Of a stretch of 37,431 nt of DNA, positions 1-37,431 are shown piece by piece (position 1 is the stretch's first letter; every line of letters starts with the position of its first letter). The stretch comes from a virus, in the IMG/VR virus record IMGVR_UViG_3300000101_000052, positions 1-37,431 of that record. One strand, given 5' to 3'. The notes beneath the pieces were generated by a model, which was not told the DNA's origin, did not search any database, and saw only the letters and a program-made list of their open reading frames with translations. The position numbers and the translations under genes were made by a program.

Positions 1-51
1 GTTACTAGCAGGTAAATCTATATTTAATGGTACAAGAGGTTGGCTAGGCAT
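1..51 (-). CDS. Tail tubular protein B, N-terminal fragment cut by window edge
   Basis: The first 17 codons of the tail tubular protein B gene are present; the rest lies at the other end of the window (34873-36843), where the same start is repeated. The start ATG overlaps the stop of tail tubular protein A in a TAATG arrangement. This fragment shows that the genome continues across the window ends and is not a separate gene. Confidence 0.85.
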   Translation of the reverse strand, partial: MPSQPLVPLNIDLPASN

Positions 52-639
52 TAAACTACCACCCAATCACCTTCAGCACCGTCATCTGCTGAGTCATAGT
101 GAGATTTATCTCTTGATATAGCAGTTGCTAGATAGTCATTGTATTTTTTAGTTACTTCATCAAACAACTGACCACCATCTTCACCTCGTTCAGATATACA
201 CCTAGCCCACGTTCCGTGCATTATAGCAGTCTCAGCACATGATAAAACAAGAACACTAATATCAGTAGTTAAAGGTTCTTGTGGATTATATGCCCAACAT
301 GTAAAGTCATATACTGTATCTGGTACTGGATATAATTCTATAATCATATCACCTTGATTATCATACCCTCTAGTTCTCCAGTAGGAAGGTAAGGACTGTT
401 GTTGTGTTCCTAATTTAGTAACTCTATTAAAGTACTTATCAGACATGTTCCGTAATTCGCTATCTGAAGATGTATTGTATACTCCTAGAATCTTAGTTCG
501 TTCATTACTAGCGTCTTCTGTGTCGTATCCTTCTACTTTAGTCACTTGGAATAAGTTACCATCTGAGTCAATTACAGACAGTGCTGTTGATGTTATATCA
601 GCGTTACCTAGATTATATAATGACTTTCCAGATGTAGTA
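1..639. repeat. Left copy of the near-identical terminal repeat
   Basis: This stretch matches 36793-37431 in the same orientation, with about 23 substitutions and no indels over 639 bases by eye. The first 105 bases are identical. It covers the first 17 codons of tail tubular protein B and about 590 bases of tail tubular protein A. Gene order is continuous across the join, so the repeat is best read as overlap of the ends of a circular or concatemeric map. The divergence means the two ends do not come from one identical molecule. Confidence 0.95.
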
Positions 640-836
640 CTAAAATTAAGTTCTGTTCTTAGTTGACTCCATGTCCACGCACTTTCTACTTCTTCTTTAA
701 CATCATTAAGAAACTCACCTACCATAGCTGCATATGGAACATCTGCTATGTTTTGCGAAGCAGTTAATTGATCTTCTCTTAATCGTAGAAGTATCTTATT
801 TACTACTATCTGTTTTCTGGTAACATTTGTTGCCAT
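51..836 (-). CDS. Tail tubular protein A (T7 gp11-like), complete copy
   Basis: This 261-residue protein has the length and position of T7-type tail tubular protein A, which forms the gatekeeper ring between portal and nozzle. It lies downstream of capsid genes and immediately before tail tubular protein B, with which it shares a TAATG overlap. An N-terminal helical part precedes a beta-rich middle and a C-terminal helical part rich in acidic residues. A second, incomplete allele is at 36843-37431. Differences between the copies are mostly silent; visible changes include Leu/Ser, Ile/Val, Tyr/Phe and Ser/Lys. That pattern fits strain variants under purifying selection rather than a decaying duplicate. 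Assignment rests on context and overall resemblance, not on a catalytic motif. Confidence 0.8.
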   Translation of the reverse strand: MATNVTRKQIVVNKILLRLREDQLTASQNIADVPYAAMVGEFLNDVKEEVESAWTWSQLRTELNFSTTSGKSLYNLGNADITSTALSVIDSDGNLFQVTKVEGYDTEDASNERTKILGVYNTSSDSELRNMSDKYFNRVTKLGTQQQSLPSYWRTRGYDNQGDMIIELYPVPDTVYDFTCWAYNPQEPLTTDISVLVLSCAETAIMHGTWARCISERGEDGGQLFDEVTKKYNDYLATAISRDKSHYDSADDGAEGDWVVV

Positions 837-1093
837 TAGTAAAACCTCTTTATTATTGCTTCCATGACATTAGATTTTGTTGATGGTATAGGTACAGGTA
901 TTTCATAATTTTCACAGAACAATATTGATTTAACTAAGTTCATGTTTATATCTAGTATATTACCACCGTTTTTCTTTAATACAGTTAAAGCATGTAGAGC
1001 ATCTACTACTATAGTAGTACCAAAATAATCTACTTTAGCTGTACCTTCTTTCAATTCTTTTACTGCTTCTTTCTTTTTCTTCTTTACTACCAT
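836..1093 (-). CDS. Hypothetical structural-region protein
   Basis: An 85-residue protein begins with a run of lysines after Met-Val-Val and continues as a mixed hydrophobic and charged sequence. Its stop overlaps the start of tail tubular protein A by one base. It sits between the capsid decoration candidate and the tail tube genes, a position where head-completion or adaptor proteins are common, but no family is recognisable. A GGGGAG stem-loop lies just upstream, so it may be expressed at a lower level than the capsid genes. Confidence 0.6.
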   Translation of the reverse strand: MVVKKKKKEAVKELKEGTAKVDYFGTTIVVDALHALTVLKKNGGNILDINMNLVKSILFCENYEIPVPIPSTKSNVMEAIIKRFY

Positions 1094-1130
1094 GACATAT
1101 TTCTCCTATGGGGATATGTATTATTAAATA

Positions 1131-1149
1131 AGGGGAGAAAGTCTCCCCT
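1131..1149 (-). terminator. GGGGAG stem-loop after the decoration gene
   Basis: AGGGGAGA (1131-1138) pairs with TCTCCCCT (1142-1149) around a 3-base loop. On the leftward transcript the stem is followed by TTATTTAAT, a weak U-rich tail. It sits just after the stop of the decoration candidate, so it could be a leaky terminator or an RNA processing or stability element. Confidence 0.5.
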
Positions 1150-1155
1150 ATTCTT

Positions 1156-1509
1156 TTACCAACTTGGACTTGCTACTAGTATCTTCATAACTCCTGCATT
1201 AAGTGCATCTGCTGCAAACTCACCTTTGTCTGCTTGTATATATACAGACACAACATTTGCTGCTGTTACTGCACACAACATAGTTGCTTGGTCAGTTCCA
1301 TCACTTAAATCTACATTTATACTATGTGCTACTACAACATCACCTAGCGAAACGCCGGGAACTGCTAAAGTTACTGTAGCTGTATCATTGGCTGCTATTG
1401 CATCTTGGTCTGCCCAAGTTGCTGTTAGCTTCCACATCTGTCCACCAAACGCACCACCGAATTGCTCTCTGCCTTGTACAGCAGAATTGAGTGTTAACGT
1501 ATTAGCCAT
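1156..1509 (-). CDS. Putative head decoration protein
   Basis: A 117-residue protein rich in Ala, Val, Thr and Gly, with alternating hydrophobic residues suggesting an all-beta fold. It directly follows the major capsid protein gene on the same strand and is bracketed by two similar GGGGAG stem-loops, so it may be transcribed together with the capsid at high level. Small beta proteins in this position in podoviruses are often capsid decoration or head fibre proteins. That role is inferred from position and composition only; no family motif is recognised. Confidence 0.55.
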   Translation of the reverse strand: MANTLTLNSAVQGREQFGGAFGGQMWKLTATWADQDAIAANDTATVTLAVPGVSLGDVVVAHSINVDLSDGTDQATMLCAVTAANVVSVYIQADKGEFAADALNAGVMKILVASPSW

Positions 1510-1531
1510 TACTCATACCTCCTATTAAAGT

Positions 1532-1553
1532 GAGGGGAGTATTACCTCCCCTC
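1532..1553 (-). terminator. GAGGGGAG stem-loop after the major capsid gene
   Basis: GAGGGGAG (1532-1539) pairs perfectly with CTCCCCTC (1546-1553) across a 6-base loop, 7 bases after the major capsid stop on the leftward strand. The following bases (ACTTTAAT) are only weakly U-rich. It resembles the partial terminators that follow capsid genes in many phages. The stem sequence is nearly the same as that at 1131-1149. Confidence 0.5.
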
Positions 1554-1559
1554 TATTGG

Positions 1560-2612
1560 TTATGCAGGGACTACGAAAGCCAATGCAGCGTCATCACGCA
1601 TTTCACCAACACCATAAAGAGTATCAGCAGTAAATAAATCACCAAGCCATTCTTGCTTGTATTGTGATTGTGTACGTACAGATAGTTGTTCTACGTGAAC
1701 AAATGCCGATTTGTGCAGTAACATACCTGCTCGGAATGGAGTATCCGTAGGGCTAGATGAGTTCCAATCAACCGTGTGACCTAGCTCATCTACAAATGAA
1801 GCACCAGTAGGAGCAGAAGCAGTAAAAGTAACAGACTGAGTGCTAGTCTGGTTATTAACATGAATCCACGGACACTGAGTTGAAACATATACAGGTATTC
1901 CATATAAGTCACCAACTAAACCAGTACGAATTGCATTACCATCAGATAACTCACCAGTAAATGCTTGCTCTGTAAATCGTGAAAGACCTAATAGGTTATT
2001 CTTTTCTACAGGAGGTATAATAAAATAACGCTCTGACATTGGAACATCATAATCATCTAATGTCTGAACCATTTTACGAATACCTACATCGGCAAGTGCT
2101 GTACCATTACCAGTACCTGAACCAGCAGCACCAGAAAAGTTAGTTGATCCATCGTTACCTATTACTGCTTTTTCGTAGGAGTTTGTTGCTCCTGCAATAG
2201 AACCAGCATTAACCGATGCACCTAGTAATTGTAAATCTTGATCTACTTGTTGAGCAAGTGAATAACCTGCATCATCTGTGTAGAATCTACGATAACTATC
2301 TATTGCTTGAGTAGCTGTAATATCTTCAATCAATCGAGAGTACTCATAGTGTTTGTTTATAGTAACATTAACATCACTTTCTGTGTCAGCAATTAAAGTT
2401 ACTTGAGTTTGTGCAGCTTTTAAAGATGCAGCCCCTCTAGTTCCTTTAGGAATGTTTAATGTATCGCCTTTCTTACCACTATGGGATATTTTAGTAACTA
2501 AATTAGCTACTACTAAGTTGCTTTTAAAAGCACCTATAATTTCATCACTCCATATCTCAGGTATAAATTTATCCTGAGTAGTATTAGTGACATGATTTGA
2601 ACCTAAAGCCAT
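1560..2612 (-). CDS. Major capsid protein
   Basis: This 350-residue protein follows the scaffold gene in the canonical portal-scaffold-capsid order of T7-like phages and has the expected length for a HK97-fold major capsid protein. The N-terminal part contains a stretch on intact cores (KGDTLNIPKGTRG) and a Tyr-rich VNVTINKHYEYSRLIEDI segment of the kind seen in marine podovirus capsids. The C-terminal part has a short receptor-like beta segment (residues about 250-320). It is expected to form the icosahedral shell. It is followed by a strong stem-loop and a decoration candidate. Context and family resemblance support the call. Confidence 0.85.
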   Translation of the reverse strand: MALGSNHVTNTTQDKFIPEIWSDEIIGAFKSNLVVANLVTKISHSGKKGDTLNIPKGTRGAASLKAAQTQVTLIADTESDVNVTINKHYEYSRLIEDITATQAIDSYRRFYTDDAGYSLAQQVDQDLQLLGASVNAGSIAGATNSYEKAVIGNDGSTNFSGAAGSGTGNGTALADVGIRKMVQTLDDYDVPMSERYFIIPPVEKNNLLGLSRFTEQAFTGELSDGNAIRTGLVGDLYGIPVYVSTQCPWIHVNNQTSTQSVTFTASAPTGASFVDELGHTVDWNSSSPTDTPFRAGMLLHKSAFVHVEQLSVRTQSQYKQEWLGDLFTADTLYGVGEMRDDAALAFVVPA

Positions 2613-2632
2613 GATATATGTCTCCTATATCG

Positions 2633-3427
2633 TTATCGAACTCTACCTTCTACGTAGGCTTGTCTGATTTCATCAGCCATTTCCCAGTACTTAGTCGGAT
2701 TTTGAGTTCGTAGATTAATTATTTCTTTTCGTTTAAATACTTTTGTACTAGTTTGTCCTGAACTGCCTGATTCAGTTGTCATATCAGCAACACGACTTTG
2801 AACATTACGTTCTTTATCATCAATAGAAGCTGTAGATACCGTTGGGTTCTGAGCTTTATAGTTAATAAGTAGTTCGTCTGCTGCTTCTAAATCTAGGTTA
2901 TTGTTAGCACGACTATACAAATCCATACGAACATTTGATGAATTTACCCAATCGTTAAACTCTGGAGTTGCGACCACTTCTACAAAATCAGGGTGCTTAC
3001 TTTTTAACTGTTGTTCTACAGAGTAGCTATCAGCTTTTGTAAGTTTATCCGTGACTGGTTTTAGACGTTGGTCTACCAATTTACCGATGGATTCTATTGG
3101 GTTATCGTAGTCAAATTCGACAGGTTCATCTACTTTAGTAGGCTCTGCTGTTTTTGAATCTAACTCACGTTGTACTAATTGGTCAGCTAACTTCCTCGCA
3201 TTACCGAGTTCTTGTGCTTGCTTACCATATGATTTTTCAAGTTCGCTATAAGACTTTGCTACATCTTCAACAGACTTGTTTTGAAACTTAGAAGGTATCT
3301 GGTAATCAGGCTTCTCAGGTTCAGTGTTAGTATTTTTATTTTCTTCTGGTGTAGATTCTTCTACGTATAAATCACCTGTTGCAGGTTCTGTTTCATTTAC
3401 TATTCTATCTTTATCTTTGTTGCTCAT
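2633..3427 (-). CDS. Capsid scaffolding protein
   Basis: A 264-residue, highly charged and mostly helical protein with a Glu/Thr/Pro-rich disordered N-terminus (about residues 1-50), a coiled-coil-like central segment around residues 50-130 and a basic C-terminal end, all typical of podovirus scaffolding proteins that guide procapsid assembly and leave before packaging. It lies between the portal region and the major capsid gene, 20 bases upstream of the latter. Its start overlaps the end of the upstream zinc-ribbon gene by 17 bases. Confidence 0.8.
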   Translation of the reverse strand: MSNKDKDRIVNETEPATGDLYVEESTPEENKNTNTEPEKPDYQIPSKFQNKSVEDVAKSYSELEKSYGKQAQELGNARKLADQLVQRELDSKTAEPTKVDEPVEFDYDNPIESIGKLVDQRLKPVTDKLTKADSYSVEQQLKSKHPDFVEVVATPEFNDWVNSSNVRMDLYSRANNNLDLEAADELLINYKAQNPTVSTASIDDKERNVQSRVADMTTESGSSGQTSTKVFKRKEIINLRTQNPTKYWEMADEIRQAYVEGRVR

Positions 3428-3635
3428 TTTTATATGCTCCTATGTGTCTTTTATCCCATGTAGCTGCTGCTGTAGGGAAGTCACCTGTTACTCCTTCCAA
3501 CACAAACTGAGGTGAGCTTATAATAAATCCACTTAGTTTGTTACAAACTGGACAGGGCTTTGGTGCTTGTCTGTCGTTCATTTTACATGTGTAAGTAAAC
3601 TTACCATGCTCCTTACATCTATACTCATATATCAT
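3411..3635 (-). CDS. FmdB-like zinc ribbon protein
   Basis: A 74-residue protein starting MIYEYRCKEHGKF, followed by CPVCNKLSGF. This is the pattern of the FmdB/CxxC-CxxC zinc ribbon family: Tyr-Glu-Tyr start, one Cys-containing knuckle and a CPxC knuckle. In cellular genomes such proteins are often called putative regulatory proteins; in phages they sit, as here, between portal and scaffold genes and have no known role. Only one classic CxxC pair is intact; the first knuckle is Cys7 plus His10. It overlaps both neighbours slightly. Confidence 0.65.
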   Translation of the reverse strand: MIYEYRCKEHGKFTYTCKMNDRQAPKPCPVCNKLSGFIISSPQFVLEGVTGDFPTAAATWDKRHIGAYKNEQQR

Positions 3636-3880
3636 TCTTCTTCTTCTTCTTCAGTTTCTTCTACATTTTGAGTCATAGATACTTCTAAATTTAGTACCAT
3701 ATCTAATACATTAACTGTACCGTTTATTACACCTGCTTTAAATTCAGTATCTATTTCATATGGTGCTTTAGTAACTACTGCATCTTTATATTGTTGAACT
3801 GTAGTTAACCATTCTTTCCAAATAGGTGTACTAAACATTTCAGTATATCGTTCATATATCTCTTGTTGGATCTTGTCCAT
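3632..3880 (-). CDS. Hypothetical acidic protein overlapping the portal gene end
   Basis: An 82-residue protein whose first codons overlap the last 29 bases of the portal gene in another frame. It ends in a run of glutamates. The middle is amphipathic and probably helical. Small acidic-tailed proteins beside the portal are common in marine podoviruses, but I do not recognise a named family and assign no function. Overlaps on both sides (4 bases with the zinc ribbon gene) suggest translational coupling. Confidence 0.6.
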   Translation of the reverse strand: MDKIQQEIYERYTEMFSTPIWKEWLTTVQQYKDAVVTKAPYEIDTEFKAGVINGTVNVLDMVLNLEVSMTQNVEETEEEEEE

Positions 3881-5813
3881 TCATAACTCCTTGTGGTTGT
3901 GCTTGCATTTCTGCTTGTTGCTGCATCATTGCTTGCGCCTGTTGTTGTTTTTCTTTATCAGTTAGCATCATTTCATTTAATAATTGTAGCTCATCCGCAA
4001 ATCCCTTACTGCGTACATTTTCTGTTTCTGACTCTGCTTTTTCTGCTTGAGCTAGATTAAGTACGCCCTTAGTCTTCTTGAATACTGCATCATTTTTAGC
4101 AATGAACTCCTGAGTTTCAGCTTGTCTCCGTGCTGCTTCTTCTTGTGTATTAGGTTTAGGTTGCATTGCTTCTTGTAGTTTCTGATCAATCATTGGAATC
4201 ATTTCTTCTCTATTAGAAATAGTACTTAATTGATACAGTGACTTAATTAGCATCCAGTATCCTACACTGTCAGGCTGAGTTGTATTAAGTAGTTGTACTA
4301 TCTGTTGTGTTTCTACTTCCCTTGCCATAATGCCAAGACTAGAATTAACAACAAAATGTAAATCTACCAGTGGGTACTTGTCGGGGTCAGCTTGCATGTA
4401 TCTCCAAGCAGACTTTTTAACAAATTCATCTAACAGGTTAACTTCTATATTTAATAGTGTACGTTTGTTTCGTTTAATAGAAGCACTAACTACCATACCC
4501 ATATTACCAGTTGTTTGATTAGGGTTTTGGTTTCTGGATTGTGCTTGAAAAGCACCTGTTCCCATTTCAACCATACGTTCTAAATCACCTGACTGATTAA
4601 AACTAGAAGGAGGTGGTGGGTTAAAGTTAATAGGAGCTATACTTTCTGCTATAGAACCATTAGTAAATATGGTTCTGCCGGGGTATACCTTAAACTTAGT
4701 GTTTAAATCGCGAGGTACAAGGCTTGCGTTTACTCCAATCATGGGTGCTACGGCAAAAGCCATCGCGTCAATCCTCGCTCTTAATTCTGCATCTAACGCT
4801 TTTTGAGGTGAGTATCCTTTTTCAGCTACTCCTCTTCCCCAAAATCTATTAGGAACTCTATCATGTTGATAAGCTATAATACTTCTATCGTGCATAAAGA
4901 ATGGATTTTCAATAGCCCTTAACAAAACAGAATCATTTGCTATAGTTACAATAGCTTCTACCATTCCTGCTTCGTCTTCAGGTAAGTCTTGTGTCATTTC
5001 TAACTCTTCTTCAATGACCGAACCAATAGGGTCTAACATACTCTTAGGTACTTTACCATGATACTCTGTTATTTTAACCCAATCTTCTTTGCTAGATGGT
5101 GTAGTTTCCCCGTAAGCAGAGAAGTTATCATCATCTGAGTAGCTTCCTATCTCTACATTTGCATATATTCCTGACTTTTGTTTAGCTTCTATTTTATGAA
5201 CATTGCTTCGCATTACATGAGCGCAGCCTATTGCATCATCTATACTTCTAGCTAGTGGATCTATTACAAACTCACGGGGATCTATTGGAATTAACTTAAC
5301 GCATGGATATAACTTCTCTTCTGATGTTAGCGTTCCATCTTCATTCTGTATTGGTACACGATTCTTACGAGATTCAACTACTACTTTAGCAATACCAGTG
5401 CCGTATATAGCACCGTTTAATACTACTTCTGCAATGTTAGCAGGTACTTTATTAATGTCGTATTCTTTCATTAAAGTAGACAAAAACACATCCATGCTTT
5501 GTCTTTGTTGTTCATCGTTTATAGTAGTTCTATCTATATCTAACCATTTCTTTTTAGAGAACAATGCTTCTTCTAACTCAGCTACTGTAGCTTCTATAGC
5601 TTGTTGTAAAGCAGGTGCAATAATTCTACTACGCTCACTACTTCTAAGTTTATCTTCTGACTTCCAAATACCACGCCATAGCCTGTAGTACTCATCCCAT
5701 TTATCTTTGTAGTTATTATCTCGGTAGTCTTCCCATCCTTCACAGTGACCTATAACCCAAGCTACTAGAGGGTCTCTTCCTTTACTTTCATTATTATTAG
5801 GTAGTCTATTCAT
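3852..5813 (-). CDS. Portal (head-to-tail connector) protein
   Basis: A 653-residue protein immediately downstream of the large terminase gene, the usual place for the portal. It forms the dodecameric ring at one capsid vertex through which DNA is packaged and released. Visible features include an aromatic-rich N-terminus (YRDNNYKDKWDEYYRLWRG), a central VYGTG-like segment (NGAIYGTGIAKVVVES) typical of podovirus portals, a long helical part and a Gln/Met-rich low-complexity C-terminal tail (residues about 610-650). It is larger than T7 gp8 (about 536 residues), resembling the longer portals of marine podoviruses. Confidence 0.85.
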   Translation of the reverse strand: MNRLPNNNESKGRDPLVAWVIGHCEGWEDYRDNNYKDKWDEYYRLWRGIWKSEDKLRSSERSRIIAPALQQAIEATVAELEEALFSKKKWLDIDRTTINDEQQRQSMDVFLSTLMKEYDINKVPANIAEVVLNGAIYGTGIAKVVVESRKNRVPIQNEDGTLTSEEKLYPCVKLIPIDPREFVIDPLARSIDDAIGCAHVMRSNVHKIEAKQKSGIYANVEIGSYSDDDNFSAYGETTPSSKEDWVKITEYHGKVPKSMLDPIGSVIEEELEMTQDLPEDEAGMVEAIVTIANDSVLLRAIENPFFMHDRSIIAYQHDRVPNRFWGRGVAEKGYSPQKALDAELRARIDAMAFAVAPMIGVNASLVPRDLNTKFKVYPGRTIFTNGSIAESIAPINFNPPPPSSFNQSGDLERMVEMGTGAFQAQSRNQNPNQTTGNMGMVVSASIKRNKRTLLNIEVNLLDEFVKKSAWRYMQADPDKYPLVDLHFVVNSSLGIMAREVETQQIVQLLNTTQPDSVGYWMLIKSLYQLSTISNREEMIPMIDQKLQEAMQPKPNTQEEAARRQAETQEFIAKNDAVFKKTKGVLNLAQAEKAESETENVRSKGFADELQLLNEMMLTDKEKQQQAQAMMQQQAEMQAQPQGVMNGQDPTRDI

Positions 5814-5822
5814 ATTATCCCT

Positions 5823-7097
5823 TTAGTATCCTGCAAAGTCATCCATCATTTCCCATGTGTCAACAACAGATTCATCTATATAACTAGTTACTGCTATCTG
5901 GTCTATATAAGCTAGTGCATCAAGCATATCGTCATGTGTTAGTGGGTTAGGAAAATCTAATGCTTGCTCTGCTAGTTGCTTTAGATAAGTTCCTGCGGTA
6001 AACGATACTCTCCCATGCTCTAACCGTCCTTGTAACGCCCATGTAACTCTATCTATTTTTCGTTGACCACCGTGTGTTAATTCTACTGGTGTAAAATAGA
6101 TGTTAAGTCTTCTCATTTGGTCAGAGAGGTATGGCATAATGGCGTTCTTTAAACTACCACCCTCAATTCCTAACTTCATTGGTCTGTATTTCTGATAAGC
6201 CTTTATAATTTTAATACTAGTTTCTCTTACATCCCACCGTCCTACTTGTATATCCTCAACATGCCAACCATATTCACCTACTTTAACTATTGCTATAGCG
6301 TGTTGATCTAACCTTGCTAACCTACTCTTGCTCTTTTTAGCAGTGTCTCCAAAACCCGCAGGGTCAACTGCTATATAGTAGTTACCGCCATCTGGTGTTT
6401 CTTTTATAGTTGTAAACATGTCAGGTTGGAATACTGCACCTCCACCTACATTAAAACTAGCTTCAAACTCCTGTCTAAATACATCAGCACTTAACCTTCC
6501 TTTCTGGTTTTCTATTTCTTTCTTTGGAATAAAGGGGTTGTCCATTGATTTAAACTCAAAACATGTCCAATCTTCATCACGCTCACCTTGTTTTAATAAC
6601 TCATAAAAGTGATTCTTACCTTTAGGTGTACCTATAAACAAAGCACCACCCTCTACATCTGCTAGTGTGGGTGATAATATTTCTTCCCACACTTGTGGTT
6701 TCATGTCTGCATATTCATCAAGAACCACATAAGATAAGCCTACACCTCGTAGAGTATCAGGTCTATCAGACCCTTTTATATGTATTTCTCTACCATTTAT
6801 TAACTTTACTACACCTGTATTTTCTAAAGTTTGGTTAATTACGTCTTTACCTAGACCTTTGATTAGCTTCCACATAATATCCTTTCCTTGTTGGAAAGTA
6901 GGAGCTACATAATATACTACTATGTCTTCGCCTAAGTTGTATCCTTTTTCATTCTTGTTTTTTAATCCCTCTATTAGTAAGGTTACTGCTGATAGGTATG
7001 ATTTTCCAAACCGTCTACCGGCAGCACATACCTTAAACCTAGAGTTAGTTTCAAATATCTCTAACTGGGGTGGGTGCAATTCAAACTTTAACTGCAT
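5823..7097 (-). CDS. terL: Terminase large subunit
   Basis: A 424-residue DNA packaging ATPase-nuclease. Walker A is AAGRRFGKS at residues 25-33 and Walker B is VVLDE at 124-128. The C-terminal nuclease domain shows the acidic residues of an RNase H-like fold in YYIAVDPAGFGD, GIEGGS and THDDMLDALAY. It docks on the portal and pumps concatemeric DNA into the procapsid. It lies 9 bases upstream of the portal gene. A candidate small subunit lies further upstream at 11362-11763, separated by the lysis and fibre genes. Confidence 0.95.
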   Translation of the reverse strand: MQLKFELHPPQLEIFETNSRFKVCAAGRRFGKSYLSAVTLLIEGLKNKNEKGYNLGEDIVVYYVAPTFQQGKDIMWKLIKGLGKDVINQTLENTGVVKLINGREIHIKGSDRPDTLRGVGLSYVVLDEYADMKPQVWEEILSPTLADVEGGALFIGTPKGKNHFYELLKQGERDEDWTCFEFKSMDNPFIPKKEIENQKGRLSADVFRQEFEASFNVGGGAVFQPDMFTTIKETPDGGNYYIAVDPAGFGDTAKKSKSRLARLDQHAIAIVKVGEYGWHVEDIQVGRWDVRETSIKIIKAYQKYRPMKLGIEGGSLKNAIMPYLSDQMRRLNIYFTPVELTHGGQRKIDRVTWALQGRLEHGRVSFTAGTYLKQLAEQALDFPNPLTHDDMLDALAYIDQIAVTSYIDESVVDTWEMMDDFAGY

Positions 7098-7399
7098 TAT
7101 TTTGTTTCTAAAGGAGTACCTTGTTTGTATCCACCTTCTGCATATTTTAAAGCCCTCTCTTTGTTTGGCATTGGTATATAATTGTTATTCCTTAGATTGT
7201 ATTGCATTGCTAGTCTATTATCTTTAAATTGATACAGATCGCCACTAGGCATCTGCACTATTGTTGGAAAAACGTACCAATTTCCATTATCATCTACTTC
7301 AGCAGCCATTTTATGCGTAGAAACACTTCCATCCTTATTCTTTATGTTTGGGTATTTGTCAGGGTTTTTAATCCTGTCTACAAACTCTGGTACAGGCAT
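7097..7399 (-). CDS. Hypothetical protein of the terminase-lysis region
   Basis: A 100-residue protein that overlaps the terminase start by one base. It contains the phrases STHKMAAEVDDNGNWYVFPT and a closing Glu-Gly-Gly-Tyr-Lys-x-Gly-Thr. I have the impression that similar proteins occur beside terminase genes in marine podoviruses, but no function is known to me. No membrane segment, signal peptide or catalytic motif is visible. Its tight coupling with the terminase gene suggests co-translation. Confidence 0.65.
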   Translation of the reverse strand: MPVPEFVDRIKNPDKYPNIKNKDGSVSTHKMAAEVDDNGNWYVFPTIVQMPSGDLYQFKDNRLAMQYNLRNNNYIPMPNKERALKYAEGGYKQGTPLETK

Positions 7400-7410
7400 A
7401 TTAAATCCTA

Positions 7411-7794
7411 TTATTTCTTAAACACTTGAGCAATCTTCTCGCCACTTCTACCTACTACATAACCACCTAACCCTATCTTTAGTAATTGCCACAGGTCAGG
7501 AGGTAACTCTAATAGTGGTGCTTCTATCCAAAACAAACTAAGATATGGATATACTAAGTAGTTATTTGCTATAATAATAACAAAAACTAGCATGGTAATA
7601 GGTCTCCACTGCGCTGTTAGTTTGTGTTCTGACTGAGCTTCTGCTATTATAATATCAGCTTGTTTTTCAAACTCTTTGAATGAACCATCTAACATCATAC
7701 TATTTAACTTAGACTGAGCTTCTACTTGCTTGTCTTTGTTAGGTAGTACTCTTTTTATTACTTCACCTATTATAGGAAACAATGCTGCAATCAT
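7411..7794 (-). CDS. Holin of the GTA-type 3-TM superfamily
   Basis: A 127-residue membrane protein. A hydrophobic start (MIAALFPIIGEVI) is followed by a charged helix (residues 18-62), the signature AEAxSEHKLTAQWRP, then hydrophobic segments at about 66-90 and 100-115 and the ending GGYVVGRSGEK. That layout matches the holin family known from gene transfer agents and marine phages (GTA holin 3TM type). It should permeabilise the inner membrane so the M15 endolysin at 8638-9015 reaches the wall. Its start overlaps the stop of the 57-residue gene upstream (ATGA). Confidence 0.8.
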   Translation of the reverse strand: MIAALFPIIGEVIKRVLPNKDKQVEAQSKLNSMMLDGSFKEFEKQADIIIAEAQSEHKLTAQWRPITMLVFVIIIANNYLVYPYLSLFWIEAPLLELPPDLWQLLKIGLGGYVVGRSGEKIAQVFKK

Positions 7795-7964
7795 TTATTT
7801 AATCCTAGCCTTTTTTGAACTGCTTTAGATAGTTCGTTTATATGGTAAAGAGGTACACTAGTAGAACTATGTTTTTTGTTAGTGTGTAGTGTTCCATCTT
7901 TCATTTTGTGAGAGTTACCAGTAAATAAAGTTCCATCTTTTTTATAGTGTTTCATGTTTTTCAT
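7791..7964 (-). CDS. Small basic hypothetical protein (57 aa)
   Basis: A short gene between the holin and a lysine-rich gene; its TGA overlaps the holin start. The peptide begins MKNMKHYKKDGTLFTGNSHK and contains two related units, KKDGTLFT and KMKDGTLHT, suggesting a small internal duplication. It is rich in Lys and His and has no membrane segment. I recognise no function. The tight overlaps on both sides favour a real gene. Confidence 0.65.
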   Translation of the reverse strand: MKNMKHYKKDGTLFTGNSHKMKDGTLHTNKKHSSTSVPLYHINELSKAVQKRLGLNK

Positions 7965-7967
7965 ATA

Positions 7968-8144
7968 CTATGCCCTTCTTTTAGCAGTCTTTTTAACAGT
8001 TTTTTTAGCAGTCTTTTTAGATTTTAAAAAATCTGCTTTTGTAGGCGCACCCTTATCGCCTTTCTTTTTCATCTTTTCTTTACTACCTTCCTTAATGCGT
8101 TTTCTTTTTGCATGTATATTTGCATATAGTCCTTTCTTTTTCAT
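7968..8144 (-). CDS. Lysine-rich phage protein of the KGLYANIHAKRKRI type
   Basis: A 58-residue, very basic protein starting MKKKGLYANIHAKRKRI, a signature I recognise from many marine phages (cyanophages and others), where it is a small protein of unknown function. The C-terminal half contains KGAPTKADF followed by repeated AKK/TAKK units resembling the tails of DNA-binding histone-like proteins. It could bind DNA or RNA, but that is inference. It is followed 3 bases later by the next gene. Confidence 0.75.
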   Translation of the reverse strand: MKKKGLYANIHAKRKRIKEGSKEKMKKKGDKGAPTKADFLKSKKTAKKTVKKTAKRRA

Positions 8145-8204
8145 TTAATACTTCTTTTTCTTTGATTTAGTTTTCATTGGTTTTTTACCATATTTCTTAT
8201 TCAT
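8145..8204 (-). CDS. Tiny lysine-rich peptide (19 aa)
   Basis: A 19-codon gene starting MNKKYGKKPMK and ending in a lysine run. It has a clear AGGAG ribosome binding site (near 8214-8218) and its stop abuts the next start, so it is probably translated. Similar tiny basic peptides occur beside the KGLYANIHAKRKRI gene in other phages. Its function is unknown. Confidence 0.6.
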   Translation of the reverse strand: MNKKYGKKPMKTKSKKKKY

Positions 8205-8229
8205 TATAATATATCTCCTGTTTATGCAG

Positions 8230-8481
8230 TTACCACTTTACTTTATTTGCCCAGTATGCTGCACTAGTTTTACCTTTAGCTATATTCTTAGCGTGTCTAG
8301 CTTTAAACGCTTTGTTTCTAGCTGACCCATCAGGACTACCTTTTACTCCGGCTTGTCCAAACCTAATCATACGATCTTTACCATTATCTTTTATAAGAAC
8401 TACGTGTGACTTACCACCTTTGTTAGATGCTTTTGGTTGATTATATCCTGAAAAAGTTTCTCCCCTGTACTCTATACTCAT
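8230..8481 (-). CDS. Conserved phage protein ending in KTSAAYWANKVKW
   Basis: An 83-residue basic protein. The phrases MSIEYRGETFSGYN, KSHVVLIKDNGK, RMIRFGQAGVKG, KAFKARHAKNIAKGKTSAAYWANKVKW (long core at residues 57-83) are the hallmark of a small protein family common in cyanophages and other marine phages; its role is unknown. The arginine and lysine content and the RFGQ motif suggest nucleic acid contact, which is inference. Its start overlaps the stop of the upstream DUF1289-like gene (ATGA). Confidence 0.8.
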   Translation of the reverse strand: MSIEYRGETFSGYNQPKASNKGGKSHVVLIKDNGKDRMIRFGQAGVKGSPDGSARNKAFKARHAKNIAKGKTSAAYWANKVKW

Positions 8482-8642
8482 ACTTTAATTCCTTGTATTA
8501 TTTTAGTTCTTTCAATGTTGCTTAAATTAATCCAATTTGATATTTCATCTTTTGTTCTGTTACACCCTGTACATATATTGTGTTCATTTAATAAACACAC
8601 ATTAATACATGGAGTTTCTATATCATATGTGTAAATGTTAAT
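8478..8642 (-). CDS. DUF1289-like Cys-rich protein with no canonical start
   Basis: An open frame of about 53 codons encodes ETPCINVCLLNEHNICTGC followed by NRTKDEISNW, which matches the DUF1289 pattern (SPCxxxCxxxxxxxCxGCxRTxxEIxxW), a small cysteine-cluster family thought to bind metal. Its stop overlaps the next start in an ATGA arrangement, as in real neighbouring genes. No ATG, GTG or TTG is available between the family core and the upstream in-frame stop. Only ATT codons (8640-8642, 8634-8636) could serve. Either a rare start is used, or a base change has removed the start. Confidence 0.55.
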   Translation of the reverse strand: MNIYTYDIETPCINVCLLNEHNICTGCNRTKDEISNWINLSNIERTKIIQGIKV

Positions 8643-9015
8643 ACGTCCAACAGTTAGGTCTAGGAGATTCTAACTTATCATCTATATGTATAAATCTATT
8701 TTTTCCTTTTTGTGAAATACCTACTCCATTAAACCTCATTAAGAATATAACTCTAAGTAATCTATGTGCTTCTTTACCATTACATTTTATATCTACTGCA
8801 TTTCCTTTGGTATGGGGTGAGTCTGCAACTCCCCCCACTCTATCATTATGTTCCATACATCTATAGGCAGAGTTGAGTACGATAGGTTTATTGTATCTGT
8901 TTCGTAACATATCGAGTTTTTCCATGAACACACTGTCCATGTCGGCTGTATTACATCCACATTTGCATTTAAGTTCTTCGTGTGTAAAATAAGTACTCTC
9001 CATTTTATATATCAT
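8638..9015 (-). CDS. Endolysin, peptidase M15 (D-Ala-D-Ala carboxypeptidase-like)
   Basis: A 125-residue zinc peptidase. Residues 16-21 hold a CKCGC cluster after FTHEEL, as is usual at the start of phage Peptidase_M15_3 proteins. The core SAYRC..HN...GGV..SPHTKGNAVDI gives zinc ligands His68 and Asp75; the third ligand His110 is in RFIHID. The enzyme should cut peptide cross-links of peptidoglycan during lysis. It has no signal peptide, so it needs the holin. It overlaps the upstream membrane protein gene by 11 bases. A second ATG at 9003 has a better spaced AAGGA and may be the real start. Confidence 0.9.
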   Translation of the reverse strand: MIYKMESTYFTHEELKCKCGCNTADMDSVFMEKLDMLRNRYNKPIVLNSAYRCMEHNDRVGGVADSPHTKGNAVDIKCNGKEAHRLLRVIFLMRFNGVGISQKGKNRFIHIDDKLESPRPNCWTY

Positions 9016-9535
9016 CCTTGTTCTTTAGAGATTCTGGTTTTATCCATACTGTTGTGTCAGTATCGTCATCATCCTTGTCATCAGGCTGTGTTGTTACGTC
9101 TATTACTTCTTTTTTCTTAACGTGATGCACCGTCATAAAACTATATATTCCTGTCCAACCTTTTCTTTGTGCGTGTCCTCGTAGTATGTCGTACACCATT
9201 TGGTTAAGTAAAGCACAAAATATTCCAGTCACAATAGTAGCTTTTAATGTTAGTGGTGGTATTGACAACAAATGTTCACCAACTTCTTGCAAACTGTACT
9301 GACAAAAACACCCAGATAAAAACCCTGATAAAAAACTAAATCTATATTGCAGTTTTACACTATAAGGTTCACATCCACTTTTATAATTAATACGTTTCCA
9401 GTATATAGTCGTAGCTATAGCTAGTACGCACCCAACAAAGAATGGAGATATTGCTAATATAGTATAAGCATACCACGGCATTTGAGACACATTTGAACCA
9501 ACTGTCGCAGCATAGGCTAACGCTTCTTCTATCAT
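9005..9535 (-). CDS. Membrane protein of the lysis block
   Basis: A 176-residue protein with three predicted membrane segments (about 21-46, 65-82 and 92-118) and a polar C-terminal tail that becomes very acidic (DDKDDDDTD near residues 152-160). It lies directly upstream of the endolysin, overlapping it by 11 bases, so a lysis role (second holin, antiholin or regulator) is plausible. I recognise no family. The presence of a clear 3-TM holin elsewhere in the block argues that this one has a different or regulatory task. Confidence 0.65.
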   Translation of the reverse strand: MIEEALAYAATVGSNVSQMPWYAYTILAISPFFVGCVLAIATTIYWKRINYKSGCEPYSVKLQYRFSFLSGFLSGCFCQYSLQEVGEHLLSIPPLTLKATIVTGIFCALLNQMVYDILRGHAQRKGWTGIYSFMTVHHVKKKEVIDVTTQPDDKDDDDTDTTVWIKPESLKNKDDI

Positions 9536-9537
9536 TA

Positions 9538-9861
9538 CTATTTAGGATATTTGTCTTTAACAGCTTTACACGCAGCGACATATGCAGCTACTTGGTCAGT
9601 ATCTTCTTTAACAATACCATCAAGATAATCAGCCATAGGCGGGTATTCTTTTCGTCTATTTTCAAGAACTTGTGCTGCTGCTTCTGTTGCTAGTGCAGTT
9701 GTAGTGTATGAGCTTAGATTATCGTCAGTAGGCTGTGCTACACCCTCGACATACCATGCTTTGAAAGTAGATTCTCCATTTAATCTATAATAAGAATCTG
9801 TACTACCTGACACTGTCACACCATTAGCTTCGAGGTATAGGTTTATTGCGTTAATGTTCAT
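9538..9861 (-). CDS. Tail-fibre-associated small protein
   Basis: A 107-residue protein located directly downstream of the tail fibre gene. The C-terminal half, RRKEYPPMADYLDGIVKEDT followed by a conserved VKDKYPK end, is typical of small phage proteins encoded beside fibre genes and related to tail-fibre accessory proteins; their function is not established. The N-terminal half contains a Gly/Ser/Tyr-rich beta-like part (residues 10-50). An assembly or chaperone role for the fibre is inferred from context. Confidence 0.6.
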   Translation of the reverse strand: MNINAINLYLEANGVTVSGSTDSYYRLNGESTFKAWYVEGVAQPTDDNLSSYTTTALATEAAAQVLENRRKEYPPMADYLDGIVKEDTDQVAAYVAACKAVKDKYPK

Positions 9862-9877
9862 ATGTATATTTCGCTTA

Positions 9878-11122
9878 TCAAAAAGAATAATGAATGTTTA
9901 TCTTACCTGCATCAAAAGTATTAGGACTAACAGAGGTAAGTCTTATTTGAGTTAGTTCTGCTGACAAGGATTTAGCCCCTGCCATACTAGTCAATGCTTG
10001 ACCAGTTTGATGTATATTCCCTGCTGCAACCCAAGTAAATGTGCTTGCATCTAAAAGTTTTATAGTAACAAACCCATGACTTAGTGTAGCTGCTGCAACA
10101 TCAACAGATAAAGTAAAACCTGCTGTGCCTGATGGAGTTGTACCATCGAAAGTATTAGTTGCAACGGCAGCATAACCAGACGTTTCTATACCACCTGAGT
10201 CTCCTAATTGAAGTAAGTAATCGGTAGTTCCGTTAGTACTCATACCATCAAGCATAAGTGTAATTTCTTTTACACCTGCGGGAATACTTGTAAAATCTTT
10301 AGTTGTTCCAGAGGTAGTTGCTACTACTGTTCCTGCAACTTGTTGATATTGGCTAGCTGGTAAGGTTGTTGTTGTATGTACCTGTTTGATCTGCCCTGCG
10401 TCATTCGTAAACATAAGAGTATTAGGAACTGCATCGTCTACCCAAATTTGCCCATCACCTGCAATATCTGAAGATGCTGCTGCACTTTCAGTAATAAAAA
10501 TATTACCACCAGTTACTGACCTTGCTGCGGAAGGAACGGCTGCCCATTTAGTTCCACTAGCTGCACTAGAGTCTGCTGTTAATATATGGTCATTAGTTCC
10601 CACTGCCAATGCTACTGGGTCTGTAGTACCATCTCCAACTAACAAAGAACCTTTAGCAGTAACGTCTAACGCTGTTATTGCACCAGTACCACTACCCAAA
10701 AGAACAGCACCATCTGTAAAAGTACTAGCTCCAGTACCACCTTGTGCTACTGTTAAGTCTGTAGTTAGTCCAGATAAAGAAGTTATATCACTATTAGCTC
10801 CTCTAGTAGCAGCACCTAACGAAGTTAACGCAGTTGCTCCACTTTCTAACACAAAATTACTACCATTACCTACTATAATAGCATTGTTTGTAGGGCTTAA
10901 AGCTGCTACATCGGTTAATCTTGCGTTAAACGCCTGTACATCTGTCCCGATAACAAACCCTACAATGGACGAAGGAGTTAACGCTCCTGTAGATACTGCT
11001 CCAACTAGAGTACTTGCTCCGTTTACTTTAAACGCACCTGTAATTAGTCCTGTATCAGAGGATGTAGGAGCTTGTAGTTGTGGAGTACTCTCTTCAAGAG
11101 CTATTAACTCTAATATTGACAT
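9878..11122 (-). CDS. Tail fibre protein
   Basis: A 414-residue, low-charge protein rich in Gly, Ala, Ser and Thr. Residues about 60-190 hold repeated beta-helix-like units with TVAQGGTGASTF and LLVGDGTTDP, a hallmark of phage fibre shafts. The C-terminal 150 residues look like a beta-sandwich tip (AGVKEITLMLDGMSTNGTTD onward) similar to receptor-binding heads. It probably mediates host recognition. A second, collar-type fibre is encoded at 34271-34876, so the virion may carry two fibre types. The long open frame on the opposite strand is a composition shadow. Confidence 0.75.
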   Translation of the reverse strand: MSILELIALEESTPQLQAPTSSDTGLITGAFKVNGASTLVGAVSTGALTPSSIVGFVIGTDVQAFNARLTDVAALSPTNNAIIVGNGSNFVLESGATALTSLGAATRGANSDITSLSGLTTDLTVAQGGTGASTFTDGAVLLGSGTGAITALDVTAKGSLLVGDGTTDPVALAVGTNDHILTADSSAASGTKWAAVPSAARSVTGGNIFITESAAASSDIAGDGQIWVDDAVPNTLMFTNDAGQIKQVHTTTTLPASQYQQVAGTVVATTSGTTKDFTSIPAGVKEITLMLDGMSTNGTTDYLLQLGDSGGIETSGYAAVATNTFDGTTPSGTAGFTLSVDVAAATLSHGFVTIKLLDASTFTWVAAGNIHQTGQALTSMAGAKSLSAELTQIRLTSVSPNTFDAGKINIHYSF

Positions 11123-11125
11123 AGT

Positions 11126-11275
11126 TTAACCTTGTCCTTTTCCAGATTTTGTCATCATACTATATTGTGATTGTCCTGTAGAAGCGACCTTTACATCATA
11201 CGTCTTGCTGCTGTTTAGTGTACCAATTCCTGTCATTTTAGGTGCTTCTTGGTACATTTTTTTATTACCTTTCAT
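11126..11275 (-). CDS. Small hypothetical protein downstream of the PqqA-like gene (49 aa)
   Basis: A 49-residue Lys/Ser/Gly-rich protein starting 13 bases after the PqqA-like stop, with AAAGGAAAA as ribosome binding site. It starts MKGNKKMYQEAPKMTGIGTL and ends GKGQG. It has no Cys cluster, membrane segment or resemblance to PqqD, so it is not an evident partner of the peptide. It ends 3 bases before the fibre gene start. Its function is unknown. Confidence 0.6.
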   Translation of the reverse strand: MKGNKKMYQEAPKMTGIGTLNSSKTYDVKVASTGQSQYSMMTKSGKGQG

Positions 11276-11288
11276 ATTAAATTTTCCT

Positions 11289-11360
11289 TTATTTATTGTT
11301 AATATACATAGTTACTTCAAATCCAAATCTAATATTTTCATAACTTGGTTTATCCCACAT
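11289..11360 (-). CDS. pqqA: PqqA-like peptide, precursor of pyrroloquinoline quinone
   Basis: A 23-codon gene with a strong ribosome binding site (GAGGAG, 7 bases before ATG), one base after the stop of the terminase small subunit candidate. The peptide starts MWDKP, continues with an Ile-Arg-x-Gly core, then FEVTMYI, and ends in Asn-Asn-Lys. This is the layout of short enterobacterial-type PqqA: Trp2, Lys4-Pro5, Arg11, Gly13, Glu15-Val-Thr-x-Tyr19 and a basic C-terminus, at the same length (23 residues in Klebsiella, from memory). In known PqqA the Glu and Tyr of E-x3-Y are joined by the radical SAM enzyme PqqE with PqqD, then cut out and oxidised to PQQ. No pqqB-F gene is visible here, so processing would depend on the host. 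Confidence 0.85.
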   Translation of the reverse strand: MWDKPSYENIRFGFEVTMYINNK

Positions 11361-11361
11361 A

Positions 11362-11763
11362 CTAAGTCTCCTCTTCTATTAATTCTGCATCTATAGTTTC
11401 TTGTTGTGTTATCTTAGTACCTTGTACTACGATAGTAATGCCAGAATTGCTCTGGCTTGCTGTACCATCTGATGCCTTTATTGCAGGTAATACCCTGTCC
11501 CAAAGTATCTTGAGGCAGGTGGAGTCACCTTCCTCTGCTAGTTCTATTGTCTTGTTTACAATAGGTTGAAACCTGTTTAGAACATCTGTCATTATACCAT
11601 TCTTTGCTGCTTCTTGTAGCAAAGTTAATGTGTTCTTACTTCCTTTAGGTCTACCTCCTTTATTACGAGGAGGTTCTGTTAGTCCACTGTTTTGGCTCGG
11701 TACTTCTTGTGTACTCTCGTTTGAGCTTTCTATAGAGTCTTTTATTATCTTTGTCGTAGTCAT
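11362..11763 (-). CDS. Putative terminase small subunit
   Basis: The protein of about 133 residues has a Ser/Thr-rich N-terminus, then the AT-hook-like GGRPKGSKN, then a helical region with EEGDSTCLKILWDRVLPA. That combination is common in phage proteins annotated as candidate small terminases, which recognise DNA ends for packaging. It is encoded far from the large subunit but in the same transcription unit. ATG 11763 is preferred over the TTG at 11769; a stop lies just upstream in frame. The start region overlaps another small open frame (11663-11803). Confidence 0.55.
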   Translation of the reverse strand: MTTTKIIKDSIESSNESTQEVPSQNSGLTEPPRNKGGRPKGSKNTLTLLQEAAKNGIMTDVLNRFQPIVNKTIELAEEGDSTCLKILWDRVLPAIKASDGTASQSNSGITIVVQGTKITQQETIDAELIEEET

Positions 11764-11803
11764 CTGCAATAGTTCTCAATCTCTTGGCTATTTTGTTATT
11801 CAT
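11663..11803 (-). CDS. Possible small basic protein overlapping the terminase candidate
   Basis: A 46-codon frame, MNNKIAKRLRTIADDYDKDN and onward, overlaps the first 100 bases of the terminase small subunit candidate in another frame. Its ATG lies inside the stop region of the upstream 40-residue gene (GATGAATAA), the coupling style used by accepted genes here (for example at 28176). The sequence looks protein-like (basic, amphipathic helix), but the overlap is unusually long and no family is recognised. Confidence 0.35.
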   Translation of the reverse strand: MNNKIAKRLRTIADDYDKDNKRLYRKLKREYTRSTEPKQWTNRTSS

Positions 11804-11918
11804 CGGATACTACCAGTTTGAGGTGACACTCTTTTGTTTGATCTAGTTCCTTATCTGCTTCTTCTAAGATCTGATCTAATAGTTCAGTGGCTAACTCTAA
11901 TCTTTCTATAGCTGTCAT
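11796..11918 (-). CDS. Small acidic helical protein (40 aa)
   Basis: A 40-residue peptide, MTAIERLELATELLDQILEE and onward, strongly acidic and predicted to form an amphipathic helix. Its start overlaps the stop of the preceding gene (ATGA), a sign of translational coupling. It sits just upstream of the terminase small subunit candidate. Function unknown. Confidence 0.55.
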   Translation of the reverse strand: MTAIERLELATELLDQILEEADKELDQTKECHLKLVVSDE

Positions 11919-12217
11919 CATACTTCGCTGTAGTCAAATCTTAATGTACCTGTAGCACTAGAACCTAATGTTATGTGTATGCCATTGAGTAAATGTATTC
12001 CCGCAGGAAACTCAAAGTTAGTGTTTATAGCTGTACTAGCTTTTATATCTAAAACTAGAGTACCACCTGTACCATCTCTTATTTCCATATCTTCTGTAGC
12101 AGTAGCTGTAATACAGTGAATGTTGTATAAAATAACTGGAGTAGCTACAACTACACTAGTTCCTGTACCGTGGGCATATACCTTGTATTTTACTAATGCG
12201 TGATTTACTTGTCCCAT
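11918..12217 (-). CDS. Hypothetical beta-rich protein, first gene of the leftward unit
   Basis: A 99-residue protein dominated by Thr, Ala, Gly, Ile and Val in alternating patterns, suggesting a beta fold. It is the first gene after the tandem leftward promoters (nearest predicted transcription start about 12300), with AAAGGA as ribosome binding site, so it should be strongly expressed. Small beta proteins like this are often virion decoration or fibre-associated components, but I recognise no family. Confidence 0.65.
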   Translation of the reverse strand: MGQVNHALVKYKVYAHGTGTSVVVATPVILYNIHCITATATEDMEIRDGTGGTLVLDIKASTAINTNFEFPAGIHLLNGIHITLGSSATGTLRFDYSEV

Positions 12218-12306
12218 TTATAAAGTTCCTTTTATTATACCTATATAAGTATTTATTTATATATATCTTATAAGAGATCCTATAAGTATTTAACAACTAT
12301 ACTATT

Positions 12307-12335
12307 ATTATATCATATATTCTAAGCTGTGTCAA
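12307..12335 (-). promoter_or_regulatory. Leftward sigma70 promoter, proximal
   Basis: On the minus strand TTGACA (12330-12335) and TATAAT (12307-12312) are separated by 17 bases, a perfect consensus. The predicted start near 12300 lies about 80 bases upstream of the first structural gene (12217). Confidence 0.9.
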
Positions 12336-12456
12336 GTAATATTTCTATAAACCCCTCAGTTTTTTTTATAGATAGATTATATCTGATCGTATTGGTATTA
12401 CTAATCAATAGTTTATAAAGATATGTTAGTTAAGTATGTCTAGTAGTTATACTATT

Positions 12457-12485
12457 ATTATATCATATATTTAATCAAATGTCAA
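12457..12485 (-). promoter_or_regulatory. Leftward sigma70 promoter, distal tandem copy
   Basis: TTGACA (12480-12485) and TATAAT (12457-12462) are again 17 bases apart on the minus strand, and the -10 region shares about 24 identical bases with the proximal promoter. It lies exactly 150 bases upstream of that copy. Both should be read by host RNA polymerase. Confidence 0.9.
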
Positions 12486-12816
12486 GACTTATTTGCTATT
12501 ACTTTTGTTGTATTATTACAACACACTAGTTTAATACTACGATACTAAACTTTTATTATCGTTGCATCAGTAGCACTACATTAGCTCTCAGGGGTATTCT
12601 CGCTTTGTTTTAGGGTTGAGTATAATTACCTCTTCCCAAAGTCTACTCTCAAGTGTATATTGGTTATTATACGCGCGCGCGGGCGCGGACATTATATGCC
12701 CCCCCGTTGTTTAAATCAGAGAATGTTATGTTATAACATTACGTAGACCAGGTGCGATTAGTTTCGAGAATTGACGGCGGGAATGTGCGGAATGGTCACA
12801 CGTTCCACGACTTGAA

Positions 12817-12832
12817 AAGTATCCGGATACTT
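12817..12832. promoter_or_regulatory. Palindrome family copy 1 (AAGTATCCGGATACTT)
   Basis: A perfect 16-bp palindrome with arms of the AGTATC/GATACT family, about 50 bases upstream of the early rightward promoter. A degenerate copy (TGTATCCAGATATTT) follows at 12838-12852. It may be an operator. Confidence 0.7.
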
Positions 12833-12881
12833 ATTGATGTATCCAGATATTTATTTATTTTAAAATAATTTATAAAATTGT

Positions 12882-12912
12882 TTGACACCATGTACAGTTG
12901 CTGTATGGTGTC
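12882..12912 (+). promoter_or_regulatory. Early rightward promoter overlapped by an inverted repeat
   Basis: TTGACA (12882-12887) and TATGGT (12904-12909) are 16 bases apart. GACACCAT (12884-12891) and ATGGTGTC (12905-12912) form a perfect 8-bp inverted repeat that covers both promoter boxes, the arrangement expected of a repressor operator. It drives the gene at 12961. Confidence 0.7.
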
Positions 12913-12918
12913 TCTACC

Positions 12919-12936
12919 GGTCGCACTATCGCGACC
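12919..12936 (+). other. Leader stem-loop GGTCGC/GCGACC
   Basis: GGTCGC (12919-12924) pairs with GCGACC (12931-12936) across a 6-base loop in the 5' leader of the first early gene, upstream of its AAGGA ribosome binding site. It may stabilise the leader. Confidence 0.45.
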
Positions 12937-12960
12937 ATAACAACATAAGGAATTACAACA

Positions 12961-13491
12961 ATGACTAAATTACTTAACGAAAAAATGATAAAACTAACCG
13001 CTAAAGATCAAGCGTCACAACTCGCTACACTTAATGATCTGTTTGATAAAATGGTAGCAGCAGATGACACCTTAGAGACATTATCCACAGCACGCCTAGC
13101 AAATATGCGTAAACTATGGAAGCTTAGCGCGTCTACTGGTTTGAAAGTCATACAAGATCACGGACGATATGTTCATAAGTACTGTAAAATTAACGCCGAC
13201 AAGCACGGCGTGACCGGTTCACAACATAGACATTGGACTGGAACGGTTCACGCTTTACGCAAAGTCTCTGATTTTAAGAAGACTATGAGACTGGATGCTA
13301 AATCAGGAAAAGTTAAGGTATTCGATAGCAATAGCAAGGACAAGCAAGCTTCAAAGGCTGTTAATGTACCAACACCGGATCAAGTCAAAGCGAATGATCC
13401 GGCTAATATGCTGAAAGAGATTAAAAAGGCTCTAGCAGCTTACAACAAACTAGCAGACGTGAAGCTTACACTTCAAAAGTCTAAGAAGTAA
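12961..13491 (+). CDS. Hypothetical basic early protein, first rightward gene
   Basis: A 176-residue, Lys-rich, mostly helical protein expressed from the early promoter. An N-terminal helical part (residues 1-60) precedes a His/Trp-containing segment (GSQHRHWTGTVHALRK, about 82-97) and a Lys/Asn-rich tail. As the first gene read by host polymerase it is placed where phages keep host takeover or regulatory genes. It could be the factor that reads the palindrome family or the operator over its own promoter, but no helix-turn-helix is convincing. Function unknown. Confidence 0.65.
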   Translation: MTKLLNEKMIKLTAKDQASQLATLNDLFDKMVAADDTLETLSTARLANMRKLWKLSASTGLKVIQDHGRYVHKYCKINADKHGVTGSQHRHWTGTVHALRKVSDFKKTMRLDAKSGKVKVFDSNSKDKQASKAVNVPTPDQVKANDPANMLKEIKKALAAYNKLADVKLTLQKSKK

Positions 13492-13502
13492 TATCACCAA
13501 TA

Positions 13503-13565
13503 ACAGGCGGGTACTTGCCCGCCTGTATCTATAAGAGCGTTCTTACAAAGTGCTTTTATAGATAC
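13503..13565 (+). other. Two successive stem-loops after the first early gene
   Basis: ACAGGCGGG/CCCGCCTGT (13503-13511 with 13518-13526) form a 9-bp GC-rich stem. Directly after, GTATCTATAAGAGC (13525-13538) pairs with GCTTTTATAGATAC (13552-13565) in a 14-bp stem with one G-U pair. Neither has a U-run, so they look like RNA processing or stability elements or factor-dependent terminators. The stems share two bases and could be mutually exclusive at the base. Confidence 0.6.
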
Positions 13566-13571
13566 AGCAAT

Positions 13572-13587
13572 AAGTATCAGGATACTT
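13572..13587. promoter_or_regulatory. Palindrome family copy 2
   Basis: AAGTATC-AG-GATACTT, 21 bases before the start of the small membrane peptide at 13609, just upstream of its ribosome binding site. Confidence 0.7.
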
Positions 13588-13608
13588 TTAACAACTAAAG
13601 GATACACT

Positions 13609-13740
13609 ATGATTATATTAGAATTACTAACTGCTACTTTGATAGGAATATTGACAGCACCAATTCAAATTACTGGAATATTATCAATACTGATGATAGT
13701 ATTATCAGTATCATTAATAATTAATTATGGGAGATCATAA
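13609..13740 (+). CDS. Small membrane peptide (43 aa)
   Basis: A 43-residue hydrophobic peptide, MIILELLTATLIGILTAPIQ and onward, that is almost entirely Ile/Leu/Val/Thr and should span the membrane once or twice. AAAGG lies 8 bases before the ATG. Its stop precedes the next ATG by one base, and the next gene's ribosome binding site lies inside its end. A host membrane target or superinfection role is possible but unproven. Confidence 0.6.
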   Translation: MIILELLTATLIGILTAPIQITGILSILMIVLSVSLIINYGRS

Positions 13741-13741
13741 A

Positions 13742-13969
13742 ATGAAAAAAGCGTTTACAAATAAACATACGAATAAAAACGATCTATTCAATAAACTTGA
13801 TCATATAAATAATGTATTTGAGGATAATTTTGAATTAAATAACGCACCTATCTATGGCGGATGGCAATTAACTAAGAAATCAGGATATATTGTTAAACAT
13901 AGAATTCCTGTAAAAGAGATGATCTCTTATCTTGACGGCATGATTAATGGCAAGATGTATGGAACATAA
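13742..13969 (+). CDS. Hypothetical early protein (75 aa)
   Basis: A 75-residue protein starting MKKAFTNKHTNKNDLF. The ATG at 13742 is chosen over the in-frame ATG at 13727 because GGGAG (13729-13733) is spaced correctly for it. It contains IYGGWQLTKKSGYIVKHRIP, a beta-hairpin-like core. No family is recognised. Confidence 0.6.
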   Translation: MKKAFTNKHTNKNDLFNKLDHINNVFEDNFELNNAPIYGGWQLTKKSGYIVKHRIPVKEMISYLDGMINGKMYGT

Positions 13970-13999
13970 TGATCATGTTCAAAATTATATCAAAATAAC

Positions 14000-14028
14000 T
14001 TGACTATAATATCAATATAGTGCATAGT
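14000..14028 (+). promoter_or_regulatory. Candidate sigma70 promoter
   Basis: TTGACT (14000-14005), 17 bases, CATAGT (14023-14028). The expected transcript start (about 14035) lies 14 bases before palindrome copy 3. Confidence 0.55.
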
Positions 14029-14048
14029 TCAATCACTCAACAACAACT

Positions 14049-14062
14049 AGTATCATGATACT
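14049..14062. promoter_or_regulatory. Palindrome family copy 3
   Basis: AGTATCATGATACT, a perfect 14-bp palindrome, directly before the GGGAG ribosome binding site of the gene at 14078. Confidence 0.7.
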
Positions 14063-14077
14063 TAGGGAGTTACAAAG

Positions 14078-14428
14078 ATGAACAACATTCAAACAATACA
14101 CGAAACAGGAACAGTAGCAGCAAAAAAAGCGGTATCCGATTATCTCGCGGAATGGACGGCAAAGACTGGCGGGAATCAATATGGCGAACCCATGTATTGC
14201 GGTTTTGCTTGGGTTGAAGTAGAAGTAACTAGAACAAACAGTAAGCAAGCGAAAGAACTTGCAAGCGTAGGTTTTAAGAAAAGTTACCTACCCAAAACCT
14301 TACAGCTATGGGATCCTGCAAATCATTGCGGTCAAAGTATGGACTGTAAAGAACAGGGAGCGAAAGCATACGCAAATGTATTACAACAGAACGGGATCGC
14401 GGCTTATGCCTCAAGCCGTGCCGATTAA
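14078..14428 (+). CDS. Hypothetical early protein (116 aa)
   Basis: A 116-residue protein with an N-terminal helix, a beta-like FAWVEVEV strand and a C-terminal helix containing two Cys (CGQSMDC, around residues 89-95). Its promoter and palindrome lie upstream and a stem-loop follows its stop. Phrases such as PKTLQLWDPANHCGQSMDCK look conserved-phage in style, but I cannot name a family or function. Confidence 0.65.
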   Translation: MNNIQTIHETGTVAAKKAVSDYLAEWTAKTGGNQYGEPMYCGFAWVEVEVTRTNSKQAKELASVGFKKSYLPKTLQLWDPANHCGQSMDCKEQGAKAYANVLQQNGIAAYASSRAD

Positions 14429-14446
14429 TAATTAGTTGATATTTAT

Positions 14447-14469
14447 AGCGGATCAGTTTATGATCCGCT
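14447..14469 (+). other. Stem-loop AGCGGATCA/TGATCCGCT
   Basis: A perfect 9-bp stem (14447-14455 with 14461-14469) and a 5-base loop, 18 bases after the preceding stop. There is no U-tract, so it is a processing or weak termination element. Confidence 0.55.
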
Positions 14470-14483
14470 ACATAATATTAATT

Positions 14484-14498
14484 AGTATCATTGATACT
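14484..14498. promoter_or_regulatory. Palindrome family copy 4
   Basis: AGTATCATTGATACT upstream of the GGGAG (14507-14511) that serves the gene at 14521. Confidence 0.7.
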
Positions 14499-14520
14499 TA
14501 ACACATGGGAGATTATAAAG

Positions 14521-14679
14521 ATGAAAAAATACAAATACATAAAAGACGATACAAAATTGATTCCCAATGATGACTGGCAAACTAAACAGCGAGGATCTAA
14601 CAGTAACGAATACGAAATTTATATTTCATTTACTGATGATAATCCTGTTAAATCTTTTGAAGAATGGCTAAATAATTAA
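14521..14679 (+). CDS. Small hypothetical protein (52 aa)
   Basis: A 52-residue protein starting MKKYKYIKDDTKLIPNDDWQ. The start is set by GGGAG at 14507-14511; an upstream ATG (14491) overlaps the palindrome and is unlikely. No family is recognised. Confidence 0.55.
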   Translation: MKKYKYIKDDTKLIPNDDWQTKQRGSNSNEYEIYISFTDDNPVKSFEEWLNN

Positions 14680-14695
14680 TAAAGAGGGTATAACT

Positions 14696-14776
14696 ATGAA
14701 TTTATTTTATGAATGTTTAATCTATATCGGTTTGAATTGTATATTATATTGTGCTTATTTAGTCGGTGTTTCGTAA
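14696..14776 (+). CDS. Tiny hydrophobic peptide (26 aa)
   Basis: MNLFYECLIYIGLNCILYCA and six further residues, probably a single membrane helix with three Cys. An AGAGGG ribosome binding site precedes it. Too short for family assignment; it may be real given the other small membrane peptide at 13609. Confidence 0.4.
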   Translation: MNLFYECLIYIGLNCILYCAYLVGVS

Positions 14777-14780
14777 ATAA

Positions 14781-14807
14781 TTGACATTTCACATAAATTA
14801 TTATACT
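14781..14807 (+). promoter_or_regulatory. Candidate sigma70 promoter
   Basis: TTGACA (14781-14786) and TATACT (14802-14807) with a short 15-base spacer, upstream of the gene at 14837. No family palindrome lies between this promoter and the gene. Confidence 0.5.
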
Positions 14808-14836
14808 ATTAATTAAATCAAATAGGAGTCCATATT

Positions 14837-15646
14837 ATGAAGTTAGATCCACATTCACTTGATCTGTATAATGCTAAACAAACAAAGGTTTTAAAATCAA
14901 AGTTTGAAAAACTAGCTAAAGCTAAAAGAATTAAAGTATCAGGTCTTAAATTAATATCGGTAGGTAGTAATGCCAAAACAATAAAGGGAGATGGATCAGA
15001 GTTTTTAACAGCTATCATGTATTTAGCACCTGCTGATACAGTTAAAGGTATGAATAATTGTGCCTTTGCAGGTATAGCACGTTGCAAGGCACCTTGTTTA
15101 TTCAAATCTGGACAGGCTAAAGTTTTCCCAAATATAAACAAAGCTCGTATCCGTAAAACTATACTATTACGTGACCATAAAGATACGTTTTTAAATATGT
15201 TAAGAGCCGATTTAAAACGCTTTCAGGCTTATTGTGATAAGCGTGGGATTAAGGCTTGCGTTCGTTTGAATGGTACTTCAGATATTCAGTGGGAAAATGA
15301 TGGTATAATGTCAGAGTTTCCTAACATACAGTTTTATGATTATACAAAAATAGTAACAAGATTTCGTAAAAGTAAGCCTATGCCGGTGAATTATCATTTA
15401 ACGCTTTCTTATTCTGGAGCTAATGCTAACTTTGCTAAAAAGGTTTTAGCGACTCAAAAGCGTACTGGATGTAACGTAGCCGTTGTATGGCGTACTACAG
15501 ATGTTATACCTAAGACCTTTCATGGGATTAAGGTTGTTGATGGTGATAGTACTGACCTACGTTTTACGGATGAACCTAATGTTATAGTCAGCTTGTATGC
15601 CAAAGGTGACGCAAAGAAAGATCAATCTGGTTTTGTTATTGATTAA
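14837..15646 (+). CDS. Conserved phage protein with Cys cluster
   Basis: A 269-residue protein. Residues about 75-90 hold CAFAGIARCKAPCLF, a three-Cys cluster, followed by a conserved-looking run (KARIRKTILL, FLNMLRADLKRFQAYCDKRG, VRLNGTSDIQWE) that I associate with a widespread but uncharacterised phage family found in siphoviruses and podoviruses. The Cys cluster suggests metal or Fe-S binding. Its own promoter-like sequence at 14781 and AGGAG ribosome binding site suggest independent expression in the early region. Function unknown. Confidence 0.7.
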   Translation: MKLDPHSLDLYNAKQTKVLKSKFEKLAKAKRIKVSGLKLISVGSNAKTIKGDGSEFLTAIMYLAPADTVKGMNNCAFAGIARCKAPCLFKSGQAKVFPNINKARIRKTILLRDHKDTFLNMLRADLKRFQAYCDKRGIKACVRLNGTSDIQWENDGIMSEFPNIQFYDYTKIVTRFRKSKPMPVNYHLTLSYSGANANFAKKVLATQKRTGCNVAVVWRTTDVIPKTFHGIKVVDGDSTDLRFTDEPNVIVSLYAKGDAKKDQSGFVID

Positions 15647-15650
15647 TTAT

Positions 15651-15669
15651 AAAGTATCATTGATACTTT
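15651..15669. promoter_or_regulatory. Palindrome family copy 5
   Basis: AAAGTATCATTGATACTTT, 9-bp arms around one base, upstream of the CGGAG ribosome binding site of the gene at 15690. Confidence 0.75.
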
Positions 15670-15689
15670 TAACTTAACGGAGATTTATA

Positions 15690-15863
15690 ATGGATAAATT
15701 AAATACAGCTTTTAACTGGGCTTTCGTAGACGCTATAGAAGAGGGTAGATTGTCGGAGTACATGTCCGATTGTAATTTTGCAGGGTATTATACTTTTTTA
15801 GGAACTGACTCTGAAGGGGTTGATCGATTTGAAAATATATATACTCACTTAACGGATGTTTAA
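15690..15863 (+). CDS. Small hypothetical protein (57 aa)
   Basis: A 57-residue acidic protein beginning MDKLNTAFNWAFVDAIEEGR, with GGAG 7 bases before the ATG and a family palindrome upstream. It has an amphipathic helical N-terminus and an aromatic middle (FAGYYTFLG). Function unknown. Confidence 0.55.
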   Translation: MDKLNTAFNWAFVDAIEEGRLSEYMSDCNFAGYYTFLGTDSEGVDRFENIYTHLTDV

Positions 15864-15883
15864 ATTAACAGGGGTAAACTAAT

Positions 15884-16102
15884 ATGAGTGAATTAATAGA
15901 CCGAGTACGAGAGTTAGAGATTAGAGAGATGCAATTAGAAAATGTTATATGGGAAGGCATTAGGGGGTTGGGTTCGTTCATAAAAGCATGGGACTCAAAT
16001 GACCCTGATCAACTGCCAGTTAACCACGAATCTAAGATTAACGATGTGCGAGATATTTATAACTATATAGAGAGCCTACAAAATGAAAATTCAAACAACT
16101 AA
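15884..16102 (+). CDS. Hypothetical helical protein (72 aa)
   Basis: A 72-residue protein whose first 30 residues (MSELIDRVRELEIREMQLEN and on) form a likely coiled coil. AGGGG lies upstream. It overlaps the following gene by 20 bases. No family recognised. Confidence 0.55.
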   Translation: MSELIDRVRELEIREMQLENVIWEGIRGLGSFIKAWDSNDPDQLPVNHESKINDVRDIYNYIESLQNENSNN

Positions 16103-16466
16103 AAAAGAAGATCAATTTATAACTGCATATATTGAGTGTGTTTTTTTCGCAGATCAAATTTTCCATACATTTACAGGCAAACCTGACGATTTCGCTTATG
16201 TAGATGATCTGGACGAAGATTTTAAACGTGAATCAATCATAGATTGCCTAGCTTTCTATAACAGGATCGCGTGTTACTTACCTGATGAACATATTGAACA
16301 AGCCGGACATGATTTCTATTTGACTAGACAAGGTCACGGAACTGGATATTGGGATCGTCCTGAAATATATGGTAGAATGTTGGGTGATAAGTTTACTAAA
16401 ATGGCTGAGGATAGCGGTGAAGTTTACCCGTTGTTTCACGATGTGAGAACGGAGAAAATAAAATGA
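16083..16466 (+). CDS. Conserved phage protein (127 aa)
   Basis: A 127-residue protein with a central AGHDFYLTRQGHGTGYWDRP segment (residues about 79-98), which I recognise as a recurrent motif of small phage proteins of unknown function. It contains several Asp, His and Trp residues that could form a metal site. Start GAG-rich leader overlaps the previous gene; its TGA overlaps the next ATG (ATGA). Confidence 0.65.
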   Translation: MKIQTTKKEDQFITAYIECVFFADQIFHTFTGKPDDFAYVDDLDEDFKRESIIDCLAFYNRIACYLPDEHIEQAGHDFYLTRQGHGTGYWDRPEIYGRMLGDKFTKMAEDSGEVYPLFHDVRTEKIK

Positions 16467-16618
16467 CTAAATTAATACCTGATAATTATATAACCGACAT
16501 AATGTATGAGGAATACCAAGTTTATAAATCAGAATCTAAGGCTTGTGGATATGAATATATATCTTTGACTGAATGGAAATTAAATTATGTCAGGGAACAA
16601 CTTGAAGGGCTTTTATAA
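16463..16618 (+). CDS. Small hypothetical protein (51 aa)
   Basis: A 51-residue protein coupled to the preceding gene by an ATGA overlap, with GGAG 11 bases upstream. It begins MTKLIPDNYITDIMYEEYQV and is rich in Tyr and Glu. Function unknown. Confidence 0.55.
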   Translation: MTKLIPDNYITDIMYEEYQVYKSESKACGYEYISLTEWKLNYVREQLEGLL

Positions 16619-16627
16619 CAATTAAAT

Positions 16628-16642
16628 AGTATCAATGATACT
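16628..16642. promoter_or_regulatory. Palindrome family copy 6
   Basis: AGTATCAATGATACT, 10 bases after the preceding stop and just upstream of the GGGGG ribosome binding site of the gene at 16666. Confidence 0.7.
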
Positions 16643-16665
16643 TAACATAGGGGGAACTATACATT

Positions 16666-17136
16666 ATGAATATTTTTTATCTTGATCCGTGCGTCAAAAA
16701 GTGTGCAGAATATCACTGTGATAAACATGTCGTCAAAATGATATTGGAATCCGTTCAGATGTTGTCTACTGTAATCCGAGGATCAGGTATTGACGCAGGA
16801 TATAAAGCAACGCATCCTAAGCATCCTTGCACTCTATGGGCGGGGCAAAGTTTATCTAATTATAAGTGGTTGTTATTGTTGACTAAATATCTAAATAAAG
16901 AATACAGGTATAGATATAATAAGAGTGTCAACCACAAGTCTTATGATTTAGCATTGACATTACCAACGCCTGATATTTTAGATATTGGATTGACTAAACA
17001 CGCTCAAGCAATGCCCGATCAATATAAGAGTGATGATCCACTGACTTCATATCGTGATTATTACACTTTTGAAAAGTCAAATCTTCATAAGTGGACGAAG
17101 AGAGAAATCCCAGTCTGGCTTGGGTTATGGGTATAG
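16666..17136 (+). CDS. Conserved phage protein starting MNIFYLDPCVKKCAEYHCDK
   Basis: A 156-residue protein. The start and the following CDKHVVKMILESVQMLST, a central HPKHPCTLWAGQS.NYKWL and the C-terminal AMPDQYK...SYRDYY....WTKREIPVWL are the conserved blocks of a protein found widely in marine phages. Its biochemical role is not known to me; some database entries have linked relatives to DNA repair, which I cannot confirm. A family palindrome lies directly upstream and a promoter begins right after its stop. Confidence 0.7.
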   Translation: MNIFYLDPCVKKCAEYHCDKHVVKMILESVQMLSTVIRGSGIDAGYKATHPKHPCTLWAGQSLSNYKWLLLLTKYLNKEYRYRYNKSVNHKSYDLALTLPTPDILDIGLTKHAQAMPDQYKSDDPLTSYRDYYTFEKSNLHKWTKREIPVWLGLWV

Positions 17137-17165
17137 TTGACATCTATATTCTTACGTAGTAATAT
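17137..17165 (+). promoter_or_regulatory. Sigma70-like promoter
   Basis: TTGACA (17137-17142), 17-base spacer, TAATAT (17160-17165), a good match. The transcript start (about 17172) is followed by palindrome copy 7. Confidence 0.75.
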
Positions 17166-17197
17166 AAGTACTGGTAATAGAAAGCACTGGTATTGGA

Positions 17198-17214
17198 AAG
17201 TATCAATGATACTT
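17198..17214. promoter_or_regulatory. Palindrome family copy 7
   Basis: AAGTATCAATGATACTT, 8-bp arms with one central base, in the predicted leader of the gene at 17246. Confidence 0.75.
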
Positions 17215-17245
17215 AATTAAATAATAATAAATGGAGAGAGTAATA

Positions 17246-17473
17246 ATGATTATAACTGAAACTGTGGACGTTAGGGTGACACCTATTAAAATATTGTTGA
17301 TGGGTTATCATTCATATTTCGGAAAGTCTTTACAAGATCGTATTCGCGAAGTCCACGAACACACAGATTTATACGACAATCCAGATAAACTTCTTGTCTC
17401 TGCTGAAATTTTACAAGACACAGGAAAGCCTTTATCATACTGGTTAGATACACTACAATGGAGGTCAATCTAA
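17246..17473 (+). CDS. Hypothetical protein (75 aa)
   Basis: A 75-residue protein starting MIITETVDVRVTPIKI. The ATG at 17246 is preferred over 17231 because GGAGAG lies between them at a suitable distance. Its stop overlaps the next ATG by one base (TAATG). No family recognised. Confidence 0.55.
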   Translation: MIITETVDVRVTPIKILLMGYHSYFGKSLQDRIREVHEHTDLYDNPDKLLVSAEILQDTGKPLSYWLDTLQWRSI

Positions 17474-17817
17474 TGTATAAAATACTAAAGGTTAAAGTAA
17501 GTAGCGATGTAGACGTTAATGGAACGTGTTCACAGGGAGATATTTCGACTAATTATAATGATTTAGTAGATACTTTTGGCAAGCCAAGTCGTGAAGATCA
17601 GGATAAAGTTAATGTCGAATGGGATATATTATTTACAATAATCGACGAAGGATCGGATATAGAAAGGACAGTTGTGGCAACTATATACGATTGGAAGCTA
17701 CCTTCCGCTCCTTTGGGTCAGTATCATTGGCATATAGGCGGGTATAGTCCAGAATCTGTAGACTTAGTACGACAATATTTGTATGAAATAATAACCAACG
17801 AAGGAGAAAGAAAATGA
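17473..17817 (+). CDS. Conserved phage protein with ATIYDWK and WHIGG motifs
   Basis: A 114-residue protein. The layout N-terminal GTCSQGDISTNYNDLVDTFG, then VEWDI, then ATIYDWK and YHWHIGGYSPE is characteristic of a small protein family frequent in tailed phages, with unknown function. The start at 17473 is set by GGAGG 8 bases upstream; the in-frame ATG at 17458 lies inside the preceding gene. It is coupled on both sides by stop-start overlaps. Confidence 0.65.
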   Translation: MYKILKVKVSSDVDVNGTCSQGDISTNYNDLVDTFGKPSREDQDKVNVEWDILFTIIDEGSDIERTVVATIYDWKLPSAPLGQYHWHIGGYSPESVDLVRQYLYEIITNEGERK

Positions 17818-17990
17818 GTAGATGCAAGGCATGTGATAGTGTATTCACTGAAGGTGAAATAATATGGGATGAATCAATCAAAGAGCATGAAACACTCTGT
17901 CGAGTGTGCCGTACCTCTTTGAATAATGAAGACGATGATTTTATTCTGTACTATTTAGATGAGATTGAAGAAGGTAATAATGGTTCATAA
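17814..17990 (+). CDS. Small zinc-finger protein (58 aa)
   Basis: A 58-residue protein with CKAC (residues 4-7) and CRVC (29-32), a likely four-Cys zinc site, followed by an acidic tail. Its ATG overlaps the previous stop (ATGA), with GGAG upstream. It may be a regulator or nucleic-acid binding protein; not assignable further. Confidence 0.6.
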   Translation: MSRCKACDSVFTEGEIIWDESIKEHETLCRVCRTSLNNEDDDFILYYLDEIEEGNNGS

Positions 17991-18033
17991 GAAACTATTT
18001 GTGGTTGCTATGAACCTATTTACCGTTAAGGTA

Positions 18034-18063
18034 TTTACAATCCTACTAAAAGTATGATAAAAT
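18034..18063 (+). promoter_or_regulatory. Candidate promoter of the replication block
   Basis: TTTACA (18034-18039), 18-base spacer, TAAAAT (18058-18063), about 40 bases before the primase-helicase start. No family palindrome is present here. Confidence 0.55.
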
Positions 18064-18102
18064 ATTATAGTAGTTGTAGTTTAAAAAGAGGTTTTAAATA
18101 TT

Positions 18103-19701
18103 ATGAGCAATATAATTGGAGACGAAGCATGTCCTAATTGCAGATCAAAAGGACACGATAGGACTGGTAATCATTTGATAATATTCTCAGATGGTGGAAA
18201 GCATTGTAACAAATGCGGGTATACAGCTAATAAACAGGATAAAATAGAAATGCAGGTTAAGACAAAGAGTACAGATATAAAAGCTATTAAAGATTTACCG
18301 ATAAAAGCATTGCAAGATCGTGGTATAGATCAAACAACTTGTGAATTGTATGGAATTCGTACAGCTTTCGATGAAAGTACAGGTAAACCTGACAGCTACT
18401 ACTACCCAATCACTGTGAGAGGCTCTGTAGTCGCGTATAAGCAACGAAAGCTACCTAAGACATTCAGTATCATAGGTCAACCTTTAAAAGGGCAGCAAGT
18501 GGAGTTTATAGGGCAATCTGTAGCTGTTGAGGGTAAACGGTTACTGATAACCGAGGGTCAGGATGATGCCCTTGCAGCATATCAGATGCTGTCTAAGTAC
18601 AAGCAAGCGGTGGTGTCAGTACCCCACGGTGCTAATATTAATTGCTTTACAGATAATAAGACGTTCCTTAGTAAGTATGAAGAAATAATATTATGTCCAG
18701 ATCAGGATGAACAAGGTCAAAAGCTAGTAAATGACATAGTAAAATTGTTCCCTGATATTAAGATCATGGATATTACCGAGAAAGATCCCAATGATATGCT
18801 TTTGACTGGAAAAGAGAAGTCTTTTGTAAACAGTTATTTCAAAGCCAAGTCATTCAAGCCTGATGGGTTCGTAACTGTTGATGATGTCTTTGATGAAGCC
18901 ACAAGGATGCCTGAATGGGGTAGAGCGTGGTGTTGGGATAGTCTTACTAAGCTGACGTATGGTAGGCGTGATGGTGAAGGTGCGTACTTTGGTTCAGGTG
19001 TTAAGATGGGTAAGAGTGAAGCGGTCAATCAGATCGTACACTACGATACACAGGTACTAGGTGATAAGGTGGCGGTCTTTAAGCTAGAAGAAAAGCCTAG
19101 CATGACAGTCAGAAAGATAGCGGGAAAGATAGCGCACAAGCAATTCCATAAGCCTGACGCTGACTTCACTCAACAGGAATTGATAGATGGTGTAGAGGCT
19201 ATTGGTGATAGTGTCATCCTTTATGACAGCTATGGTTCTACTAAGTGGGATGATTTAAAGTTAGCGATACGTCATGCTGTAGTAGTGGAAGGTGCAAAGA
19301 CTGTTATCATTGACCCACTAACTCGATTGACCACTGGAATGGTGGCTTCAGATGCTAATACTGAACTGGAGCGTATAGCCGATGAAATCAGTAAGTTAGC
19401 AAAGGATATTGGATTCTTTTATATCTTCTTCTGTCACCTGAAATCACCGCAGACAGGCAAGGCACATGAGGAAGGTGGCAAGGTACGGTCAAATCAATTT
19501 ACAGGTAGTAGGGCTATGATGAGGGCGTGTTACTATATGATCGGGATCGAGAGAGACAAGACAGTAGACGATCCAATAGAAAGAAATACTTCTAGCTTTG
19601 TTTTATTAGAGGATCGAGCTTTTGGTAATGTTGGAAGTTTTGATGTATATTATAACCGTGATACAGGTGACTACTTAGAACCCGTTCAGGAGTTTAAATG
19701 A
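18103..19701 (+). CDS. Primase-helicase (T7 gp4-like)
   Basis: A 532-residue bifunctional protein. A zinc-binding domain has Cys10, Cys13, Cys35 and Cys38 in CPNC...CNKC. A TOPRIM domain follows (LLITEGQDDALAAY and ILCPDQDEQGQK supply the acidic metal sites). The C-terminal RecA-like helicase has a P-loop GSGVKMGKSEA, a Walker B VIIDPLTRL and the motif FFCHLKSP. It unwinds the fork and lays down primers for the phage polymerase. It begins the replication block and its stop overlaps the next start (ATGA). Confidence 0.92.
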   Translation: MSNIIGDEACPNCRSKGHDRTGNHLIIFSDGGKHCNKCGYTANKQDKIEMQVKTKSTDIKAIKDLPIKALQDRGIDQTTCELYGIRTAFDESTGKPDSYYYPITVRGSVVAYKQRKLPKTFSIIGQPLKGQQVEFIGQSVAVEGKRLLITEGQDDALAAYQMLSKYKQAVVSVPHGANINCFTDNKTFLSKYEEIILCPDQDEQGQKLVNDIVKLFPDIKIMDITEKDPNDMLLTGKEKSFVNSYFKAKSFKPDGFVTVDDVFDEATRMPEWGRAWCWDSLTKLTYGRRDGEGAYFGSGVKMGKSEAVNQIVHYDTQVLGDKVAVFKLEEKPSMTVRKIAGKIAHKQFHKPDADFTQQELIDGVEAIGDSVILYDSYGSTKWDDLKLAIRHAVVVEGAKTVIIDPLTRLTTGMVASDANTELERIADEISKLAKDIGFFYIFFCHLKSPQTGKAHEEGGKVRSNQFTGSRAMMRACYYMIGIERDKTVDDPIERNTSSFVLLEDRAFGNVGSFDVYYNRDTGDYLEPVQEFK

Positions 19702-20162
19702 TGAATAACGATCTAATGTTTAGCAGTAAGAAGGATGATTGGGAGACTCCTCAATGGTTGTTTGATGAGTTAGATGCAGAGTTTGGTTTTGACTTAGATG
19801 CTGCTGCTACTGAGGTGAACAGTAAAGCAGCAAGTTTTTATGGTATTGATGGAAAAGAACCAGAACTAACAACCGCTTTACATCCTGATCAAAAATGGTA
19901 CGGCAACGTATTTTGTAACCCTCCTTATTCAAGAGGACTACAAAAGAAGTTCATTAAGAAGGCTTACGAGGAATCAACTAAAGGCAATACAGAAGTTATT
20001 GTCATGTTATTACCATCAAGAACAGACACGCTAGCCTTTCACGAATATATTTATCACAAAGCAGAGATTAGATTCATTAAAGGTAGACTAAAGTTTGAGG
20101 TAAATGGTGTACCTGCTAAAGATGCTGCACCTTTTCCATCTATGTTGGTGATATACCGATGA
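19698..20162 (+). CDS. DNA N6-adenine methyltransferase (Dam-type phage family), copy 1
   Basis: A 154-residue protein of the phage N-6-adenine methyltransferase family. It starts with WETPQWLFDELDAEFGFDLD, has the catalytic NPPYSRGLQ (DPPY-type motif) and ends RLKFEVNG...APFPSMLVIY. It transfers methyl groups from S-adenosylmethionine to adenine, probably masking phage DNA from host restriction or marking it for replication control. It is inserted between primase-helicase and DNA polymerase exonuclease, overlapping both by 4 bases. A paralog lies at 25277-25738. Confidence 0.88.
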   Translation: MMNNDLMFSSKKDDWETPQWLFDELDAEFGFDLDAAATEVNSKAASFYGIDGKEPELTTALHPDQKWYGNVFCNPPYSRGLQKKFIKKAYEESTKGNTEVIVMLLPSRTDTLAFHEYIYHKAEIRFIKGRLKFEVNGVPAKDAAPFPSMLVIYR

Positions 20163-20638
20163 GCGTATTCTGTTGGGATACTGAGGCTAATGGGTTACTA
20201 GACACAGTAACAAAGATACATTGTCTATCCTATAAGGCTTTAGATGAAGATGTTCAGACAGTTACCGATAATTATGGTGACGTTTTCAAAGAAGGTGATA
20301 CATGGGTGGCTCATAATCAATACGGTTATGACCTCCCTTTACTTATAAAGTTGGGCATCATTAAAGACTTTACAGTCAATAGTGTTACAAACAATGATGG
20401 TACAGTTATAAATGTACAGTTTATAGATAGCCTTGCACTATCGAGGGAATGGTATCCAGACCTACCAAGAAAGCATGGATTACTTGCTTGGTCTAAAGAG
20501 CTAGGTACTTATAAGCCTACTATTGATGATTGGGATAACTTAGAATTGAAGGAATATATTGAGAGATGTGAGGAGGATGTACTGACCACAGAAAAGGTGT
20601 TCTTATTTTTAACTGATAAACTAGGGATTAAATTATGA
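20159..20638 (+). CDS. 3'-5' exonuclease subunit of a split DNA polymerase
   Basis: A 159-residue DnaQ-like domain. Exo I is FCWDTEANGL (Asp7, Glu9), Exo II is HNQYGYDLPLL and Exo III is the region CEEDVLTTEKV. This corresponds to the N-terminal proofreading domain of T7 gp5 but is a separate gene here, overlapping the polymerase gene by 4 bases (stop TGA and start ATG share bases at 20635-20638). The tight overlap suggests stoichiometric co-translation and a two-subunit enzyme. Confidence 0.85.
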   Translation: MSVFCWDTEANGLLDTVTKIHCLSYKALDEDVQTVTDNYGDVFKEGDTWVAHNQYGYDLPLLIKLGIIKDFTVNSVTNNDGTVINVQFIDSLALSREWYPDLPRKHGLLAWSKELGTYKPTIDDWDNLELKEYIERCEEDVLTTEKVFLFLTDKLGIKL

Positions 20639-22098
20639 TTAACTTACCACAAAATGTAGACCTAGCAAACAAGACATACGAGGGTATGTGTAGACAGGAA
20701 AGGTATGGTGTAGCTTTTAACTCTATAGCTGCTACTGAACTAACTCTTTGGATTGACAAGCGTATGGAAGAGATACGACTAGAGGTAGAGCCTAATCTAC
20801 CCGCTCGCCCACTCAATACAGCAGAGATTAGGGCATGGACACCACCTAAGATACAGTTTAGAAAAGATGGAAGTGTCAGTGCTATATGTGAGAAATGGTT
20901 TGATGAGATAACATTAGCAGGAGCACATGCGGGTTACTGGGGCTTTAAAGATGGGGTTGGATTCTTATTACCGCATAATGAACCTGTAAAAGATAACCTT
21001 CCTAGTGAATTAAAGCACCAACATCACATTAAGAATTGGTTATTGACTAAAGGTTGGAAACCTACCCTCTGGAATCTCAAGAAGGATAAACACAACAAAC
21101 CTATGAGAGACACTAGTGGGAAAGTGATAACTACATCCCCTAAGTTCCATGAAAACGGACGTATATGTCCTAACTTAAAGAGGTTAGGTAATAATGATAA
21201 CATAATAAAACCTATTATCGAATGGCTATCACTACGCAACAGACGCTCTGTACTGTTGAATGAGGGACGTAACACTGGATGGTTAGCAAACCCTAGATTA
21301 GCTACAGATGGACGATTAAGTGCAGCCTCTAGTGGTCTAACCAATACTAAGAGACAAAAGCATACAGTGGTGGCTAATGTACCTAGAGTAAGTTCACTGT
21401 TAGGTAAGGAGATGAGAAGTCTGTTTATTTCTAGTGAAGGTAGAGTGATGGTAGGGGCTGATGCTAGTGGGTTAGAGGCTAGGGTGAAGGGACATTATAC
21501 ATTTAAGTTTGATGGTGGTGAGTACGCTAATAAACTGCTAGATGATAACTATGACGAACACGCTGAAAATGCTGAACTGTGGGGATGCTCCAGACAGGAT
21601 GCTAAGTCCCCTGCTTATGCCTTGCAATACAACTGTCAACCTCCTAAATTCAGTGAGACATTAGGAGTACCTCTAAAAGTAGGTAAGAGGCACTATGAAG
21701 CATACTGGAATAAGAACTGGGCTTTAGCTAAAGCTATTGAAGAGGTTGAAAAGGAGTACGATAACAACCATCAGAAGTTTATCACTACTATTGATGGTGG
21801 AAAGATTGTGACTAGAGCAAAGCATAGTGTATTCAATGCTAAATGTCAGAGTACAGGAGCTAAGATCATGGATATGGCGGGAGTTATAGCTGATGATTTT
21901 ATAATAGAACGAAGTCTTGACGCTCACAGGGTAATTTATTATCATGATGAACTACAGTACGAGACAACACCTGAACTTGGTGATGAGGTTGGACGTATCT
22001 TAGTTAAGGCTATGAACCTTGCAGGAAAAGTCTTTAAACTGAACGTACCTATTACAGGTGATTACTCAATAGGTAAATCGTGGGCAGATACACATTAG
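20635..22098 (+). CDS. DNA polymerase, family A polymerase domain (separate gene)
   Basis: A 487-residue polymerase domain of the T7 type without the exonuclease. Motif A is VGADASGLEAR (Asp276). Motif B is R320-QDA-K324-SPA-Y328, with the T7-like tyrosine, but the usual Tyr-Gly after it is Tyr332-Asn333. Motif C is the HDE at 437-439. Together with the 159-residue exonuclease it totals about 646 residues, against 704 in T7 gp5. It carries out phage genome replication together with the primase-helicase. It ends just before a promoter and palindrome copy 8. Confidence 0.9.
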   Translation: MINLPQNVDLANKTYEGMCRQERYGVAFNSIAATELTLWIDKRMEEIRLEVEPNLPARPLNTAEIRAWTPPKIQFRKDGSVSAICEKWFDEITLAGAHAGYWGFKDGVGFLLPHNEPVKDNLPSELKHQHHIKNWLLTKGWKPTLWNLKKDKHNKPMRDTSGKVITTSPKFHENGRICPNLKRLGNNDNIIKPIIEWLSLRNRRSVLLNEGRNTGWLANPRLATDGRLSAASSGLTNTKRQKHTVVANVPRVSSLLGKEMRSLFISSEGRVMVGADASGLEARVKGHYTFKFDGGEYANKLLDDNYDEHAENAELWGCSRQDAKSPAYALQYNCQPPKFSETLGVPLKVGKRHYEAYWNKNWALAKAIEEVEKEYDNNHQKFITTIDGGKIVTRAKHSVFNAKCQSTGAKIMDMAGVIADDFIIERSLDAHRVIYYHDELQYETTPELGDEVGRILVKAMNLAGKVFKLNVPITGDYSIGKSWADTH

Positions 22099-22110
22099 AT
22101 TAAATAAAAA

Positions 22111-22139
22111 TAGACAGCACCAAAGATACGTGGTATAAT
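22111..22139 (+). promoter_or_regulatory. Sigma70-like promoter
   Basis: TAGACA (22111-22116), 17-base spacer, TATAAT (22134-22139). The predicted start (about 22146) lies 10 bases upstream of palindrome copy 8. Confidence 0.75.
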
Positions 22140-22155
22140 ATACTATAGTTACTAA

Positions 22156-22175
22156 TTTAGTATCATGATACTAAA
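22156..22175. promoter_or_regulatory. Palindrome family copy 8, perfect 20-mer
   Basis: TTTAGTATCATGATACTAAA is a perfect 20-bp palindrome within the predicted leader of the small gene at 22192, just upstream of its GAGG ribosome binding site. Confidence 0.8.
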
Positions 22176-22191
22176 AATATGAGGTTATAAT

Positions 22192-22305
22192 ATGAATGAT
22201 TTAGATAATGAAGAATGGTATCAAACATATCAGGATGAAATAGACGATACTTGGTGGCAGTATTTAGATGAAGAATCACAATTTAATCAACAACAAGGAG
22301 CATAA
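22192..22305 (+). CDS. Small acidic protein (37 aa)
   Basis: A 37-residue peptide rich in Asp, Glu, Gln and Trp (MNDLDNEEWYQTYQDEIDD and on). The next gene's GGAG lies in its last codons. The strong negative charge resembles DNA-mimic or inhibitor peptides, but that is only a compositional hint. Confidence 0.55.
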   Translation: MNDLDNEEWYQTYQDEIDDTWWQYLDEESQFNQQQGA

Positions 22306-22308
22306 AGC

Positions 22309-22851
22309 ATGAGTTTAGATAGAAAGATAACGACTAAAACTAGTAGCGATTCAGATTATCAAAGCCTAGAGGCGGGTGAGTATGATGCTCGATTGGTGTA
22401 TGTGGCTGATTTAGGTGTACATCAAGATGAGTATAAAGGTGAGGTTAAGAATCCTGCTCAGAAGATAGCGTTAGGTCTGGAAATTGTAGGTAAGACTATT
22501 ACTATTGATGGCGAAGAAAAGCCTCGATACTTATGGACTAGACCTTTTAACATCTTTAGTACACTAACACCTAAAGGTAATGAGCTAAAGTTCTATTCTG
22601 TATTTGATTCATCAGCTACAGAAGGTGATGTACCTGATTGGGATGCACAGATAGGTAAGGCTTGTTCATTAATAATGAACCAGAATGATAAAGGTTATGA
22701 TGATATAACCACTATCGTTGCTATCCCTTCTAAATATCAGGACGATATAGCACCTGCTACCTTAGAAGGTGGTGTAGGTACTAGTGATAGTGTCATTAAT
22801 GCTTTATTTGGTCTAACCAGATGGGCTTATGATAACCGTCTACAAGACTAG
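22309..22851 (+). CDS. Putative single-stranded DNA-binding protein
   Basis: A 180-residue protein between DNA polymerase and exonuclease genes, the location of gp2.5-type single-stranded DNA-binding proteins. The first half, with LEAGEYDARLVYVADLG and AQKIALGLEIVG, has the strand-rich pattern of an OB-fold and resembles phage proteins tentatively called ssDNA-binding. It lacks the strongly acidic C-terminal tail of T7 gp2.5. The assignment rests mainly on context. Confidence 0.55.
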   Translation: MSLDRKITTKTSSDSDYQSLEAGEYDARLVYVADLGVHQDEYKGEVKNPAQKIALGLEIVGKTITIDGEEKPRYLWTRPFNIFSTLTPKGNELKFYSVFDSSATEGDVPDWDAQIGKACSLIMNQNDKGYDDITTIVAIPSKYQDDIAPATLEGGVGTSDSVINALFGLTRWAYDNRLQD

Positions 22852-22862
22852 GAGATATAACC

Positions 22863-23540
22863 ATGCCATTGATCAGAGCTAAGATTAAGACTAAAGGAGA
22901 GAACGGACGTACAGCCCTGATCGATGGCGATGTACTGGTATATTCTTGTGGATTTGCAAGTGATATAAGGACATACACTTGCTCCGATGGCTCTTCTTTT
23001 CAGTATAAGAAAGAAGCTAAAGAACATTGCTCAGAGTTTCACCTAGATGTAGAAGCTATTAAAAAGAGGGTAAAAGCTGAACCTGTAGAGAACTGTTTAC
23101 ACTCTGTAAAGCTAATGATAAAAGACATTAAAGAAAAGAGTGAAGCATCTAATCATAAAATTTACTTAACAGGTAAGGGGAACTTCAGGCACGATCTCCC
23201 CTCCCCATATACATATAAGGGTAACCGTAAGGACACACCTAAACCTTTACACTATCAAGCTATCAGAGTCTATATGGTATCTACTTGGGACGCTATAATA
23301 ACTGATGGACAAGAAGCTGATGACGCTATGGGAATAGCTCAAGTCAACAGTCCAGAGGGTACGACTACTATCTGCACAACTGATAAAGATTTAGATATGA
23401 TTGCGGGACATCACTACAACTGGAATAAAAAAGAAAACTATACTATTGGAGAGTTTGAGGGCATCTTAACTTCTATCAACAGATACTCAAGGGTGATAGA
23501 ACAGATAACATCTTTGGTATCAAAGGTATTGGAGATGTAA
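22863..23540 (+). CDS. 5'-3' exonuclease (T7 gp6-like), N-terminal part before a frameshift
   Basis: A FEN-type nuclease. Visible motifs are TALIDGDVLVY (first Asp), YKGNRKDTPKP, QEADDAMG and TTDKDLDMIAGH, all expected metal-binding or DNA-binding elements of the T7 gp6/Pol I 5' nuclease fold. After about 23458 this frame turns into an unrelated ending (ILTSINRYSRVIE), while the family motif continues in the -1 frame. The complete protein would be about 298 residues, as in T7 gp6 (about 300). Its role is host DNA degradation and primer removal. Confidence 0.85.
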   Translation: MPLIRAKIKTKGENGRTALIDGDVLVYSCGFASDIRTYTCSDGSSFQYKKEAKEHCSEFHLDVEAIKKRVKAEPVENCLHSVKLMIKDIKEKSEASNHKIYLTGKGNFRHDLPSPYTYKGNRKDTPKPLHYQAIRVYMVSTWDAIITDGQEADDAMGIAQVNSPEGTTTICTTDKDLDMIAGHHYNWNKKENYTIGEFEGILTSINRYSRVIEQITSLVSKVLEM

Positions 23541-23758
23541 AGGCTAGACAAATCTTATGGAAGATGGATAATGAAAAAGAATTAAGTATAGAAACTCAAC
23601 TAGCATATGCTGAGAACGGTAAGACACCTGAAGAGTGGCTAACCAATGCTCGATTGTTATGGATTAGACGAGAGGAGGGTCAAATGTGGACTCCTGAACC
23701 TGAACATAGAACATCTTGGCTACAGGCGTATATGGAAACATTAGATAATGAAGTTTAG
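23459..23758 (+). CDS. 5'-3' exonuclease, C-terminal part in the shifted frame
   Basis: In this frame the helix-three-turn-helix region reads HLNFYQQILKGDRTDNIFG followed by IKGIG, the classic GDxxDNIxGIxGIG motif that must follow the N-terminal part encoded at 22863. The only ATG-started piece is at 23564, lacking this motif. One extra G in the GGG at 23459-23461 would restore a single reading frame. The tail ends in TLDNEV, overlapping the start of endonuclease I. Confidence 0.85.
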   Translation, partial: GHLNFYQQILKGDRTDNIFGIKGIGDVKARQILWKMDNEKELSIETQLAYAENGKTPEEWLTNARLLWIRREEGQMWTPEPEHRTSWLQAYMETLDNEV

Positions 23759-24161
23759 AGGACGTAGTAAGTTTGAAACACGTATAGCTAAAAACTTAGA
23801 AGAACGTGGCGTTAACTTTACCTACGAAACAACATCATACAATTATCAAATTAGACCATACAACGCTAAGTGTCAGGAGTGTGGTAGTAGTAATATATAT
23901 GAAACTAGGAAGTACACACCAGACTTCTTCTTGCCTAACGGTATAATAGTAGAAGCAAAAGGTAGGTTTAAACCTAGCGATAGGAAGTTAATGAAGGCTG
24001 TTATGAGTAGTAATCCAGAGCTAGACATACGTATGTTGTTTCAGAACCCTAACGTGTGGTTAACTAAATCAAAAAAGAAGAACTATGGTACTTGGTGTGA
24101 TTATGAAAACATCAAGTGGGATAAGAAACTAATACCACAAGAGTGGTTGGAGGAAGTATGA
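23748..24161 (+). CDS. Endonuclease I (T7 gp3-like, Holliday junction resolvase)
   Basis: A 137-residue nuclease. KYTPDFFLPNGIIVEAKGRF carries the Asp, Glu and Lys of the T7 endonuclease I active site, preceded by an N-terminal helix with FETRIAKNLEERGVNFTYE containing the fourth acidic residue. NPELDIRMLFQNP and KLIPQEWLEE match the family C-terminus. A CQEC pair (in a small insertion before KYTP) may bind zinc and differs from T7. It resolves branched DNA and degrades host DNA. It overlaps both neighbours. Confidence 0.92.
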   Translation: MKFRGRSKFETRIAKNLEERGVNFTYETTSYNYQIRPYNAKCQECGSSNIYETRKYTPDFFLPNGIIVEAKGRFKPSDRKLMKAVMSSNPELDIRMLFQNPNVWLTKSKKKNYGTWCDYENIKWDKKLIPQEWLEEV

Positions 24162-24403
24162 GTGAACTATTCGCATTGCTTGTAGGAATATGTAGTATAA
24201 ACTACTGTTCATTTTCTATAGAACATCGGGTTACAGGAGACTGGTTAGCTGTTAATGTTTATGACAAACGGTCAGAGGTAATAGATAAGGTTCAGTTTGA
24301 TATATCAGCATTAGAATTTGATATTATTCTTCGTGAACATTTAAAGTTAAAGCCTATTCTTCCTAGTTGTTTAGGGAAGACAATGGTGACTAGTAATGAT
24401 TGA
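24158..24403 (+). CDS. Hypothetical protein (81 aa)
   Basis: An 81-residue protein with a hydrophobic start (MSELFALLVGICSINYCSFS) that may be a single membrane anchor, followed by a polar domain. The ATG at 24158 follows GGAGGA and overlaps the endonuclease stop (ATGA); the upstream GTG is rejected. No family is recognised. Confidence 0.55.
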   Translation: MSELFALLVGICSINYCSFSIEHRVTGDWLAVNVYDKRSEVIDKVQFDISALEFDIILREHLKLKPILPSCLGKTMVTSND

Positions 24404-25115
24404 CACTATGATGGTACATAGTGTTAGTTCTAGCACTAAGAATAATGCAGCTAGATTCTCACACAATAGTATACAAGGACACTTCCATAGTAACTTTGAG
24501 ATTAGCTATGCAGCAGACACTAATCAGATTAGATGGGCTATGACCGTAGGATGTTTAATGAATCCAGATGGTGTAGCAGCTAGGTATGGGTCAGGTATAA
24601 TATTAAAAAGACCTATACTAGGATGTGGTGTAGTAGTAAGTAGTAAGGGTAACTATTTAATTATCAGTGACTTACACATACCGTACCACCATCGTGATGC
24701 TTTTAGTTTCCTAGAATCTGTGTCTGAGTATTATGATTGTAAAGTAATACTTAATGTAGGAGATATGATTGACCACCATGCGGGTAGCTACCATGAGTCT
24801 GAGCCTGATGCTCTTAGTCCAGAGGAAGAGTACTATCAGTCTATGGAGTACTGTAATGAGTTACAAGATATATTTCCTAGCATGATTATAACCGAGGGCA
24901 ATCACGACAAGATACCACAGAGGAAGCTAAAGACTTGTGGACTACCTGCGTCTATGGTGTATGATTACAATAAACTATATAAGCTAGATGCTAAGTGGAA
25001 GTGGGTAGACAAGTATACGTTTAATTCTAATGGAGGACAGCCTGTACTAGTACCTATGGTACTTAATCAGAAAGGGAGATGGAATAAGAAAGTACATGGG
25101 AGTAAAGTAGGATGA
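24396..25115 (+). CDS. Metallophosphoesterase with permuted motif order
   Basis: A 239-residue calcineurin-type phosphoesterase. In the family the order is DxH, GDxxD, GNHD, then GHxH near the C-terminus. Here GHFH is at residues 28-31, ahead of DLH (92-94), GDMID (122-126) and GNHD (168-171). The N-terminal 80 residues (with GHFHSNFEISYA, VGCLMNPDG, LKRPILGCGVV) look like the usual C-terminal half, and the last residues (QPVLVPMVLNQKGRW) like the natural end. All metal ligands exist, so a permuted active enzyme is possible. It would hydrolyse phosphoesters of nucleotides, RNA or protein. No clear ribosome binding site precedes ATG 24396. Confidence 0.75.
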   Translation: MIDTMMVHSVSSSTKNNAARFSHNSIQGHFHSNFEISYAADTNQIRWAMTVGCLMNPDGVAARYGSGIILKRPILGCGVVVSSKGNYLIISDLHIPYHHRDAFSFLESVSEYYDCKVILNVGDMIDHHAGSYHESEPDALSPEEEYYQSMEYCNELQDIFPSMIITEGNHDKIPQRKLKTCGLPASMVYDYNKLYKLDAKWKWVDKYTFNSNGGQPVLVPMVLNQKGRWNKKVHGSKVG

Positions 25116-25270
25116 CTCTCACACTAGATGAAGTTAAGAAGTGCATCTCTAGTCAGTATGATCCAGACTTAATAGTAGAGATACTAGAGATTACCACGGA
25201 AGAACTATTGGAAAATTTCCATGATAGACTAGTGGATAATTTAAATAAATTTGAGATAGAGGGAGACTAA
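25112..25270 (+). CDS. Small conserved phage protein (52 aa)
   Basis: A 52-residue acidic helical protein, MTLTLDEVKKCISSQYDPDL and on, including LEITTEELLENFHDRLVDN, a pattern I have seen in small proteins encoded beside metallophosphoesterases in marine phages. Coupled by an ATGA overlap to the preceding gene. Function unknown. Confidence 0.65.
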   Translation: MTLTLDEVKKCISSQYDPDLIVEILEITTEELLENFHDRLVDNLNKFEIEGD

Positions 25271-25276
25271 AGTACA

Positions 25277-25738
25277 GTGGCTATACACAACGCACTAAAA
25301 ACCAGTAACAGTAACACATGGGAAACACCCAAGAGTTTGTTTGATGAACTAGACAAGGAGTTTAACTTTACTTTAGATGTAGCTGCGTCATATGAAAATA
25401 GAAAGTGTAAAGAGTATTACTGTGAAGAAGCTGAATCAATAGGAAAGTCAGGACTAGACCTAGATTGGCATGGTTCAGTGTGGTGTAACCCTCCTTACTC
25501 TAGGGGTTTACAAAACAAGTTTATTAAAAAAGCTAACCAAGAGTACTATGCAGGTAATGTAGAATCTATTGTAGTTCTATTACCTGCTAGAACTGACACG
25601 TTAATGTTCCATGAGTATGTATACAAAAAAAGAAATGTAGAATTAAGATTCCTAAAAGGAAGGTTAAAGTTTGAGGTAGGCGGAGTAGCAAGTAAAAACC
25701 CTGCACCATTTCCATCCATGTTAGTTATCTTTAAATAA
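25277..25738 (+). CDS. DNA N6-adenine methyltransferase (Dam-type phage family), copy 2
   Basis: A 153-residue paralog of the gene at 19698-20162, about half to 60% identical by eye over WETP..LFDELD, CNPPYSRGLQ, RTDT..FHEY, GRLKFEV and APFPSMLVI. It starts with GTG at 25277 after GGGAG; no better ATG exists. It lies in front of palindrome copy 9 and the ribonucleotide reductase. Having two family members may allow two recognition specificities or a divergent backup. Confidence 0.85.
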   Translation: MAIHNALKTSNSNTWETPKSLFDELDKEFNFTLDVAASYENRKCKEYYCEEAESIGKSGLDLDWHGSVWCNPPYSRGLQNKFIKKANQEYYAGNVESIVVLLPARTDTLMFHEYVYKKRNVELRFLKGRLKFEVGGVASKNPAPFPSMLVIFK

Positions 25739-25742
25739 CAAA

Positions 25743-25757
25743 AGTATCATTGATACT
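25743..25757. promoter_or_regulatory. Palindrome family copy 9
   Basis: AGTATCATTGATACT, 4 bases after the methyltransferase stop and just upstream of the GGGAG of ribonucleotide reductase. Confidence 0.75.
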
Positions 25758-25782
25758 ATTAAATATAAGGGAGAAGTAATTA

Positions 25783-27651
25783 ATGAAGTTATATGAAGAT
25801 TATATTCATCAAAGTAAATACGCACGGTACTTAGACGAACAACAACGTAGAGAATCGTGGGATGAAACTGTGTCTAGGTACGTAGATTACTGGGTTGATA
25901 AGGGGCTTATAGAAGGGGAGGATATAACAGACATAGTTACAGCTATATCTGACAAGAGAGTTATGCCTTCTATGAGAGCTATGATGACTGCGGGTAAAGC
26001 ATTAGACCGTGATAATGTAGCGGGATATAACTGTTCATACTTGCCAGTAGACCACCCTCGCGCCTTTGATGAAGCACTATATATACTGTGTTGTGGTACT
26101 GGTGTTGGCTTCTCAGTTGAGCGTAAGTTTACTGATAAGTTACCTGAAGTAGCTGAAGAGTTCCAAGATACTGATAGCACTATAGTAGTAGCAGATAGTA
26201 AACTAGGTTGGGCTAGTTCATACAAAGAGTTAATATCATTATTGTATAATGGTAGAGTACCTACATGGGATACTTCCAAAGTTAGAAAGAAAGGAGAGAG
26301 GTTAAAGACCTTTGGTGGTAGAGCTAGTGGTGCTGAACCTCTGATTGACTTGTTCCAATTCACTACTTATATATTTAAAACAGCAGCAGGGCGAAGGCTA
26401 ACTCCGTTGGAGTGCCACGACTTGATGTGTAAAGTAGGAGATATAGTTGTAGTAGGTGGTGTTCGTAGGTCAGCGATGATTAGTTTATCAGACCTAGAAG
26501 ACAGTCAAATGAGAACAGCTAAGTTTGGTAGATGGTGGGACGCTAACCCACACAGAGCATTGTCTAATAACTCAGTTTGCTATGAGTCTAAACCTACTAT
26601 GGAGCAGTTCATGGAAGAATGGAAAGCATTATACATGTCACACTCAGGTGAGCGTGGTATATTTTCTCGTGCTGCTGCTAAAAAGCTATCACCTAGTCGT
26701 AGAGATACTAACTTTGACTTCGGGACGAACCCTTGTAGTGAGATAGTTCTGCGTCCAAATCAATTCTGCAATTTAACAGAGGTAATTGTTAGACCAGATG
26801 ATGATCTTGATTCTCTCAAAGAGAAAGTTAGATTAGCTACCATACTAGGTACGTTACAGGCTACACTAACAGACTTCAGATACCTACGAGGTATATGGAA
26901 GAAGAATACAGAAGAGGAACGCTTACTTGGTGTTAGTATGACCGGTATAAGTGACCACCCTGTGTTAATGAATGAGAAATCTATAGACCTACCTAGATGG
27001 TTGGAGGAACTAAAAGATGTTTCCATTAAGACTAATAAGATATGGGCAGATAAGTTGGGTATTCCTGAAAGTACCAGTATTACTTGCGTTAAGCCTAGTG
27101 GTACTGTTAGTCAGCTTTGTGATACTGCTAGTGGTATCCATCCTCGTTACAATAGCTACTACATTAGACGAGTACGACAAGATAACAAAGACCCTCTGAC
27201 AAAGTACATGGATAAGACTGGTATACCAAATGAACCGTGTTCTATGAAACCAGATACTACTACTGTATTTGAGTTTCCAATGAAAGCTCCTAAAGGAGCG
27301 TTGACTAGAACAGATAAGTCTGCGATAGAACAGCTTGAGCATTGGTTAGTGTATCAAAAGTATTGGTGTGAGCATAAGCCAAGCATAACTGTTTATGTAC
27401 GTGAGGATGAGTGGATGGAGACAGGTGCATGGGTGTATAGTCACTTTGATTATATGAGTGGAGTTTCATTCTTACCATTCGACAATGGGTCATACCAACA
27501 AGCACCGTACACAGACTGTACAGAAAATGAGTACAACGATGCGTTAAAAGCAATGCCAGAAGATATACAATGGAGCAGTATGATTGAGATGGAAGATAAC
27601 ACAACTAGCAGTCAGGAGTTAGCCTGTACTGGAGGAGCATGTGAACTATGA
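25783..27651 (+). CDS. Class II (B12-dependent) ribonucleotide reductase, monomeric type
   Basis: A 622-residue enzyme that converts ribonucleotides to deoxyribonucleotides using adenosylcobalamin. Active-site residues are visible: Cys84 in GYNCSYL, Asn316-Pro-Cys318-Ser-Glu320 in TNPCSEIV and Cys329 in NQFCNL; a redox pair Cys615/Cys620 (ACTGGACEL) ends the protein. The sequence resembles monomeric NrdJ/RTPR more than class I or III enzymes, and there is no small subunit gene or activase. It supplies DNA precursors and ties growth to host cobalamin. The gene has its own GGGAG and an upstream family palindrome. Confidence 0.93.
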   Translation: MKLYEDYIHQSKYARYLDEQQRRESWDETVSRYVDYWVDKGLIEGEDITDIVTAISDKRVMPSMRAMMTAGKALDRDNVAGYNCSYLPVDHPRAFDEALYILCCGTGVGFSVERKFTDKLPEVAEEFQDTDSTIVVADSKLGWASSYKELISLLYNGRVPTWDTSKVRKKGERLKTFGGRASGAEPLIDLFQFTTYIFKTAAGRRLTPLECHDLMCKVGDIVVVGGVRRSAMISLSDLEDSQMRTAKFGRWWDANPHRALSNNSVCYESKPTMEQFMEEWKALYMSHSGERGIFSRAAAKKLSPSRRDTNFDFGTNPCSEIVLRPNQFCNLTEVIVRPDDDLDSLKEKVRLATILGTLQATLTDFRYLRGIWKKNTEEERLLGVSMTGISDHPVLMNEKSIDLPRWLEELKDVSIKTNKIWADKLGIPESTSITCVKPSGTVSQLCDTASGIHPRYNSYYIRRVRQDNKDPLTKYMDKTGIPNEPCSMKPDTTTVFEFPMKAPKGALTRTDKSAIEQLEHWLVYQKYWCEHKPSITVYVREDEWMETGAWVYSHFDYMSGVSFLPFDNGSYQQAPYTDCTENEYNDALKAMPEDIQWSSMIEMEDNTTSSQELACTGGACEL

Positions 27652-27884
27652 GTAAAGATATAAACAGTAACTACTATGATGCAGGTGATATAGAAGTTTT
27701 AGATGTCATTAAAGCAAAACTTACACCCCCTCAGTATGAGGGGTACTTGCTAGGTAACTCTATTAAGTACAGCCTAAGACTTAACTGGAAAGGTAGTAAG
27801 GCTAGAGATGCAGAAAAGTTAAAGAACTACAGTGAGTGGTATTATCACTGCATAAACCAACCTATTAAAGAGAGAACAGAATAG
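27648..27884 (+). CDS. DUF3310 family protein
   Basis: A 78-residue protein with the typical YYDAGDIEVLDVIKAKLTP, EGYLLGNSIKY, then RLNWKGSKARDAEKLKNY of DUF3310, a phage family sometimes linked to nucleotide kinase or nucleotide metabolism proteins. It overlaps the ribonucleotide reductase stop by 4 bases, which supports a role in nucleotide metabolism, but no enzymatic activity can be assigned from sequence. Confidence 0.8.
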   Translation: MSKDINSNYYDAGDIEVLDVIKAKLTPPQYEGYLLGNSIKYSLRLNWKGSKARDAEKLKNYSEWYYHCINQPIKERTE

Positions 27885-27895
27885 GAGATATATAT

Positions 27896-28183
27896 ATGAA
27901 TGTAGTTGACATAAGTGAAAAAAAAGATAATATAGAACTATATCGGGCTGTCATAAGAACCTCTTCTAAGGGAGAGTTAGTAACTTACTTTACAGGGTAT
28001 TTGTTTGATAAAGAAGAAGGGCTACCTGATACCATTTTCTTTCTTTATAATGAAAAGATTAGTGAAACACCTCATCTTATGATTAACATGGCTAATATAG
28101 AGTTCATCGAGATGGAGCTTATAAAGGATGATGATGAAGAAGATGATAACTACACTACAGAACAGGAAAGAAACGATGATTAA
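27896..28183 (+). CDS. Hypothetical protein with acidic C-terminus (95 aa)
   Basis: A 95-residue protein with a beta-rich first part (ELYRAVIRTSSKGELVTYFT) and a very acidic tail (DDDEEDDNYTTEQERNDD). AGGAG lies upstream. Its end overlaps the next gene by 8 bases. No family recognised. Confidence 0.6.
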   Translation: MNVVDISEKKDNIELYRAVIRTSSKGELVTYFTGYLFDKEEGLPDTIFFLYNEKISETPHLMINMANIEFIEMELIKDDDEEDDNYTTEQERNDD

Positions 28184-28343
28184 AATGAGATGTGGTTTAA
28201 AGTGTCCTGAGTGTGGTAGTTGTAACACCGAGTACAGAGAAGGACATAGGCAAACTTCAGATACACCTGCTGAACTTTCTGGATGGGAGTGTATTTGTGG
28301 TGTTTGTTTTGAAGAGGACAGTGTTAATTATGACGACTGGTAA
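28176..28343 (+). CDS. Small zinc ribbon protein (55 aa)
   Basis: A 55-residue protein with CPECGSC (about residues 10-16) and CICGVC (39-44), a likely zinc ribbon. The ATG at 28176, after AGGAAAG, is preferred over upstream in-frame ATGs that lie inside the preceding gene. It may bind DNA or RNA; nothing more can be inferred. Confidence 0.6.
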   Translation: MIKMRCGLKCPECGSCNTEYREGHRQTSDTPAELSGWECICGVCFEEDSVNYDDW

Positions 28344-28370
28344 GACTAGTCAAGGAGATAGGTAACTTAA

Positions 28371-28589
28371 ATGAGAGATGATCTATGTGATAATTGTCAT
28401 AGGAAAGCACCTCTTAAACTAACAGTTGGGTTTCAGATGCTATGTGTTGTATGTATGCACGACCAGTTTCAATATCCTTTAATGGATGCTTTGGAAGAGA
28501 AAAAAGCGAATGATATGAAACAAGAAGCATTGAAGAAACTAGCAAAAGACTTTAATAAAAAACTAGGGAGAGATAAACCAGATGAATAG
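28371..28589 (+). CDS. Small zinc-finger protein (72 aa)
   Basis: A 72-residue protein with CDNC (residues 6-9) and CVVC (25-28), followed by a Lys/Glu-rich helix. GGAG is present upstream. Its stop region overlaps the next gene by 8 bases. It is probably a nucleic-acid or protein adaptor; family not identified. Confidence 0.6.
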   Translation: MRDDLCDNCHRKAPLKLTVGFQMLCVVCMHDQFQYPLMDALEEKKANDMKQEALKKLAKDFNKKLGRDKPDE

Positions 28590-28722
28590 TATACCAGTTA
28601 TCAAAGAGTGGAAGAGTATAGATGGTGCATTGCGGGGAGTTATTAGAAACGGTACGTTATTACTTGACAAGAATAGCCAAGTAATATTACGTACCGAGAA
28701 TGTAAGACTACTTAAAACTTAA
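28582..28722 (+). CDS. Last rightward gene, small hypothetical protein (46 aa)
   Basis: A 46-residue protein starting MNSIPVIKEWKSIDGALRG, with GGGAGAG 9 bases upstream. Its final 11 bases overlap the stop of the leftward internal virion protein gene on the other strand. A 47-bp stem-loop (28650-28696) lies inside its coding sequence, so its codons double as an RNA structure. Function unknown. Confidence 0.55.
   Translation: MNSIPVIKEWKSIDGALRGVIRNGTLLLDKNSQVILRTENVRLLKT
28650..28696. terminator. Long stem-loop at the convergent end of both units
   Basis: CGGTACGTTATTACTTG (28650-28666) pairs with CAAGTAATA (28678-28686) and ACGTACCG (28689-28696), giving a 17-bp stem with a two-base bulge and an 11-base loop. 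On the leftward strand the stem is followed by TTTCTAATAA, a weak U-tract, so it fits a terminator for the leftward unit read past its last gene. It probably also stops rightward reading. Confidence 0.7.
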
Positions 28723-31700
28723 ATTTAAAATCATCGTCCTTTAAATCAAACTCCATATCATCACTAAGTAAACCAAAGTTATCATTAGCATCTTCACCAA
28801 ACATGTAGTACATTGCTTTTCCTGTTAGTGGAACATGTCTAGCAGCTTTCCAGAAACTAGCTTGCCCTGTTACTGCTTTAAATATATCCTCTCCGGCACT
28901 AACAACTGGGGGAGCTAGAAAACCCGTTACAGCATCCTGTAACTCCCCTGTTTTTATTTTGTTATAAGTATATTTATTAGCACCTAGTATACGCATAGTG
29001 TTTACAGCTAAAAACTCAGGAGCAGTTGTGTCCCCGTAATTTTCCTCAAAGTCACCTCGTATAGCAGACTTGGCTGCGTCAATAGCACCATTAGTACCAC
29101 CAACCATCAGTCCATATGCAGATAGTCTACTAATACCTTTAGCATAATCTCCTCTTTTAATATCTTTAAGTGCTGTGTTGCGTAACAAGTCCCACTGCTT
29201 CAACATGAATGTCTTCATGGAATATAATATCCTAGCGTTAGGGTGGTTTAAATATGCAGCAGGTAGGTTTGATAGTGTTATAGGTTGTACTTGCATTAGT
29301 TCAGCGAAGGATACATAACGCATATCATCAGTTACAGTTTGACCAAACTTGCCGTAGTTTTTATATGACTCTACTAGTTTATTTAAATCAGTCTCAGTAA
29401 ATGAGTTTTTAAATTTACGTCTAAACTTTCGTTCTCCCTGTTTAGTTAACACTGCTTTGGAGTGAGACAATAGTGAAGCAACTAGGTGAGAGTTTTTACC
29501 GAACACATCAACAGCCCTAAATCCTGCTGCTTGTAATAATACATCCGTTGCACCACCTTGAGCTACTTGAAATGGGTTTTTTATTATTTTATTAATAGTT
29601 GAATCGAGAGCAGCCTGTGCTTTTGGTCTAATAGTATGACGTAACAGATCATCAATCCAACCAACCGAAGAGTTGTGCATTGAAAACTCCCCCGATAAAT
29701 CCATAGCCGTATCATTATATTTTATAGGTGCTTTTCCTTTAGCAACCATAGCAATAGCTTTAGCTGCTGTTGTTACACCATGCACATACGCTACAGAAGG
29801 TAGATCACCTATTTGAGTAGCAGTAGAGAATGGATTAGCTAGTGCTATAACATTACCAACTGCTCTTGCTTGTCTTATAACAGACATTGCTGCTTGTTCT
29901 CCCCCAATAAACCTAGCACGTAGCGCATACTCAAGGTCTTTCTTTTGTTTAACAGTAATCTTTTTACCTTCTCTTAACTTTCCAACTAAGTTAGATATTT
30001 GTAAAGTTTCATCTGCACCTCCTAGATAGGAAGTATCCATATTACCAAAAAAATTACGCTTTGCAATTTCACTATTAACAGAAGTTACATATTTTACAAG
30101 TGCAACATCTGAGTTATGAAAGAACTGTTGCATATCTTCTGATACTGTCTTTATTTTTCTTGATTTTGTAAATGAAGGTTTAGACATTAAAGTTTTAATT
30201 TCAGGTCTAGTTATAAATTTACCCCACACCTCACCATATTGTTCTGGAGTTAAGTCATAGTGTTTATAGTTAGTACTATCATCCTCTTCTTTCTTTTTAT
30301 TTTCTTTCTTTTTAGTAGGTGTTTTACTTTCTGATTTACCTACTTCAACTCGTTTTCTATCAATCATCTGCTCAAATAATCTATTAGAGGCTACTTCCTC
30401 ACCGTTTAAATCTTTTAATTTGACTGATTGGAAATTAGTATTTACATATCTCATTAGTCCTTCAGAGTTTTTAACAGACCGTGGAAAATAGTTTGGTAGA
30501 TAGTTAACATTTTCTCCCATATGAGCTACCTGATGTTTATATTTAGTATTAAGGAGTGGCTTAACTGCACCAACAAACTCACTTCTCATAGACTTAGGCA
30601 TAAGTTTAGCTGCCTCATCTAGTTGTTGACTATTTAATAATGAATCTATTGCCTTTCTTTGGTCAGGAGGTAGTCCTTGCATATTTGATTGCCATCGTGC
30701 AAATATATTAAAGTCTCTAGCGTTAGCTGTTGCTAATTCATATTCCATCCTAGTTACAGAAGCACCTAGTTTAGGGTGAATGTCGTTAGCAAAAGATACA
30801 AGAGGACGTACTACTTTCCATATAGGAATATTAGAATTTAAAGTTCTAGCTATAGGGTCAACTGTATGATAATATGCTTTTTGTAATCCTGATAATTCTT
30901 TTCTAGGAATAAAAGAAGGTTCTCCAGTTAATTTATTATCTCTCCATTTAGTACGAACACCAAATGTTTCAGCCCAATCTGCAAGTATATCTCCATCTAA
31001 TCCTTCTTTAGTAGCAGCTTGCCAATATGCAGAAGGAGCATCTAACTCACCTTCTTTAATAAGGTCAGCAGCCCTAGCTTCAACCTTTGCAACTTTCCGT
31101 TCTGCTTTTTTAGCTTTCATATTAAACAGTTTATCATTAATTTTAGTACTAGTAGTATCAATACTTTTCTTAACTAGGGTAGGTGACGACTTATAAAATA
31201 ACTTAGCAGCAGGTTTTGTTACAGCACTTATCCCTCCTAGCGTTACGTATGTAGTGGGGTCAACGACAATATCACTTGTTAGACCAAGACTTACTGCCAA
31301 AGAAGCAGCTAGTTTTGGGTTTTTACCTATGTAAGAATACAGTGGATTCCTACGTTCAGCATCAGGATTGTATGCAGCCTCTTCAAACTTTCTAAATAAA
31401 TTCTCTTGAAAGGAGGTGACTACTTCTGGATTACCCAACCATGCACCTTTGACAGCATCTATCCTAGACATAGGATCACTAGCTATTTTAGAAATTAAAC
31501 TAAGAGGAGTCGTGGGTAGTAACTTACTTGCACCTGATAGAACAGCTTTAGCTCGTTCTACATTAGTAACAGAACTATCAGTAATTGAACGAGTATCGTT
31601 ATCAGGATTGTATGTAGGTTTAGCTGCATCTCCTATATCATTTATTAATACTGCTCTAAGAACGCTACCAACCCGCATAACCCCCTCACCAAACCCATCT

Positions 31701-31924
31701 ACAGGATCAAACCCACGTTCATCTTTTTCATTGTTACCACCCCAGAACGAAAAAGACTCCTCTTCTTGTTTAACAGGTTTAGTATCATTGATACTAACAC
31801 CCCCACCGTAGTGCTTTTTCTTAATAAAAGCTATAGCATCTCCTTCAGTCTTTCCCTCTGGCACGGTAACAGAGAAACTGCGCCCGTCTTTTTTATTGTT
31901 TACAGTAAATGTGCGTTCAGACAT
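28712..31924 (-). CDS. Large internal virion protein (T7 gp16-like position)
   Basis: A 1070-residue protein at the end of the leftward unit, where T7-like phages encode the large internal or ejected core protein. Residues 1-40 form a small beta domain (FTVNNKKDGRSFSVTVPEGK), followed by long helical regions, a Lys/Glu low-complexity linker near residues 520-545 (TPTKKKENKKKEEDD) and Ala-rich hydrophobic helices that could form a membrane channel during ejection. I see no lytic transglycosylase motif. It probably helps DNA entry. It contains palindrome copy 10 near its 5' end. Confidence 0.7.
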   Translation of the reverse strand: MSERTFTVNNKKDGRSFSVTVPEGKTEGDAIAFIKKKHYGGGVSINDTKPVKQEEESFSFWGGNNEKDERGFDPVDGFGEGVMRVGSVLRAVLINDIGDAAKPTYNPDNDTRSITDSSVTNVERAKAVLSGASKLLPTTPLSLISKIASDPMSRIDAVKGAWLGNPEVVTSFQENLFRKFEEAAYNPDAERRNPLYSYIGKNPKLAASLAVSLGLTSDIVVDPTTYVTLGGISAVTKPAAKLFYKSSPTLVKKSIDTTSTKINDKLFNMKAKKAERKVAKVEARAADLIKEGELDAPSAYWQAATKEGLDGDILADWAETFGVRTKWRDNKLTGEPSFIPRKELSGLQKAYYHTVDPIARTLNSNIPIWKVVRPLVSFANDIHPKLGASVTRMEYELATANARDFNIFARWQSNMQGLPPDQRKAIDSLLNSQQLDEAAKLMPKSMRSEFVGAVKPLLNTKYKHQVAHMGENVNYLPNYFPRSVKNSEGLMRYVNTNFQSVKLKDLNGEEVASNRLFEQMIDRKRVEVGKSESKTPTKKKENKKKEEDDSTNYKHYDLTPEQYGEVWGKFITRPEIKTLMSKPSFTKSRKIKTVSEDMQQFFHNSDVALVKYVTSVNSEIAKRNFFGNMDTSYLGGADETLQISNLVGKLREGKKITVKQKKDLEYALRARFIGGEQAAMSVIRQARAVGNVIALANPFSTATQIGDLPSVAYVHGVTTAAKAIAMVAKGKAPIKYNDTAMDLSGEFSMHNSSVGWIDDLLRHTIRPKAQAALDSTINKIIKNPFQVAQGGATDVLLQAAGFRAVDVFGKNSHLVASLLSHSKAVLTKQGERKFRRKFKNSFTETDLNKLVESYKNYGKFGQTVTDDMRYVSFAELMQVQPITLSNLPAAYLNHPNARILYSMKTFMLKQWDLLRNTALKDIKRGDYAKGISRLSAYGLMVGGTNGAIDAAKSAIRGDFEENYGDTTAPEFLAVNTMRILGANKYTYNKIKTGELQDAVTGFLAPPVVSAGEDIFKAVTGQASFWKAARHVPLTGKAMYYMFGEDANDNFGLLSDDMEFDLKDDDFKFKF
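31779..31797. promoter_or_regulatory. Palindrome family copy 10, inside a coding region
   Basis: TTAGTATCATTGATACTAA lies within codons of the large internal virion protein gene near residue 45, encoding VSINDTK. It is the only family copy in the leftward unit and the only one within a gene. Confidence 0.6.
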
Positions 31925-33153
31925 TATTTAATCTCTACTGCTGTAAAGCCATCATCACCATCACCACCAGAAACAATATCAACGCTTCCAGTGAGTGGAA
32001 TAGGTACACCAAAAAAGGATGCTTTACCGTATCTAACATTAGCATCCATAACATTTACGGTAGCTATTTCTATTGCATTTTCAGTAGAGATTCCTTTATT
32101 TTGCGCTGAAACTTGTTTAGTTGCTTGTGCTACTAAAAGTCTAAACTGCGCTAACTGCTTTTCGTTCATTTCTGAAACAGTCTCTTTGTAATTATCATTA
32201 GAATTAACAATCACATCAAGAGTACTGGCTACATTTTTTATCTCACTTAGCGAAGGCATGTTAACTTTTTCCCCTTGATCTGCAATTAGTGCTTCTATAT
32301 CAACTCTCCTTGCTTTAATTCCAAGATCTTCATTAATTTGCCGTAAACGACTTTCATTATATCTAATAGTAGCCATATCAGTTAAATTTTGTCTTTGCTC
32401 TGCTGCTTTTTGTATATCTACCTTAGCACCTTCAAGGTCTGCTATCTGTTGATCTATCTTTAAAGCATCAGCTTCCCTAACTCCTGCTGCACGATCTAAC
32501 TTTAGTTTTTCTATTTGATTATTAATACCTGCGTCCATTTCTCTAATTTTTGCTTTATTTAACTTTATTTCGCTATTCAGTATCTGAGGTAGTAATTCAT
32601 TTCTAATATCAATAGCTTTAGTTGAACTTAACAACTGTTCTATTTGTCCTTTTTTTAATTCCAGATCTTTGTTAAACAAATCATCAAATACTCCTACATT
32701 CTTATCTATTAAATTTGACTCTGACTTTGTTTTTTCTGTTTGCGATTTCTTATAATTTGTATCTGCTAAAGTAGATTCAGTAGACATTCCTGTTTTAGCA
32801 GCTAAGTCAGATTCATCTTGGTAACCCGCTACAGATAACCTATCTGCTAAAGTAGAAAAGTATTCACCATCTCTAGGTTTACCTTTAAAATCATTTGCTA
32901 ACTGTTGTCTAATTTGAGTAATCTTTCTAACTTTAACCATAGGGTTTTCACCAAATAAATCAGGTCTAGCTACCTGTGCTGCACCTGTTATTGCATTTCC
33001 AAGTAAAGCACCACGCTCATTAGCTCTCATTACTTTGTTTCCCAATAAGTTATCTATTGATCCACTACGAGTAAGTGTGTCTTTATTTGCGTTAGCAAGA
33101 TCTTGGTTTTGTTGTGCTTGTACTTCTCGTACACCTTCAAATAAACTAGCCAT
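31924..33153 (-). CDS. Internal virion protein (T7 gp15-like position)
   Basis: A 409-residue, highly charged and helical protein with long coiled-coil-like stretches (about residues 115-300). It is encoded between a smaller Gly/Gln-rich virion protein and the 1070-residue protein, matching the T7 order gp14-gp15-gp16 of ejected core proteins. The stop overlaps the start of the next gene by one base. The role is inferred from size, order and composition. Confidence 0.65.
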   Translation of the reverse strand: MASLFEGVREVQAQQNQDLANANKDTLTRSGSIDNLLGNKVMRANERGALLGNAITGAAQVARPDLFGENPMVKVRKITQIRQQLANDFKGKPRDGEYFSTLADRLSVAGYQDESDLAAKTGMSTESTLADTNYKKSQTEKTKSESNLIDKNVGVFDDLFNKDLELKKGQIEQLLSSTKAIDIRNELLPQILNSEIKLNKAKIREMDAGINNQIEKLKLDRAAGVREADALKIDQQIADLEGAKVDIQKAAEQRQNLTDMATIRYNESRLRQINEDLGIKARRVDIEALIADQGEKVNMPSLSEIKNVASTLDVIVNSNDNYKETVSEMNEKQLAQFRLLVAQATKQVSAQNKGISTENAIEIATVNVMDANVRYGKASFFGVPIPLTGSVDIVSGGDGDDGFTAVEIK

Positions 33154-33165
33154 ATTTTTTAATTC

Positions 33166-34011
33166 CTATCCATTTAAACCGGCAAACTTACCAAATAAAT
33201 TATTATTAGATAATGGATTGCCACCTTGAGCAAATCCAAAAGCTCCTTTAGTAGCACCTAGTGACCCTAGACCACTAAACCCTGCTCCTGCTGCACTACT
33301 TGCTCCTAGACTACCTCCTAGACTACCCCCACCAGTATAATAAGCCATACCTAAGTTTACTGCTGTTCCTAATATATTACTAAAAAAACTACCCTCTGCT
33401 TCTTGTGAAGCTAGGTCAGCTTGGTATTGTTGATTTGCTTGATTTGCCATTATTGCTGCTTGATTAAAATAACCGGCTTGATCTCGATTAGCTACGTTTT
33501 CACCACCGCCTAAGAAGTTTTGATAATTACCAAGTGCAGCATTTTGATTTCCAAAAAGTTGCTGCTGTTGTGCGTCCCCTGCATTAAGTAGATTTAAATA
33601 GTTAGTGTCTCTGTTTAACTCTCGTTCTCCTGCAAACAAAGCGTTTTGTTGTCGTTGTCCAGAAGTTACACCAACACCACCTCCTGTTGCAGCTTGAGTA
33701 GCCATTAGTCTATTAGTAGCTAACAGATCATCTCTGTTTAATCTATTACGCATTAACTTTAATCGTTCATCTGCAAACGTAACTGGACTAAATTCATTAT
33801 ACTGATCTCTAGTGTTGTCTGCTATTCCTAAAAACCTATTTCGTATATCAGATCCATCTGGAGATAATGTAACATTAGTAACACCATCTTTATTATAAGA
33901 TGTGTTATACAAAAGCCCATCTGTTCTTGCACTGTTTGGTCTTAATTGATCTAGTGTCGGTGCTTTTACATCACTACCGCCACCACCAAATAAACTACTT
34001 AAAAACCCCAT
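33166..34011 (-). CDS. Internal virion protein (T7 gp14-like position)
   Basis: A 281-residue protein with a Gly-rich N-terminus (MGFLSSLFGGGGSD), an Asn/Gln/Ala-rich helical middle (NLLNAGDAQQQQLFGNQNAA) and a Gly/Ser/Ala-rich hydrophobic C-terminus (residues about 210-260). This composition is typical of small internal or ejection proteins such as gp14 of T7-like phages. It lies immediately before the two larger internal protein genes. Start overlaps the upstream stop by one base. Confidence 0.65.
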   Translation of the reverse strand: MGFLSSLFGGGGSDVKAPTLDQLRPNSARTDGLLYNTSYNKDGVTNVTLSPDGSDIRNRFLGIADNTRDQYNEFSPVTFADERLKLMRNRLNRDDLLATNRLMATQAATGGGVGVTSGQRQQNALFAGERELNRDTNYLNLLNAGDAQQQQLFGNQNAALGNYQNFLGGGENVANRDQAGYFNQAAIMANQANQQYQADLASQEAEGSFFSNILGTAVNLGMAYYTGGGSLGGSLGASSAAGAGFSGLGSLGATKGAFGFAQGGNPLSNNNLFGKFAGLNG

Positions 34012-34268
34012 TATACTATCCCCTGTTTTGTTAGTTGTAACATTTGGTCATTCTGTTTAGCCATTGTATTTCTAAACGATTCTACTGCTGCACCTGTCTG
34101 TCTAGCTTGTTGTGCGTTCTCTATAAGCAACATTGGCATAAAAGTCATAGCACATCCAAAGTTATCTACGTCTTCTCCAGACTGTGGATTTTTACCTATG
34201 ATGTGTGTGTACCACTGACACCCATGTTCTAAACATTCATCTCCAATTAATGGACATATCTTTTTCAT
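34011..34268 (-). CDS. Small Cys-containing phage protein (85 aa)
   Basis: An 85-residue protein with an N-terminal CPLIGDECLEHGC and a later GCA, four Cys that could bind metal, then a helical tail. The start MKKICPLIGDEC looks like that of small proteins encoded among podovirus tail and internal protein genes. No function is known to me. Confidence 0.65.
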   Translation of the reverse strand: MKKICPLIGDECLEHGCQWYTHIIGKNPQSGEDVDNFGCAMTFMPMLLIENAQQARQTGAAVESFRNTMAKQNDQMLQLTKQGIV

Positions 34269-34270
34269 TG

Positions 34271-34876
34271 TTAATCCTTAGAAGCTATGATTAAATCTAA
34301 ATACTTTATGTTCATAGTTAGATCATGATCATGCTCTGCATTACCACCAGTAGACCCTGATGTAGCAGCAGCAGGTTGAACATTTCTATTGACACCCCCA
34401 CCACGTTCTTGTAAAGCTCCATTAGGGTAGTCATAAGAGTGAGTATGTGCGGGTAACTCAGACACAGTTAGAGCATGTCCTTGTGTTGATATACTAGAAC
34501 CAAACACAGAAGTAAATGCAGTAGCACCATGTGTCCCATCAGACCATGAACTGCTAGTAACAACACGCAATGCGTGGTCATTAAGACTTGCCGTTGTTAC
34601 TCTAGTCCACCCTGTAGGGGCTGCTGTTTGATAGAACACCATCTTAGTACCAGAAGGAAATCCACCAACTCCACCATCTTGTAAGTCACCTGTGGCAGAT
34701 AGAGTTGCGACATTACCAGCAGAACTAGGTACTGCTTTATTAGCTTTACTTCCTACTGCTGTAACTATAGCGTCAAAGTCATCATCGACCTCACTTCCCT
34801 TTATTAGTTTACTAGGATTACCAGTACTTAAACTGTCTTTTGCACTAAAATCATTAACCCTTGAATAATCCGTCAC
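34271..34876 (-). CDS. Short tail fibre / tail collar protein
   Basis: A 201-residue protein. The N-terminal part resembles a virion-anchoring segment (DFSAKDSLSTGNPSKLIKGS). The middle GFPSGTKMVFYQTAAPTGWT and the C-terminal SELPAHTHS plus HDHDLTMNIKYLDLIIASKD are hallmarks of phage tail-collar fibre tips, where paired His residues bind metal in the receptor-binding needle. It is probably a receptor-binding protein. Its start overlaps tail tubular protein B by 4 bases. Confidence 0.8.
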   Translation of the reverse strand: MTDYSRVNDFSAKDSLSTGNPSKLIKGSEVDDDFDAIVTAVGSKANKAVPSSAGNVATLSATGDLQDGGVGGFPSGTKMVFYQTAAPTGWTRVTTASLNDHALRVVTSSSWSDGTHGATAFTSVFGSSISTQGHALTVSELPAHTHSYDYPNGALQERGGGVNRNVQPAAATSGSTGGNAEHDHDLTMNIKYLDLIIASKD

Positions 34877-36843
34877 GTTGCTGAACCCCTTGCTAGTCTA
34901 CCTAGCTTAATATATATTATAACTCTGGATATACAAAAACCAGAGCCATCTATGTTAACATCTAATCCTAATTGCATTGTGTCACCACTACCACCATGTT
35001 GCACCATAGCAAATCTATTTTCAGTATCACCAGACCACTCAGCTAAACCCCACTCACCTGATGACCACTCCGAGCCAGATGAAGCAGTTAGTGTTTTTGT
35101 TCTTCGATGTACACTATCTTTAAAGTCATATCCTATTGTAAAATCTACGTCATACCCAGTACCACCTAGAAAGTAGGCGTTATACTTTTTAACAAACTTA
35201 ACTCTACTTCTAAGTGATGGGTCAATTTCTCCCATGTCTATCCAAGCAGACCTCCAAGACATTAGGTATGGTTTATTTATAATGAACTCACCCTGTTCTA
35301 AACCATACTCATTGTATCCAGAATATACTCCAATCGCACCTGCTTTAGCTAAGTTAAGTTTACCAGTTCTAGTAAGTGCCATACTTTGTGCATTTATTGC
35401 AGTCCAAGTTGTAACTCTAGGTGGACTAAATCCTTTTAGTTCAGTAGAACTTTGATATGATTTCTTAAAATCAAAACAATAAATCAAGTCTCCTACTTTT
35501 ACTACGTACATTCCTAACTCAGGAACATACTCAGATTTAATAGCTGTGTCATCTATAGCAGACGGTAAATTACTACGAACTTCATTTATTAATTCATCTC
35601 TTATAAATACAGATAACTCTTGTAGAGGTACTTTTTCTAAAGATACTGTTCGGCTTAAAGCTCTCAGTCCTTGAAAAGATAAAAATATTAAATCATCACC
35701 AATGTTTTGAACAGAGTCTCTAGCAACACAACCAGTACCAACAACTTGGTCAACTATAAGTAAGTTATCAGGATCGTTTATTCCACTAAATATTAAAGTA
35801 TTAAATCTTGAGAATATAACTAAGTTGTTATTAAAAGTTGCTATTGAAGTTATAAAGTCATCGTTTCTTGCAAACACTAAACTAGTGTCTATTGACCCAC
35901 CGCCATTAAGAGTGTCAAACCTGTGAGGAAACGCTAACGAAGAATAGTCTACTGTTGTTCTATCTTCACGTAGAGCAAACAATCTACCATACGCTGACAA
36001 AACATCCCTTCCTTTTGGCATAAGTACAGTAGTCCATACTGCTGTATTGTCTGATGTACTTGCTCCTTCAGTAGTACCCCATGATGGCTCAGAACTACCA
36101 GATGTTCCTGCTGTCTTACATACTAGATAGTAATCAGTAGTAGGTGACGCTGCTGCTTTAACTGTTGCTCCTAACGCATAAGCTGTTCCTGTTGCATATG
36201 CTGCATGTTTACTATGTAGCGTAGCAAAGTCAGTAGCTGACCCATTCCAATATATAGGGTCTTCTCCTTGTGCAAACCCTATTACTTCTCCTTCAAAGTT
36301 TTGAAACTTCCAATGTGTTTCTGAAACAGCTATAGCACCATTCCTTTCTACTAGAGTACCATCCCCTGTACATATTCTACCTACTAGTACAGTTGTCCAT
36401 CTAGCAGTATTGTCTGCTGTAACTGCTGCATCAGCAGCGTTCCAACTAGGCTCAGTTCCGGCTGATGTACCCGCAACACTACAAACTAGAAAGTAAGCTG
36501 TAGTTGGTACTGCTGCTGCTCTGACTACATCTCCTACTGCATATGCTTTAGATGCAGCCCAGTTAGTGCTAGTTCTAGGCTCACCTGTTACTGAAATCAT
36601 ATGAGTTGTTGTTGTGTTTTTAACATATTCAAACAAAGTATCTACACTAGGGTGTCCTAATACTGGGTTTGTTGTTGTTTTCTTAAATGCTTCTCTAGCA
36701 CACAGCCTACCAAAAGCATCAAATACAGCATTGTCTGCTGTCTGCGCCCAAGCTCCAGACAAACCACCGGCATACGCTTCTGAATTAATTCCGTTACTAG
36801 CAGGTAAATCTATATTTAATGGTACAAGAGGTTGGCTAGGCAT
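34873..36843 (-). CDS. Tail tubular protein B (T7 gp12-like nozzle)
   Basis: A 656-residue protein (from ATG 36843; a GTG at 36858 lies inside tail tubular protein A). Two tandem domains at about residues 94-153 and 214-274 share the pattern W/Y-x-x-G-x-x-Y-x-x-G-x-x-V...Y-x-L-V-C...GTSxxxEPSW...DNTAxWTTVL, a carbohydrate-binding-like unit common in virion adhesins. The rest resembles the beta-propeller nozzle of T7 gp12. It forms the tail tip and its inserted domains may contact host glycans. The start is coupled by TAATG to tail tubular protein A. Confidence 0.8.
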   Translation of the reverse strand: MPSQPLVPLNIDLPASNGINSEAYAGGLSGAWAQTADNAVFDAFGRLCAREAFKKTTTNPVLGHPSVDTLFEYVKNTTTTHMISVTGEPRTSTNWAASKAYAVGDVVRAAAVPTTAYFLVCSVAGTSAGTEPSWNAADAAVTADNTARWTTVLVGRICTGDGTLVERNGAIAVSETHWKFQNFEGEVIGFAQGEDPIYWNGSATDFATLHSKHAAYATGTAYALGATVKAAASPTTDYYLVCKTAGTSGSSEPSWGTTEGASTSDNTAVWTTVLMPKGRDVLSAYGRLFALREDRTTVDYSSLAFPHRFDTLNGGGSIDTSLVFARNDDFITSIATFNNNLVIFSRFNTLIFSGINDPDNLLIVDQVVGTGCVARDSVQNIGDDLIFLSFQGLRALSRTVSLEKVPLQELSVFIRDELINEVRSNLPSAIDDTAIKSEYVPELGMYVVKVGDLIYCFDFKKSYQSSTELKGFSPPRVTTWTAINAQSMALTRTGKLNLAKAGAIGVYSGYNEYGLEQGEFIINKPYLMSWRSAWIDMGEIDPSLRSRVKFVKKYNAYFLGGTGYDVDFTIGYDFKDSVHRRTKTLTASSGSEWSSGEWGLAEWSGDTENRFAMVQHGGSGDTMQLGLDVNIDGSGFCISRVIIYIKLGRLARGSAT

Positions 36844-37431
36844 TAAACTACCACCCAATCACCTTCAGCACCGTCATCTGCTGAGTCATAGTGAGATCTA
36901 TCTCTTGATATAGCAGTTGCTAGATAGTCATTATATTTTTTAGTTACTTCATCAAACAACTGACCACCATCTTCACCACGTTCAGATATACACCTAGCCC
37001 ATGTTCCGTGCATTATAGCAGTTTCAGCACATGATAAAACAAGAACACTAACATCAGTAGTTAAAGGTTCTTGTGGATTATATGCCCAACATGTAAAGTT
37101 ATAAACTGTATCTGGTACTGGATATAATTCTATAATCATATCACCTTGATTATCATACCCTCTAGTTCTCCAATAGGAAGGTGACGACTGTTGTTGTGTT
37201 CCTAATTTAGTAACTCTATTAAAGTACTTATCAGACATGTTTTTTAATTCTTTATCTGAAGATGTATTAAATACTCCTAGAATTTTAGTTCGTTCATTAC
37301 TAGCGTCTTCTGTGTCGTATCCTTCTACTTTAGTTACTTGGAATAAATTACCATCTGAGTCAATTACAGACAGTGCTGTTGATGTTATATCAGCGTTACC
37401 TAGATTATATAATGATTTTCCAGATGTAGTG
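36793..37431. repeat. Right copy of the near-identical terminal repeat
   Basis: Same orientation as bases 1-639 at about 96% identity. Substitutions are concentrated toward the distal part and mostly at third codon positions of tail tubular protein A. Confidence 0.95.
36843..37431 (-). CDS. Tail tubular protein A, second allele, partial at window edge
   Basis: The last 196 codons of tail tubular protein A are present; the 5' part lies beyond the window. It is colinear with 51-639 and differs by about 23 bases, several of which change amino acids (for example the SDSEL of the complete copy reads SDKEL). An internal ATG at 37238 is only the first Met after the edge, not the true start. It is best read as the same locus from a sister strain or population variant. 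Confidence 0.85.
   Translation of the reverse strand, partial: TTSGKSLYNLGNADITSTALSVIDSDGNLFQVTKVEGYDTEDASNERTKILGVFNTSSDKELKNMSDKYFNRVTKLGTQQQSSPSYWRTRGYDNQGDMIIELYPVPDTVYNFTCWAYNPQEPLTTDVSVLVLSCAETAIMHGTWARCISERGEDGGQLFDEVTKKYNDYLATAISRDRSHYDSADDGAEGDWVVV

What the first reader, a model, noticed from the sequence alone, without database searches (positions are those of the whole stretch)
11289..11360. Phage gene for a PqqA-like peptide
Seen: a 23-residue gene with a strong GAGGAG ribosome binding site one base after the terminase small subunit candidate. The peptide has Trp2, Lys4-Pro5, Arg11, Gly13, and Glu15-Val-Thr-Met-Tyr19, the same length and layout as short PqqA. Known: PqqA is the peptide from whose Glu and Tyr PQQ is built by PqqE/PqqD and later enzymes. 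Inference: with no pqqB-F in the phage, it could feed the host PQQ pathway during infection, supporting quinoprotein dehydrogenases, or act as a decoy for PqqD/PqqE. The short form points to a gamma- or betaproteobacterial type pathway rather than the longer alphaproteobacterial peptides.
Basis: partly seen in the sequence, partly recalled or inferred. Interest (0 to 1): 0.92.

Follow-up and report, generated by a model that had tools for sequence, protein, structure and literature searches.

The report
Phage-encoded precursor peptide for cofactor PQQ
A small lytic phage carries a 23-residue gene for PqqA, the peptide that bacteria consume to make the cofactor PQQ, and the same overlooked gene sits in very different phages of methanol-eating bacteria, which suggests that these phages keep their host's alcohol oxidation running during infection.

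Summary
Window 11289-11360(-) encodes MWDKPSYENIRFGFEVTMYINNK, a clear PqqA (TIGR02107 46.4 bits, cut-off 20; Pfam PqqA E=1.9e-9), with a strong ribosome-binding site, inside a leftward operon behind two perfect sigma-70-type promoters. It is not a curiosity of this contig. Among 50,697 phage records, the only phage matches are nine Methylophilales (methylotroph) phage records and one spring metagenome podovirus; in most the gene is unannotated. At least 120 IMG/VR contigs carry it, in about 33 gene contexts. MEP402 and P19250A share nothing but this gene. No pqqB-E accompanies it. Glu15 and Tyr19, left unspecified in a second scan, are invariant in 58 of 58 new loci, and selection is purifying. 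Methylophilaceae hosts multiply only pqqA (mean 4.3 copies; one pqqC/pqqE). The decoy reading is disfavoured. This phage's host is unknown: the nearest bacterial PqqAs are from unnamed gammaproteobacteria with quinoprotein alcohol dehydrogenases. The gene is accessory, absent from some relatives. One earlier report (Lake Baikal VP_266) exists. Biochemistry and expression are untested.

The parts
11289..11360 (-). pqqA: 23-aa PQQ precursor peptide MWDKPSYENIRFGFEVTMYINNK
   Evidence: TIGR02107 46.4 bits (cut-off 20), PF08042 37.7 bits (cut-off 21.1); conserved in L266, L269, L270
11316..11318 (-). codon of Glu15, one of the two residues from which PQQ is built
   Evidence: sequence; invariant in about 200 viral copies and in the E/Y-blind scan
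11304..11306 (-). codon of Tyr19, the other PQQ-forming residue
   Evidence: sequence; invariant with both Tyr codons in use across relatives
11368..11373 (-). ribosome-binding site GAGGAG, 7 nt before the ATG, inside the end of the upstream ORF
   Evidence: duplex -9.1 kcal/mol
12457..12485 (-). perfect sigma-70-type promoter TTGACA-17-TATAAT with extended -10, upstream of the operon holding pqqA
   Evidence: 12 of 12 match; consensus match only, not shown to be active
12307..12335 (-). second perfect sigma-70-type promoter TTGACA-17-TATAAT with extended -10
   Evidence: 12 of 12 match
11918..12217 (-). first ORF of the leftward operon, 99 aa, unknown function
11796..11921 (-). 41-aa ORF overlapping the first one by 4 nt, unknown
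11362..11769 (-). 135-aa ORF directly upstream (1-nt gap); weak DUF5681 match below cut-off; small-terminase identity unproven
11126..11275 (-). 49-aa ORF directly downstream (13-nt gap), unknown
5823..7097 (-). large terminase subunit, further down the same leftward gene block; used to find relatives
   Evidence: Pfam Terminase_6N/6C, phrog_2, relatives
23748..24161 (+). phage endonuclease I (T7-type): possible host-DNA breakdown, relevant to loss of host pqqA expression
   Evidence: Pfam PF05367 E=1.3e-30

Best explanation
The gene encodes a genuine, functional PqqA precursor peptide, carried as an orphan auxiliary metabolic gene. In PQQ synthesis the enzymes PqqB-F act repeatedly, but each PQQ uses up one PqqA, because PqqE with PqqD joins Glu15 to Tyr19 and the rest of the peptide is cut away. 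PqqA is therefore the only protein of the pathway that must be made continuously. When a lytic phage shuts down or degrades host DNA, the host enzymes persist but PqqA runs out. The phage replaces exactly that part from its own strong ribosome-binding site, so host PqqBCDEF keep making PQQ for periplasmic quinoprotein alcohol (methanol) dehydrogenases, and respiration keeps powering phage replication. Shown here: membership of the PqqA family, orphan status, conservation, purifying selection, presence in unrelated methylophages, and amplification of pqqA alone in hosts. From established knowledge: Glu-Tyr cross-linking by PqqE/PqqD. Inferred: host shut-off of pqqA, PQQ demand during infection and the fitness benefit.
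For: PqqA equivalog score far over cut-off. No pqqB-E in the window, in four methylophage genomes or in the viral loci carrying pqqA. tblastn over 50,697 phage records hits only nine Methylophilales phage records (Venkman, MEP301, MEP401, MEP402, P19250A, Melnitz x4), one Manatee Spring podovirus, and two 'Acinetobacter phage' records, of which the 144-kb one holds a bacterial pqqABCDE operon. MEP402 and P19250A share no other sequence. E15, T17 and Y19 are 58/58 in new loci of an E/T/Y-blind scan. pN/pS is 0.15 at residues left free by scan 1, and 0.03 at residues 12, 14, 18, 20, 22. 43 viral copies are identical in peptide to a bacterial PqqA (after setting aside L001, the window's own locus). 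Shine-Dalgarno core in 195 of 200 viral copies. 100 Methylophilaceae genomes: pqqA 1-12 copies, mean 4.3, against pqqC and pqqE in 96, nearly always one copy; the same noted in PMC4109929. In a methanotroph pqqA RNA is about 70-fold above pqqE (PMC3615186).
Against: No expression, PQQ measurement or enzyme assay exists for any phage copy. The host of the window phage is unknown and no quinoprotein was identified in it. The gene is accessory: MEP402-type and MEP301-type contigs often lack it, as do distant relatives of the window, so it is not essential to these phages. PQQ is stable and shared between cells, so a pool could outlast an infection. In the window lineage only four changes are seen, three of them amino-acid changes at residues 3, 6 and 9, too few to measure selection there.
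Confidence: 0.72

Rival explanations
1. Decoy or inhibitor: the phage peptide binds host PqqD/PqqE and blocks PQQ synthesis, for instance to redirect metabolism or starve competitors.
For: An orphan PqqA could bind PqqD; the leader residues are conserved.
Against: A decoy does not need the reactive Glu and Tyr, yet both are invariant in every viral copy while Tyr codons vary freely. Many phage peptides are identical to host peptides. Hosts themselves carry many extra copies.
Confidence: 0.06
2. Raw material for a different modified peptide: PqqE/PqqD cross-link the phage PqqA and the product has a signalling or antibacterial role instead of becoming PQQ.
For: PqqE is a SPASM radical-SAM enzyme of the kind that makes other modified peptides (established knowledge); one ocean study links a PqqA-annotated family with defence genes (PMC11118758).
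Against: No pqqB-E accompany the gene and no extra modification or export gene was recognised beside it in the annotated phages. The peptide matches host PqqA over its whole length and stops at the same place.
Confidence: 0.07
3. Passenger DNA: pqqA is picked up from hosts that have many copies and is carried with little benefit, or serves as a homology patch for recombination.
For: Hosts hold up to 12 dispersed copies; the gene comes and goes within lineages.
Against: Purifying selection within syntenic pairs with much synonymous change, a median of 7 of 66 bases different from the nearest sampled bacterial copy, a Shine-Dalgarno core kept in 195 of 200 copies, and repeated occurrence in unrelated phages.
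Confidence: 0.1
4. Host DNA contamination or a mis-assembled contig.
For: An 'Acinetobacter phage' record shows that such errors exist in the collections.
Against: The gene is found in complete genomes of cultured phages and in three other contigs of this phage, flanked by phage genes, never by pqqB-E.
Confidence: 0.01

Closest known systems
Bacterial PqqA of methylotrophs (TIGR02107 / PF08042), e.g. Methylophilaceae WTKPAATEMRFGFEVTMYVMNK
   Same: Length, W2, P5, R11, G13, E15-V-T-x-Y19, strong ribosome-binding site; many phage copies have an identical peptide.
   Different: In the phages examined it is an orphan without pqqB-E; position 4 is often Thr or Ser. The window peptide has no exact bacterial match in the sample; the closest (82%) are W[DE]TP[EA]Y[SN]DIRFGFEVTMYINNK peptides of unnamed gammaproteobacteria.
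PqqA in the Lake Baikal T4-like methylophage population VP_266 (PMC7678222)
   Same: A virus of presumed Methylophilaceae that encodes PqqA, with the same proposed role.
   Different: That virus also carries methanol dehydrogenase; it was reported as a single case from metagenomes. The window phage is a 37-kb podovirus-like phage with no recognised dehydrogenase, and the gene is shown here to recur across unrelated and cultured phages.
Cyanophage psbA (photosystem II protein D1)
   Different: D1 is a catalytic subunit that decays; PqqA is a precursor peptide that is chemically consumed, and only 23 residues long.
Virus-encoded pqqA, pqqE and pqqD in reservoir sediments (PMC13188868)
   Same: Virus-borne PQQ genes.
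   Different: Listed as phosphate-solubilising genes, without analysis of precursor supply; no link with methylophages.

Membership tests
PqqA family (TIGR02107 / PF08042) | Profile score over the curated cut-off | tested here: met
   46.4 bits against 20; 37.7 against 21.1
PqqA family (TIGR02107 / PF08042) | Glu and Tyr spaced E-x3-Y, the PQQ-forming pair, conserved in relatives | tested here: met
   E15 and Y19 in the window and 58 of 58 loci of an E/Y-blind scan
PqqA family (TIGR02107 / PF08042) | Short peptide of about 22-24 residues ending soon after the Tyr | tested here: met
   23 aa; stop directly after residue 23 in 142 of 142 blind-pattern loci
PqqA family (TIGR02107 / PF08042) | Substrate of PqqE with PqqD | not testable with these tools
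   needs an in vitro assay
PqqA family (TIGR02107 / PF08042) | Lies beside pqqB-E (usual in bacteria, but not defining) | tested here: not met
   No pqqB-E in the viral sequences; not a defining feature, since hosts carry several pqqA copies for one set of the other genes
Auxiliary metabolic gene (virus-carried host metabolism gene) | Gene lies in a bona fide phage genome | tested here: met
   TerL, portal, holin, DNA polymerase, primase-helicase around it; cultured phages
Auxiliary metabolic gene (virus-carried host metabolism gene) | Host has the rest of the pathway | tested here: inconclusive
   Methylophilaceae: 96 of 100 genomes have pqqC and pqqE; the host of the window phage is unknown
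Auxiliary metabolic gene (virus-carried host metabolism gene) | Expressed in infection and raises host metabolic output | not testable with these tools
   no transcriptome or metabolite data on hand
PqqD/PqqE decoy | Reactive Glu/Tyr free to vary | tested here: not met

The most novel reading that the evidence does not exclude
Phages of methylotrophs and other PQQ-dependent bacteria have repeatedly and independently taken up the bare precursor peptide of a modified-peptide cofactor and so control cofactor supply through its only consumable part, a strategy of 'substrate-only' metabolic takeover that annotation has missed because the gene is 23 codons long.
Probability: 0.6. Interest if true: 0.82.

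Novelty: new variant of a known kind. Interest (0 to 1): 0.74.

Why it matters
Methylotrophs such as OM43 turn over methanol in coastal seas through PQQ-dependent dehydrogenases. If their phages keep PQQ synthesis alive by supplying its consumed peptide, a 72-base gene links viral infection to one-carbon oxidation. It can be tested now, because methylophages in culture carry the gene, and it was left unannotated or antisense to a false gene in those examined. It warns that standard gene callers miss phage peptides of this size.

Tried and rejected
3) Host by protein similarity: TerL, DNA polymerase and capsid give only remote matches to diverse phages, so no host call. 5) 'All methylophages and their relatives carry it' was tested with TerL baits and rejected: 1 of 13 MEP402-type and 7 of 18 MEP301-type larger records have it, 5 of 7 among MEP301-type records over 30 kb; a 42.8-kb MEP402 relative lacks it at the matching place. 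6) An RNA element upstream of pqqA was considered; Rfam finds only tRNAs and upstream similarity seems to follow phage kinship. 7) Recombination or attachment site: set aside because synonymous change is high. 8) Structure prediction skipped as uninformative for 23 residues. 9) In one search the window's own locus L001 was wrongly counted as bacterial; the numbers given exclude it. One search also counts four cultured phages twice (short and whole loci).

Full report
OBSERVATION. The minus-strand ORF at 11289-11360 reads MWDKPSYENIRFGFEVTMYINNK. It scores 46.4 bits against the NCBI equivalog model for PqqA, whose cut-off is 20, and 37.7 bits against Pfam PqqA, whose cut-off is 21.1. The motif W-x-K-P-x5-R-x-G-x-E-V-T-x-Y occurs once in the window and never in 100 shuffles. 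The ribosome-binding site GAGGAG sits 7 nt before the ATG and pairs with the anti-Shine-Dalgarno at -9.1 kcal/mol, better than two neighbours. The gene is fourth in a tightly packed leftward block (gaps of -4, 26, 1, 13 and 3 nt) behind two TTGACA-17-TATAAT promoters that match the consensus at 12 of 12 positions. The upstream 135-aa protein was called a small terminase subunit; only a sub-threshold DUF5681 match was found, so that label is open.

THE PHAGE. The record is a 37.4-kb virus contig with TerL, an SU10-type portal, holin, M15 peptidase, family A DNA polymerase, primase-helicase, class II ribonucleotide reductase, 5'-3' exonuclease, endonuclease I and two Dam methylases. No tRNA and no pqqB, C, D or E. 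The two ends repeat over 638 bp at 96.6% identity, so the genome is probably close to complete. Three other contigs of the same phage that reach the locus keep the gene with residues 3, 6 and 9 varied. More distant relatives (TerL about 50%), three of them over 30 kb, lack it.

A FAMILY IN UNRELATED PHAGES. tblastn of the peptide against 50,697 phage records returns 12 records. Two are 'Acinetobacter phage' entries; the 144-kb one is bacterial DNA with a pqqABCDE operon. The rest are nine Methylophilales or Methylophilaceae phage records, Venkman, MEP301, MEP401, MEP402, P19250A and four Melnitz, plus one Manatee Spring podovirus. In the small cultured phages examined the gene lies in an unannotated gap; in Melnitz and the spring phage a false gene is annotated on the opposite strand. 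In Venkman and MEP301 it runs against its neighbours, with terminator-like hairpins after the gene in P19250A and next to it in Venkman, which suggests a separate transcription unit there. Virion types differ: siphovirus-like, podovirus-like and T4-like. MEP402 and P19250A, 43.7 and 38.7 kb, share no tblastx similarity except this gene; MEP402 and the examined 8 kb of Melnitz likewise. Not all Methylophilales phages known to taxonomy could be found in the collection.

SCALE AND CONTROL. A profile built from the copies gave no score between 12 and 45 bits over the loci then held. Immediate flanks fall into 33 (upstream) and 36 (downstream) similarity clusters. None of the viral loci searched has pqqB-E.

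SELECTION. To avoid circularity a second scan left residues 3, 4, 6-8, 15, 17, 19, 21 and 23 free. In its 58 new loci Glu15, Thr17 and Tyr19 are invariant, with Tyr written TAC 40 times and TAT 18 times; Lys4 is often Thr or Ser. Among syntenic pairs of scan-1 loci pN/pS is 0.15 at residues that scan left free and 0.03 at residues 12, 14, 18, 20 and 22. Forty-three viral copies have a peptide identical to a bacterial PqqA in the sample, yet the median difference from the nearest bacterial gene is 7 of 66 bases. The reading frame and its reactive residues are therefore maintained.

HOSTS. In bacterial genomes the R-F-G-F-E-V-T-M-Y-[VI] type of PqqA occurs mostly in methylotrophs: Methylophilaceae, Methylophaga, Methylococcaceae, with a few Arcobacter-like genomes (capped scan). 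In 100 Methylophilaceae genomes pqqA is present in all, 1 to 12 copies, mean 4.3, while pqqC and pqqE over cut-off are found in 96, nearly always once. PMC4109929 reports the same, 3-12 copies of pqqA and one of the others. In Methylosinus pqqA RNA is about 70 times pqqE RNA (PMC3615186). So hosts, too, raise the dose of this component only. For the window phage the nearest bacterial peptides (82%) are W[DE]TP[EA]Y[SN]DIRFGFEVTMYINNK in unnamed gammaproteobacteria, and the genomes searched carry quinoprotein alcohol dehydrogenases. Its host may therefore be a gammaproteobacterium outside Methylophilaceae.

MECHANISM. Established knowledge: PqqE with PqqD joins Glu and Tyr of PqqA, the peptide is trimmed, and PqqC completes PQQ; each PQQ costs one PqqA (outline in PMC12997753). 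The enzymes turn over many times; PqqA does not. A lytic phage with endonuclease I and exonuclease can be expected to end host gene expression. Supplying PqqA alone would keep cofactor synthesis going with surviving host enzymes. This is inference; it resembles the logic proposed for psbA in cyanophages (PMC2570332). A decoy would not need Glu and Tyr, so it is disfavoured. A passenger gene is disfavoured by selection and recurrence, but gain and loss within lineages are real: only 8 of 31 larger TerL relatives of MEP301 and MEP402 have the gene, and one 42.8-kb MEP402 relative lacks it at the syntenic place.

KNOWN AND NEW. The Lake Baikal study reported PqqA, with methanol dehydrogenase, in one methylophage population, VP_266 (PMC7678222), and a reservoir study listed viral pqqA, pqqE and pqqD (PMC13188868). 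The open papers on Venkman, MEP301, MEP401/402 and Melnitz do not mention the gene. The P19250A paper was not available. What appears new is the recurrence of the orphan peptide gene in unrelated and cultured methylophages, its selection, its match to a host strategy of multiplying pqqA alone, and its presence in this phage with a different peptide type. Membership of the PqqA family is well supported; the function in infection is inferred.

Noticed in passing
window 1-638 and 36793-37430: The two ends of the contig repeat over 638 bp at 96.6% identity, not exactly: terminal redundancy assembled from two strain variants, or a diverged repeat; the genome is probably near complete.
   Followed up: partly
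window 12307-12485: Two perfect consensus sigma-70 promoters with extended -10 and the same downstream string AATAGTATA stand in tandem 150 bp apart before the leftward gene block.
   Followed up: partly
window 19698-20162 and 25277-25738: Two Dam-type DNA methyltransferase paralogues in one small genome.
   Followed up: no
L008 (CAKLQF020000010.1): A record filed as 'Acinetobacter phage MD-2021a' holds a bacterial pqqABCDE operon and polyphosphate kinase: bacterial DNA misfiled as phage.
   Followed up: yes
L007 3961-4056 and L003 2067-2195: In Melnitz and in podovirus ctXG6705 a hypothetical gene is annotated antisense to the real pqqA.
   Followed up: yes
G051, G056, G084, G113: Four Methylophilaceae genomes with 10, 6, 3 and 2 pqqA copies have no pqqC and no pqqE over cut-off; incomplete assemblies, or users of imported PQQ or of a divergent pathway.
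   Followed up: no
L010, L016, L019, L023, L024, L099: Viral PqqAs of an R-L-G-F-E-V-T type resembling Pseudomonas/Acinetobacter PqqA, suggesting phages of PQQ-using bacteria other than methylotrophs also carry the gene.
   Followed up: no
viral pqqA loci: Residue 4, usually Lys in bacteria, is Thr or Ser in about a third of viral copies; whether this affects PqqD binding is unknown.
   Followed up: no
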